From assembly GCF_000379125.1 (NCBI RefSeq), contig NZ_KB900627.1:174993-219811 (forward strand): 44,819 nucleotides of DNA. Reading direction: 5' to 3'. Origin of the DNA: Methylosinus sp. LW4. Lineage in GTDB: Bacteria > Pseudomonadota > Alphaproteobacteria > Rhizobiales > Beijerinckiaceae. Every line of letters starts with the position of its first letter. The first letter of the stretch is position 1. Below, one piece after another: positions 1 to 44,819 of this stretch. The position numbers were made by a program, and so were the translations under genes. The notes under the pieces were generated by a model. That model made no database searches, had not been told where the DNA came from, and saw only the letters and a list, made by a program, of their open reading frames with translations.

Positions 1-45
1 TACGACGCGCTGCGCAAAGGTCGGGAGGCGCGCCATGCGTCATAA
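1..45 (+). CDS. istA: IstA transposase C-terminal end (partial, IS21 family)
   Basis: The first frame of the window reads 14 codons and stops with TAA at 43-45. It overlaps the start of istB by 11 bases, which is the usual istA/istB arrangement in IS21 elements. Only this tail is visible and it holds no domain, so the call rests on position and overlap. Confidence 0.6.
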
Positions 46-817
46 TCCTGCCGCCGGCGCCATCGTCATCATGCTGCGCAGTCTCAAAATGCACGGCATG
101 GCGCAAGCCGTCAGCGAGCTGACCGAGCAAGGCTCCCCGGCCTTCGAGGCGGCGCTGCCGATCCTGTCGCAACTCTTGAAGGCGGAAACCGCCGACCGGG
201 AGGTGAGATCGATCGCCTACCAGCTCAAATCCGCGCGGTTCCCGAACTATCGCGATCTCGCCGGCTTCGACTTCGCCAGCAGTGAGGTCAACGAGGCGCT
301 CGCGCGCCAGCTTCATCGCTGCGAGTTCCTCGAAGATGCGCATAACGCCGTCCTGGTCGGGGGACCTGGCACGGGCAAGACGCATCTGGCGACAGCAATC
401 GGCGTCCAGGCGATCCAGCATCACAGAAAGCGCGTGCGGTTCTTCTCCACCGTCGAGCTCGTCAACGCGCTCGAAACTGAAAAGCACCAAGGCAAGTCGG
501 GCCAAGTCGCGGCGCGGCTCGTTCATTCCGATCTCGTCATCCTCGATGAGCTCGGCTACCTGCCGTTCAGCGGCTCCGGCGGGGCGCTGCTGTTCCATCT
601 GCTGAGCAAGCTCTACGAGCGGACCAGCGTCATCATCACGACGAATCTGAGCTTCGGCGAATGGGCCGCCGTCTTCGGGGACGCCAAGATGACGACGGCT
701 CTGCTCGATCGCCTCACTCACCGCTGCCACATCCTCGAAACCGGGAACGACAGCTTCCGGTTCAAGGACAGCTCGGCGACGGCGGACAAACCTGCAAAGG
801 AGAAGACCAAAACTTGA
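35..817 (+). CDS. istB: IS21-family helper ATPase IstB
   Basis: 260-residue AAA+ ATPase that assists the IstA transposase in IS21 transposition. The Walker A motif GGPGTGKTH lies near residues 108-116, Walker [13 protein letters not shown] near 169-180, and a TTNLSFGEW sensor motif follows at about 202-210; these are typical of the IstB/DnaC-like group. Length matches the family (about 250-265). The ATG at 35 overlaps the istA tail, consistent with coupled translation. The gene looks intact, so the element could be active if istA is complete upstream of the window. Confidence 0.95.
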
Positions 818-849
818 CGACCGACTGACCCGCAAGCCATCTTCAACCC

Positions 850-899
850 GGGTCAATTCTCAATGGAAATCCTGGGTCAAATCTCGACGGAAATCGACA
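850..899. repeat. IS21 right-end terminal repeats
   Basis: Two near-identical 22-bp direct repeats start at 850 and 874 (24-bp period). Each begins GGGTCAA and ends GGAAATC. Multiple short repeats at the ends are characteristic of IS21-family elements, so the element boundary is probably near 895-900. The left end lies outside the window. From 900 to 1138 I see no supported gene. Confidence 0.65.
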
Positions 900-1138
900 A
901 TCCGGCATGCAGGCGGCGCGAATCTCAGGCTTTCGTATGGAGCGTGAGAACATTGCCAGCGACGCCAAGGGAAAAGGCGCAAGCGGCTCCCACCGCGAGG
1001 CCGAAAGTACCAATGCGCGGGAGAGGGGCGGACTGCTCCGTAGCAGCGACGAAGCGGGTGTAATGCTCGTGGAGCGAAGGGCGAACCATCGCCGTTGCAA
1101 ACGGACCAACCGGCTTCAAGGGCGCGGTTTGAGCCCGA

Positions 1139-2509
1139 TCATCGTATCGGTTGAAATGCGATTTTGAATGTCGCTCCTCCGCCCGGCGTCTCCTCGATCC
1201 AGATACGTCCCCCGAGCTTGTCCAAAAGCTCCTTGGTGATGGCGAGCCCCAATCCCGTTCCCGGAAGGGCGTCGCTCTTCCGCCAAAATGGTTCGAAGGC
1301 CGTCGCCTGATCGGACGGCGAGAGCCCCTCCCCATGGTCGATCACCTCGACGACAGCATCAGAACCAACCCGCACGAGCACTGTTCCTCCAATCGGCTCG
1401 GCTCGCAAGGCGTTGTCGACGATATTTGCGATGACGCATTCGACCGCGCGAAGATTGCCTCTGACTTTCGGAGAAGGATCGCTTGCCTCGAACTCGATGG
1501 AGCGTTCGCACCGCAATGCGAGCAGGACATGACGGGATACGATCTGACGAACGGCCTCGGCGAGATCGATGATCTGATCGAGTGGAAGCTGGCTTTCGGC
1601 CAAACGAGACGCGACGAGCATCTGCTCGACCACCACTTGCAGCCGACCGGCGTCGCGCAGGAGATCGCTCTTGAATGTAGGGGTGTCTTCCCTATCCTCT
1701 ATGCGCGCGCGCAGGATCGCCAGGGGCGTGCGCAGCTCATGCGCGGCGTTCGCGAAATAGCGACGCAGTCGGGTCGCGCTGGCGTCGAGGCGCGACAGCG
1801 CCTCGTTGACGGCTCTGACAAGCGGCGCCGCCTCCGAGGGAACGTCTGTGGTCGAAAGACGCGCGTCGAGCGATTCCAAATCGATGCGCGAGGCTTCCTG
1901 TGACAAGGAGCGCAGAGGAGCCAATCCACGCCGCACGGCGAACCAGGCCGCTCCGATCGACAGCAGAGTGGTCGAAACTATATCGACCGATGACCATCGG
2001 AATTCATCAGCGACAGCATATAGAAGGTCGATCCATTGAAATTTCTCCCCGTAGACTGCGATTTGAAAAGTTCCATAAGGCGTCTTCTTGGCGTCGGCGT
2101 ATCCGTGAGGGGCCGACGTCAGAGCGGAAGGAAGAGAGAAATGCGTGTGAGTGGAGTTGACTCTGATCGCGCCAGACAGCGTCTCCGCGAGCTCTGGGGA
2201 GGAACCCGGGAGCGCCTCGTATTTTTTTACATCGAAGGCCGCATATTTCAAGTCGGGCGAGCGCTCGAGCTCGGCGCATAGCGCCTCGGTCGGCGCGAGC
2301 CGAATTTGGCCGTCCGCTCCTTCGAACAGCGAGTCGATCACCAGCCGTCCGACTCGATGGACGGCGAAGTCGTCGATGCTCGTATCGACGAACCACAAAT
2401 GGGTCACGCCGAGGCCCATGATCGACAATTGCGCGACGACGAAGGCTATGAACTGCACTGGGACCAGATAGCAAACGACGCGTAGCGCGAGTGAGCGGCC
2501 GATCGTCAT
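1139..2509 (-). CDS. Two-component sensor histidine kinase (TCS-1)
   Basis: 456-residue inner-membrane kinase. TM1 is about residues 8-33, a periplasmic sensor region of about 140 residues follows, and TM2 is about 175-193. A HAMP-like linker leads to HisKA with the phospho-acceptor His257 in AAHELRTPLA. The HATPase domain has an N-box near 362-367, DHGEG at 391-395 and GTGLGLAI at 417-424. The start codon overlaps the stop of the upstream response regulator (ATGA at 2506-2509), so the two are cotranscribed and probably translationally coupled. The pair is a paralogue of the system at 10296-12337; both kinases sit beside a TonB receptor. The ligand is unknown; a metal or siderophore cue is an inference from context. 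Confidence 0.93.
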   Translation of the reverse strand: MTIGRSLALRVVCYLVPVQFIAFVVAQLSIMGLGVTHLWFVDTSIDDFAVHRVGRLVIDSLFEGADGQIRLAPTEALCAELERSPDLKYAAFDVKKYEALPGSSPELAETLSGAIRVNSTHTHFSLPSALTSAPHGYADAKKTPYGTFQIAVYGEKFQWIDLLYAVADEFRWSSVDIVSTTLLSIGAAWFAVRRGLAPLRSLSQEASRIDLESLDARLSTTDVPSEAAPLVRAVNEALSRLDASATRLRRYFANAAHELRTPLAILRARIEDREDTPTFKSDLLRDAGRLQVVVEQMLVASRLAESQLPLDQIIDLAEAVRQIVSRHVLLALRCERSIEFEASDPSPKVRGNLRAVECVIANIVDNALRAEPIGGTVLVRVGSDAVVEVIDHGEGLSPSDQATAFEPFWRKSDALPGTGLGLAITKELLDKLGGRIWIEETPGGGATFKIAFQPIR

Positions 2510-3195
2510 TTCGGTCTCTTGGATGACGCGTCGGTTATCATATACCCCAAGCCTCTGGCCGCGTGAATGAGAACGCCGGCGTTCAGCTCGGTCAGGCGCG
2601 CGCGCAGCCGCGAAGCGAGCTTCGTCAGCGCGTGCTCTTCTATGTCTTCGTCGAGCCCGTAAATCGCCGAAACCAAAGCCTCGCGCGAGACGATGCAGTC
2701 GACACGCCGGATCAGCGCGTCCAGAAGAGCAAGCTCACGGCGAAGCAGCACGACCGGCTCACCACCGACAAAAGCGGTACGCGTCTCTAGGTCGAACGAA
2801 AGCGCGCCGACTTCCACTGGCGGCGCACGCTCGCCTCCGGGCCGTCGCAAGCTCGCGCGAATACGCGCCATCAGCTCCTCTATGGCGAAAGGCTTGACGA
2901 GATAGTCGTCTGCTCCCGCGTCCAATCCCTCGATGCGGCTGTCGATCGCGTCCAGGGCCGTCAGCATCAATATCCGGCTTCCCGGATGCTTGCCCCGAAT
3001 GCGCGCCACCAGGGACAGTCCATCGCCGTCCGGCAGGCGGCGGTCGAGCACGGCAATCGCATAGGATTGCTCGTCCAATGCGGCATCCGCCTCGTGAATC
3101 GTGCCAAAAGTGTCGATGGCGTAGCCCGCCTGTCGAATTCTCTTGGCGACACTGGTCGCCAGTTCCGGTTGATCCTCGACCAATAAGATACGCAT
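2506..3195 (-). CDS. OmpR-family response regulator (TCS-1)
   Basis: 229 residues from the start at 3195 (MRILLVEDQ). This start is chosen because the receiver domain begins immediately there; a longer reading frame to 3324 would add 43 residues with no family similarity. Receiver domain about 1-118, with phospho-acceptor Asp51 in VLDRRLPDGDG and the Lys in YLVKPF. A winged-helix DNA-binding domain occupies about 127-222 and ends in GLGYMI. It is divergent from the DUF2946/TBDR operon at 3449-6274 and is the obvious candidate regulator of it; that link is inference. Confidence 0.93.
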   Translation of the reverse strand: MRILLVEDQPELATSVAKRIRQAGYAIDTFGTIHEADAALDEQSYAIAVLDRRLPDGDGLSLVARIRGKHPGSRILMLTALDAIDSRIEGLDAGADDYLVKPFAIEELMARIRASLRRPGGERAPPVEVGALSFDLETRTAFVGGEPVVLLRRELALLDALIRRVDCIVSREALVSAIYGLDEDIEEHALTKLASRLRARLTELNAGVLIHAARGLGYMITDASSKRPK

Positions 3196-3448
3196 GGGCG
3201 CCGCTCCCAAGATCCCCGGCCCGCGTGAATGGGCCGACCGCCATTCCATAGGGAAGCGTCCAAAAGTTGCAAGAAAGCAATGGCCAGACATCGGTCCTAT
3301 CGTGGACTGTGTCATTTGTATCACGATCGCCGTGAATTTTCGGCTATTCTCGCCGGGTCATCTTCGCAAGACGTTCGTGCCTTATCGTGCGCCGACCGCC
3401 ACCGTGGTCGAGAAGGCCGAATTGATTGTCCTGGAGATTGACCAAAGC

Positions 3449-3880
3449 ATGATGCCAGCGAGGACGACAGGGCGGGAGACCGTGCGCCGTCTGTCCGCGA
3501 ACCGGCTTCGCGTCGTCATCGCTTGTCTCCTGGCCGTCGTGATAGCCCTTCAGGCGCTTGCGGCGATCGGTCTGCCGTTTCGACCCTGGGGCCAGCCGAA
3601 AGGCGATACGGTCCTTCTCGCTTCGGGCGCTTCCATCGCTTGCGCGAAATGGGGGCTCGGCGGCGGCTCCGGCGACACGCGACATCATCTCGACGACTGT
3701 TGCATCCTTTGCGGCGGATGCGACGCCGATTGCGCACCGGCTCTTCTGGTCCTCGCGGACAGCGAGCCTGTCGACACGATCAGCGCCCGATCGTCCCGGA
3801 TTCCTGCTTCCGCGCAAGTCAGACCGCCTGCGGGCTGGGCGAGCGCCTGGTCGTCGCGCGCGCCGCCGCATTTTTCCTGA
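3449..3880 (+). CDS. DUF2946-like small Cys/His-rich membrane or periplasmic protein
   Basis: 143 residues from ATG 3449 (ATG 3452 is also possible). A hydrophobic segment at about 22-43 acts as a signal anchor. It is followed by a cluster HHLDDCCILCGGCDADC and a C-terminus containing SRAPPHF. The CxxC cluster plus a terminal RAPP motif resembles DUF2946 proteins, which from memory often lie beside TonB-dependent copper receptors and PepSY genes in proteobacteria. Here it precedes a TBDR by 84 bp and a PepSY gene follows. A metal-handling role, possibly copper, is an inference. An analogous protein lies at 40721-41110. Confidence 0.7.
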   Translation: MMPARTTGRETVRRLSANRLRVVIACLLAVVIALQALAAIGLPFRPWGQPKGDTVLLASGASIACAKWGLGGGSGDTRHHLDDCCILCGGCDADCAPALLVLADSEPVDTISARSSRIPASAQVRPPAGWASAWSSRAPPHFS

Positions 3881-3964
3881 TCCGATCCATCGAATGGTCC
3901 GAACGGACCGCACTCGCACGATCTCGGTTCAAACGGCCGACAGTGGCCGCATCAGGGACAAATC

Positions 3965-6274
3965 ATGACGCCTTCTCGACTGCTGCGCGGCGTTTCCGCT
4001 GGCGCCTCAACCTTTGTGCTCATGTCCGTCGCGCTCGCCCAAGAGGCGCTGCCGACGATCGACGTCGGCGCGGACAGCGCCGCGCGCGCCAACGCGACCA
4101 CTCCCTCACGGGCTGCTCCGGGCGACGCCCTCGGCAGTCCGAGCTACGCCGCTCCGAATGCGAGCTCGGCGACGAAGACAGACACGCCGATCTTCGTCAC
4201 GCCGGCGTCGATTCAGGTCGTGCCCCGCGCCGTCATCGACGATCGCAAGGCGAGCTTCGTCACGGAGGCGCTCCAGAACGTCAGCGGCGTCTGGTTCGAG
4301 CCGGCGCTCGGCGGGAATGCGGTCTACAATATTCGCGGATTCCGTACCTTCTCGATATTCCGCAATGAGTTGCGCGCCGGCCCAGGCGCATTCTCCTTCC
4401 TGGCGCTCGGGCCTTTGGACACCTCCAATGTCGAGAGCGTCGAAGTGCTCAAGGGTCCCGCCGCCATGCTCTACGGCAAGGGTGATCCTGGCGGCCTGAT
4501 CTCCCTCAACACCAAGAAGCCATTGGCGACGCCGCACTATTCGGTCGAGCAGCAGATCGGCTCGTCTGCGCTGTATCGAACGCTCGTCGACGCCACCGGC
4601 CCGCTGAATGAAGACAAGACGCTGCTCTACCGCTTCACGGGGGCGTTCCAGAGCTATGATTCGACGTCCCGCGACTTCGTCTCCGGGGACGGCTTCGATT
4701 TCGCGGGCGCGGTGACCTGGCGACCTTTCGAGCAGACGGAAGTCACCTATGAGGTCGAGGTCTCCAAGCAGCGATTCAAGCAGGATTCCGGCGTCATGAC
4801 CCTGGGCAATCGGCCGATTGCAATCCCGACAACGCGATACCTTCAAGATCCGAACCAGCCCTACAGCAATTTTCTGACGCTGTTCAACGGCGTCAGCGTC
4901 AAACATAAAATCTACGAGAGCGCCGACACGTCATGGACGTTCAACGGCCGATTCCTCGCCCGAAATTTCAAGGACGATGACATTAATCTCGCCCCGGTCG
5001 ACGGTTTCGCCTATCTCTCCGCTTTCGATCCGGCTAACGGAATCCTGCACCGCAATGTCTTCGCGCAACACTACCACGAGCGCGATTGGGCATGGAACGC
5101 CGACGTGATCGGCAAGTTCGACACGTTCGGCGTCAGGCACGAGCTTCTTCTTGGTTACGACTTCAACAAGGTCACGGGCGACTATCGGACCTATGGTGGC
5201 GGATTTGTCTCCGACCCGGACCTCGACATCAATGTATGGGCGCCCTGGCGCGGCGTTCCGTCTTGGAAATTCAGCCAGGCGAATCTCGACTTCTGGTGCG
5301 CCCAGGTCAACGGCTGCCAGCCCGCCCGGCTCAAGCAACAAAATTCGGGCTTCTATGCGCAAGATCATATCACGCTGTTCGACAGGCTACATATCATCGG
5401 CGGCGGACGGTGGGACTACGCCGTGCATGGCTACGGCTATTCGGACTTCTTCGGAAATTCCCCGACCACGATGGAGCAGGTCAATGTTCCAAAATACGGC
5501 GAGCATGGATTCAGCCCGCGCGCGGGCGTTCTGTTCGAGGCGACGCCGTGGCTCGCTGCGTTCGGAGACTGGTCGAACTCTTTCGGAGTCAACAACGGCA
5601 AGGACGCCAACGGACAACCTCTCCGCCCACAAATCTCCGAGCAATGGGAGGGAGGACTCAAAGGGAAATTCTTCGACGATAGGCTGACGGCGACGCTCGC
5701 CTTCTATCAGCTCACCAAGACGAACATAGCGACGGCGGACCTCAGCACGCTCAACACCTCGATCACCGGAAATGTCCGCAGTCGAGGGATCGAGCTCGAC
5801 ATCTCCGGCCGCATCGACGATCATCTCAGCGTGATCGGCAATTATGCGCATACACGGACAAAGATACTGAAGCTCTCCGATTACAGCTCTGATCTCGGGA
5901 CTTATGTCGACGTCTCCGGGCGTTGGTGGCCGAACGTGCCGCGCAATTCTGGTTCGATCTGGGCGAAATACGACTGGAACGGCTATGCGTCCAGGGAAGG
6001 CGCGAGCTTCGGCCTCGGAGTTCGCTATGTCGACATCCGCCAGGGCGACAACCAAAACACGTTTCAGCTTCCCGCCTACGCCGTCCTCGATGCCATGATA
6101 GGCTACAAATGGAAATACGAAGGAACAAACTGGAACGCCCAGCTCAATTTCAAGAATCTGACCGACACCAGATATTATCAGGGCGCCGATCAATTCACCA
6201 ATTTCGACCCGCGTCTTTCGATCTTCCCCGGCGAACGCTTTCAGGTCATCGGCTCTCTCAAAGTCGAGTATTGA
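3965..6274 (+). CDS. TonB-dependent siderophore-type receptor R1
   Basis: 769-residue outer-membrane receptor. The signal peptide ends near Ala25 (ALA|QEA), followed by a candidate TonB box EALPTIDVGA. The plug domain is about 65-180 and contains the conserved VEVLKGPAAMLYGKGDPGG stretch. The rest is a 22-strand-type beta barrel. Cys445 and Cys451 lie in a short CxxxxxC segment, probably an extracellular-loop disulfide. Domain order and length fit FpvA/FhuE-type receptors. It probably forms an operon with the preceding DUF2946-like gene and the following PepSY gene (ATG 6276, one base after the stop). The substrate cannot be named; a ferric siderophore or copper chelate is likely. Confidence 0.92.
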   Translation: MTPSRLLRGVSAGASTFVLMSVALAQEALPTIDVGADSAARANATTPSRAAPGDALGSPSYAAPNASSATKTDTPIFVTPASIQVVPRAVIDDRKASFVTEALQNVSGVWFEPALGGNAVYNIRGFRTFSIFRNELRAGPGAFSFLALGPLDTSNVESVEVLKGPAAMLYGKGDPGGLISLNTKKPLATPHYSVEQQIGSSALYRTLVDATGPLNEDKTLLYRFTGAFQSYDSTSRDFVSGDGFDFAGAVTWRPFEQTEVTYEVEVSKQRFKQDSGVMTLGNRPIAIPTTRYLQDPNQPYSNFLTLFNGVSVKHKIYESADTSWTFNGRFLARNFKDDDINLAPVDGFAYLSAFDPANGILHRNVFAQHYHERDWAWNADVIGKFDTFGVRHELLLGYDFNKVTGDYRTYGGGFVSDPDLDINVWAPWRGVPSWKFSQANLDFWCAQVNGCQPARLKQQNSGFYAQDHITLFDRLHIIGGGRWDYAVHGYGYSDFFGNSPTTMEQVNVPKYGEHGFSPRAGVLFEATPWLAAFGDWSNSFGVNNGKDANGQPLRPQISEQWEGGLKGKFFDDRLTATLAFYQLTKTNIATADLSTLNTSITGNVRSRGIELDISGRIDDHLSVIGNYAHTRTKILKLSDYSSDLGTYVDVSGRWWPNVPRNSGSIWAKYDWNGYASREGASFGLGVRYVDIRQGDNQNTFQLPAYAVLDAMIGYKWKYEGTNWNAQLNFKNLTDTRYYQGADQFTNFDPRLSIFPGERFQVIGSLKVEY

Positions 6275-6275
6275 A

Positions 6276-6420
6276 ATGATCCGTGCAGCGCTCGTTCGGC
6301 TGCATCGCTGGGCTGGACTCGCCATCGCGGGATTCCTGATCGTCGTGGGTCTGACCGGAAGCCTTCTGGAGTTCTGGAACGAAATCAACCACTGGATCAC
6401 GCCCGCTCTATCCCGGCCCC
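6276..6420 (+). pseudogene. PepSY-associated membrane protein, truncated
   Basis: The first about 45 residues (RLHRWAGLAIAGFLIVVGLT, then a segment ending FWNEINHWITP) are the N-terminal transmembrane helix typical of PepSY-TM proteins that accompany siderophore receptors. After about 6405 the similarity ends abruptly at a perfect inverted repeat, and the reading frame runs on to 6599 in unrelated sequence. Full-length PepSY-TM proteins have about 370-500 residues, so about 90% of the gene is missing. It is placed directly after receptor R1, where an intact copy would be expected. Confidence 0.75.
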
Positions 6421-6435
6421 CACGCCGGGATAGAG
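6406..6435. repeat. Perfect 12-bp inverted repeat at a gene-fusion junction
   Basis: CTCTATCCCGGC at 6406-6417 and its exact complement at 6424-6435 are separated by 6 bases. The hairpin sits exactly where the PepSY coding similarity ends and TBDR similarity begins, so it probably marks or caused the rearrangement. Confidence 0.8.
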
Positions 6436-6900
6436 TTGGACGCGCTGCGCCTCTCCATATGTGGCTCGAACCTCACGCGCGATTATCATCTGTGCGGCTT
6501 CGAGCTGCTGTAGGACGGCATACCGATGAACTATGCCGATGGAGGCGGCGATTTCTACGAGATCGACACCAAATATTTCCGCACGATCGATATCGATAAG
6601 GGCGGCAACGCCCTCTCCTTCGGCTCCTCGATATTGGAAGGCGCAATCAATTTCGCTTCGCCCACGGCCAGTACGGCGCTCGCGCCCAACATGCTCGCGA
6701 TCGACGGCGGCAGCTTCGGCTCCATTCGCGGACAGGCGCAAATCTCGCGCGTCATCGGCGGCTTCGATTTCCTCGTCAACGGAACCTCCTCGCATTCGGA
6801 CGGGTTCCGCACCCATTCGCAATCCGACTATGTGCAGATCAACGGCAATATCGGCTATCGCTTCTCCAGCAATATCGAGACGCGCTTCTACTTCGGCGCA
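6421..6900 (+). pseudogene. TonB-dependent receptor fragment R2 (plug region, FecA-like)
   Basis: In the frame of ATG 6526, with an in-frame TAG at 6511, the translation reads GSNLTRDYHLCGFELL, stop, DGIPMNYADGGGDFYEID, and then a stretch containing GAINFASPT. This is the plug and first barrel strands of a FecA-type receptor, where the segment normally reads RGSNL..YHLRG..LLQDGIP. Both ends are missing, and a stop codon replaces an expected Gln. Similarity fades near 6900 (RFYFGA). The fragment belongs to a different receptor subfamily from R1 and R3. Confidence 0.8.
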
Positions 6901-6972
6901 CCAGCCTCTCTAAACCGACAAACGTCGAGCTTCTTCACAATGCGATTCGAACCCGTCCTCATTGCCTGGATA

Positions 6973-7806
6973 TCAGAAGGACTTCGATTTCGCGAACGCT
7001 TCACGGCCGAGCCGATCGGCGGAGGCCCGGAACCCGGCGAACATTTCTTCCATCATCGTTCTGACAGCCGCAGGCGCCCGTTCCGGCTGGCCGGCGTCGA
7101 AGGGCGGCTCGGGCGCATATTGCGCGATGAGCTGCACGCTTTCGGCGTAAGTGCGGTCGCGCAATTCGCCGACCAGCGCCAGAGCGAAATCGAGGCCCGC
7201 CGTCACGCCCTCCGCAGTGATGCGATTGCGATCACGCACGAAGCGGCCGGGCGTCGGCGTCGCGCCGAAAATCGGCAGCAGCGACTTCGCCGACCAATGC
7301 GAGGTCGCGCGATAGCCGTCCAGCAGGCCCGCCGCGCCGAGCAGCAGCGAGCCCGTGCAGACCGATGTGACATATTTCGCGCGCGCGCCGCGACTCTTCA
7401 GGAAGCGCAATGTCGCCTCGTCCTGCATCGCGGCGAGTGTGCCGGAGGCGCCGCCGGGCACGCAGAGAATATCGAGATCGAGCGGCGCATCGTCGAAGCT
7501 CGCGTCCGGCGTGAGCGTCAGTCCCGTGTCGCTGACGACGGGCGTCTTGCTCTTGGCGATTACGAAAGCCGTCGCGCCCATCAGCCCGGTGAGCATGTAA
7601 TGCGGGCCGATCATGTCGAGCGCGGTGAACTCGGGATAGATCAGAAAGCCGATCTTCTCATTGCCGGACCACGAGGCCGGCATGTTCGACATATCGTGAT
7701 CGGCCGTGACCTTCTGCGCCGCGCGCGCCTCGAGCGCGCCGCCGGCGACGAGCGCGGCGAACGCCGCCAAAGCTTCGCCGAAACGGCGGCGATCGAGCGT
7801 ATTCAA
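6973..7806 (-). CDS. DJ-1/PfpI-fold isonitrile-hydratase-like protein with Tat-type signal
   Basis: 277 residues. The N-terminus DRRRFGEALAAFAALVAGG followed by ALEARA resembles a twin-arginine signal. The DJ-1/PfpI domain occupies about 50-230, with nucleophile Cys150 in YVTSVCTGSLLLGAAGLLDG and RATSHW at 166-171. The blocks around the nucleophile, ITAEGVTAGLDFAL and QYAPEPPFDAG closely match remembered sequences of Pseudomonas isonitrile hydratase (InhA), which hydrates isonitriles to N-formamides. That enzyme is about 228 residues and cytoplasmic, so the extra exported N-terminus is unusual. It starts 10 bp after the TBDR stop with a strong GGAGGGG ribosome site, so it is in one operon with receptor R3. 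Enzymatic activity is inferred. Confidence 0.82.
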   Translation of the reverse strand: MNTLDRRRFGEALAAFAALVAGGALEARAAQKVTADHDMSNMPASWSGNEKIGFLIYPEFTALDMIGPHYMLTGLMGATAFVIAKSKTPVVSDTGLTLTPDASFDDAPLDLDILCVPGGASGTLAAMQDEATLRFLKSRGARAKYVTSVCTGSLLLGAAGLLDGYRATSHWSAKSLLPIFGATPTPGRFVRDRNRITAEGVTAGLDFALALVGELRDRTYAESVQLIAQYAPEPPFDAGQPERAPAAVRTMMEEMFAGFRASADRLGREAFAKSKSF

Positions 7807-7815
7807 TGGCCCCTC

Positions 7816-10038
7816 CTACATTTTCACGGAAACGGTGGCGAAGAATGTGCGCCCCTCTCCCGGCGCGACGCGCCCGGAGAGATAGGGATATTGGGTGTAA
7901 TAGTGTCGATCGCCGAGATTTTTGGCGGCGATCGAGAAGGTGAAATTCTCGTGCTTGTAAGCGAGATCGGCGTCGAATGTGATGTAGCCCGGCGTCGTCC
8001 ATGTGCGGCCGAGCTCGACGCGCGAGGATGAGGCGGCATAGAAGCCGGCGCCGAAGGACCAGCCCTGCAGCTCGCCGTCGAAGGCGTAATGGCCCCAGAA
8101 ACGGCCGGAGTCGCTGGGCGTCCCGACGAGGCGCGCGTTCATATATTGCGTGTTCTCATCGCTCGTGACCTTGGCGTCGATATGGGCGTAGCTGCCGAGG
8201 AAAGAGAGATTCGGCGTCGGCTGCCAGACGAGATCGGCCTCGAATCCATGCGAGTTCTGCTCGCCGGTCTGCCTCTGAGTGAGAGAGCCGGACACGGCGG
8301 TCGGCACATTGGTGCGGGTGAGATCGAAATAAGCCAGCGTGCCCGAAAGGCCGAACGGACCGTCGAGCTTCACGCCGCCTTCGAGCTGGCGCGACCCTTC
8401 GGGCTTCGGCGGCGCATTATTGGCGCCCGAGAAATAGCTGACCCCGCGCAAGCCTTCGGAATAGCTCCCATAGACCGAGAGCCAGTCGGTCAAATCATAG
8501 GTCGCGCCGACGCGCGGCAGCACGCGCGTCGCGCTCGCGTCATAGTGAGTCGGCGGCGTGACCGCATTTTCGGTGAAGTGAATATCGACAGTGGCGACGC
8601 GCAGCGCGCCGAGGAAATGCAAACGATCGAAGATCGTCGACTGCAATTGGAGGCTCGCTCCGGCGTTCTGATAGCTATTCGCGATTTTAGTGTACACCGC
8701 CGTGTCCGCCGCGCCTTCGACCGGCAGCCGAAAGGCCGGGAAATAGGGCGCGCGAAAATCGATCAGCTGCGGGAAGCCGAAGATGGGATCGGCGTCTGTC
8801 GCATTATTGCCCGCCATGATACCGTGATCGACGACGCGATTGAAATCGCCGCCGACGAGCAGGCGGTTGCTCGTCGGGCCATAGTCGAATTTCGCGACGA
8901 AATTCGAGCTGATCGAGAATTCGGTCAGCTTCTGATCGAGAATGTCGTTCGCGACATAAAATTGCGACGGGCCGCCATAGACGCCGGCGGGGCCGAAATC
9001 GATCGCCGTCGGCTCATTGCCGAAGAGGAGCTGCGAAGGCTCGTGGATTTTCGTCACGGAATAGCGCGCCGTGGTGAAAGTGGAGAATGTATCGTCGAAG
9101 GCATGATCGAAGCGCGCCGTCACCGACTGCGATTCCGTGGAGGTGGCGGGAAGGCCGGCATTGGCGAGAAAGGCCGAGCGGCGAATGGAACAGAATGAGC
9201 GATCGACCGAGCCGACCGCCGGCAAGCCCGGATAATCCTGCTGTTCCCGCCGCGCGACATGGCCCTGCAGCGTGAGCGAGGTTCCCGCATTATTGGTGAT
9301 GGTCAGCGTCGGATCGAGCGTGTAGCTCTGGCGATGAATCGTGTCGACGATCGACCGCGTGGTCTCGAACTGGCCGGTGAAGCGGAACAGCAGCGTCTTG
9401 GAGTCGTTGAGCGGCTGATTGATGTCGAGATAGGGGCTGCCGAAGCGATAGCCGCCGGCGCGCACGCCGACCTCCGCGAACCGATCCGCCGTGGGGAGCT
9501 TCGACACGATGTTGACGACGCCTCCGATCGGGTTCGCTCCGCCCTGAAACAGAATATTCGCGGGCCCCTTCAAAACCTCGACTCGCTCGACATTGACGAG
9601 CAGATCGCGCTCGCCGAGCGAGCCGTAATTCGGCAATCCATCGATGTAGCGCTCCGCGTCCATGCCGCGCAGCTTGACGCCGAGCCCGCCGGGAAAAAGC
9701 GGATCGAGCGGCGTGAGGCCGGAGACGTTGCGGAAAAGCTCGGACTGCGAGATGGCGTTCTGATCGTCGATCAGCTTGCGAGGGACGACGACGACGGAGA
9801 TCGGCAGCTCCTTCAGCGGCGTGGCCATGCGCGCCACGCGCGCGGTGAGCGCCTGATAGCCGCGCACCGGCCCGGCGGTGGTTTGCTCGACATCCGTGGC
9901 GGTCTTTGCGGCGGCCGGGCGTCGCACTTCCGCGGCGATGGAGATGGGTGGCAGCGCCTCTTGCGCGGCGGCGCCGGGCAGGCCGGCCGCGGCGAGGGCG
10001 AGCGCGCTGACCGAGCGCAGGGAAAAACGACGATTCAT
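7816..10038 (-). CDS. TonB-dependent siderophore-type receptor R3
   Basis: 740 residues. The signal peptide ends near Ala25 (AAA|QEA) and is followed by a TonB-box-like EALPPISIAA that is nearly the same as that of R1 and R7. Plug domain about 70-190, with VERVEVLKGPANILFQGGAN. The barrel ends in a short C-terminal strand finishing VSVKM, which lacks the usual terminal Phe. An AAGGAGG ribosome site precedes ATG 10038. It is cotranscribed with the isonitrile-hydratase-like gene and divergent from TCS-2 across 257 bp. The substrate is unknown; the partner enzyme hints at an isonitrile-containing metallophore. Confidence 0.92.
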   Translation of the reverse strand: MNRRFSLRSVSALALAAAGLPGAAAQEALPPISIAAEVRRPAAAKTATDVEQTTAGPVRGYQALTARVARMATPLKELPISVVVVPRKLIDDQNAISQSELFRNVSGLTPLDPLFPGGLGVKLRGMDAERYIDGLPNYGSLGERDLLVNVERVEVLKGPANILFQGGANPIGGVVNIVSKLPTADRFAEVGVRAGGYRFGSPYLDINQPLNDSKTLLFRFTGQFETTRSIVDTIHRQSYTLDPTLTITNNAGTSLTLQGHVARREQQDYPGLPAVGSVDRSFCSIRRSAFLANAGLPATSTESQSVTARFDHAFDDTFSTFTTARYSVTKIHEPSQLLFGNEPTAIDFGPAGVYGGPSQFYVANDILDQKLTEFSISSNFVAKFDYGPTSNRLLVGGDFNRVVDHGIMAGNNATDADPIFGFPQLIDFRAPYFPAFRLPVEGAADTAVYTKIANSYQNAGASLQLQSTIFDRLHFLGALRVATVDIHFTENAVTPPTHYDASATRVLPRVGATYDLTDWLSVYGSYSEGLRGVSYFSGANNAPPKPEGSRQLEGGVKLDGPFGLSGTLAYFDLTRTNVPTAVSGSLTQRQTGEQNSHGFEADLVWQPTPNLSFLGSYAHIDAKVTSDENTQYMNARLVGTPSDSGRFWGHYAFDGELQGWSFGAGFYAASSSRVELGRTWTTPGYITFDADLAYKHENFTFSIAAKNLGDRHYYTQYPYLSGRVAPGEGRTFFATVSVKM

Positions 10039-10295
10039 TGGTGGCCTCCTTGTCGCCGCTCTCTCGACGGCGTGAATGTTCTCGGCGTCCGAAAGGAGAG
10101 AGAGGCCCGCCAGCCTCCGATCCTCCGATCAGCGCTCTAAGGACGCCGCTTAACCCGAATGTAACGTGAGCGGCGCCTCCATGGCTTTTCGTGGACTGTG
10201 GCGCCGAGGCAACAGTCTCGCTCGCGCCCGCTTGCCACCGCCACAATTGGCCGCGATAATCGCAGCTCCCGATTGACGCGAGGCGGCGCCGAAAA
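10039..10295. promoter_or_regulatory. Divergent intergenic region between receptor R3 and TCS-2
   Basis: 257 bp that must hold the promoters for R3 (minus) and the response regulator (plus). I see a GGAGG ribosome site for R3 and a CGGCGCC/GGCGCCG inverted repeat at 10171-10206. I find no convincing -35/-10 pair or OmpR-type direct repeat, so no site is assigned. Confidence 0.4.
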
Positions 10296-10976
10296 ATGCG
10301 GGTTCTGATGGTGGAGGACGAGCCGGAGATGGCGAAGCTCGTCGCGGGGAAGCTCGCGCGTTCGGGCTTCGTCGCCGATCGCGTCGGCTCGCTCGACGAG
10401 ACGATGGAGGCGTTGCGACAGCACAAATATTCGCTGGTGCTGCTCGACAGGCGTCTTCCTGACGGCGATGCGGTCTCCATATTGCCCGACATTCGTCGCA
10501 CGCAGCCGTCGATCCGCATCGTGATGCTGACCGCGCGCAACGCCGTCGAGGACCGGATCGAAGGGCTCGACGCCGGCGCCGATGATTATGTGACCAAGCC
10601 TTTCGACGCCAATGAGCTGATCGCGCGCGTGCGCGCCTGCCTGCGGCGTCCCGGCGGCGAGGCGACTCCGCCGATCGCGATCGGCCATATTGTCTTTCAT
10701 CCCGACACGCGCGATGTCAGCGTCAATAGCGCGCTGGTTCTGTTTCACAAGCGCGAGCGCGCCTTGCTGGACATTCTGCTGCTCAACGCAGGGCGCGCCG
10801 TGCTGCGCGACCGTCTGCTCGCGGAAATCTACGGTTTTGCCGACGATGTGCAAGCCACCGCGCTCAGCATGCTGGTCTCGCGCCTGCGGCGCCGGCTGCT
10901 CGATCTCGACGCCGGCGTCGAGATTCACACGGCGCGCGACGTCGGCTATCTTCTGACGGAGCGCAAGGAGAAATGA
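10296..10976 (+). CDS. OmpR-family response regulator (TCS-2)
   Basis: 226 residues: receiver domain about 1-118 with Asp51 in LLDRRLPDGDA and Lys in YVTKPF, then a winged-helix domain about 125-222 ending in VGYLLTERKEK. It shares LDRRLPDGD, GLDAGADDY and RIRASLRRPGG/RVRACLRRPGG blocks with the regulator at 2506-3195, so the two are paralogues. The stop overlaps the kinase start (ATGA at 10973). It is divergent from the R3/DJ-1 operon and is the likely regulator of it, by position. Confidence 0.93.
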   Translation: MRVLMVEDEPEMAKLVAGKLARSGFVADRVGSLDETMEALRQHKYSLVLLDRRLPDGDAVSILPDIRRTQPSIRIVMLTARNAVEDRIEGLDAGADDYVTKPFDANELIARVRACLRRPGGEATPPIAIGHIVFHPDTRDVSVNSALVLFHKRERALLDILLLNAGRAVLRDRLLAEIYGFADDVQATALSMLVSRLRRRLLDLDAGVEIHTARDVGYLLTERKEK

Positions 10977-12337
10977 AAAGCCCTTCGCTGCTCACGCGCT
11001 TCGTCATCGGCATCACCGCGATCGAACTGCTCACCTATTTTCTCATTTGGCCGGTCACGGCGATCCTCGTCACTTATATGGGTCTCGCGGTGACGGACTC
11101 CGTCAATTATTGGGCGGAGTTCCACGCCATAGAGGTGGTCGATGCGGCGCTGGTGAAAGACGCCGACGGCTCCGCCCATATAGAGGCGACGCCGGCGCTG
11201 CGCGCCTATCAGGCTCGCAATCCCCATTTCCGGTTCGCGATCATCGACAACCGCAATGGGGCGGCGCTCGCCGGCTCATCGGAAGCGCTCGCGCGCGTAT
11301 TGCCGAGCGGCGGTGAAATCATCGCCATCCGCAATTATTTCCGGCTTCCGAACGATCCCGATCCCAAGGCTCGCGGCGTCTTGCGGGAAGCCAAGCCGCC
11401 CTATCGGATGGCGGTCTATGGCTATACGTTGCATTGGGAAGATCTCGGCGCCGTGATGCGCATGCTGGCGGATGTCACGCAGATCGTTCCTTTCCTGCCC
11501 TTCGTCATATCGGCCATTCTCATCTCCTGGCTGGTGACGCGCTTCGGGCTCACGCCGCTCTACAAAGCGAAGGAGCAGCTCGCGGGCATCGATTTCAAAT
11601 CGGTCGATCAGCGCATCGACGGCTCCAAGGCGCCAAAGGAGATCGCGCCGTTTCTCGATGCGCTCAACGGCGCGCTCGCCCGTCTCGAGGACGGCGCCAA
11701 GCGGCAGCGGCGCTTCACCGCCAATGCCGCGCACGAGCTGCTGACTCCGATCGCGATCCTGCGGGCGCGACTCGACGCGCCGAACGAGCCGGATTTTCTC
11801 TCGGACCTCGACCGCGACATGCGGCGCATGCAGTCCATCGTCGAGCAATTGCTGGTTCTCGCGCGCGGAGCGGAGCGCGGAAATCTCGCCGCCGAGGACG
11901 TCGATCTCGGCGCGCTCGCTCGCCGTATGATCGGCGATTATCTGCCATTGATCGTCGACAGCGGGCGGGCAATCGCCCTCGATCCGCCTGCCGCCCCGGT
12001 CATCGTCCGCGCCAACGGCCAAGCGCTCGAATGCATGGTGTCCAATCTCATCAATAATGCGCTTCGCGCCGAGCCCGTCGGCGGAACGATCGAGCTTCGC
12101 GTGCGCGCCGGCGCTCGGCTGGAGGTCGTCGACCATGGCGAAGGGGTCGGGGCGAGCGAGCGCGATCTCGTCTTCGAGCCCTTTTGGCGCAGGACGGAGA
12201 CGACACGCGGAGCCGGCCTCGGCCTCTCGATCGTCAAGGAGCTCACCGAAAAGCAGGGCGGCGGCGTCTTCGTCGCGGAGACGCCGGGCGGCGGCGCGAC
12301 ATTCGGCCTCACGTTTCCTGATCGCGGAGCGCCATGA
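10973..12337 (+). CDS. Two-component sensor histidine kinase (TCS-2)
   Basis: 454 residues: TM1 about 8-36, periplasmic sensor region to about 165, TM2 about 170-190, HAMP-like segment, HisKA with His254 in NAAHELLTPIAIL, then HATPase with DHGEG and GAGLGLSI. The H-box reads HELLTP instead of the usual HELRTP; the paralogue at 1139-2509 keeps the Arg. The periplasmic regions of the two kinases are related but diverged, which suggests the same kind of signal with different specificity. Confidence 0.93.
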   Translation: MKSPSLLTRFVIGITAIELLTYFLIWPVTAILVTYMGLAVTDSVNYWAEFHAIEVVDAALVKDADGSAHIEATPALRAYQARNPHFRFAIIDNRNGAALAGSSEALARVLPSGGEIIAIRNYFRLPNDPDPKARGVLREAKPPYRMAVYGYTLHWEDLGAVMRMLADVTQIVPFLPFVISAILISWLVTRFGLTPLYKAKEQLAGIDFKSVDQRIDGSKAPKEIAPFLDALNGALARLEDGAKRQRRFTANAAHELLTPIAILRARLDAPNEPDFLSDLDRDMRRMQSIVEQLLVLARGAERGNLAAEDVDLGALARRMIGDYLPLIVDSGRAIALDPPAAPVIVRANGQALECMVSNLINNALRAEPVGGTIELRVRAGARLEVVDHGEGVGASERDLVFEPFWRRTETTRGAGLGLSIVKELTEKQGGGVFVAETPGGGATFGLTFPDRGAP

Positions 12338-12340
12338 GTT

Positions 12341-12634
12341 GTGGTGAGCGCCATCGGCGCGCGCAGGAAGTCGGATGCCCTGCGCACGGAAGTCGAAGCG
12401 AAAGGCGTGTTCGTCAGCCTCGTCGTGCTCGGACTCGTGGAGAGCAGCTATTGGGAGCATAATCCCGGAAGCCGAGAACATGCTTCGAAGGCCATTTCGC
12501 CGCTGACGACGGATCAGGCCGGAGCTGTGATCATCCAGGCGATCGAGCAACGGAAGCGAGTTTTGGTTTCGCCGGCGATCTTCCGAGCGCTATTTTTATT
12601 GCGGGCGCTCTATTCCTGCAGCACAGGCGGTTGA
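12341..12634 (+). pseudogene. Short-chain dehydrogenase C-terminal remnant
   Basis: The frame reads DALRTEVEAKGVFVSLVVLG, then VESSYWEHNPGSRE and later PAIFRALFLLRALY. That resembles the last about 90 residues of a classical SDR (…LR.EL...GV.VSLV.PG.V.T…). The NAD-binding Rossmann part and the catalytic YxxxK are absent, and it begins four bases after the kinase stop. It is best explained as a decayed fragment left by a deletion. The remaining bases up to 12687 hold nothing recognisable. Confidence 0.5.
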
Positions 12635-12687
12635 ACTCCCTCGAATCGAGGCGTTGATGCGAAACGAGGCGATTCACTCTCTGACCG

Positions 12688-13587
12688 TCATCGCTTTGTC
12701 GCGGCGAAATAATCGCGAATGCGCGCGGCGAAGCGGATTGCGGCCGGCGTTGCCCTCTCCTCCGGCGCGCTCAGCAGGCAGATCGTGCGGCTGCCGGGGC
12801 CGGGCTCCAGCCGCGCGAAATGCAGAGCCGCGACGCCCGAGACGAGCGAGACATGGCGCACGTCGGCCGGCACGATGGAGACGTAATCGCCCGAGGCGAC
12901 GACATTGAGAATGGCCGCGAAAGTATTGAACGCGATCACGCGCGGCGGCGTCGCATTCGCCTCCGCGAGATAGTCGTCCACCGCCGCCCGCGTGCGAAAG
13001 CCATGGCCGAGCAGGGCGACGCTCTCCTCGGAGAGGCGCGCCGCGGGGACGCTCTCGGCCTCGGCCAGCCTGTGCGTGCGCGCGCAGACGAACATCAGCG
13101 TGTCGGCGTAGAGCGGCTCGGCGCGGCTTTTAGTGTGCGCGCGGGGAAGGCCGACGCCCAGATGCAGCGTCCCGGCCTCGACGCCGGCGTCGATCTCGTC
13201 ATTGGCCAGCTCCAGAATCTCGAGGTCGATCGCCGGATAGTCGCGCGCGAAGGCGGTGACGATTTGCGGCAGATAGAGCGCGTTGAAGGTCTGCGTCACG
13301 CCGATGCGCAACCGGCCGCGCTTCAGCCCGCGATATTCCTGCACGGCCTCGCGCAGCCGCTCCGTCTCCGCCAATACCCGGCGCGCGCAGTCGATGGTCA
13401 GCAGTCCGGCCTCGGTCGGCTCGACCTTATGCGCCGTCCTTGTGAAAAGAGCGACGCCTAGTTCCGCCTCGAGGTCCTGAATCTGCTGGGAGAGCGTCGG
13501 CTGCGAGACATTGAGCGAGCGGGCGGCGCGGGTGAAGCTGCGCTGCTCGCCGACGCGGATCAGATAGCGGAGCCGTCGGAAGTCCAT
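12688..13587 (-). CDS. LysR-family transcriptional regulator
   Basis: 299 residues. The N-terminal winged helix-turn-helix (about 1-60) contains SFTRAARSLNVSQPTLSQQI. The LysR substrate-binding domain spans about 90-297. Length and layout are standard, nearest in feel to CynR/CbbR-type regulators. It is divergent from the cupin/DHDPS-family pair, with a palindrome in the 111-bp gap, so it most likely regulates that operon and itself. The effector is unknown. Confidence 0.93.
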   Translation of the reverse strand: MDFRRLRYLIRVGEQRSFTRAARSLNVSQPTLSQQIQDLEAELGVALFTRTAHKVEPTEAGLLTIDCARRVLAETERLREAVQEYRGLKRGRLRIGVTQTFNALYLPQIVTAFARDYPAIDLEILELANDEIDAGVEAGTLHLGVGLPRAHTKSRAEPLYADTLMFVCARTHRLAEAESVPAARLSEESVALLGHGFRTRAAVDDYLAEANATPPRVIAFNTFAAILNVVASGDYVSIVPADVRHVSLVSGVAALHFARLEPGPGSRTICLLSAPEERATPAAIRFAARIRDYFAATKR

Positions 13588-13601
13588 CCGACTTCTATAT
13601 C

Positions 13602-13616
13602 ATAGGTAAAACCTAT
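13602..13616. promoter_or_regulatory. Probable LysR operator (ATAGGT-N3-ACCTAT)
   Basis: A perfect inverted repeat ATAGGT/ACCTAT with a 3-base spacer lies 15 bp upstream of the LysR start. A further ACCTAT half-site occurs at 13642-13647. The position in a divergent LysR intergenic region fits a recognition plus activation site arrangement. Identification is by symmetry and position only. Confidence 0.6.
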
Positions 13617-13698
13617 TTTCAGTATCGAAAACAAGTCTTGGACCTATTCTCATATCTGAACGAAGACAGGCCGTCGCAACCAAAAAGGGAGACGGGCA

Positions 13699-14151
13699 AT
13701 GTCCGCCCAACGGGTTTTCCATTCGGCCGATTTCGACAAGACGCCGCCGATATTCGAGGTGATTTTGCCGGAACGGCTCGCGCATCGTTGCGTCGAGAAG
13801 GACGATGCGCGCGCCGCCTATTCGGCCGAGCGCAAGCATCCGGTGCATTTCATCGATCTGCCGTCGCACGCCATCAGCCTCACGGTCGGCGGGCTCACGC
13901 CGGGCGGCCGCTCCAACCGCCATCGCCACACCTATGAGACCATTCTCTATGTGCTCGAGGGGCGCGGCTATTCGATGATCGAGGACCGCCGCATCGAATG
14001 GGAGGCGGGAGACGCCGTCTATATTCCGGTCTGGGCCTGGCACCATCACGTCAACGCCGATCCCGACAAGCCCGCGCGCTATCTCGCCTGCGAGAACGCC
14101 CCCATGCTCCAGAACGCCGGACGCCTCGCGATCCGCGAAGAAGCCGAGTGA
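13699..14151 (+). CDS. Cupin-domain protein
   Basis: 150-residue single-domain cupin. The metal-site motif appears as SNRHRHTYETILYVLEGRG (about 73-91) and the second motif as GDAVYIPVWAWHHHVN (about 109-124), giving the usual His/His/Glu/His ligand set. A GGGAG ribosome site precedes the ATG. It lies 8 bp upstream of a DHDPS-family aldolase, so it is cotranscribed and possibly acts on the same substrate or product. The reaction is unknown. Confidence 0.88.
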   Translation: MSAQRVFHSADFDKTPPIFEVILPERLAHRCVEKDDARAAYSAERKHPVHFIDLPSHAISLTVGGLTPGGRSNRHRHTYETILYVLEGRGYSMIEDRRIEWEAGDAVYIPVWAWHHHVNADPDKPARYLACENAPMLQNAGRLAIREEAE

Positions 14152-14159
14152 GGATCGCC

Positions 14160-15074
14160 ATGACCAATGCGACTCGGACCAATGTAATTCGCGGCATCAT
14201 CGCCTATCCCGTCACGCCCTTTTCCGCTGATGGCGGGATCGACGACGGCGCGTTCCGCCGCGTGACGGAAAATCTGCTGCGCTCGCAGCCGGCGGCCATC
14301 GCCTTCCTCGGCAGCGCTGGGGAGAGCGCCTATCTGACCGACGAGGAATGGCGCCATGGCGCGCGCCTCGGCGTCGAGACGGTGGCCGGCCGCGTTTCGG
14401 TGATTGTCGGAATCGCCGAGCTGACGACGGCCGCCGCCGTCGCCAAGGCGCGCTACGCCCGCGAGATCGGCGCCGATATGCTGATGGTCATCCCCGTGTC
14501 CTATTGGAAGCTGACCGAGGCCGAGATATTCGATCATTACGCAGCGATCGCCGCGGCGACCGATCTGCCGATCATGGCCTATAATAATCCGGGCACCAGC
14601 GGCGTCGACATGTCGCCGGAGTTTCTGGTGCGGCTCGTGCGCGAACTCGATACGGTGCGCTTCATCAAGGAGAGCAGCGGCGATCTCAATCGCATGCACG
14701 CGATCCACAAGCTGTCGGACGGCGCGATCCCCTTCTACAACGGCGCCAACCATATGGCGTTGGAGGCGATCGCCGCCGGCGCTTCGGGCTGGTGCACCGC
14801 CGCGCCCAATCTGCTGGACGATCGGCCGTCGCGGCTGTTCGATCTGGTGCAGGCGGGCGACATCGTGCGCGCGCGGGCGCTGTTCTACGACATTCTACCG
14901 GTGCTGCGATTCATCGTCGTGGGCGGCCTGCCGACCACGGTGAAAGCCGGGCTCGCCCTGCGCGGATTGCCGGCCGGCGCGCCACGGCCGCCGCTGAAGC
15001 CCCTCGTCGAGGCCGATCGCAAGAAGCTCGCCGAATTCCTCGCCGCGCTGCGCGTCGAGCCGGCGGCGGCGTGA
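14160..15074 (+). CDS. Dihydrodipicolinate synthase/N-acetylneuraminate lyase family aldolase
   Basis: 304 residues from ATG 14160, chosen because family similarity starts at IRGIIAYPVTPF; an upstream in-frame extension would overlap the cupin gene. TIM-barrel class I aldolase: the Schiff-base Lys lies in RFIKESSGD and the Tyr in PIMAYNNPGTSG. The GSAGE block replaces the GTTGE of DapA, so it is probably not lysine biosynthesis. With the cupin and LysR it is a small catabolic operon for an unidentified 2-oxo acid. Confidence 0.88.
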   Translation: MTNATRTNVIRGIIAYPVTPFSADGGIDDGAFRRVTENLLRSQPAAIAFLGSAGESAYLTDEEWRHGARLGVETVAGRVSVIVGIAELTTAAAVAKARYAREIGADMLMVIPVSYWKLTEAEIFDHYAAIAAATDLPIMAYNNPGTSGVDMSPEFLVRLVRELDTVRFIKESSGDLNRMHAIHKLSDGAIPFYNGANHMALEAIAAGASGWCTAAPNLLDDRPSRLFDLVQAGDIVRARALFYDILPVLRFIVVGGLPTTVKAGLALRGLPAGAPRPPLKPLVEADRKKLAEFLAALRVEPAAA

Positions 15075-15122
15075 CCTGAAGAGTTGGCCCGCGCCGCGCG
15101 CGTGGGCAAACGAGGAGGAGAC

Positions 15123-15154
15123 GGCGATTCTTCGCCGCCTCCGGCTTTTGCCGG
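15123..15154. terminator. Tandem hairpins after the cupin/aldolase operon
   Basis: GGCGA-TTCT-TCGCC at 15123-15136 is followed by CCGGC-TTTT-GCCGG at 15141-15154. The position 50 bp after the aldolase stop fits a transcription terminator, but neither hairpin has a clear T-run. Confidence 0.35.
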
Positions 15155-15624
15155 CGACCGGCGAGCATGTGCGCCACGTTCGGTCTTTCGCGCGAGCATT
15201 CGAGACGCCGTCGTGCATATGCCAGAAGGTCTCGCCGCATGCCTCGACGTGGGAGCGGACTATTTGATGGATGGAATCGCCAACATTTTCTTCGATCCAG
15301 CGAGCTGATTCAGTTCAGGGGCGCAGAGGAGGATGCTCTGGTGGTCGTCACGAATGGTACGAGGGAGGCCGCGCATTGTGCCAATCTTTCGCGCTCTGCC
15401 GCGTATCCTCGTCGTCCGGCTTCCCCGCGTCCCGCGTCCGAAGGAAAGCTCGACGTCATTATTTTGTTCGCCTGAGATGGCTGCGAGTTGGTTGCTCTGC
15501 CGGCGACCGAAAGGAGGTCGTAATTTAAAATCAATAGCGTGCGTCTGGGTGGCGAGGCTGAGCCTCGACTCGTGACCGGGGCCCGCGTCTCATCGATGGG
15601 AGATCGGATTTTGGCGCGAATTGC

Positions 15625-15785
15625 CGCGCCGGACGCTACGACCTCGGCGATCGGCAGACCGGCAAGGTCGAGCGGGCGATCGTTAAGGGCCCGTGGGCTC
15701 GAACACGACACGCGTCACCGGCGTGGCGCCCGTCCATTTGATCAAGGCCTTTCGGCCGGGCTTGTCATGGGCGAAACGGCGCGCG
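15625..15785 (-). pseudogene. IS110-family transposase remnant
   Basis: On the minus strand 15785-15683 reads RRFAHDKPGRKALIKWTGAT and ends VVFEPTGP-stop, like the N-terminal region of IS110-type DEDD transposases. A frame shift then continues as ALNDRPLDLAGLPIAEV, matching the next family block. The rest is missing. Within the gene-poor stretch 15155-15624 I see only a CGAGGCT/AGCCTCG hairpin at 15553-15567. Confidence 0.5.
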
Positions 15786-15900
15786 GCTCCATCAACGAAA
15801 AGCGAACTTTCTCTCTCGCGTGGTCGCGCCCGAAGAACAGCGTCTCGTTGAGCATGCGGCCGTTGCAGCTTTCACAGAAGCCGTTCTGCATTGGTTTGCC
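15784..15900 (-). pseudogene. IS3-family integrase (OrfB) remnant
   Basis: The minus strand reads GKPMQNGFCESCNGRMLNET and then LFFGRDHAREK. That is the C-terminal part of the DDE integrase of IS3-type elements, which normally reads GKP.QNGFVESFNGR.R.ELLNE. Both Cys residues are substitutions in conserved positions. It abuts the IS110 remnant, so this is a site of repeated insertion and decay. 15901-16126 holds no recognisable gene. Confidence 0.65.
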
Positions 15901-16126
15901 TCGCAATCGTCAATGATGACTGCCTCCAGCCTGCGACACCGCGAAGTCTGGCGAACATTGCTTTCGCCGCGCCATCGCGTGATCGCCGCAAAATCGCCTC
16001 CAGAGACCTCGATCAGCAGTTGTTGACTTTGTACATAAAACTAGTCAGCATATGGCGTCGTAAAACCCCGATTGCCTTCGTCGTCCCAAGCACGGCGCAG
16101 ACGTATGACGCATCGAGGCGCCAAGA

Positions 16127-18121
16127 ATGTTCAGTCCCTCTTCCTTCTCGGTCGTCGTCACCGACAAGAAAAGGACCGGGATCGAGACCGTCTCCGGGGT
16201 GACCGCCGGGGCGACGAGCCGGGCTTCGGCGATGGTGTTCGAGGATCCCGTCTCCTTGAGGCTCAAAGCCGATCTGCATCGCATCGCTCCGAGCGACGCG
16301 ACCGTCTTGATCATTGGCGAGACGGGAACAGGAAAGGAACTCGTCGCTCGTTATATTCACGCCAATAGCGCGCGCAAGGACGGCCCCTTCCTCGCGGTCA
16401 ATTGCGGCGCGTTCAGCGAGACGCTCGTCGAGGCGGAGCTGTTCGGCCATGAGAAGGGCGCCTTCACCGGCGCCGCCCGAAGCGAGACCGGATGGTTCGA
16501 GGCCGCGCACGGGGGGACGCTGCTGCTCGACGAAATCGGCGACCTTCCGGCCGCCATGCAGGTGAAGCTGTTGCGCGTCTTGCAGGAGCGCGAGATTGTG
16601 CGCGTCGGCTCGCGCAAGGCGCGGCCGATCGACGTGAGGCTGATCGCCGCCACCAATGTGAATCTCGAGGCGGCGGTGGCCGCCAAGAGCTTCCGCAAGG
16701 ACCTCTTTTATCGCCTCAACATAGCGACGGTGAATCTCGCGCCGCTGCGCGCGCGCCGCGGCGACATCGAGCCGCTCGCCAATTATTTCCTCCGCCTCTT
16801 TGGCGCAAAGCTCGGCCGGCCGATGCCCGTGCTCGCGCCCGAGGCCATCGCCAAGCTGACGAGCTATCATTGGCCCGGCAATATTCGCGAGCTCGAAAAT
16901 GTTCTGCACAATGCGCTGCTGTTGACGCAAGACGACCGCATCGCCGAGGTGCCGATCGTCGAGGCTTTCGATCCGCCTCTTGCGGAAGAGAACGGCGATT
17001 TCGAGACACGTCTGCGCAGCCTGCTCGACACGGCCATCACGCGCGGTGAGAAGAACCTCTTCGACCGCGTTATGCGCTCTCTTGTCTCGGTCGCGCTCGA
17101 TTTCGAGCGCGGCAATCAGGTGCGCACGGCGGAACGGCTCGGCATGAGCCGCAATGAATTGCGTACGCGCCTCGGCCATATGGGCGTCATCGCTCCGCGT
17201 AAGAAGAGTTCCGCGGAGAACGACGAGAAGGAGCAGCGGCAGCCCGCACGAAGCGCGCCGAACGTCGTTCGGCTCGGCTTTCAGAAATTCGGCACGCTCG
17301 CGGCCTTGCAGGCGATAGGCTCGCTCGATGAACGTCTTCGGCCGTTCGGTTATCGCGCCGAATGGAGGGAGTTCAGCGCCGGCCCCGCCGTTCTCGACGC
17401 GATCGGCCGCGGCGAAATCGACCTAGGCGTCACCGGCGAGGCTGCGACTGTTTTCGCTCTCGCCATGGGCGTTTCCTTCTTCTACGTCGGCTATGAATCG
17501 CCCGCCCCGACAGATGTCGCCCTCGTCGTCGCCGATCCCCGGCTTCGCTCGATCGACGATCTGAAAGGCAAACGCGTCGCTTTCAGCCGATGGTCGAACG
17601 CCGACCATTTTCTGACGACCGCGCTCAATATCCGGGGGCTGTCGCGCGGCGACATCGAGCCCGTCTATGTCCCTCCGACGCTCGATTTGCTCGAGGATTT
17701 GCGCGACGGGACAATCGACGCATGGGCGATTTGGGAGCCGCTTCTGAGCGCCGCCCGCATGGGAAGCAAAGCGCATGTGCTTCTCGATGGCGCCGGTTTC
17801 GTCGAGAACCATCAGTTCTACGTGGCGCGCCGACACTTCGCCTGCGGCCAGCCGCAGATCGTCGACGCGATCCTAGCGGAAATTCGCATGCTCGGCGCGA
17901 CGCCGCGCGAGCGCGCCGAAGCGGAACTCGGCGCCGTCGCGCGATGCCTGCATCTCGATCGGCAGGTGGCGCGGCATTATCTCCACCGACTCGATTTCGA
18001 GCCCAAGCCGCTCGATCGCGACGTCATCGGCAAGCAGCAATCGATCGCGGATGGCTATTTCGCCGCGGGCCAATTGCCCGCGCGAGTCTCGATCGAAGGC
18101 GCAGTTTGGCGAGGCGCCTGA
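16127..18121 (+). CDS. Sigma-54 activator fused to an SsuA-like sulfonate-binding domain
   Basis: 664 residues, cytoplasmic (no signal peptide). Residues about 37-285 form a sigma-54 AAA+ domain: Walker A GETGTGKE 64-71, GAFTGA 111-116 (sigma-54 contact), Walker B LLLDE 132-136. A Fis-type helix-turn-helix lies at about 332-350 (RTAERLGMSRNELRTRLGHM). After a charged linker (356-378), residues 379-660 form a complete SsuA/NMT1-type binding domain, with VRLGFQKFGT, GEIDLGVTGEA, VGYESPAPTD, LKGKRVAF and DAWAIWEP blocks. Like SfnR it lacks an N-terminal receiver or GAF domain. It lies convergent with the SfnG operon, beside genes it very probably controls. The C-terminal placement of a periplasmic-type ligand domain on an activator is unusual and suggests direct sensing of a sulfonate or sulfone. 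The start at 16127 is uncertain by a few codons. Confidence 0.93.
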   Translation: MFSPSSFSVVVTDKKRTGIETVSGVTAGATSRASAMVFEDPVSLRLKADLHRIAPSDATVLIIGETGTGKELVARYIHANSARKDGPFLAVNCGAFSETLVEAELFGHEKGAFTGAARSETGWFEAAHGGTLLLDEIGDLPAAMQVKLLRVLQEREIVRVGSRKARPIDVRLIAATNVNLEAAVAAKSFRKDLFYRLNIATVNLAPLRARRGDIEPLANYFLRLFGAKLGRPMPVLAPEAIAKLTSYHWPGNIRELENVLHNALLLTQDDRIAEVPIVEAFDPPLAEENGDFETRLRSLLDTAITRGEKNLFDRVMRSLVSVALDFERGNQVRTAERLGMSRNELRTRLGHMGVIAPRKKSSAENDEKEQRQPARSAPNVVRLGFQKFGTLAALQAIGSLDERLRPFGYRAEWREFSAGPAVLDAIGRGEIDLGVTGEAATVFALAMGVSFFYVGYESPAPTDVALVVADPRLRSIDDLKGKRVAFSRWSNADHFLTTALNIRGLSRGDIEPVYVPPTLDLLEDLRDGTIDAWAIWEPLLSAARMGSKAHVLLDGAGFVENHQFYVARRHFACGQPQIVDAILAEIRMLGATPRERAEAELGAVARCLHLDRQVARHYLHRLDFEPKPLDRDVIGKQQSIADGYFAAGQLPARVSIEGAVWRGA

Positions 18122-18129
18122 CGGCGCCT
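18112..18129. terminator. Hairpin between convergent regulator and ompW genes
   Basis: AGGCGCC at 18112-18118 and GGCGCCT at 18123-18129 form a perfect 7-bp stem with a TGAC loop, followed by TT. It overlaps the regulator stop codon and lies just before the ompW stop at 18141, so it may end transcription from both sides. Confidence 0.45.
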
Positions 18130-18140
18130 TTCGCCTCGCG

Positions 18141-18974
18141 TCAGTATTTTGCGAGGATCGCCTGCGCCGACGCCCCGCCGAAACGCAGAGTGACTCCGAC
18201 GCTCGCAAGCCAAGGATCGATGTTCGACCTCACCCGGACATAGATGTTCTGATTGAGCGCGGAATTATAGATCGTCGCATAAGCAGTCGGCTCTGCCACG
18301 ATGCGCTTCAAATCGACGTTCACGCCGATATTGGGCGTGATCATGTAGTCGAAGCCGATTTGTCCCGCGACGCCGATCGACGTTCCGATCTGAAGCGCGC
18401 GCACCGAATCGAAGCCGGTGAGGCCGAGAGTTGTGACGAGAGGCGTCCAGCTATTGCCGGGGCTATAGCCATAGGGAACCGCCCAAGTGACGCCAACTCC
18501 GACATAGGGCTGGAAGGCGCCGAATTGCGTGAAATGATACTGGGCGAGCAATGATACGGGCAGAAGATTCGTGGCGCCGACCGGAATGCCGGCGAGCGAG
18601 CCCGTTGCGGTCAAAATATGCCGCGTATAGCCGGCGATCGTCTCGACGGCGAAATGCTCGTCGAAATAATAGCTGAGATCGATCTCGGGAATGATCGAAG
18701 TGGAGGTATGAACGCCCGCGCCGAAAATCTGGCCGCCTGGAACGCCGGCGGCTATTCCCGTTATGGCCGGCACAGTGCCGAAGCGATCGAAAACAGAAAA
18801 GCCGCCATCGGGAACGATCGCCGTCGCACGCAGTCTGATTTGGAAAGGCTGATAATCGACGGCTGTGACCGTCGCCGGCTGCGGCTGCGCTCGTGATGGC
18901 AGATCGGCGGCGGAGGCGGCGTTCGCGCAGACGAGCGCGCTCGCCGCGCCGATGAGACGGTGCGGGAGGTTCAT
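18141..18974 (-). CDS. OmpW-family outer-membrane protein
   Basis: 277 residues from ATG 18974, with an AGGAAAG ribosome site; a longer frame to 19184 would run into the preceding gene. The signal peptide ends near Ala22-23 (ANAASA|ADLP). The mature part has OmpW blocks: a segment starting RLRATAIVPDGG, then PEIDLSYYFDEHFAVE, LLAQYHF and PYVGVGVTW, and a C-terminal beta strand. OmpW proteins are eight-stranded barrels proposed to pass small hydrophobic molecules. It is the last gene of the sfnG operon, so it may admit dimethyl sulfone or related small organosulfur compounds. That role is inferred. Confidence 0.88.
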   Translation of the reverse strand: MNLPHRLIGAASALVCANAASAADLPSRAQPQPATVTAVDYQPFQIRLRATAIVPDGGFSVFDRFGTVPAITGIAAGVPGGQIFGAGVHTSTSIIPEIDLSYYFDEHFAVETIAGYTRHILTATGSLAGIPVGATNLLPVSLLAQYHFTQFGAFQPYVGVGVTWAVPYGYSPGNSWTPLVTTLGLTGFDSVRALQIGTSIGVAGQIGFDYMITPNIGVNVDLKRIVAEPTAYATIYNSALNQNIYVRVRSNIDPWLASVGVTLRFGGASAQAILAKY

Positions 18975-19029
18975 CTTCTTTCCTCGAAATACAGGGAAAA
19001 TACGGGACGAAAGGCGAAGGCGCCTCTCG

Positions 19030-20214
19030 CTATTCGCCGCCTTCGTAGAACAGCTCGAGCGGCAGACCGACCGCCGTCTTGCCGATCCAATCGCGCGCGA
19101 TAATGTTCGACGGCCCCATGCCGATGCCGGCGCGGGCGTCGCGGAAATAGCGCTCGATCGCGCCTTTCTTATAGCCGTAGCCACCCGTGACGGTGAGCGC
19201 GGCTGCGGCCGAGAGATTGGCGGTCTCGGAGGCGTGAACCTTGAATTCGGTGAGCGCGATCAACAGCTCGGCTTGCGGCTTGCCTTCGAACCACAGAGCG
19301 TCGAGTCCGGCCGCGAGCTCGCGCCGCCAGGGTCCGAGCGATTCGATCAGCACTTTCGGCTTGGCGAGTTCCTGACGGACCGCCTGATAGTCGGCGAGAC
19401 GCTTGCTCGTGTCCTTGTGAATCGAGTTCTTGATATGACCCACGGCGGCGTCGTGTGCGCCGCGTGCGACGCCTTCCCACACGGCGCCGAGGCCGATCAG
19501 ATAGACCGGCGAGACGCCGTTGTAGATAATTTCCTTGCCTTGATTCTCCTCGCCGAGGCGATTGTTCCGCGCCACCTTCACGCCCTCGTAGCGGATGGGA
19601 CCGGAATGATTTCCGCGCACGCCGAGCGCGTTCCAAGGCCCGGGCGTGATGCCAGGCGATTTTCCGTCGACGATGAAGAAGGAAATGTCGGATTGGTCAC
19701 GCGCATCCGGCGTACGCGTCTGAGTTATGTAGTAATCCGCCTTGCCCGAGGAGGTCGTGAAGGACTTCTCGGCGTTGACGATATAATCATCGCCGTCGCG
19801 CGACGCTTGCGAGAAATTGTACCACCAATGACCGCCAGAGGCGCGCTCACTGGTCGAATAGGTGCCGAGAAGATATTTGCCGTCCTGCGGCTTCAGCCAG
19901 CGCAGCTTTTGGTCTGGCGTGCCATAGAGATTTATCGTCTGCGCGGCGCCGACATGCATCACATAGACGAGGCCTGTCGAGGCGTCCTTCTGTCCGATAC
20001 GATACGCGGCTTCCGCGAAAGCCGTATGATCGAGACCGAGCCCGCCATATTCCGGCGAGACTAGCGCGCGCGTCCATCCGGCTTCGGCGAGCGCATGGAG
20101 ATTTTCGACGGGAAACAGCGATTGCTCGTCGTTGCGTTCCGCATTGGCGACAATCACGGTCTCAATGACGCGATCGAGCCGCTCGAACGCCTCTGCTCTG
20201 TTGACTTCCGACAT
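19030..20214 (-). CDS. Acyl-CoA-dehydrogenase-fold flavoprotein of the sulfone operon
   Basis: 394 residues with the three-part acyl-CoA dehydrogenase fold: N-terminal helices containing LAEAGWTRALVSPEYGGLGL, a middle beta domain with GTYSTSERASGGHWW and ISFFIVDGK, and a C-terminal helical domain with TVTGGYGYKKGAIERYFRDA. In sulfur-assimilation loci such proteins include SfnB and flavin-dependent monooxygenases. This one is not close to the MsuC/DszC type at 23898. It sits 69 bp after sfnG and 55 bp before ompW, so all three form one operon. The reaction is unknown. Confidence 0.85.
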   Translation of the reverse strand: MSEVNRAEAFERLDRVIETVIVANAERNDEQSLFPVENLHALAEAGWTRALVSPEYGGLGLDHTAFAEAAYRIGQKDASTGLVYVMHVGAAQTINLYGTPDQKLRWLKPQDGKYLLGTYSTSERASGGHWWYNFSQASRDGDDYIVNAEKSFTTSSGKADYYITQTRTPDARDQSDISFFIVDGKSPGITPGPWNALGVRGNHSGPIRYEGVKVARNNRLGEENQGKEIIYNGVSPVYLIGLGAVWEGVARGAHDAAVGHIKNSIHKDTSKRLADYQAVRQELAKPKVLIESLGPWRRELAAGLDALWFEGKPQAELLIALTEFKVHASETANLSAAAALTVTGGYGYKKGAIERYFRDARAGIGMGPSNIIARDWIGKTAVGLPLELFYEGGE

Positions 20215-20283
20215 TTCATGCCTCGCTAATTCTTCAGCTCCAGATCGGAGCGCAGTTGCGATCGATGAGTCTCGTTTCGCGGC

Positions 20284-21396
20284 TCAAGCCGCCGCGCGGG
20301 CTTCCTCGGCTTCGAGCGCGCGCACGAGCGGAATGACGCGCTGGCCAAAAAACTCGACTTCCTCCTGGAAATGCAGGAAGCCGAGCAGAATGAGATCGAC
20401 GCCGACCGCTTTGAGTTCCAAGATTCGACGGGCGACCTCTTCCGGGGCGCCGATGAGATTGGTCTTAAAGCCGTCGTTATATTGAACGAGATCCTCGAAG
20501 CTCGATTTCGCCCAATTGCCTTCGCGCTCTGGAGACGCCGCGCCGGCGTTCTGTACCTCGTGATGAAATGCGCGAACCGCATCCGGGTCGGCGTTCGCCA
20601 GAATGTCGTTCAATGCGCCGCGAGCTTCATCGGCTGTATCGCGCACGATGGCGAAGGCGTTGACGCCGATCTTCACTTCGTGACCGCTCTGCGCGGCCTT
20701 GGCGCGAATGTCGTCGACTTGCTTGCGAACGCCATCCACGGTGTTTCCATTGGTAAAATACCAGTCGGACACGCGCGCCGCCATGTCGCGCGCTGCGCGG
20801 GAGCTGCCGCCCTGGAATATCTCGGGCGGCCTGACGGGCTTGGGCCTTAGCGTGTAGTCGCGGAACCGGTAGAAGTCTCCCGCGAAATTGAAATTGTCTT
20901 GCGACCACACGCCGCGCAGTACACGGATAAACTCCTCCGAGCGGCGATAGCGCTCGTCGTGATCGAGCCAATGTTCGCCGATCGCCTGGAACTCGCCGCG
21001 GAACCATCCAGAGACGATGTTCACCGCGAGCCGCCCGCCCGTATACCAGCTGATCGATGCGATCTGCTTGGCGACGACGGCCGGATGCCATGGGCCGGGA
21101 AGGATCGCGGCGATCACATTGAGCTTCTCGGTCGCCGCCAGCAGCGCATGAGAAAAGCTCACCGACTCGTGCTGATATTCGGCGCCATAGCCGGCGGTGA
21201 AGCGAATTTGCGTCAAGGCATATTCAAATCCCGACGCTTCGGCGATCTGCGCGAGCTTACGATTATAGTCGATATCCCAGCTCGTGCGCTGCTCCACCTT
21301 GCTGATGACGAGCCCGCCCGAGACGTTCGGAACCCAATAGGCGAATTTGATCGCCTCTGATTTTTGACACGCCGAAGGCGAAGAAGCGCCGCTCAT
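20284..21396 (-). CDS. sfnG: FMNH2-dependent dimethylsulfone monooxygenase SfnG
   Basis: 370 residues, bacterial-luciferase-like TIM barrel. It oxidises dimethyl sulfone to methanesulfinate and formaldehyde using reduced FMN. Blocks I recall from SfnG are present nearly unchanged: KFAYWVPNVSGGLVISK, QIRFTAGYGAEYQHESVS, VIAAILPGPWHPA, FQGGSSRAARDMAARVSDWY and NWAKSSFEDLVQYNDGFKTN. The start ATG 21396 has a GGGAGACAAGG ribosome site; an upstream in-frame extension to 21483 would cover the promoter. It heads the minus-strand operon and has a good sigma-54 promoter 70 bp upstream. The reduced flavin is probably supplied by the FMN reductase at 25117. Confidence 0.95.
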   Translation of the reverse strand: MSGASSPSACQKSEAIKFAYWVPNVSGGLVISKVEQRTSWDIDYNRKLAQIAEASGFEYALTQIRFTAGYGAEYQHESVSFSHALLAATEKLNVIAAILPGPWHPAVVAKQIASISWYTGGRLAVNIVSGWFRGEFQAIGEHWLDHDERYRRSEEFIRVLRGVWSQDNFNFAGDFYRFRDYTLRPKPVRPPEIFQGGSSRAARDMAARVSDWYFTNGNTVDGVRKQVDDIRAKAAQSGHEVKIGVNAFAIVRDTADEARGALNDILANADPDAVRAFHHEVQNAGAASPEREGNWAKSSFEDLVQYNDGFKTNLIGAPEEVARRILELKAVGVDLILLGFLHFQEEVEFFGQRVIPLVRALEAEEARAAA

Positions 21397-21466
21397 CCTT
21401 GTCTCCCTTGTGGCCCGCGCGCAGTCCCCGATTGTCACGCGACCGCGCATCGATCGCCTGAGAATG

Positions 21467-21482
21467 AGCACGGCGCGTGCCA
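21467..21482 (-). promoter_or_regulatory. Sigma-54 (-24/-12) promoter of sfnG
   Basis: The minus strand reads TGGCACGcgccGTGCT, matching TGGCACG-N4-TTGCW at 11 of 12 informative positions, with the GG and GC exactly 10 bases apart. It lies about 70 bp upstream of the sfnG start. The nearest activator-site centre (21540.5) is 60 bp upstream of the GG element. Confidence 0.8.
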
Positions 21483-21532
21483 CGCGATTCTCGACAGATT
21501 TTCTCGATTTTACGGGTAATCACGGGCGCGCC

Positions 21533-21579
21533 TATTGCATTTGCAACAGCCGACGTTCGGCGCTGCTGCAAATGCAGCA
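21533..21579. promoter_or_regulatory. Paired palindromic activator sites (UAS pair A)
   Basis: Site A1 is 21533-21548 (TATTGCATTTGCAACA, core palindrome TTGCA-TT-TGCAA). Site A2 is 21564-21579 (TGCTGCAAATGCAGCA, perfect 7-bp arms around AA). Centres are 31 bp apart, about three helical turns, so both face the same side of the helix. They lie between the divergent sfnG and amidohydrolase promoters. With pair B (22550-22596) they give the consensus TGYTGCNNATGCARCA. They are very probably bound by the sigma-54 activator at 16127. Confidence 0.75.
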
Positions 21580-21618
21580 ATGTGAATTCCAAACGCCGCA
21601 ATCCGACCGCATATCGCG

Positions 21619-21634
21619 CGGCGCCTCGATTGCG
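21619..21634 (+). promoter_or_regulatory. Weaker sigma-54-type promoter of the amidohydrolase gene
   Basis: CGGCGCCtcgaTTGCG has the essential GG-N10-GC spacing and a perfect TTGC -12 element, but a weak -24 element. The centre of site A2 is 49 bp upstream of the GG, almost the same distance as at the ssuD promoter (50 bp), which supports the call. Confidence 0.5.
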
Positions 21635-21671
21635 ACGAGCCGATCCGAAGTCTCATCGAAAGGACTCTCGA

Positions 21672-22547
21672 ATGGCATCATCGAACCGTCCGCGGCATAT
21701 CGTCGATATGCGAGCGCGGCCGTCATTCCTTCACTCGTTCTTCGGAGCAGAACCGGGATCGCCCGACTTCGAAACAGTCCGCTGGATGAATCGCCGCCTC
21801 GGTTCGAAGGACGTCGACCATTTCACGCGAGCGCCCGATCTTTCGTCCTTTCATCGGGAGCTCGATGCGGCTGGGATCGACATTGCGCTCATGGTGGGAC
21901 GCAGCACGCCGAGCGTACGGATTTCCAATGATCTGCTCGCGACGCTCTCTTGCTCGTCGCAAGGGCGCTTGCTCGGCGTCGGTTCGGTCGACCCTCAGTT
22001 CTTCACAGGCCGACGTGCGGCGGAAGAGACGGAGCGCTGCCTGAACGAGCTGAAGCTCGTGGCCGTCAATGTCGATCCCGCCTTCTTGGCGGAGCCGATT
22101 TCCCATGACGACGAGACGCTGTTTCCCATCTATGAAATCTGCGCAGATCGCGGCGCGCCGATCTTCATGATGTCGGGTCCGACGACGCCGGACCTACGGC
22201 GCAATGACCCGCTGGCGGTCGATCGTGTGGCGCGCGCCTTTCCAACTCTGCCAATCGTCTGCTGTCATGCCTTCTACCCGCAAATCGATGAAATGATCGC
22301 CGTCGCGTTTCGCCACGAGAATGTCTTCGTGTCGCCGGACATGTATTTCTTCGCGCCGGGAGGCCTGCGATACGCGGATGCCGCGAGGGGATTTCTCGCA
22401 GACCAATTGCTGTTCGGCTCGTCATATCCGTTTCGTCCACTCGATCAGAGTGTCGCGGACCTCCTTCGCCTCGGCTTGGACGAGAATGCGATCGAGAAGG
22501 TCGCATGGCGCAACGCCGCGCATCTGCTACGGCGCGATTTGGCGTGA
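21672..22547 (+). CDS. Amidohydrolase-2-fold protein lacking usual metal ligands
   Basis: 291 residues from ATG 21672; a longer upstream frame would cover the activator sites. The overall pattern follows amidohydrolase family 2: N-terminal VDMRARP, FHRELDAAGIDIALMVGR, then VDPAFLAEP, PIVCCHAFYPQIDEMI and a C-terminal LLFGSSYPFRP. The usual N-terminal HxH is RAR here, and the usual Asp in FGSDYP is Ser, so the canonical metal site seems absent while the central His is kept. It is the first gene after activator pair A and may be read together with ssuD. Function unknown; a non-metal or decarboxylase-like role is possible. Confidence 0.8.
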   Translation: MASSNRPRHIVDMRARPSFLHSFFGAEPGSPDFETVRWMNRRLGSKDVDHFTRAPDLSSFHRELDAAGIDIALMVGRSTPSVRISNDLLATLSCSSQGRLLGVGSVDPQFFTGRRAAEETERCLNELKLVAVNVDPAFLAEPISHDDETLFPIYEICADRGAPIFMMSGPTTPDLRRNDPLAVDRVARAFPTLPIVCCHAFYPQIDEMIAVAFRHENVFVSPDMYFFAPGGLRYADAARGFLADQLLFGSSYPFRPLDQSVADLLRLGLDENAIEKVAWRNAAHLLRRDLA

Positions 22548-22549
22548 GC

Positions 22550-22596
22550 TGTTGCGCATGCCGCAGAGCCGGCCCGGAATTGCTTCGGATGCAACA
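22550..22596. promoter_or_regulatory. Paired activator sites (UAS pair B)
   Basis: Site B1 is 22550-22565 (TGTTGCGCATGCCGCA) and site B2 is 22581-22596 (TGCTTCGGATGCAACA). Each matches TGYTGCNNATGCARCA at all but one or two of the defined positions. Centres are 31 bp apart, identical to pair A. B1 begins three bases after the amidohydrolase stop. B2 is 50 bp upstream of the -24 element of the ssuD promoter. Confidence 0.7.
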
Positions 22597-22636
22597 GCAG
22601 ACGGACAAAATGACTAAAGAATCGCGGCGGAGCGAT

Positions 22637-22652
22637 TGGCCCGTCTCTTGCG
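22637..22652 (+). promoter_or_regulatory. Sigma-54 (-24/-12) promoter of the ssuD operon
   Basis: TGGCCCGtctcTTGCG matches TGGCACG-N4-TTGCW at 10 of 12 informative positions with exact GG-N10-GC spacing. It lies 61 bp upstream of the ssuD start and downstream of activator pair B. Confidence 0.75.
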
Positions 22653-22713
22653 GCCGGGAAATTCAAAGAAATCTCCTATTGCCGCGCTCAGACCGGCGAA
22701 CAGGGATCGGATC

Positions 22714-23883
22714 ATGGAAATCTTGTGGTACATTCCGACACATGGCGACTCGCGATATCTCGGCTCCGAGGAGGGAGCTCGGACGGCGACATTCGACTAT
22801 CTTCGGCAGATAGCGGTCGCAACGGACAGTCTCGGCTATTACGGCGTTCTCATTCCGACCGGACGCTCCTGCGAAGATCCGTGGATCGTCGCGGCGAGCT
22901 TGATCGAATCGACGAAGACTCTGCGCTTTCTCGTGGCCCTTCGGCCGGGCCTGGTGCAGCCGGCGTTGGCGGCGCGCATGACGGCGAGCCTCGATCGTCT
23001 GTCGCGAGGACGGCTGCTGATCAACCTCGTCGCTGGAGGCGACGCGAGCGAGCTCGCCGGCGACGGCCTGTTTCTCGATCACGCAGCCCGCTACGACGTC
23101 TCGGCCGAGTTCGTGCGCGTCTGGGATGCGCTTCTTCGCGCGAGCCATGCGGACGAGAGCGTCGATTTTCACGGCGCGCATTTCGACATAGAAAAGGGTA
23201 AGCTGCTCTTTCCTCCGGTGCAGAGCCCGAGGCCGCCACTCTATTTCGGCGGCTCCTCAGGGCCTGCGCATGATCTCGCGGCGCGCGCCGTCGACGCTTA
23301 TCTGACATGGGGAGAGCCGCCCTCCGCGGTCGCCGAGAAGATCGCGGATGTGCGGCGGCGAGCGGCGGCGTTCGGACGCGCGCCACGTTTTGGCGTGCGG
23401 CTGCATGTGATCGTGCGCGAGACCGAGGACGAAGCTTGGGCGGCGGCGGATTCCCTCATCAGCCGCTTGGACGACGACGCGATCGCCGACGCACAGAGAA
23501 CCTTCGCAAAAATGGATTCGATCGGCCAGCAGAGAATGCTCGAATTGCGCAAAGGCCGCGGACGCACGCGCGCAGATCTCGAAATAAGCCCCAATCTCTG
23601 GGCCGGCGTCGGACTGACGCGCGGCGGCGCGGGAACGGCGCTCGTCGGCGATCCCGCGCAAGTCGAGGCGCGTTTGCGCGAATATGCGGCGCTCGGAGTC
23701 GACAGCTTCATTCTCTCGGGCTATCCGCATCTGGAGGAAGCCTATCGCTTCGCCGAGCTCATGTTTCCCCGCCTCGGCGTCGAGGCGCGAGGAACCTTGC
23801 CGGGGCAAAAAATCACAGGCCCATTCGGAAGCGTCGTCGCGAAGCCGGGCAACTCGCCCTCATCATCATCCGCCGCCGCCTGA
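22714..23883 (+). CDS. ssuD: FMNH2-dependent alkanesulfonate/methanesulfonate monooxygenase (SsuD/MsuD)
   Basis: 389 residues, luciferase-like. It cleaves the C-S bond of sulfonates to sulfite and an aldehyde (formaldehyde from methanesulfonate) using FMNH2 and oxygen. Start ATG 22714 is set by family similarity from [11 protein letters not shown]. Typical blocks: [59 protein letters not shown] and [17 protein letters not shown]. SsuD and MsuD cannot be told apart here by eye; the neighbouring MsuC-like and FMN-reductase genes favour methanesulfonate. First gene of a three-gene operon. Confidence 0.93.
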
Positions 23884-23897
23884 GGAGCCGGAAACCC

Positions 23898-25067
23898 ATG
23901 TCCGAACGCATCTTCGATCCGTCCAACGTGACGCCAGCAGCGCTCCCACGACTGCTCGCGGCGCTCGCCGCCACCGCGGTGGAACGGGACAAGCGCGGCG
24001 GAACCGCCAAGCGCGAGCGCGATCTCATTCGCGAGAGTGGCTTGCTGAAGCTGTCCATCCCGCGCGAATTGGGCGGCGCGGGCGCCGATTGGATCGTCAT
24101 CCTCGACGTCGTACGGCGAATTGCGGCCGTCGACAGCTCGCTCGCGCATCTCTTCGCCTTTCATCATTTGATGATTGCAACCGTGCAATTTTTCGGGACC
24201 AGCCAACAAGCGCGGCGCGCGATGGAGAAGACCGCGCAGGAGGATTGCTTCTGGGGCAACGCCGTCAATCCGAAGGATGCACGATTGCGACTGCGGCGTG
24301 ATGGCGAATATTATCGCCTCGAGGGCGTCAAGAGCTTTTGCTCGGGCGCGAGCGATTCGGACATGCTCGTCGTCTCCGCGCTCGACGAGCAGCAAAAATT
24401 GAAGATAGCTGCGATTCCGACCCGGCGCGGGGGGATTCGAATTCACGAGGATTGGGATAATATGGGGCAGCGCCAAACCGACAGCGGCTCCGTATCTTTC
24501 GACGAAGTCGTCGTGAGCGACGAGGAGCTGCTCGTCTCGCCTGGGCCGCTCGGATCGCCTTTCGCCGCCCTACGGCCCTGTCTCGCACAGCTCATCCTCG
24601 TCTCCATCTATGCAGGACTGGCGCGCGGCGCCCTCGACGCCTCTGTCGCCTATGTGCGGGAACTGCCGAGCGATGGCGCGGCGCGCATCGGAAGCGATCC
24701 ATTCACTCTGCATACGGCAGGCGAGCTCTTTGCGCAGGTCTGCGCGGCGGAGGCGCTCCTCGATCGCGCCACACATTCCTTTCAGCAGGGCTGGACGCGT
24801 GGAGACGCGATCACGCCGCAAGAACGCGGCTCTATCGCGATCGATGTCGCGATCGCCAAAGCCGTGAGCGCGCGCGCGGCTCTCGATGTCGGCAGCCGCA
24901 TGTTCGACATCATGGGCGCGCGCGCCACGACTGCCCGCGCCGGGCTCGACCGCTTCTGGCGCAATGCGCGAACACATACGCTTCACGATCCTCTCGATCA
25001 CAAGCTGAAGGAGCTCGGGGAGTTCGCGCTGAACGGCCTCTACCCGACGCCTTCCTTCTATTCTTGA
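23898..25067 (+). CDS. MsuC/DszC-like flavin-dependent monooxygenase (acyl-CoA dehydrogenase fold)
   Basis: 389 residues, starting 14 bp after ssuD. The acyl-CoA dehydrogenase fold carries monooxygenase-type blocks: LIRESGLLKLSIPRELGG, DNMGQRQTDSGSVSFDEV, SGASDSDMLVV, and a C-terminal DIMGARATT with LDRFWRNARTHTLHDP. DszC, SfnC and methanesulfinate monooxygenase MsuC share this type. Between ssuD and an FMN reductase, a methanesulfinate-to-methanesulfonate step would link SfnG to SsuD/MsuD. That assignment is inferred from context and needs enzymatic evidence; the symbol is left blank for that reason. Confidence 0.85.
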   Translation: MSERIFDPSNVTPAALPRLLAALAATAVERDKRGGTAKRERDLIRESGLLKLSIPRELGGAGADWIVILDVVRRIAAVDSSLAHLFAFHHLMIATVQFFGTSQQARRAMEKTAQEDCFWGNAVNPKDARLRLRRDGEYYRLEGVKSFCSGASDSDMLVVSALDEQQKLKIAAIPTRRGGIRIHEDWDNMGQRQTDSGSVSFDEVVVSDEELLVSPGPLGSPFAALRPCLAQLILVSIYAGLARGALDASVAYVRELPSDGAARIGSDPFTLHTAGELFAQVCAAEALLDRATHSFQQGWTRGDAITPQERGSIAIDVAIAKAVSARAALDVGSRMFDIMGARATTARAGLDRFWRNARTHTLHDPLDHKLKELGEFALNGLYPTPSFYS

Positions 25068-25116
25068 ACGATGCGGCGCCACGGCCGACGCTCGCAACAT
25101 GAACATAGGAGACGAC

Positions 25117-25656
25117 ATGTCCACGATGAAGCTCGTCGCCGTATCCGGCGGCCTCGGACACCCGTCACGCGCCGCCGCGCTGGCGAAAGCCATTACCGAG
25201 GCAATCGCCGCAAGGATGCCGATCGACGCCCATGCGATCTCGGTCGCCGATCTCGTCCAAGATCTCGCCGGCGTCATCTCCGCGAAGAGCGCTCCTGCAT
25301 CGGTGAGCGAAGCCGTGACACGAATCGAGACCGCGGATGCGCTGGTCGTGACGACGCCGGTCTATCGCGGTTCCTACACAGGCCTCTTCAAGCATCTCTT
25401 CGATCTCGTTCATCACGAGGCGCTGATCGGCAAGCCGGTTCTGCTCGCGGCGACAGGCGGCAGCGATCGACATTCATTAATGATCGATCACCAATTGCGG
25501 CCCTTGTTCGCATTTTTCCAGTCGCTGACTTTACCGCTCGGCGTCTACGCCAACGATAGCGACTTCTCGAATTATGAGGTGAGTAGCGACGCGTTGAAGG
25601 AGCGCATCCAACTCGCGGTCGAGAGTGGAATCGGCTATTTGGAGCTGCGAGGTTAG
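25117..25656 (+). CDS. msuE: NAD(P)H-dependent FMN reductase (MsuE/SsuE family)
   Basis: 179 residues from ATG 25117, which has an AGGAG ribosome site at 25106-25110; an ATG at 25099 is in frame but lies upstream of that site. Flavodoxin-like fold: VAVSGGLGHPSR phosphate-binding loop, TPVYRGSYTGLFKHLFDLV and LLAATGGSDRHSLMIDHQLRPLF (the last within about 140-165) are typical of SsuE/MsuE. It supplies FMNH2 to SfnG, SsuD/MsuD and the MsuC-like enzyme. Last gene of the ssuD operon, 49 bp after the previous stop. Confidence 0.92.
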   Translation: MSTMKLVAVSGGLGHPSRAAALAKAITEAIAARMPIDAHAISVADLVQDLAGVISAKSAPASVSEAVTRIETADALVVTTPVYRGSYTGLFKHLFDLVHHEALIGKPVLLAATGGSDRHSLMIDHQLRPLFAFFQSLTLPLGVYANDSDFSNYEVSSDALKERIQLAVESGIGYLELRG

Positions 25657-26211
25657 GCGGTTCAGTTATTGCGAATTACCGCCGCGTCATCAATAAGTCG
25701 CCATCGGCCGATTTGACGCGCGGCGCTCCCCCGAAGGTTGATATCCTCGAGATATGACGGGGGAGCTATCGGCTCCGACAATCGACAGTACGAGTCCCAC
25801 GCGGACCGACGAGGCAAGCGTGGCGCCTAAACGGATGATATCCTCTCGTCGTAGGCCCATGAGCAGATTGCGTCGTCCTGCAGGCCCGGAGGTCCCTCCG
25901 CCGTCGTTCCGATAGCGTCAAAAGCACACAAGTCGGGACGTCCACACAAGCGGCGCGGCTTTGTTCAGTGAAGGTCGGCGTAAACCCGACCGTTGACTTC
26001 CGTTATAAATCAATGGTAGTGGGTGATTTAGGTCCAATCTTTCGTTCGCAGGATGCGGCCGCAATTGCCGTATTTTAAAAATAGGTGTTGCGGAACAATG
26101 ATAGCTTGCCTGAGTCGTATTCAAGCTACACGCTCTTTATTGTGGTCTCAACGTGAGCATGAGCGGATAAAGTCACGCGTCAATCAACTCTATGTGCGGA
26201 TCGGGCGATAG
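25657..26211. other. 555-bp gene-free stretch before rfbB
   Basis: GGCGGT/ACCGCC arms at 25656-25661 and 25678-25683 could be a weak terminator for the msuE operon. A 56-codon minus frame (25690-25860) has no recognisable family. From about 25980 the composition becomes AT-richer, with a TATTTTAAAAATA tract at 26071-26083, probably part of the rfb promoter region or old transferred DNA. No confident promoter was identified. Confidence 0.4.
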
Positions 26212-27264
26212 ATGCGCATACTCGTGACCGGCGGCGCCGGCTTCATCGGCTCGGCGGTTTCGCGCCGCATCATCGAGACGACGCCGCATGATCTGCTCGT
26301 CTATGACAAGCTCACCTATGCCGGCAATCTCGACTCGCTCGCGCCCATCGCGGGCGATCCGCGCTACGCCTTTCGGCGCGCCGATATTTGCGACCGCGAC
26401 GCCGTCGCCGCCGCCTTCGCGGAGTTCCGGCCCGACGTCGTGATGCATCTCGCCGCCGAAAGCCATGTCGATCGTTCCATAGACGGGCCGGGCGCCTTCA
26501 TCGAGACCAATGTCGTCGGCACTTTCACTCTGCTCGCCGCGGCGCTCGATTATTGGCGTGGGCTCGATGGGCAGACCGCCGCCGGCTTTCGCTTTCTGCA
26601 TATTTCTACCGATGAAGTGTTCGGCGCGCTCGGGGCGGAGGGGCTGTTTCGCGAGGACACGCCCTATGCGCCCAACTCGCCCTATTCCGCTTCGAAAGCG
26701 GGCTCAGATCATCTCGCGCGCGCTTGGCGCGAGACCTATGGCCTGCCGACCATCGTCACCAATTGCTCCAATAATTACGGCCCCTATCATTTCCCGGAAA
26801 AGCTCATTCCGCTCACCATTCTCAATGCGCTCGAGGAGAAGCCGCTGCCCGTCTATGGACGCGGCGAGAATGTGCGCGACTGGCTCTTTGTCGAGGATCA
26901 CGCCGAGGCGCTGCTCACCGTCGCGCGCGCCGGCGTCGTCGGACAGTCCTATAATGTCGGCGGCCGCTCGGAGATGCGCAACATAGAAGTGGTGCAGGCG
27001 ATTTGCGACAGTCTCGACGAGCTGCGGCCCCGCGCGCGCGGCTCTTATCGCGAGCTGATCACATTCGTGCAGGATCGGCCGGGCCATGATCTGCGCTATG
27101 CGATCGATTGCTCGAAGATCGAGCGCGAGCTCGGCTGGCGCGCAAAGGAGAGCTTTGCGAGCGGCCTCGCCAAGACGGTGCGCTGGTATCTCGACAATGA
27201 AGATTGGTGGAAAGCCATACGCTCCGGCAAATATCGCGGCGAGCGGCTCGGCTGCGTCGCCTGA
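26212..27264 (+). CDS. rfbB: dTDP-glucose 4,6-dehydratase RfbB
   Basis: 350 residues; second step of dTDP-L-rhamnose synthesis (dTDP-glucose to dTDP-4-keto-6-deoxyglucose, NAD-dependent). Extended SDR with GGAGFIGS at 7-14, catalytic TDE at 133-135 and YSASK at 158-162. [15 protein letters not shown] and [17 protein letters not shown] are family signatures. Length is normal. First gene of rfbBCDA, which makes the rhamnose donor for surface polysaccharide. Confidence 0.97.
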
Positions 27265-27282
27265 CGCGCGCGTGAGGACAGA

Positions 27283-27840
27283 ATGAAGGTCGAGGACACG
27301 GCGCTCGATGGCGTCAAGATCGTCACGCCCGATCGCTTCGGCGATGCGCGCGGCTTTTTCTCCGAGAGCTATAATGAAAAGCGTTGGCAGGAACGCGGCC
27401 TGCCGCCATTGCGCTTCGTGCAGGACAATCATTCGCTCTCGCGCGACATAGGCGTCATTCGCGGGCTGCATTTTCAGACCGCGCCTTTCGCGCAGGACAA
27501 GCTGGTGCGCGTCACGCGCGGCCGCATATTGGATGTGGCGGTCGATATTCGCCGCGCGTCGCCCACATTCGGCCGTCATGTCGCGGTGGAGCTCTCCGCC
27601 GAGAATTGGCGGCAATTGCTCGTTCCCATCGGCTTCGCGCATGGCTTCTGCACGCTCGAGCCGGATACGGAAGTTGTCTATAAGGTGACGAATTTCTATT
27701 CGGCGCCCAATGATCGGGGCCTCGCCTTCGACGATCCCGATCTCGACATCGCTTGGCCGATCGCCCCGGCGCGGGCAGTTCTGTCGGAGAAGGATCGCCG
27801 CTGGCCGCGCCTGCGCGATCTTTCCGATACATTCGAGTAA
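27283..27840 (+). CDS. rfbC: dTDP-4-dehydrorhamnose 3,5-epimerase RfbC
   Basis: 185-residue cupin-fold epimerase, third in the dTDP-L-rhamnose pathway. Catalytic His63 in RGLHFQ and Lys73, with the Tyr133 region EVVYKVTNFY, match the family. SESYNEKRW and VQDNHSLS near the N-terminus are typical. 18 bp after rfbB and 9 bp before the rfbD ATG, so cotranscribed. Confidence 0.96.
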   Translation: MKVEDTALDGVKIVTPDRFGDARGFFSESYNEKRWQERGLPPLRFVQDNHSLSRDIGVIRGLHFQTAPFAQDKLVRVTRGRILDVAVDIRRASPTFGRHVAVELSAENWRQLLVPIGFAHGFCTLEPDTEVVYKVTNFYSAPNDRGLAFDDPDLDIAWPIAPARAVLSEKDRRWPRLRDLSDTFE

Positions 27841-27849
27841 GGGGTGACG

Positions 27850-28746
27850 ATGCGCATCGCCGTCACCGGAACGCAGGGCCAGATCGTCACCGCTCTGCGC
27901 GAGCGCGCCGATGAGGAAACGCAAATCATCGCGCTCGGCAGGCCGCAGCTCGATCTTGTCGATCGCGACAGCGTTCGCGCGGCGCTGAATGACGCGCGCT
28001 GCGATGCGATCGTCAATGCGGCTGCTTACACCGCCGTCGACAAAGCGGAGCAGGAAGAAGCGCTCGCCCTGCGCGTCAATGGCGAGGGCGCTGGCCATGT
28101 CGCCGAGGCGGCGGATGCGCTCGGCGTTCCGCTCATTCATTTTTCGACCGACTATGTGTTCGACGGCTCCGCTGCGCGCCCCTATCGCGAGGATGATCCG
28201 ACCGCGCCGCTCGGCGCCTATGGCCGCTCCAAGCTTGAGGGCGAAAGCCGCGTCGCGGCGCTCTGCCCAAACGCCGCCATGCTGCGCACAGCCTGGGTCT
28301 ATAGCCCTTTCGGCGCGAATTTCTTGCGCACCATGTTGCGGCTCGGCGAGACGCGCGAGGAGGTCGGCGTCGTCGCCGATCAGCTCGGCAATCCGACGAG
28401 CGCGCTCGACATAGCCGAGGCGACATTGCGCATTGCGAAGCGCCTTTGCAGCGACAGCGCGCCGCAGCTGCGCGGCGTCTTTCACATGACCGGTGCGGGC
28501 GAAGCCTGCTGGGCCGATGTCGCCGAAGCGATTTTCGCGCGCGCTGCGGAGCATGGTCGCAGACCGGTGCGCGTTCGCCGCATCACGACGGCGGATTATC
28601 CGACGCCGGCGCGGCGCCCGGCCAATTCGCGTCTCGACAATACGAAACTTTCGCAAATCTACGGCGTCGCTCTGCCCGACTGGCGCCCATCGCTCGCGGC
28701 CTGCGTCGACAGGCTGCTCGCCGGCCCCACAGATGGAGGAGCATGA
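27850..28746 (+). CDS. rfbD: dTDP-4-dehydrorhamnose reductase RfbD
   Basis: 298 residues from ATG 27850, preferred over GTG 27844 because AAGGGG at 27839-27844 gives ideal spacing to the ATG. NAD(P)-binding TGTQGQIV, INxAAYTAVD-type [22 protein letters not shown] and YGRSKLEGE with the catalytic Tyr and Lys. It reduces dTDP-4-keto-L-rhamnose in the last pathway step. The stop overlaps the region just before the rfbA start. Confidence 0.96.
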
Positions 28747-28747
28747 C

Positions 28748-29617
28748 ATGCGCGGAATCATTCTCGCGGGCGGCAGCGGCACGCGGCTTCATCCGGCGAC
28801 GCTCGCCGTCTCCAAGCAATTGCTGCCGGTCTATGACAAGCCGATGATCTATTATCCGCTGAGCGCGCTGATGCTCGCCGGCGTGCGCGAGATACTCGTC
28901 ATCACGACGCCGGATGACGAAGCGGCGTTCGAGCGCCTGCTCGGCTCCGGCGCGCAATGGGGCGTCTCCTTCACTTACGCCGTGCAGCCGCGGCCGGACG
29001 GGCTCGCGCAGGCCTATGTCATCGGCGCGAGCTTCGTCGAGGGGCGAAGCTCCGTGCTGGTGCTGGGCGACAATATTTTCTACGGCCACGGCCTCACGGA
29101 ATCGCTGACCAAGGCGAAGCAATCGCGCCGCGGCGCCACCGTCTTCGCCTATCACGTCGCCGACCCCGAGCGTTACGGCGTCGTCGATTTCGACGCGCAG
29201 GGCCGCGCACTATCGCTCGAGGAAAAGCCGAAAGCGCCCAAATCCAATTGGGCGGTCACGGGGCTTTATTTCTACGACGAGCGCGCGCCGCAATATGCGG
29301 CGGAGCTGCGGCCCTCGCCGCGCGGCGAATTGGAGATCACCGATCTCAACAACATCTATCTGCAGCGCGGCGAGCTGAATGTCGAGCGCTTGGGCCGCGG
29401 CTTCGCCTGGCTCGACACGGGCACGCCGGCCTCGCTGCTGGAGGCGGCGGAATATGTCCGCGCGATCGAGCTGCGGCAGGGCCAACGCATCGCCTGCCTC
29501 GAGGAGATCGCCTTCCGCCAAGGCTGGATCGACGCCGAAACGCTACGCGCCGCCGCGCAGAAACTCGCCAAAAGCCAGTATGGCGCCTATCTGACGCAGG
29601 TAGACAAGGAACATTAA
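28748..29617 (+). CDS. rfbA: Glucose-1-phosphate thymidylyltransferase RfbA
   Basis: 289 residues from ATG 28748, two bases after the rfbD stop. It makes dTDP-glucose from glucose-1-phosphate and dTTP. Nucleotide-binding GGSGTRLHP at 8-16, [29 protein letters not shown] and [10 protein letters not shown] are all present and the length is normal. The pathway is complete in four genes, though no rhamnosyltransferase is in the window. Confidence 0.97.
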
Positions 29618-29625
29618 AACCCGGC

Positions 29626-29654
29626 CTCTCACAATAAGAAAAGTGGCGTGAGAG
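29626..29654. terminator. Hairpin after rfbA
   Basis: CTCTCAC at 29626-29632 pairs with GTGAGAG at 29648-29654 across a 15-base loop. It could terminate the rfb operon. Alternatively the GAGAGCCC copy at 29651 is the left end of the decayed IS5 element that follows. Confidence 0.35.
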
Positions 29655-29745
29655 CCCGTCTGGAAAATCGGATTGATGCGGGAGTCCCGTTTTTCAGCGG
29701 ATGTGATTCACACTTTGGATGTGGATACGCCAGCAACGGGGCCGA

Positions 29746-30040
29746 ATGGCCAAGATCGCCCAGAAGACAAAGCGCTATCCTTCCGATTTGACGGATGAGG
29801 AATGGGAGAGGATCGCGCCGCTGATGCCGAAGCCCGGGCGCCGAGGCCGTCCGCGCGAGATTGATGTTGCCCGTGCATTTCGGGCGTTGGCGAACTGTCT
29901 ATGGCTGGTTCCGCGAGTTGGCGCGGCGTTTTCTGTTCCAAACGATCCATGACGTCGAACTCATGCTCGACCGCGAAAGGCAGGGACGCGAGGCGAGCCC
30001 GTCGGCGGCGGTGATCCGATCGTCAGACTTTCCGCCGTGA
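29746..30040 (+). pseudogene. IS5-family transposase remnant
   Basis: From ATG 29746 the translation KTKRYPSDLTDEEWERIAPL, followed by MPKPGRRGRPREID, is the N-terminus of an IS5-group DDE transposase. After about 29890 an internal deletion shifts frame. The family sequence resumes as TVYGWFRELARRF, FLFQTIHDVELMLDRERQG and REASPSAAVI, and ends at TGA 30038. The catalytic C-terminal half is lost. Insertion of this element probably destroyed the neighbouring receptor gene. Confidence 0.85.
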
Positions 30041-30051
30041 CCGCCTGACCA

Positions 30052-30069
30052 TTCCGGCCAAAGCCGGAA
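30052..30069. repeat. Hairpin TTCCGGC-N4-GCCGGAA
   Basis: Perfect 7-bp inverted repeat with a CAAA loop between the IS5 remnant and the receptor remnant. It could be a displaced terminator or part of a small repeat element; nothing else identifies it. Confidence 0.4.
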
Positions 30070-30163
30070 ATCCTGGTGTCCACCTCGATCCAGCTACACC
30101 ATGCTCCGGGGCGCGATCCGCTCGCTCGCTACGGCGCTATGAAAAGCGCGCGTCGCGAGCGGC

Positions 30164-30502
30164 TTGCTCCCGAGCTGCTACACCACCGGTGGGGACACGA
30201 CCTTCTGGGATCGGCCCGTCACCGCTTTCGGCAATGTCAATGTCGCCTGGCAGGATCGCACGCAGCTGACCAATCCCTGGTCGGCGCTGCAATATTGGCA
30301 GCCGGCCTATACGATCGTGAACGCCGGCCTCGGCCTGCGCACCGACGACGAGCGCTACAGTCTCTCGATCTGGTCGAAGAATCTGTTCGACCAGCGCTAC
30401 ATCATGGGCTGGTCGCCGGGCAGCTCAACGACGGCGACCACCGTCACTCTGCAGGATTTTCCGCGCACCATAGGCGGAACCTTGCTGGTGAAGCTCGAAT
30501 GA
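30164..30502 (+). pseudogene. TonB-dependent receptor C-terminal fragment R4
   Basis: Only the last about 95 residues of a TBDR remain, from about VTAFGNVNVAWQDRTQLTNP to a final LLVKLE. It closely matches the C-terminus of R6 (both have RTQLTNPWS/KTQLTNPWS, LQYWQ, YxIVNAG, RTDD and RYSL), also at the DNA level, and less closely R5. The 5' nine-tenths is missing next to the IS5 remnant. It lies just upstream of the methionine transporter genes, so an intact receptor may once have belonged to that cluster. Confidence 0.85.
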
Positions 30503-30645
30503 GCGGGACGCCCGATATGACGCTGTGACCGTTTCATCATCGCAACGCCGCGGGAATCGGCCAGGACCGTCGCGCCGGCTTCGTCGGTCGCTCTGCTCGG
30601 GCGGATCGGCGGCGTCCTGCCCATCCGGCTTCTGATCGCGAACTA

Positions 30646-30674
30646 TTGACAATCCCTATCGTATTCGTTCTCTT
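30646..30674 (+). promoter_or_regulatory. Possible sigma-70 promoter upstream of metQ
   Basis: TTGACA at 30646-30651 is a perfect -35 box. With a 17-bp spacer the -10 would be TCTCTT at 30669-30674, only a 3/6 match. It lies about 105 bp upstream of the chosen metQ start. No SAM riboswitch or terminator-antiterminator structure was recognised between 30503 and 30780. Confidence 0.35.
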
Positions 30675-30780
30675 TGTGCGACGGTCTCGCCCTCGTGTCA
30701 GCCTCCTCAGGAACGACGCAATGATCAGCTTTCCACACAGAGCGGGGCGGCGCTTCGTCGTTCTGACGGAGCGCGCTTCC

Positions 30781-31602
30781 ATGGCCGCGGCTTTGCAGAG
30801 CCTAAGACGTGGCTCGGCGCTCGCGCTGGCTTTGGCTTTCGCCCTCTCCGCGCTCACGCTGCTTGCTGCGCCGGCCTTTGCCGAGACGGTGCGCGTCGGT
30901 GTTTTAGGCGGCGAGGATGAAGATCTTTGGAAGGTGGTGGCGGCGCAGGCGGCCAAGAATGGGTTGACGATAAAGATCGTCGTCTTCAACGACTACACAC
31001 AGCCCAATGAGGCTTTGGAACGCGGCGACGTCGAAGCCAATGCGTTTCAGCACAAGCCCTATCTCGACAGTCAAATCAAGACGCGCGGCTATCACATAAC
31101 GCCTGTCGGCTTCACCGCCGTCTGGCCGATCGGCCTCTATTCGCGCAAGGTTCGCTCTGTGGCCAATTTGCCGAAAGGCGCGATCATCGGCGTTCCCAAC
31201 GACCCGTCCAACGAGGGCCGCGCGTTGGTTCTCCTGCAGCGCGTCGGGCTCATCAAGCTGCGCGATGGCGCCGACGTCCTCGCGACGACCGCAGATATCG
31301 TCGACAATCCGAGGAGTCTCGCGATCATGGAGCTCGACGCCGGCGTCGTCGGCCGCGCAATCGACGATCTTTCGGCCGCCGTGGTCAACACCGATTGGGC
31401 CATCAAATCCGGCCTGAAGCTCGCCGAGGATCGTATCGCGCAGGAGTCGCTCGCCGACAATCCTTATCGGAACTTCATCGCCGTCAAATCCGGCCATGAG
31501 AACGATCCCTGGGTCGGAGCGCTCGTCGGCGCTTATCAGAACGATGTCGTGAAGGGCGCCCTGGCGAGCATCTTTCACGGCGCCGGCGTTCCCGCGTGGT
31601 GA
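30781..31602 (+). CDS. metQ: MetQ/NlpA-type methionine-binding protein
   Basis: 273 residues from ATG 30781, preferred over ATG 30721 because a standard signal peptide starts there and ends near Ala34 (APAFA|ETV). No lipobox Cys, so it is a soluble periplasmic protein, unlike E. coli MetQ. Family blocks: VFNDYTQPNEALERGDVEAN, FQHKPYLDSQ, LYSRKVRSVANLPKGAIIGV, DPSNEGRALVLLQ. It binds methionine or an analogue and delivers it to MetNI. First gene of metQ-metN-metI plus a PLP enzyme. Confidence 0.93.
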   Translation: MAAALQSLRRGSALALALAFALSALTLLAAPAFAETVRVGVLGGEDEDLWKVVAAQAAKNGLTIKIVVFNDYTQPNEALERGDVEANAFQHKPYLDSQIKTRGYHITPVGFTAVWPIGLYSRKVRSVANLPKGAIIGVPNDPSNEGRALVLLQRVGLIKLRDGADVLATTADIVDNPRSLAIMELDAGVVGRAIDDLSAAVVNTDWAIKSGLKLAEDRIAQESLADNPYRNFIAVKSGHENDPWVGALVGAYQNDVVKGALASIFHGAGVPAW

Positions 31603-31651
31603 GTTTCACGCCCCGCGGCGGCGACGCGTCCCATGAAGGACCGGCTCGATC

Positions 31652-32740
31652 GTGCTGACGTCCGCCTTCGACGCATCGACGCTCAGCTCGCAGAGCGAGA
31701 GCGGCTCATCGTCGGTCGTGCGCCTGAGCGAGGTGACGAAGCGGTTCGGCGCGACGATCGCGTTGGACCAAGTCTCGCTCTCGATTCGCCGCGGCGAGGT
31801 GCTCGGACTCATCGGCCGCAGCGGCGCCGGCAAGTCGACGCTCATCCGCTGTCTCAACGGCCTCGAGCGCCCCGACAGCGGCGACATCGAGATAGAAGGG
31901 CGCTCGATCATCGGGCTCGGCGAGCGCGAGCTGCAGCCGCTGCGCCGGAAAATCGGCATCGTCTTCCAGCACTTCAATCTGATGTCGGCGAAGACGGCGG
32001 CGGAAAATATCGCTTTGCCGCTCGAGATTGCAGGGCTACCGCGCGCGGTCCGCAACGCGCGTGTCGCCGAGCTGCTCGAGCTGATCGGGCTTGCCGACAA
32101 AGCCGGCGCCTATCCGGCGCAGCTCTCCGGCGGCCAAAAGCAGCGGGTCGGCATCGCGCGCGCTCTGGCGGCGCGGCCGGCGCTGCTGCTATCGGACGAA
32201 GCGACCTCGGCCCTGGATCCCGAAACGACAGACGCAATCTTGGAATTGCTGCGGGACATCAATCACAAGCTCGATGTCACCATCCTGCTGGTGACGCACG
32301 AGATCAGCGTCGTGCGCGCGATCGCCGACCGCGTGGCGGTGCTCGACGGCGGAAACATCGTCGAGCAGGGGCCCGTTCGGCGGATATTCGCCTCGCCCTG
32401 CGCCGCGACCACCCGTAGCCTGCTACGCGCTTATCGGCCGACATTGCCGGACGATCTTGCGGCGCGCCTCGTCGCCGGTCGCGGAGTGCGAACGCTGCTG
32501 AAAGTCGTCGTCATAGGCGCTCGAGCGCGAGCGCCGCTCCTGGCGGAGCTCGCGCTCGCAACGGGCCTGCGCGTGTCCCTCGTTCATGGCGGCGTGGACC
32601 GTGTGAGGGGCGAGGAGGTAGGAGCGCTGCTTCTCGAAGCCGACGGGCGTGACCACGCCCAATTTTCCGCGGCGCTGGATTTCCTGCGGCTGCATGCGGA
32701 CGAGGTGGAGGTGCTCGGCCATGTCGCTGGCGATGCTTGA
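31652..32740 (+). CDS. metN: Methionine-type ABC transporter ATPase MetN
   Basis: 362 residues, GTG start at 31652. Walker A GRSGAGKS at 55-62, Q-loop in VFQHFN, signature LSGGQKQR from 158, Walker B LLLSDEATS from 178, His in VTHEIS. The C-terminal about 80 residues form a NIL (ACT-like) domain of the kind that lets E. coli MetN sense internal methionine. 49 bp after metQ; its 3' end overlaps metI by 20 bases. Confidence 0.95.
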   Translation: MLTSAFDASTLSSQSESGSSSVVRLSEVTKRFGATIALDQVSLSIRRGEVLGLIGRSGAGKSTLIRCLNGLERPDSGDIEIEGRSIIGLGERELQPLRRKIGIVFQHFNLMSAKTAAENIALPLEIAGLPRAVRNARVAELLELIGLADKAGAYPAQLSGGQKQRVGIARALAARPALLLSDEATSALDPETTDAILELLRDINHKLDVTILLVTHEISVVRAIADRVAVLDGGNIVEQGPVRRIFASPCAATTRSLLRAYRPTLPDDLAARLVAGRGVRTLLKVVVIGARARAPLLAELALATGLRVSLVHGGVDRVRGEEVGALLLEADGRDHAQFSAALDFLRLHADEVEVLGHVAGDA

Positions 32741-33395
32741 GCTTCTTTGGCGGTCTTTCGTCGAGACATTGGTCATGACGGCGGCCGCCGGATTCGTTTC
32801 GCTCGCTCTCGGCCTGCCGCTCGGACTGTTGCTCGTCATGACCGATCGACATGGACTCGTCGAGCGGATATGGCTCAATCGGCTGATCGGCGCCGTCGTG
32901 AATGCGGCGCGATCCATTCCTTTCATTATTCTCCTGGTCGCGGCGATTCCGCTCACGCGATGGATCGTCGGCACGTCGATCGGCGTAGCGGCCGCGATCG
33001 TCCCCTTGTCGCTCGCAGCGATCCCCTATTACGCGCGCATCGCCGAGCTGTCCTTTCGTGAGGTCGACCAAGGCTTGATCGAAGCGGCGCGGGCAATGGG
33101 CGGCAGTCGTTGGACGATCATTTTCGACGTGCTGATCCCAGAAGCGCTGCCGGGCTTGACGAGCGGGTTCACCGTGACTCTCGTGACGCTGATCGGCGCC
33201 TCCGCCATGGCGGGCGCGGTCGGCTCGGGCGGGCTCGGCGATCTCGCCATACGTTACGGATATCAACGTTTCGAGACCAACGTCATGGTCGTCGTCGTCT
33301 TCGTTCTCATCGCGCTCGTATCCGCGCTGCAATGGGCGGGAGATAGGCTGGCTGCTCGGTTCGACAAAAGAAGTCGCGCGAATGCCGAAGCCTGA
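32721..33395 (+). CDS. metI: Methionine-type ABC transporter permease MetI
   Basis: 224 residues from ATG 32721 (ATG 32733 is equally possible). Five or so membrane segments and the MetI/BinPDT blocks NAARSIPFIILLVAAIPLTR, GTSIGVAAAIVPL, EAARAMGGSRW (the EAA loop) and GASAMAGAVGSGGLGDLAIR. It begins inside metN, as is usual for this operon, so translational coupling is likely. Confidence 0.95.
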   Translation: MSLAMLELLWRSFVETLVMTAAAGFVSLALGLPLGLLLVMTDRHGLVERIWLNRLIGAVVNAARSIPFIILLVAAIPLTRWIVGTSIGVAAAIVPLSLAAIPYYARIAELSFREVDQGLIEAARAMGGSRWTIIFDVLIPEALPGLTSGFTVTLVTLIGASAMAGAVGSGGLGDLAIRYGYQRFETNVMVVVVFVLIALVSALQWAGDRLAARFDKRSRANAEA

Positions 33396-34680
33396 CGATC
33401 CGCTCTGCGAGATCGAGCGCGCGCCGGCCCGCGGGTCGACGCGATGTCAATTAGTCGATCGTCCCGCCGCCCGAAGCTCCCCGTTTCTCCAATCGAGGTT
33501 CACGCATTTGACCGAGCCGGAAACCATCGCAGCGCAGGCCGTCGGCAGGATCGCCCCCTCCGTCGGCGCGCTCATCCCGCCCATCCATCCGTCGACGACC
33601 TTCGAGCGCGCGCCAGACAACAGCTTCCCGGAGGGGCGCATTTACTCGCGTCCAGACAACCCGACATATGCGGCCGCCGCTCAGACCTTGAACGCGCTGG
33701 AAGGAGGCGCGGAAACGCTTCTCTTCTCCTCCGGGATGGCGGCCGCGACGGCGGTTTTTCTCGCTTTGGACCCCGGCGATCATGTGATCGCGCCGAAGGT
33801 CATGTATTGGGCCTTGCGCGGCTGGCTCGCCGATTTCGCGACGCGCTGGGGCTTGCGCGTCGACTTCGTCGATCTAGCGGATGCGACTGCTCTCGAAGCC
33901 GCAGCGCGGCCCGGCGAGACACGTCTCGTCTGGGTGGAAACCCCCGCCAACCCGATGTGGACGATCTCCGATATCGCCGCGGCGGCGGCGATTGCCCATC
34001 GCGCAGGCGCGCGGCTCGCCGTCGACTCCACCGCGGCTTCGCCCGTGCTCACGCGGCCCTTGTCGCTCGGCGCCGATCTTGTCGTTCATTCGGCGACGAA
34101 ATATCTGAACGGTCATTCGGACGTGGTGGCCGGCGCCGTCGTCGCCGCGCGACGGGACGAATTCTGGGATCGCATCCGCATGATCTCGGCGCGCAACGGC
34201 GCCGTGCTCGGGCCTTTCGAAGCCTGGCTTTTGCAGCGCGGCTTGCGCACGCTTTTCCTTCGCGTGCGCGCGCAGTCTCGGTCGGCGCTGGAGCTCGCCG
34301 AGCGGCTCGCGACGCATGAGGCCGTTTCCGAGGTTCTCTATCCGGGCCTCCCGGCGTTTCCGGGCCATGATGTCGCCCAGCGACAGATGCATGGCGGACA
34401 CGGCGGCATGTTGTCCATTCGCGTGAGAGGCGGGGCGGCGGCGGCGATCGCGACCGCCGCGCAGGTGAGGATTTGGAAGCGCGCGACGTCGCTCGGCGGC
34501 GTCGAGAGCTTGATCGAGCATCGCGCCAGCGTCGAAGGTCCGGGAACGCCGGTTCCAGACGATCTGCTGCGCCTCTCGACAGGAATCGAATCCACATCCG
34601 ATCTATTCGAGGACCTTGCCCGAGCGTTGGACAGCGCCGCGACGGGAGGCGCGGAACCCGTGTCCGTCTCCGCGCCATAG
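33382..34680 (+). CDS. Cys/Met-metabolism PLP enzyme (C-S lyase/cystathionine gamma-synthase family)
   Basis: 432 residues from ATG 33382, but family similarity begins only near residue 45. TTG 33508 with GAGG upstream would give 390 residues, the usual size, and may be the real start. PLP Lys240 (long numbering) lies in HSATKYLNGHSD. IYSRPDNPT, LLFSSGMAAATAVFLAL and WVETPANPMW are family signatures. The usual YGGT motif is replaced by MYWALRGWL, placing it in a divergent branch. It could cleave or interconvert the imported sulfur compound. It overlaps metI, so it is part of the met operon. Confidence 0.88.
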   Translation: MPKPDDPLCEIERAPARGSTRCQLVDRPAARSSPFLQSRFTHLTEPETIAAQAVGRIAPSVGALIPPIHPSTTFERAPDNSFPEGRIYSRPDNPTYAAAAQTLNALEGGAETLLFSSGMAAATAVFLALDPGDHVIAPKVMYWALRGWLADFATRWGLRVDFVDLADATALEAAARPGETRLVWVETPANPMWTISDIAAAAAIAHRAGARLAVDSTAASPVLTRPLSLGADLVVHSATKYLNGHSDVVAGAVVAARRDEFWDRIRMISARNGAVLGPFEAWLLQRGLRTLFLRVRAQSRSALELAERLATHEAVSEVLYPGLPAFPGHDVAQRQMHGGHGGMLSIRVRGGAAAAIATAAQVRIWKRATSLGGVESLIEHRASVEGPGTPVPDDLLRLSTGIESTSDLFEDLARALDSAATGGAEPVSVSAP

Positions 34681-34696
34681 ATCGGCGCGGCGCGTC

Positions 34697-34716
34697 TCGA
34701 TCGATCGATCGATCGA
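34697..34716. repeat. (TCGA)5 simple repeat
   Basis: Five exact tandem copies of TCGA in the gap between convergent genes. Slippage-prone; no gene spans it. Confidence 0.9.
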
Positions 34717-34747
34717 AGCGGCGCCGGGCGGTCTTATCCGCGCAATT

Positions 34748-34770
34748 GCTTCACGAAAGGCCCGTGAAGC
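34748..34770. terminator. Hairpin between convergent PLP-enzyme and receptor R5 genes
   Basis: GCTTCACG at 34748-34755 and CGTGAAGC at 34763-34770 form a perfect 8-bp stem with a 7-base loop. The location between two converging stops (34680 and 34832) suggests a bidirectional terminator. Confidence 0.5.
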
Positions 34771-34831
34771 CGCAACGCAAGGCCACCTCAGCCCGCTGAC
34801 CCGGATTCAGAGCCCTGCGGTCAAAGCGCGC

Positions 34832-37315
34832 TCAGTCGAGCACCACGCTCAACGTGCCGCCGTAGGTGACCGGCGGCATGCCGAGGGTGACAGAGGTCGG
34901 CGTGCTTCCGCTGCCGGGCGACCAAGACATGAAAGGCACCACATTGAAGAGGTTCTTACCCCAGAATGTCAGCCTGTAATGGTTGTCGCTGGTCTTCAAG
35001 CCGGCGCCGACGCTGAGATCGACATAGGGCCGGTTCCAATACTGAGCCACCGACCATGGATTGGTCAGCTGAATCTTATCCGTGTAGGCGACATTGAAAT
35101 AGCCGAACGCGCTGATCGATTGTTCGGCCCACGGCCCCAGTCCCGAGCCGCTGAACACCGCTCCGAGAGGATGCTCGTAATTGGCTCCGGCCCTGAACGC
35201 CCATCTCGGAAGATTCGTCCAGCGTGTGTTGGACAGCGACATATACTGCGGCGCTTTGATGAAGCTGGCGGGCGCATTCGCAGGCGTCGACCATGCCCAG
35301 TCGCTCGGCGCGGGCGCTTGCGTATATTTGACCCAACGCGCGTCCGACAACGAGCCGGAAAAGGTGATCCATAGTTTCTCGATTGGGCTCCATCGTCCGT
35401 CGAATTCTACGCCGCGCATCCTCGCCTGCTCGGCGTTGCCGACATTGCTGACGGAAATCGGCGCGCCATTGGTGTCGTAGCTCGTCTTGCTTTGAACGAC
35501 CTGAAAATTATATAGGTCCGTCCAATAGGCGGTCAGGTTGAGAAACAGGCGCTCATCCAGCCAGTTCGTCTTGACTCCCAGCTCATAATCCCACGACACC
35601 TCGGGCTTGTTGCCGAGCAGCGGAGCATGATCCACGAGGTAGTAAGTGCCGCCGCGGTTCACATAGATCGGACCTGTGCCCGTTATATTGACTGCCGAGG
35701 CTTTCTCTCCGCGGCCGACGAGACCGAACAAATTGATATTGTCGTTGTACCGGTATTCCGGGTTGACGAGCGCGGTGAGCATATTGCGGTATTTCGCCTG
35801 AGATCCGGTGTCGGACCAGCCCCAGCCGCCGGAAGCGATGATCGCCTGCTCCTGCTGGAAAGGCGAGTATTGGGCACCGTAATAGAGCGAGGGTTGATGG
35901 CGCGCAGACCCGCCCCTCCGCTCCCATGAATCCCTTATGCCGAATGTGATCGCCGCCTGCTCGTCGAAATGATAGGTCGCGTTGGCGTATCCGGCGGCCT
36001 GATGTGACGTCGCTTTGACGTACCACCAGTCCGCGACGCCGGGGAGAGCGGCCGGGAGGCTGTACCATTTCGTCGCATCGGCGCCGAAATCGGTATGGTG
36101 CATCTGGCTCAGCACGTCTTCCGCGAAACCGTAGAGCCCGACTTGCCACTCGAACGGCTGCCCCTTCGGCGAGGAGAAGCGCAGTTCCTGCGAACCCTGG
36201 CCGGCGTATGTATCCATCGAACCGCCGCGAATGGCGGCCAATTGGTTCCCATCGGAAAAGCCTCGCTCGAGGCCTCGCTCGAAACCATAGGCCGAGATCG
36301 ACGTCAGCAGATAGTCGCCAATGCCGACGTTCAGCTCGTTCGAGACGGTGTAATTGCGCTGGGGGTCGGTCCCTTCGCGCGCCATGTACGGCTTATATGG
36401 ATCGAAGGTGAGAACGGGCCGGCCGAGCCTGCTCGAGAAATTCTGAGCGTAGCTGGTCGCCGGAGCCGTGCCATTCGCATAAATGAGGCTCGAATTGCCG
36501 ATCGGAATGGCGCTGCGAAAATAGTTCCGGTATTCGTTCGAGCTGGCGTAGTTGAAGATGAGACGGTCGCTTATCTCGTCCCCGACGAAAAGCAATTGGC
36601 CGCGTACGCCCCAACGATCGAAGTTGCCGTAGCCCGCGCCCGTGATTTGGTCGTGAATGAACCCGTTGTCCCGGTCGAAATATGCGGTCACGCGATAGGC
36701 GAGCGCGTCCTCGATGATCGGACCGGTGACGTTCACCTTTTCGGTCGTGCGGCCATAGCTTCCGTACGATGTCTCGAGTGTCGCCCGGCGTGTGAAGGAC
36801 GGCGCCTGAGAGTGGATGACGACGCTGCCCATCGTCGTGTTCTTGCCGCCCGCCGTGCCCTGGGGGCCATAGGCGACTTCGAAAGACGATATTCCAGAGA
36901 AGTTCATCCACTGGAAGCCCGGCGCTTGCCAGAACACGTTGTCGAGCACGAATCCGGTCGCGGAATGCGCGCCGACCCCGGTGTTCGACCCGGCGCCGAC
37001 GCCGCGGATCGACGCGAAGGACCATTGCGCAGTGCTGGTGTTCGGCCTGTAATTGGAGATCTTCAAGGCGAAGTCGTCGAGGGTCTGGAGCTGCTGCTCC
37101 TCTAACGTGTCCGCGGTGATGACCTTGATGGCGCGCGGCGCTTTCTGCGCCTGCGCTTCGCGCCGCGCCCCCGCTTCGTCGCCCTGCACGAACACATCCC
37201 CGACCTGCGCGTCCTGCGCGAGCGCCGGCGCGTTCGCGCCCACCAACAACGAGCCGCCGAGCAGCGTATAGGGGGCCAACGACGCACAAGAGAACAACCA
37301 CCGCCTGAATGCCAT
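34832..37315 (-). CDS. Large TonB-dependent receptor R5
   Basis: 827 residues from ATG 37315, set by the signal peptide (MAFRRWLFSCASL…, cleavage near ALA33|QDA). A candidate TonB box AQVGDVFVQGDE follows, of a type different from R1, R3 and R7. Plug about 65-190, with GPQGTAGGKNTTMGSVVI. The barrel ends in a C-terminal strand finishing SVVLD. Paralogue of R6 across the divergent gap (shared VGDV, GPQGTAGGKNT, TGPIIxDxLAYR, QLTNPWS). It is convergent with the met operon. A sulfur-containing ligand is suggested only by neighbourhood. Confidence 0.92.
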   Translation of the reverse strand: MAFRRWLFSCASLAPYTLLGGSLLVGANAPALAQDAQVGDVFVQGDEAGARREAQAQKAPRAIKVITADTLEEQQLQTLDDFALKISNYRPNTSTAQWSFASIRGVGAGSNTGVGAHSATGFVLDNVFWQAPGFQWMNFSGISSFEVAYGPQGTAGGKNTTMGSVVIHSQAPSFTRRATLETSYGSYGRTTEKVNVTGPIIEDALAYRVTAYFDRDNGFIHDQITGAGYGNFDRWGVRGQLLFVGDEISDRLIFNYASSNEYRNYFRSAIPIGNSSLIYANGTAPATSYAQNFSSRLGRPVLTFDPYKPYMAREGTDPQRNYTVSNELNVGIGDYLLTSISAYGFERGLERGFSDGNQLAAIRGGSMDTYAGQGSQELRFSSPKGQPFEWQVGLYGFAEDVLSQMHHTDFGADATKWYSLPAALPGVADWWYVKATSHQAAGYANATYHFDEQAAITFGIRDSWERRGGSARHQPSLYYGAQYSPFQQEQAIIASGGWGWSDTGSQAKYRNMLTALVNPEYRYNDNINLFGLVGRGEKASAVNITGTGPIYVNRGGTYYLVDHAPLLGNKPEVSWDYELGVKTNWLDERLFLNLTAYWTDLYNFQVVQSKTSYDTNGAPISVSNVGNAEQARMRGVEFDGRWSPIEKLWITFSGSLSDARWVKYTQAPAPSDWAWSTPANAPASFIKAPQYMSLSNTRWTNLPRWAFRAGANYEHPLGAVFSGSGLGPWAEQSISAFGYFNVAYTDKIQLTNPWSVAQYWNRPYVDLSVGAGLKTSDNHYRLTFWGKNLFNVVPFMSWSPGSGSTPTSVTLGMPPVTYGGTLSVVLD

Positions 37316-37362
37316 TGACCTGACGCCCCACTCCGTGTGCCAAAAACACAGTTTATCGAGCG

Positions 37363-37411
37363 GAAATAGCGACTCACTTACGTAGTGGCAAGCCAAAGCG
37401 GCGCGCTTGCC
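37363..37411 (-). promoter_or_regulatory. Promoter and inverted repeat of receptor R5
   Basis: On the minus strand TTGCCA (37391-37386) and TATTTC (37368-37363) are 17 bp apart, a reasonable sigma-70 promoter about 50 bp before the R5 start. The -35 box lies in one arm of an inverted repeat GGCAAGC/GCTTGCC (37387-37393 and 37405-37411), which could be an operator. Confidence 0.5.
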
Positions 37412-37708
37412 GGCGGAAGCGTGGCGTAAATGAATAATTATCGAACACTGTGGCCCATTTGCAACAGCGCCAGACCGGATCTCGAGCGAGTGCGCGCATC
37501 CCTACGTTCGGGGTGTTTCGCCAAGCCGCAGTTTTACATTGTATCTCAGGATTTTGCCGCAGATGGCATGATCCCGGCGCGGCGAATGCGCGCCAGGCCG
37601 CAACTGTGACAGAGACTTTCTCCTCGAAATTCGTATGTCGCAAAATTAGATGTCGCTATTCGCGCCTGTCCAAGCTCATGCCAGCGGACCACCCTCGCCG
37701 AACTCGGC

Positions 37709-37748
37709 TTGACAGCTGTATCACAGCTATACATCATATTAATATGAT
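37709..37748 (+). promoter_or_regulatory. Promoter/operator region of receptor R6
   Basis: TTGACA (37709-37714) is a perfect -35. It is followed by AGCTGT-ATC-ACAGCT (37714-37728), an inverted repeat lying in the spacer, and by the perfect 16-bp palindrome ATCATATTAATATGAT (37733-37748). ATTAATAT recurs at 37752-37759. The -10 is not clear (TACATC-like). The AT-rich palindrome next to a receptor gene is what a repressor operator of the Fur/Irr kind would look like, but the sequence does not match a consensus I can name. Confidence 0.55.
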
Positions 37749-37774
37749 AGGATTAATATACTAAAGGATTCCCG

Positions 37775-40300
37775 ATGGTCCGCTCAGTGTCCGGCGTCGC
37801 GACGAAAATGCGATTTCGTATCATGTCCAGCGCGTCCAGCCTCGCCTATATGGCGACGGCCGCTGTGGCTTTGTCGATGCAACTCGGCGGGTCTCGCGCT
37901 GAGGACGCTCCGGCTCCGGCTGCGGTGAACGTCCAAGTGGGCGATGTCGTCGTCCCCGGCGAGGACGACGACGGGGGCGAGACCTCGCGTCCCGTCATGG
38001 ATGCGCAGAAAAAACCGAAGTCGATCGTCGTCGTCGATCCCAAGACGATCGAGCGTCAGAACATCAACCGCCTCGACGAATTGCAGCAGCTCGTCCCAAG
38101 CTACAACATAGCGTCGAACGGCCGGGTGATCGACGGTCGAGCATCGATACGATCGATCGGCATCCAGGCCTCGGGAGAGGCTCCGACAGGCTATGTCGTC
38201 GACAATGTATTTTGGAGATATCAAGGCTTCCAATGGCTCGACCTTTTCGACGTGGCGTCCTTCGGAGTCGCCTACGGCCCACAAGGGACGGCCGGCGGCA
38301 AGAACACGTCGGCCGGCGCCGTCATCATCCGCAACCAATTGCCGTCGTTCACGAGGCAGGCGGCGACCGAGACCAATTTCGCCAATTACAGCCGCGTCAT
38401 CGAAAAAGCCACAGTCACCGGTCCCATCATCGACGACACGCTCGCCTATCGCATCAGCTACTATATGGATAAGGGCGATGGCTGGAATCGCGATCCGGTG
38501 AGCGGCGCCGGCTATAAGAACACTGACCGCTGGGCCGTGCGTGGACAGTTGTTCTATGTCGGCGACAATTTCTCGGATCGGCTCATCTTCAATTACGGCG
38601 CATCTCACGAGTACAGCAATTACCCCGCCGTGGCGTTCTCCGACTCGTTTATGGTCTACGCCAATGGAACACGTCCGAGCTCGACTTTCGTGCAGAACGT
38701 CTGGAGGATCGGCAAGCCGATCATATCCCTCGACCCATACCATCCCGCGATTGCGCGCCAGGGCGTCGAACCTGTGAGAAACATCACCGTTTCCAACGAG
38801 CTCAACGTAAGCGTCGGCGAGAACATTTTGACCTCGATTTCCGCCTATGGCTTCCACCGCGACGAGCAGCCGTTTTTCCAAGACGGACAGCTGCTGGAAT
38901 TGTGGCGCGCCGGCATGAACACCTATGTCGGCCAAGGGTCTCAGGAGTTTCGGCTGGCCTCGCCCAAGGACCAGCCGCTCGAGTGGACGACCGGCCTCTA
39001 CTTCTTCTATGACGATTTGCACAATCAGATGCACCATACGCAATTCGGCGTCGATGCGGCCAAATGGCTGAACCGGCCGGCCGCGCTGCCCGGCGTCCAG
39101 GATTGGTGGTACACGACGATCCGGGACTTTCAATTCGCCGCTTTTGGACAGGCGACTTGGCATGTGGACGAGCAATTGGCGGTCACTCTCGGTCTGCGCG
39201 ACAGCTACGAGATTACCGGCGGCGCAGTGTGGCATCTCAACCGCTATTATCCCAACGTGTCGCTCGCCGATCAGGATCAGGCGGTCATCGTGGCGAGCAA
39301 CTATGGAGGCGTTCAAGACAGCGGCTACCAATCGAAATATCTCAACCATGTGACGGCGGTAATCAATCCGCAATATCAAGTGAACGAGAATCTCCTCCTT
39401 TATGGGCTCCTTGGGCGCGCCGAGAAGGGCGCCGCGGCCAATTCCTCCAATGCGCTCTACACGACAAATCCGAAAACCGGGCTGCGAGAATTCTTGCGCT
39501 TTCCGCCGCGTTTCGCCAAGCCCGAGGTCTCATGGGACTATGAGCTCGGCTTCAAGTCGAACTGGCTCGACAATCGGCTGTTCTTCAACGCCAACCTCTA
39601 TTGGAACGACTTCTACAAATTCCAGACGAACATTGTCGATTCATCGGGCGTCGACGCGCTCGGCTCGCCCGTCGCCGTGTCCGTGCTCGGCAACGCCGCT
39701 CACGCCCGTGTGCGCGGCGTCGAATTCGATGGACGCTGGAGTCCTGTCGAGCGGCTATGGCTCAATTTCAACGCCGCATTTACAGATGCCCGCTGGGTGT
39801 CCTTCCCGGACGCGCCGCCGCCGGCGGATTGGAGTTGGTCCGGCGGCGACGTCGCCGCGCCCAAAGCATTGTCGCTCTCCAACACGCGCTGGACAGGCGT
39901 GCCACTCTGGACGTTCAATGTCGGGGCAAATTATGAGCAGCCTCTCGGAGCGATTTTCGCCGATCTCGGCGATTTGTCCGCCCTTGGAATTTTTGGCGAA
40001 TGGGCATCGCGACCGATCACGGCCTTCGGCTATTTCAACGTCAATTGGCGCGACAAGACGCAGCTGACCAATCCATGGTCCATTCTGCAATATTGGCAAG
40101 GTAGCTACGCGATCGTGAACGCGGGCGTCGGCATCCGCACTGACGATAGTCGATACAGCCTCACCTTCTGGGCCAAGAACATCGGGGACGAGCGTCCCTT
40201 TTCCTCATGGGATCCAGGAACCGCCAGCACCCCCGCGACCGTCGGCGTGGCGCGTTGGCCAGCGACCTTCGGCGGCTCCTTTCGCGTAAAGCTCCTGTGA
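37775..40300 (+). CDS. Large TonB-dependent receptor R6
   Basis: 841 residues, ATG 37775 with an AAAGGA ribosome site at 37763-37768. Signal peptide ends near RA42|ED. Candidate TonB box NVQVGDVVVPGEDDD. Plug about 75-200, with GPQGTAGGKNTSAGAVII. The barrel has many Trp/Tyr-rich loops and ends FRVKLL. Paralogue of R5 and nearest relative in the window of the R4 fragment. The three form a receptor subfamily confined to the stretch around the methionine transporter genes. Substrate unknown. Confidence 0.93.
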   Translation: MVRSVSGVATKMRFRIMSSASSLAYMATAAVALSMQLGGSRAEDAPAPAAVNVQVGDVVVPGEDDDGGETSRPVMDAQKKPKSIVVVDPKTIERQNINRLDELQQLVPSYNIASNGRVIDGRASIRSIGIQASGEAPTGYVVDNVFWRYQGFQWLDLFDVASFGVAYGPQGTAGGKNTSAGAVIIRNQLPSFTRQAATETNFANYSRVIEKATVTGPIIDDTLAYRISYYMDKGDGWNRDPVSGAGYKNTDRWAVRGQLFYVGDNFSDRLIFNYGASHEYSNYPAVAFSDSFMVYANGTRPSSTFVQNVWRIGKPIISLDPYHPAIARQGVEPVRNITVSNELNVSVGENILTSISAYGFHRDEQPFFQDGQLLELWRAGMNTYVGQGSQEFRLASPKDQPLEWTTGLYFFYDDLHNQMHHTQFGVDAAKWLNRPAALPGVQDWWYTTIRDFQFAAFGQATWHVDEQLAVTLGLRDSYEITGGAVWHLNRYYPNVSLADQDQAVIVASNYGGVQDSGYQSKYLNHVTAVINPQYQVNENLLLYGLLGRAEKGAAANSSNALYTTNPKTGLREFLRFPPRFAKPEVSWDYELGFKSNWLDNRLFFNANLYWNDFYKFQTNIVDSSGVDALGSPVAVSVLGNAAHARVRGVEFDGRWSPVERLWLNFNAAFTDARWVSFPDAPPPADWSWSGGDVAAPKALSLSNTRWTGVPLWTFNVGANYEQPLGAIFADLGDLSALGIFGEWASRPITAFGYFNVNWRDKTQLTNPWSILQYWQGSYAIVNAGVGIRTDDSRYSLTFWAKNIGDERPFSSWDPGTASTPATVGVARWPATFGGSFRVKLL

Positions 40301-40720
40301 GCACGGCCCGATGCGCCGCTTCGATCATCGCGGGCTCGGGATCGCTGCCGACGACCTCGTTTGATCGATGTCGCCAGCGCTCCGGTCGCCAGCTCGGTCG
40401 TCTGCTCGGCATTGATATGCCCAAGTCCCGGGCGTGCGCTCCACCACCCGGCTCTTGTTGCTGGTTTCCACAACATCACATGAGATGGCGCTCCCTGATG
40501 CTGTCGCGGCTATCACGATACCTCCCGGCCGCCGCTACGCCCCATGGGATCTGAGGCTAGCCGGTCGAAATGATTGTTCACGACGTGGCATTAGCGCAAC
40601 AGTCCTGATGAATTTCATGGCTTTTGTTCAGAGGGGGCGTCAAATGTTGGCCAAATCATCGAAAGATCGCTACTCTGATCCTCTCGGCCAAGCTCGGCGG
40701 AAGCAGATGGTGACATTCTA
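40301..40720. other. 420-bp gene-free stretch after receptor R6
   Basis: I see no supported gene, transposon end or clear terminator. It must contain the promoter for the DUF2946-like/R7 pair, probably in the AT-richer part at 40570-40720, but no -35/-10 pair stands out. Confidence 0.4.
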
Positions 40721-41110
40721 GTGCCGATCGTGTTCCATCGCGCGCTTGCGGTCCTCATGGCGATGCTGCTGCTCGCTATGGGACGAGCGCATGCGCTCCA
40801 CACGCACAGCACGTCGCCGATTGTCGACGCTAGCGCTCGGCATTGCATCCAACAGAATGGACACGTCCCGCAACCTTCGTCCGACGAGCGTGAATCCGGC
40901 GCCGGCTGCCTTCTCTGCGAAATCTGCGATATACTCCCTTTGCTGGTTTCGCAGGCGTTGGTCTTCGATCTCACGCCAGACCATGATCGACATCCGCCGG
41001 TCGGCGCGACGACGTCGCATTCTCCTGCTACGGCGTTTTCCGCGAATAGGGCCCGTGCTCCTCCATCGCCTCTCCGTCTTCGCGTCACATTGAACGCGCC
41101 GTTCAACTGA
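40721..41110 (+). CDS. DUF2946-like exported Cys/His-rich protein
   Basis: 129 residues from GTG 40721 (GTG 40730 also possible). The signal peptide RALAVLMAMLLLAMGRAHA is followed by LHTHS. The mature part has CLLCEIC, scattered His residues (DHDRH, TSHS) and a C-terminal RAPPSPLRLRV. The layout matches the protein at 3449-3880: signal or anchor, CxxC cluster, terminal RAPP, and a TBDR about 90 bp downstream. A periplasmic metal-binding role serving receptor R7 is inferred. Confidence 0.65.
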   Translation: MPIVFHRALAVLMAMLLLAMGRAHALHTHSTSPIVDASARHCIQQNGHVPQPSSDERESGAGCLLCEICDILPLLVSQALVFDLTPDHDRHPPVGATTSHSPATAFSANRARAPPSPLRLRVTLNAPFN

Positions 41111-41199
41111 GTTTAGCCATTTCTGTCGTGGCGGTTCGCTTCGTTCGCGAATGCCGCGCCGCCCTGCTGTCTGTTAGACGGTCATAAGGGAACACTCCA

Positions 41200-43503
41200 A
41201 TGCTCAAAATTCTTCTCTCGCGATCCGCGAGCGCGACGGCGCTCGTTCTTGCGGCCAGTGCACAAAACGCCCATGGTCAGGAAAGCCTGCCGACGATCGA
41301 AATCGGCCGCAACGCCGTCGAGGCTCGGCGCGCCAACGCTTCCCCGACATCCAAAGACGCAGTGCGCGACGCTCCCGTCACATCGTCGAGCACGAGAGGC
41401 TTCGATGCGCAGGACGTGGCTTCGCGCTCCTATTCCCAACCGGCAGAAGCGCTGGAGATCGATCCGGGTCTGATCGTCGCGCAGCATTCCGGCGCCGGCA
41501 AAGCCAATCAATATTTTCTCCGCGGCTTCGCGCTCGATCATGGCTATGATATCGGCCTGACGATCGACGGGATGCCGATCAATCAAGGCTCGCACGTTCA
41601 CAGCAATGGCTACGCCGACGCCAATTTCATCATTCCCGAGCTGTTTGGCGCGGTCGACGTCCGCAAGGGGCCATATTTCGCCGACGAAGGAATTTTCTCC
41701 TCCGTCGGCTCAATCCGCATGCAATATGTCGACAAGCTTCGCGAAGGATTGCTATCGGCCTCTGGCGGCATGTTCGGCTATGGCCGCTTGCTCGGTGCCA
41801 AATCCTTCGCGATCGGCGATGGCGAGCTGTTAGCCGCCCTCGAGCTCAACAACTATAACGGCCCTTGGGAGCGTCCCGACGAACAGCGCAAGATCAATGG
41901 CGTGCTGCGATGGAGCCAGGGCACCCAGGAGAATGGCCTGTCGATCACGGCAATGGCGTTCTCGAACCATTGGTTCGGGACCGATCAGATTCCGATGCAT
42001 GACGTCGCTTTGGGTCTGATGTCGCGCTGGGGCACGCAGGATCCGTCCGATGGCGGCAATGCGACGCGCTACAGTCTTTCGGCGCGGTGGAGCCAGAGCA
42101 GCGCGAGCGACTTCTCTCGCGTCGAGGCTTTCGCCATTCGCGAGACGACCAACCTCTATGACGATTTCGTCTACAATCTCGCCAATCCGCTTCCATTGAA
42201 CGATCAGACGCATCAGTTCGATCGTCGCACCGTGCTCGGCTTCAACGCCGTTCACGGCTGGAAATATAATGTCGCCACGATCCCGGTCGAAACGCGGGTC
42301 GGCGCCCAGACCCGCTTCGATGCGATTCGCAACGGCTTCGGCGACTCCTATCTGCGAAACCAATACGACTCGATCCGAGACGACTACGTCAAGAATTACA
42401 CCCACGCGCTCTGGACGGATACGACTGTGCGTTGGACGCCCTGGTTCCGGTCGACCGTCGGTTTCCGGCTCGATTATGTCCACGGCGCGGTCGACACTGT
42501 CCTCAATCCGCTATATGCGCCGGGATGGTTCGCCGGAGCGCCCAACCTCATCGGATCGGCCAACGACGGCGAGCTCGGCCGCGTGTTCACGAGCCCGAAG
42601 GCCGGCTTCGTATTCGGACCATTCCACGAGCTCGGAAATTCGGAATTCTTCGTCAATTTCGGCGAGGGGCTGCGAGAGGAGGACATACGCGGCGCATTGG
42701 CGCATTGGGATCCCGCCGTCGGGAGCTACGGCCCGAATGTGCAGCTGCTGACGAAGACGCGCGGCGCCGAAGCGGGCGTGCGCGCCAAGCCGATCGAGGG
42801 ACTGGACACGTCACTGAGCCTGTTCTGGCAGGATTTCGATGCGGAGAACACTTTCTCGGGCGACGCCGGCGTGACGACCTACGGACGTCCCGGTCGGCGG
42901 CTCGGCTTCGAATGGACCGGCGACTACTCGATCGCGTCCTGGGCGCACGCCTACGGCGAAGTAACCGGAACTCATGCGCGCTTCCGCGGTTCGGACGCGG
43001 TCCAGAAGGCGACCTATCTTCAGCTCGTGAACAATGACGCCGGGGATCCGCTCTACCCGCTCAATCTACCGGGCAACGCGCCCGGGAATTATCTGATGCT
43101 CGCCCCGGTCTGGGTCGCTAAGGCCGGCGTCGAGCTCGGCGAGAAGACAGGCTGGTTCGGCGGTCTCTATTACCGCTACTTCGGCTCGCGTCCGCTCACC
43201 GAGGACGGTCAAATCAGATCATCGGCGACCGCCTCGTTGAATGCGCGCGCCGGATATCGTTTCGATAATGGCTGGAAAATTCAGCTCGACGCATTCAACG
43301 TCACGAACCAGCGTTCGAGCGCGATCGACTACGGCTACGGCGCCTTCGGACGACAGGATTATCTCCTGTTTCCGGGATATGCGGGCGGTAGCATCGGAAT
43401 CATGGATCGCCATTTCAAGCCGCAAGATCCGCCGGCTGTTCGCGTGACGCTGAGCGGTCCCCTGACGATCTTGGACTCCGCGTCGGCGCTCGGACCAAAA
43501 TAG
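41200..43503 (+). CDS. TonB-dependent receptor R7
   Basis: 767 residues. The signal peptide ends near HG26|QES. TonB-box-like ESLPTIEIGRN resembles R1 and R3. The plug has a distinctive NQGSHVHSNGYADANFIIPE stretch and VRKGPYFADEGIFSSVGS, typical of a receptor group separate from classic siderophore receptors. The long barrel ends with the tail LDSASALGPK rather than an aromatic residue. An AAGGGAAC ribosome site precedes the ATG. It is likely cotranscribed with the DUF2946-like gene and convergent with an anti-sigma/ECF pair. Copper or another metal complex is a plausible substrate but not shown. Confidence 0.9.
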   Translation: MLKILLSRSASATALVLAASAQNAHGQESLPTIEIGRNAVEARRANASPTSKDAVRDAPVTSSSTRGFDAQDVASRSYSQPAEALEIDPGLIVAQHSGAGKANQYFLRGFALDHGYDIGLTIDGMPINQGSHVHSNGYADANFIIPELFGAVDVRKGPYFADEGIFSSVGSIRMQYVDKLREGLLSASGGMFGYGRLLGAKSFAIGDGELLAALELNNYNGPWERPDEQRKINGVLRWSQGTQENGLSITAMAFSNHWFGTDQIPMHDVALGLMSRWGTQDPSDGGNATRYSLSARWSQSSASDFSRVEAFAIRETTNLYDDFVYNLANPLPLNDQTHQFDRRTVLGFNAVHGWKYNVATIPVETRVGAQTRFDAIRNGFGDSYLRNQYDSIRDDYVKNYTHALWTDTTVRWTPWFRSTVGFRLDYVHGAVDTVLNPLYAPGWFAGAPNLIGSANDGELGRVFTSPKAGFVFGPFHELGNSEFFVNFGEGLREEDIRGALAHWDPAVGSYGPNVQLLTKTRGAEAGVRAKPIEGLDTSLSLFWQDFDAENTFSGDAGVTTYGRPGRRLGFEWTGDYSIASWAHAYGEVTGTHARFRGSDAVQKATYLQLVNNDAGDPLYPLNLPGNAPGNYLMLAPVWVAKAGVELGEKTGWFGGLYYRYFGSRPLTEDGQIRSSATASLNARAGYRFDNGWKIQLDAFNVTNQRSSAIDYGYGAFGRQDYLLFPGYAGGSIGIMDRHFKPQDPPAVRVTLSGPLTILDSASALGPK

Positions 43504-43534
43504 GGGAGAAAAGGCGACCCATCACGACTCCAAG

Positions 43535-43559
43535 ACGCCGGGCGGTCGACGCCCGGCGT
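43535..43559. terminator. Strong bidirectional hairpin between R7 and anti-sigma genes
   Basis: ACGCCGGGCG at 43535-43544 pairs perfectly with CGCCCGGCGT at 43550-43559 around a 5-base loop. It lies 32 bp after the R7 stop and 55 bp from the anti-sigma stop. No T-run on either side, so termination strength is uncertain. Confidence 0.55.
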
Positions 43560-43613
43560 GATCATGCGGCAGCGCCTGGCGTTCGGCCCGAATGACATCG
43601 AGCGAGGCTCTGC

Positions 43614-44426
43614 TCACCTGAGAGAAGGCTCGCTCTCGATTTTCGCGGCGGCCTGCCGAAAAATCGCGACAAACGCCTCGAGTTCCGCCGGCGAGAGATC
43701 CGAGATCGCCGCGTAAGCGCGATGCTTCTCCTTCCAGACGACGACGGGATAGCCTTCCATCATGCGCAGCGAAGGCGTTTCTGGATAATTCACCGACCGA
43801 GGCTGCAGCTCCGCGACGGAAACGAGATGCTCGCGCCTCTTGTAGACCAGCGTCGGCGCGGGCGTGGCGCCGATGATGTCGATCCTCGCGCCGGCGAGCG
43901 GAAATCCCTCGGCCGCGAGATCGACGACGGTGACGGCGAGCGGCAGCTTGCCAGCGAGCCAGGGCTTTACCGTATGACGGTCGCTCGACGCGACATCTAC
44001 CGGCTGCCCCGATATCTGGCTCCGCATATGGCCTGCGACGACATAGGGCGTGAAGCGATCCGGCGCGGCGAACTCCTCGGCGAGATGCTGCAGCCCGACC
44101 GTCGCCACGATCGTCGCGGCGATCGACGCCGCATAGACGCCCCATGTCCGCGGCGGCGTTAGACGATGTCGCGCCGCCCTCGCTCCCTGCGCGCTCGAAG
44201 CCCCTATCTGCTCCTGCAAGCGCGCCCGCAACGCCGCCGGCGCCGCCTCGCGCGGGGCGTGACGGCGCAATGTCTCCCGCAACGCCGCGAGCCGCGCCCG
44301 ATCTCCGCGGGCGCCCGCGTCCTCGGACAAAAGGCGCTCGGCCTCGAGCGCGCTCGCCGCATCCAGCTCCTGGTCGAAGTCGGCTTGCAAAAAAAGCACG
44401 CGATCACGATTCTGGTCTTTGCTCAT
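43614..44426 (-). CDS. Transmembrane anti-sigma factor
   Basis: 270 residues. The cytoplasmic N-terminal part (about 1-90) has FLQADFDQELDAASALEAER, typical of anti-sigma domains. One TM segment at about 94-112, then a periplasmic domain with SSDRHTVKPWLAGKLPLAVT, DLAAEGFPLAGARIDII and LVYKRREHLVSV, all common in this anti-sigma family. The classic zinc HxxxCxxC motif is absent. The start overlaps the sigma-gene stop (44423-44426), so the two are translationally coupled. Confidence 0.88.
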   Translation of the reverse strand: MSKDQNRDRVLFLQADFDQELDAASALEAERLLSEDAGARGDRARLAALRETLRRHAPREAAPAALRARLQEQIGASSAQGARAARHRLTPPRTWGVYAASIAATIVATVGLQHLAEEFAAPDRFTPYVVAGHMRSQISGQPVDVASSDRHTVKPWLAGKLPLAVTVVDLAAEGFPLAGARIDIIGATPAPTLVYKRREHLVSVAELQPRSVNYPETPSLRMMEGYPVVVWKEKHRAYAAISDLSPAELEAFVAIFRQAAAKIESEPSLR

Positions 44427-44818
44427 TGCGGCGCTCTCCCCAATCGCTCGATCAAAAGCGCGCGCGCCCGCGCGAGGCGCGACATGACGGTGCCGATCGG
44501 CGCGCCCGTGGCGCTGGCGATCTCGCGGTAGGACAAACCATTGATCTCGCGCATGACGAGCGCCTCGCGAAACGGGATAGGCAATGAAGCGATCGCTGCG
44601 GCGACGCTGCGTCGATCTGCGGCCTCGATCAGCGCCGCCTCGGGAGACGCCTCTTCGGACATGGACGAGGCGCCGTCTTGGACTTCAGCGTCCTCGGCCA
44701 CGCCCACGAGAACGAGGTCGCGGCGCCGATTCTTCGCGAGCCAGGTGAAGGCCGCGTTGCGTGTGATCGACAGCAGCCAGGCGCGCGGATGCTCCACCTC
44801 GGCGCCGTCGAGCGCGGA
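44423..44818 (-). CDS. ECF sigma factor, C-terminal part (cut by window end)
   Basis: The visible 130 or so codons read through the window edge (…LDGAEVEHPRAWLLSITRN), so the true start is outside; GTG 44797 is only an internal codon. The end of region 2 (HPRAWLLSITRNAAFTWL) and region 4 (LPIPFREALVMREINGLSYR, then EIASATGAPIGTVMSRLARA) are present. It is paired with the downstream anti-sigma gene, so it responds to an envelope signal. Targets are unknown. Confidence 0.92.
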   Translation of the reverse strand, partial: SALDGAEVEHPRAWLLSITRNAAFTWLAKNRRRDLVLVGVAEDAEVQDGASSMSEEASPEAALIEAADRRSVAAAIASLPIPFREALVMREINGLSYREIASATGAPIGTVMSRLARARALLIERLGRAPQ

Positions 44819-44819
44819 G

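Follow-up and report, generated by a model that had tools for sequence, protein, structure and literature searches.

The window analysed here, a stretch of 44,819 nucleotides from Methylosinus sp. LW4, carries a gene whose product joins an SfnR-like sigma-54 activator to a C-terminal SsuA-type ligand-binding domain. The open reading frame (16127-18121, plus strand) is single and uninterrupted over 664 codons, with an in-frame TGA seven codons 5' of its ATG, and is laid out as follows:

16127..18121, plus strand: SfnR-like sigma-54 activator with a C-terminal SsuA domain, 664 aa (ORF, domain scans, structure match)
16241..16948, plus strand: AAA+ domain with lid, residues 39-274; Walker A GETGTGKE at 64-71, GAFTGA at 111-116
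17090..17173, plus strand: Fis-type HTH (HTH_8), residues 322-349 (Pfam)
17195..17260, plus strand: linker, residues 357-378, charged and fast-evolving
17261..18118, plus strand: SsuA-type ligand-binding domain, residues 379-664 (PDB, profile and structure matches)

Domain architecture and predicted structure

Pfam scans of the fusion protein returned Sigma54_activat at residues 39-202 (230 bits), AAA_lid_14 at 208-274, HTH_8 at 322-349 (22.5 bits, just above the cut-off of 22), and NMT1 at 422-550. GAFTGA and the Walker A and B motifs, which mark bacterial enhancer-binding proteins (bEBPs), are invariant across nine aligned fusions. Ahead of the AAA+ match, which begins at residue 39, lie ~35 residues without any family match, so the domain scan bears out the original prediction that there is no N-terminal sensor, and the protein differs in this from bEBPs that have an N-terminal regulatory domain. 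Nor does the chain end after the HTH, as that of SfnR does, for a 286-aa SsuA domain comes next. Among NCBIfam profiles, PRK11553 (SsuA) matches residues 374-662 (E 7.7e-53, 179.5 bits) and TIGR01728 matches residues 382-662 (146 bits), both under their curated SsuA cut-offs of 299 and 163.5 bits, while the closest PDB sequences to the C-terminal part are those of the SsuA proteins of E. coli (2x26, E 1.6e-45) and X. citri (3e4r, E 1.4e-42).

An AlphaFold model of the fusion protein, built from a 30-row alignment, found its best PDB matches in SsuA bound to MES and MOPS (3ksj and 3ksx, with target TM-scores of 0.90 and 0.88), followed by further SsuA entries and then by AAA+ domains of sigma-54 activators. 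The SsuA domain is confident in the model (block pLDDT 82-93 except at residues 591-600 and the final residues), the AAA+ part is of mixed confidence, and the linker (residues 355-377) is disordered, with pLDDT <50; with that linker and an overall pTM of 0.47, the model predicts no contact between the SsuA and AAA+ domains. Pfam, NCBIfam, PDB, and AlphaFold agree on the predicted order of an AAA+ domain with GAFTGA, a Fis-type HTH, and a complete SsuA-like domain, and the resemblance of residues 379-664 to SsuA holds in profile searches, though under the curated cut-offs.

Gene neighbourhood and candidate regulatory sites

On the 3' side of the fusion gene, the window reads OmpW-type, FadE16-like, and sfnG on the minus strand, and then amidohydrolase, ssuD, SfnB/DszC-like, and msuE on the plus strand:

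18141..18974, minus strand: OmpW-family outer membrane protein (Methylocystis iwaonis annotation; start placed by eye)
19030..20214, minus strand: acyl-CoA-dehydrogenase-type flavoprotein, FadE16-like (domain scans)
20284..21396, minus strand: sfnG, dimethylsulfone monooxygenase (TIGR04021, 604 bits; start at 21396, not 21480)
21672..22547, plus strand: amidohydrolase-family protein (domain scan; start placed by eye)
22714..23883, plus strand: ssuD, FMNH2-dependent alkanesulfonate monooxygenase (TIGR03565, 579 bits)
23898..25067, plus strand: SfnB/DszC-like flavin monooxygenase (NCBIfam; start placed by eye)
25117..25656, plus strand: msuE-type FMN reductase (TIGR03566, above cut-off)

The association with ssuD recurs in 15 of the 17 fusion loci compared, or in 13 of 15 distinct ones because L038/L046 and L039/L047 are the same loci; L042, the separate ssuA locus of this same genome, stands outside the 17. 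The two loci without ssuD near the fusion are L044, which lacks most of the cluster, and L048, on a scaffold that stops shortly after the fusion. Annotated plasmid loci have ssuD near the fusion in every case (7/7). sfnG and msuE are typical of alphaproteobacterial fusion loci, and among enteric loci, where ssuD is divergent from the fusion gene, sfnG lies nearby solely in Chimaeribacter. Within the window, as predicted, there is no separate ssuA, the fusion being the sole SsuA-family match. Elsewhere on the same contig, ~230 kb away, lies an ssuA-ssuD locus, after which comes an ORF that is SsuB-like in one half; also ~230 kb from the window is a second stand-alone ssuA beside an arylsulfatase-like ORF. 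In Pantoea agglomerans and in genome G629, the gene directly 3' of the fusion is a stand-alone ssuA.

Two kinds of candidate regulatory site accompany these genes. Sigma-54-like promoters were scored against a sigma-54 consensus over 12 positions (maximum 16), with GG and GC required. The palindrome TGYTGCAWWTGCRRCA was spotted by eye when upstream regions were aligned for two sets, 12 gammaproteobacterial loci and four from the genus, and it appeared in both. The window holds:

21467..21482, minus strand: sigma-54-like promoter TGGCACGCGCCGTGCT, 70 bp upstream of sfnG
21533..21548, unstranded: palindromic upstream site TATTGCATTTGCAACA, 1 mismatch, 51 bp from the sfnG promoter
21564..21579, unstranded: palindromic upstream site TGCTGCAAATGCAGCA, 0 mismatches, 31 bp from the TATTGCATTTGCAACA site
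22550..22565, unstranded: degenerate palindrome copy TGTTGCGCATGCCGCA, 3 mismatches
22581..22596, unstranded: degenerate palindrome copy TGCTTCGGATGCAACA, 3 mismatches, 31 bp from the TGTTGCGCATGCCGCA copy
22637..22652, plus strand: sigma-54-like promoter TGGCCCGTCTCTTGCG, 61 bp upstream of ssuD

By this consensus, sigma-54-like sites scoring at least 14/16 occur no more than 200 bp upstream of 26 of 39 sfnG, ssuD, and msuE genes, and ahead of ssuD, sfnG, or msuE in 21 of 22 loci (the miss being L044; the promoter count omits L035, L046, and L047 as near-copies), as against 88 of 6600 random 200-bp stretches of the same loci used as a control. Because the loci are mutually related, these promoter occurrences are not independent events. 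Across the whole window such sites are not enriched over shuffles (16 against 26 expected at a score of at least 13; 3 against 3.4 expected at 14 or more), so their support is purely positional.

Allowing at most one mismatch, TGYTGCAWWTGCRRCA occurs at 30 sites in 23 loci (451 kb) against 0.5 expected, with 20 of the 23 loci positive, a count in which 16 of the 23 loci had served to pick the palindrome. Among the seven that had not (L038, L039, L044, L045, L048, L124, and L128), five carry a site with at most one mismatch, L048 has the palindrome with two mismatches, and L044 has none. The degenerate pair of the window precedes the ssuD promoter with the same 31-bp spacing as the pair at sfnG, in enteric loci the palindromes sit in the intergenic region of ssuD and the divergently oriented fusion gene, and directly upstream of the window's fusion gene there is a 4-mismatch match only. 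The palindrome (at most two mismatches) was not seen in 18 stand-alone SfnR-type loci (~4 kb each) or in four longer stretches. Genome-wide, Methylosinus sp. LW4 has eight palindrome places with at most one mismatch, two of them being the window's pair, and zero matches to the reversed pattern; a wider regulon was considered and rejected, as the other six have neither a second site within 1.5 kb nor a sigma-54-like site (score of at least 14) within 1 kb. These palindromes may be bound by the fusion protein.

Selection, binding pocket, and export signal of the fused SsuA domain

Six pairs from four genomes gave dN/dS values of 0.045-0.10 for the SsuA part, 0.09-0.23 for the AAA+ part, and 0.26-0.51 for the linker; the fused SsuA part is under purifying selection. 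In the portion of the X. citri SsuA study on which we draw, the sulfonate head is held by Gln36, Gly68, Gly86, and Ser141, Trp185 faces the pocket, and the protein is thermally stabilised by MOPS, MES, CHES, and HEPES and not by sulfate, thiosulfate, or taurine (PMC3839906). The equivalents in the fusion are Q386, G419, G437, N491, and W536, i.e., four of the five published contacts are kept and Ser141 is replaced by Asn, and all five positions are invariant in nine fusions, none of them selected by motif. All 29 Pseudomonadota fusions have the same residues at the equivalents of Gln36, Gly68, Gly86, and Trp185, and Asn in place of Ser141, in a set where several rows are near-copies and where most rows, like the stand-alone ones, were chosen by motifs containing Trp185 and in some cases Gly86. 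Asn also occupies the Ser141 position in 66 of 74 stand-alone SsuA proteins, so this change is not peculiar to the fusion. In a more divergent fused lineage, represented by P0008 (26 rows, not motif-selected), the equivalent of Gln36 is kept in 21 rows and lost in 5, and that of Trp185 is kept in 23 and lost in 3. Judged by its fold and these contacts, the fused domain looks able to bind sulfonate.

Export was assessed by searching for a 12-residue stretch with hydropathy >1.5 within the 30 residues before the domain. Such a stretch precedes the SsuA domain in none of 55 fusions (highest value 1.26) and is present in all 70 testable stand-alone SsuA proteins (lowest value 1.67), four of the 74 having been excluded for too little preceding sequence. 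The claim that the fused domain has no signal peptide is thereby confirmed at the level of hydropathy.

Distribution and history of the fusion

Within the genus, the full-length fusion is found in 5 of 10 genomes (four at 92-100% identity and one at 56%), and none of 90 other sampled genomes of the family and order has the full fusion (best match in each E 7e-79 or weaker). Random sampling gave 2 of 385 genomes for the class and 3 of 398 for the phylum, own genome included in both, while the order of G629 gave 3 of 295 genomes, all of one genus. In E. coli, none of 5426 genomes holds 80% of the Klebsiella fusion gene, the matching portion being the AAA+ part. The distribution of the fusion is patchy, and it is rare in random samples.

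Database searches extended this set considerably. The first protein search returned eight fusions and P0009, a relative without the SsuA part, and a scan of genome contigs, with 80 loci kept, found at least 10 loci with both parts in one ORF (three Methylocystaceae, two Azospirillum, three Klebsiella, one Pseudocitrobacter, and one Enterobacter). A plasmid collection gave matches in 291 records, of which 73 cover 80% or more of the query at a single place; among those listed are Methylocystis iwaonis, Azospirillum sp. B510, many Pantoea, Klebsiella pneumoniae, and Chimaeribacter. The Klebsiella pneumoniae copy adjoins xni and fuc genes in a 692-kb record labelled plasmid, an IS5-family gene interrupts one Methylocystis iwaonis copy, and a further match, from Klebsiella pneumoniae, is in two pieces. 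Searching with P0008, the most divergent member, returned 391 proteins, the best 120 of which include Sorangium, Polyangiales, and Myxococcaceae names; this second fused lineage has named Myxococcota members. A GAFTGA-like motif and SsuA motifs occur together in at least 93 proteins (93 of the 119 others, P0010-P0128, among the best 120 of 391), and some of the remaining entries among those 119 are short or partial. More than a hundred members are in databases under automatic names; those listed from the plasmid collection are mostly called "sigma-54-dependent Fis family transcriptional regulator" or "aliphatic sulfonate ABC transporter substrate-binding protein". The one-off capture of a binding protein implied by the original prediction is therefore corrected, as more than a hundred database members share the layout.

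The two parts of the protein gave different groupings in trees. In the SBP tree, 55 fused domains (of the P0008 lineage, 25 of 105 full-length rows plus P0008) fall on one side of a branch and 26 stand-alone SsuA proteins (of 74; 18 hand-picked and 8 random) on the other, with support 97/95, and the split had already appeared (80/92) in an initial tree of 30 fused and 74 stand-alone rows. The stand-alone ssuA adjacent to the fusion in Pantoea agglomerans and G629 was rejected as donor, as it falls elsewhere in this tree. For the activator parts, a single clade of all fusions is rejected (p-AU 0.0009 with 55 against 21 rows; 0.0001 in an earlier tree), since the P0008 lineage takes in stand-alone SfnR-type proteins (91/92) and the other fused lineage takes in P0009 (100/98); each fused lineage taken separately as a clade is not rejected. 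These trees would fit either one fusion with loss of the domain in SfnR-type proteins or two fusions from related SsuA proteins, and since several rows are long-branched, both histories are kept.

Relation to known systems and proposed function

SfnR of Pseudomonas is a sigma-54 activator of dimethyl sulfone genes and is described as lacking a sensor; its expression is reportedly controlled by CysB, and it is said to activate sfnFG. The stand-alone relatives of the fusion, which we take to be SfnR-type from gene context (names in 120 rows are generic), are ~49-56% identical to it over AAA+ domain and HTH, and some adjoin counterparts of ssuD and of the SfnB/DszC-like gene of the window; they differ in that the chain stops soon after the HTH (most open frames are ~370-400 aa), where the fusion adds its SsuA domain. 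sfnR has been placed with the msu operon (PMC8234197). With SsuA of SsuABC, the fused domain has fold, length, and sulfonate-contact residues in common, but it lacks a signal peptide and is joined to a DNA-binding activator. LysR-type regulators likewise have a cytoplasmic effector domain of binding-protein-like fold, and one of them, CysB, also works in sulfur control; they have another DNA-binding domain and no AAA+ ATPase. The bEBPs with ligand-binding regulatory domains (DmpR, XylR, NorR, and NifA) are ligand-controlled AAA+ activators of sigma-54 promoters, and in the reviewed portion their regulatory domain is described as N-terminal, of PAS, V4R, ACT, or GAF type in the groups shown, with none mentioned behind the HTH, so that the fusion, with its periplasmic-binding-protein fold behind the HTH, has an unusual order (PMC7175178). 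Narrow-term searches of the open literature, mostly outside subscription journals and preprints, found no description of an activator with AAA+-HTH-SsuA order, in line with the original prediction.

On balance, sequence evidence leads us to regard the protein as probably an SfnR-like regulator that activates genes for C-S bond cleavage and uses a cytoplasmic SsuA domain at its C-terminus as sulfonate sensor. Its components differ in strength: the role as an activator is very likely, binding of a ligand by the fused SsuA domain is likely, and gating of the activator by that ligand has, as we judge it, slightly better than an even chance. The fusion would thus be a one-component transcription activator, in which the Fis-type HTH would bind the paired palindromes upstream of sfnG and ssuD and the SfnR-like AAA+ domain would remodel sigma-54 RNA polymerase. 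The cytoplasmic SsuA domain would close on an organosulfonate, either methanesulfonate from the SfnG route or another imported alkanesulfonate, and would set the activity of the AAA+ ring, such that the C-S bond-cleaving monooxygenases would be made when substrate is present; here we infer both ligand identity and sign of control. Of the predicted cytoplasmic one-component organosulfur sensor, what stands is a fusion under selection, without export signal, among organosulfur neighbours, while ligand binding and control of the AAA+ domain are carried forward as predictions.

Alternatives in which the domain has another role were also weighed. First, and in our view unlikely, the SsuA domain could be a sulfur-sufficiency sensor that binds sulfate or another inorganic anion and keeps the activator off when sulfate is plentiful. 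The grip of SsuA on the sulfonate head, described in the published portion we used as largely through main-chain groups, could suit other anions, but the stabilisation profile of X. citri SsuA given above, again from the portion used, favours the sulfonate buffers over sulfate (PMC3839906), and the pocket Trp is invariant in nine fusions. Second, and less probable again, the domain may no longer sense anything and may serve oligomerisation, stability, or docking to another protein; relatives of SfnR type manage without it and group with one fused lineage, yet residues of the pocket are conserved in different classes and the SsuA part is no less constrained than the AAA+ part. Third, we consider it highly improbable that an internal start yields two products, a regulator and a separate periplasmic SsuA: some fusion loci, this window included, have no adjoining stand-alone ssuA, but none of 55 fusions has the hydrophobic export signal before the domain, and an ordinary ssuA exists elsewhere in this genome and beside the fusion in two other loci. 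Finally, an assembly or sequencing artefact joining two adjacent genes, for which the split Methylocystis iwaonis and two-piece Klebsiella pneumoniae matches might speak were they not single records, has a negligible probability: the fusion is one open frame, its layout recurs, free of stops within the frame, across separate genomes as well as records from plasmids and metagenomes, and the sequences flanking the joint are both under purifying selection.

Returning to the sensor-activator reading, a bolder extension is that a C-terminal PBP clamshell, reading organosulfonates in the cytoplasm, gates a sigma-54 activator and that the sensor-less Pseudomonas SfnR descends from a fused ancestor by loss of the domain. 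Such a descent is suggested because the fused SsuA domains group together while a fused activator clade is rejected (p-AU 0.0009), and we offer the combined proposal as tentative, doubting it more than we credit it.

The portion consulted of the SsuA study places most of the sulfur available in aerobic soils in sulfonates and sulfate esters (PMC3839906). The presence of the layout in several bacterial groups points to a type of switch that recurs, is undescribed so far, and would read organic sulfur within the cell. The family offers a testable direct sensor of organosulfonates together with a candidate regulon with predicted promoter and upstream sites, and its predicted sensor, placed behind the HTH, is a possible component for sulfonate biosensors. 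If true, clamshell gating would add a further kind of control to those of the bEBPs.

Ends of the fusion gene and of its neighbours

Ahead of the AAA+ domain, the fusion protein carries an N-terminal extension (residues 1-35, window 16127-16231) that returned no family match and is strongly conserved, with dN/dS at most 0.115 across four genomes of the genus and below 0.07 in five of the six pairs. On the minus strand 5′ of the gene (window 15690-15910), the sequence resembles, as judged by eye, a putative decayed IS3-type transposase fragment. For sfnG and ssuD, the longest open reading frames (window 20284-21480 and 22636-23883, respectively) start too far upstream and, read from there, would run into the sigma-54-like sites. 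The start codons given by family models and by conserved starts are as follows.

21396, minus strand: ATG of sfnG
22714, plus strand: ATG of ssuD

Separate ssuA genes and an interrupted fusion copy

Methylosinus sp. LW4 also holds separate ssuA genes at locus L042, on the same contig, where one adjoins an arylsulfatase-like ORF and the other belongs to an ssuA-ssuD locus followed by an ORF whose second half matches SsuB.

8620-12553 and 16843-19901 of L042: ssuA-ssuD locus, then 579-aa ORF; second ssuA

One fusion copy, on a Methylocystis iwaonis plasmid (match H2, NZ_AP027143.1 304378-307212), is split in two pieces, and an IS5-family transposase gene lies beneath the match.

Transport genes beside the fusion in other hosts

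Transport genes at plasmid-collection fusion loci (L124, L125, L126, L130, and L128) vary by host. Azospirillum carries branched-chain-type ABC genes; Pantoea sp. SO10, P. dispersa, and Klebsiella carry ABC genes of the methionine type; and Methylocystis has an OmpW protein. This variation may point to different sulfur substrates.
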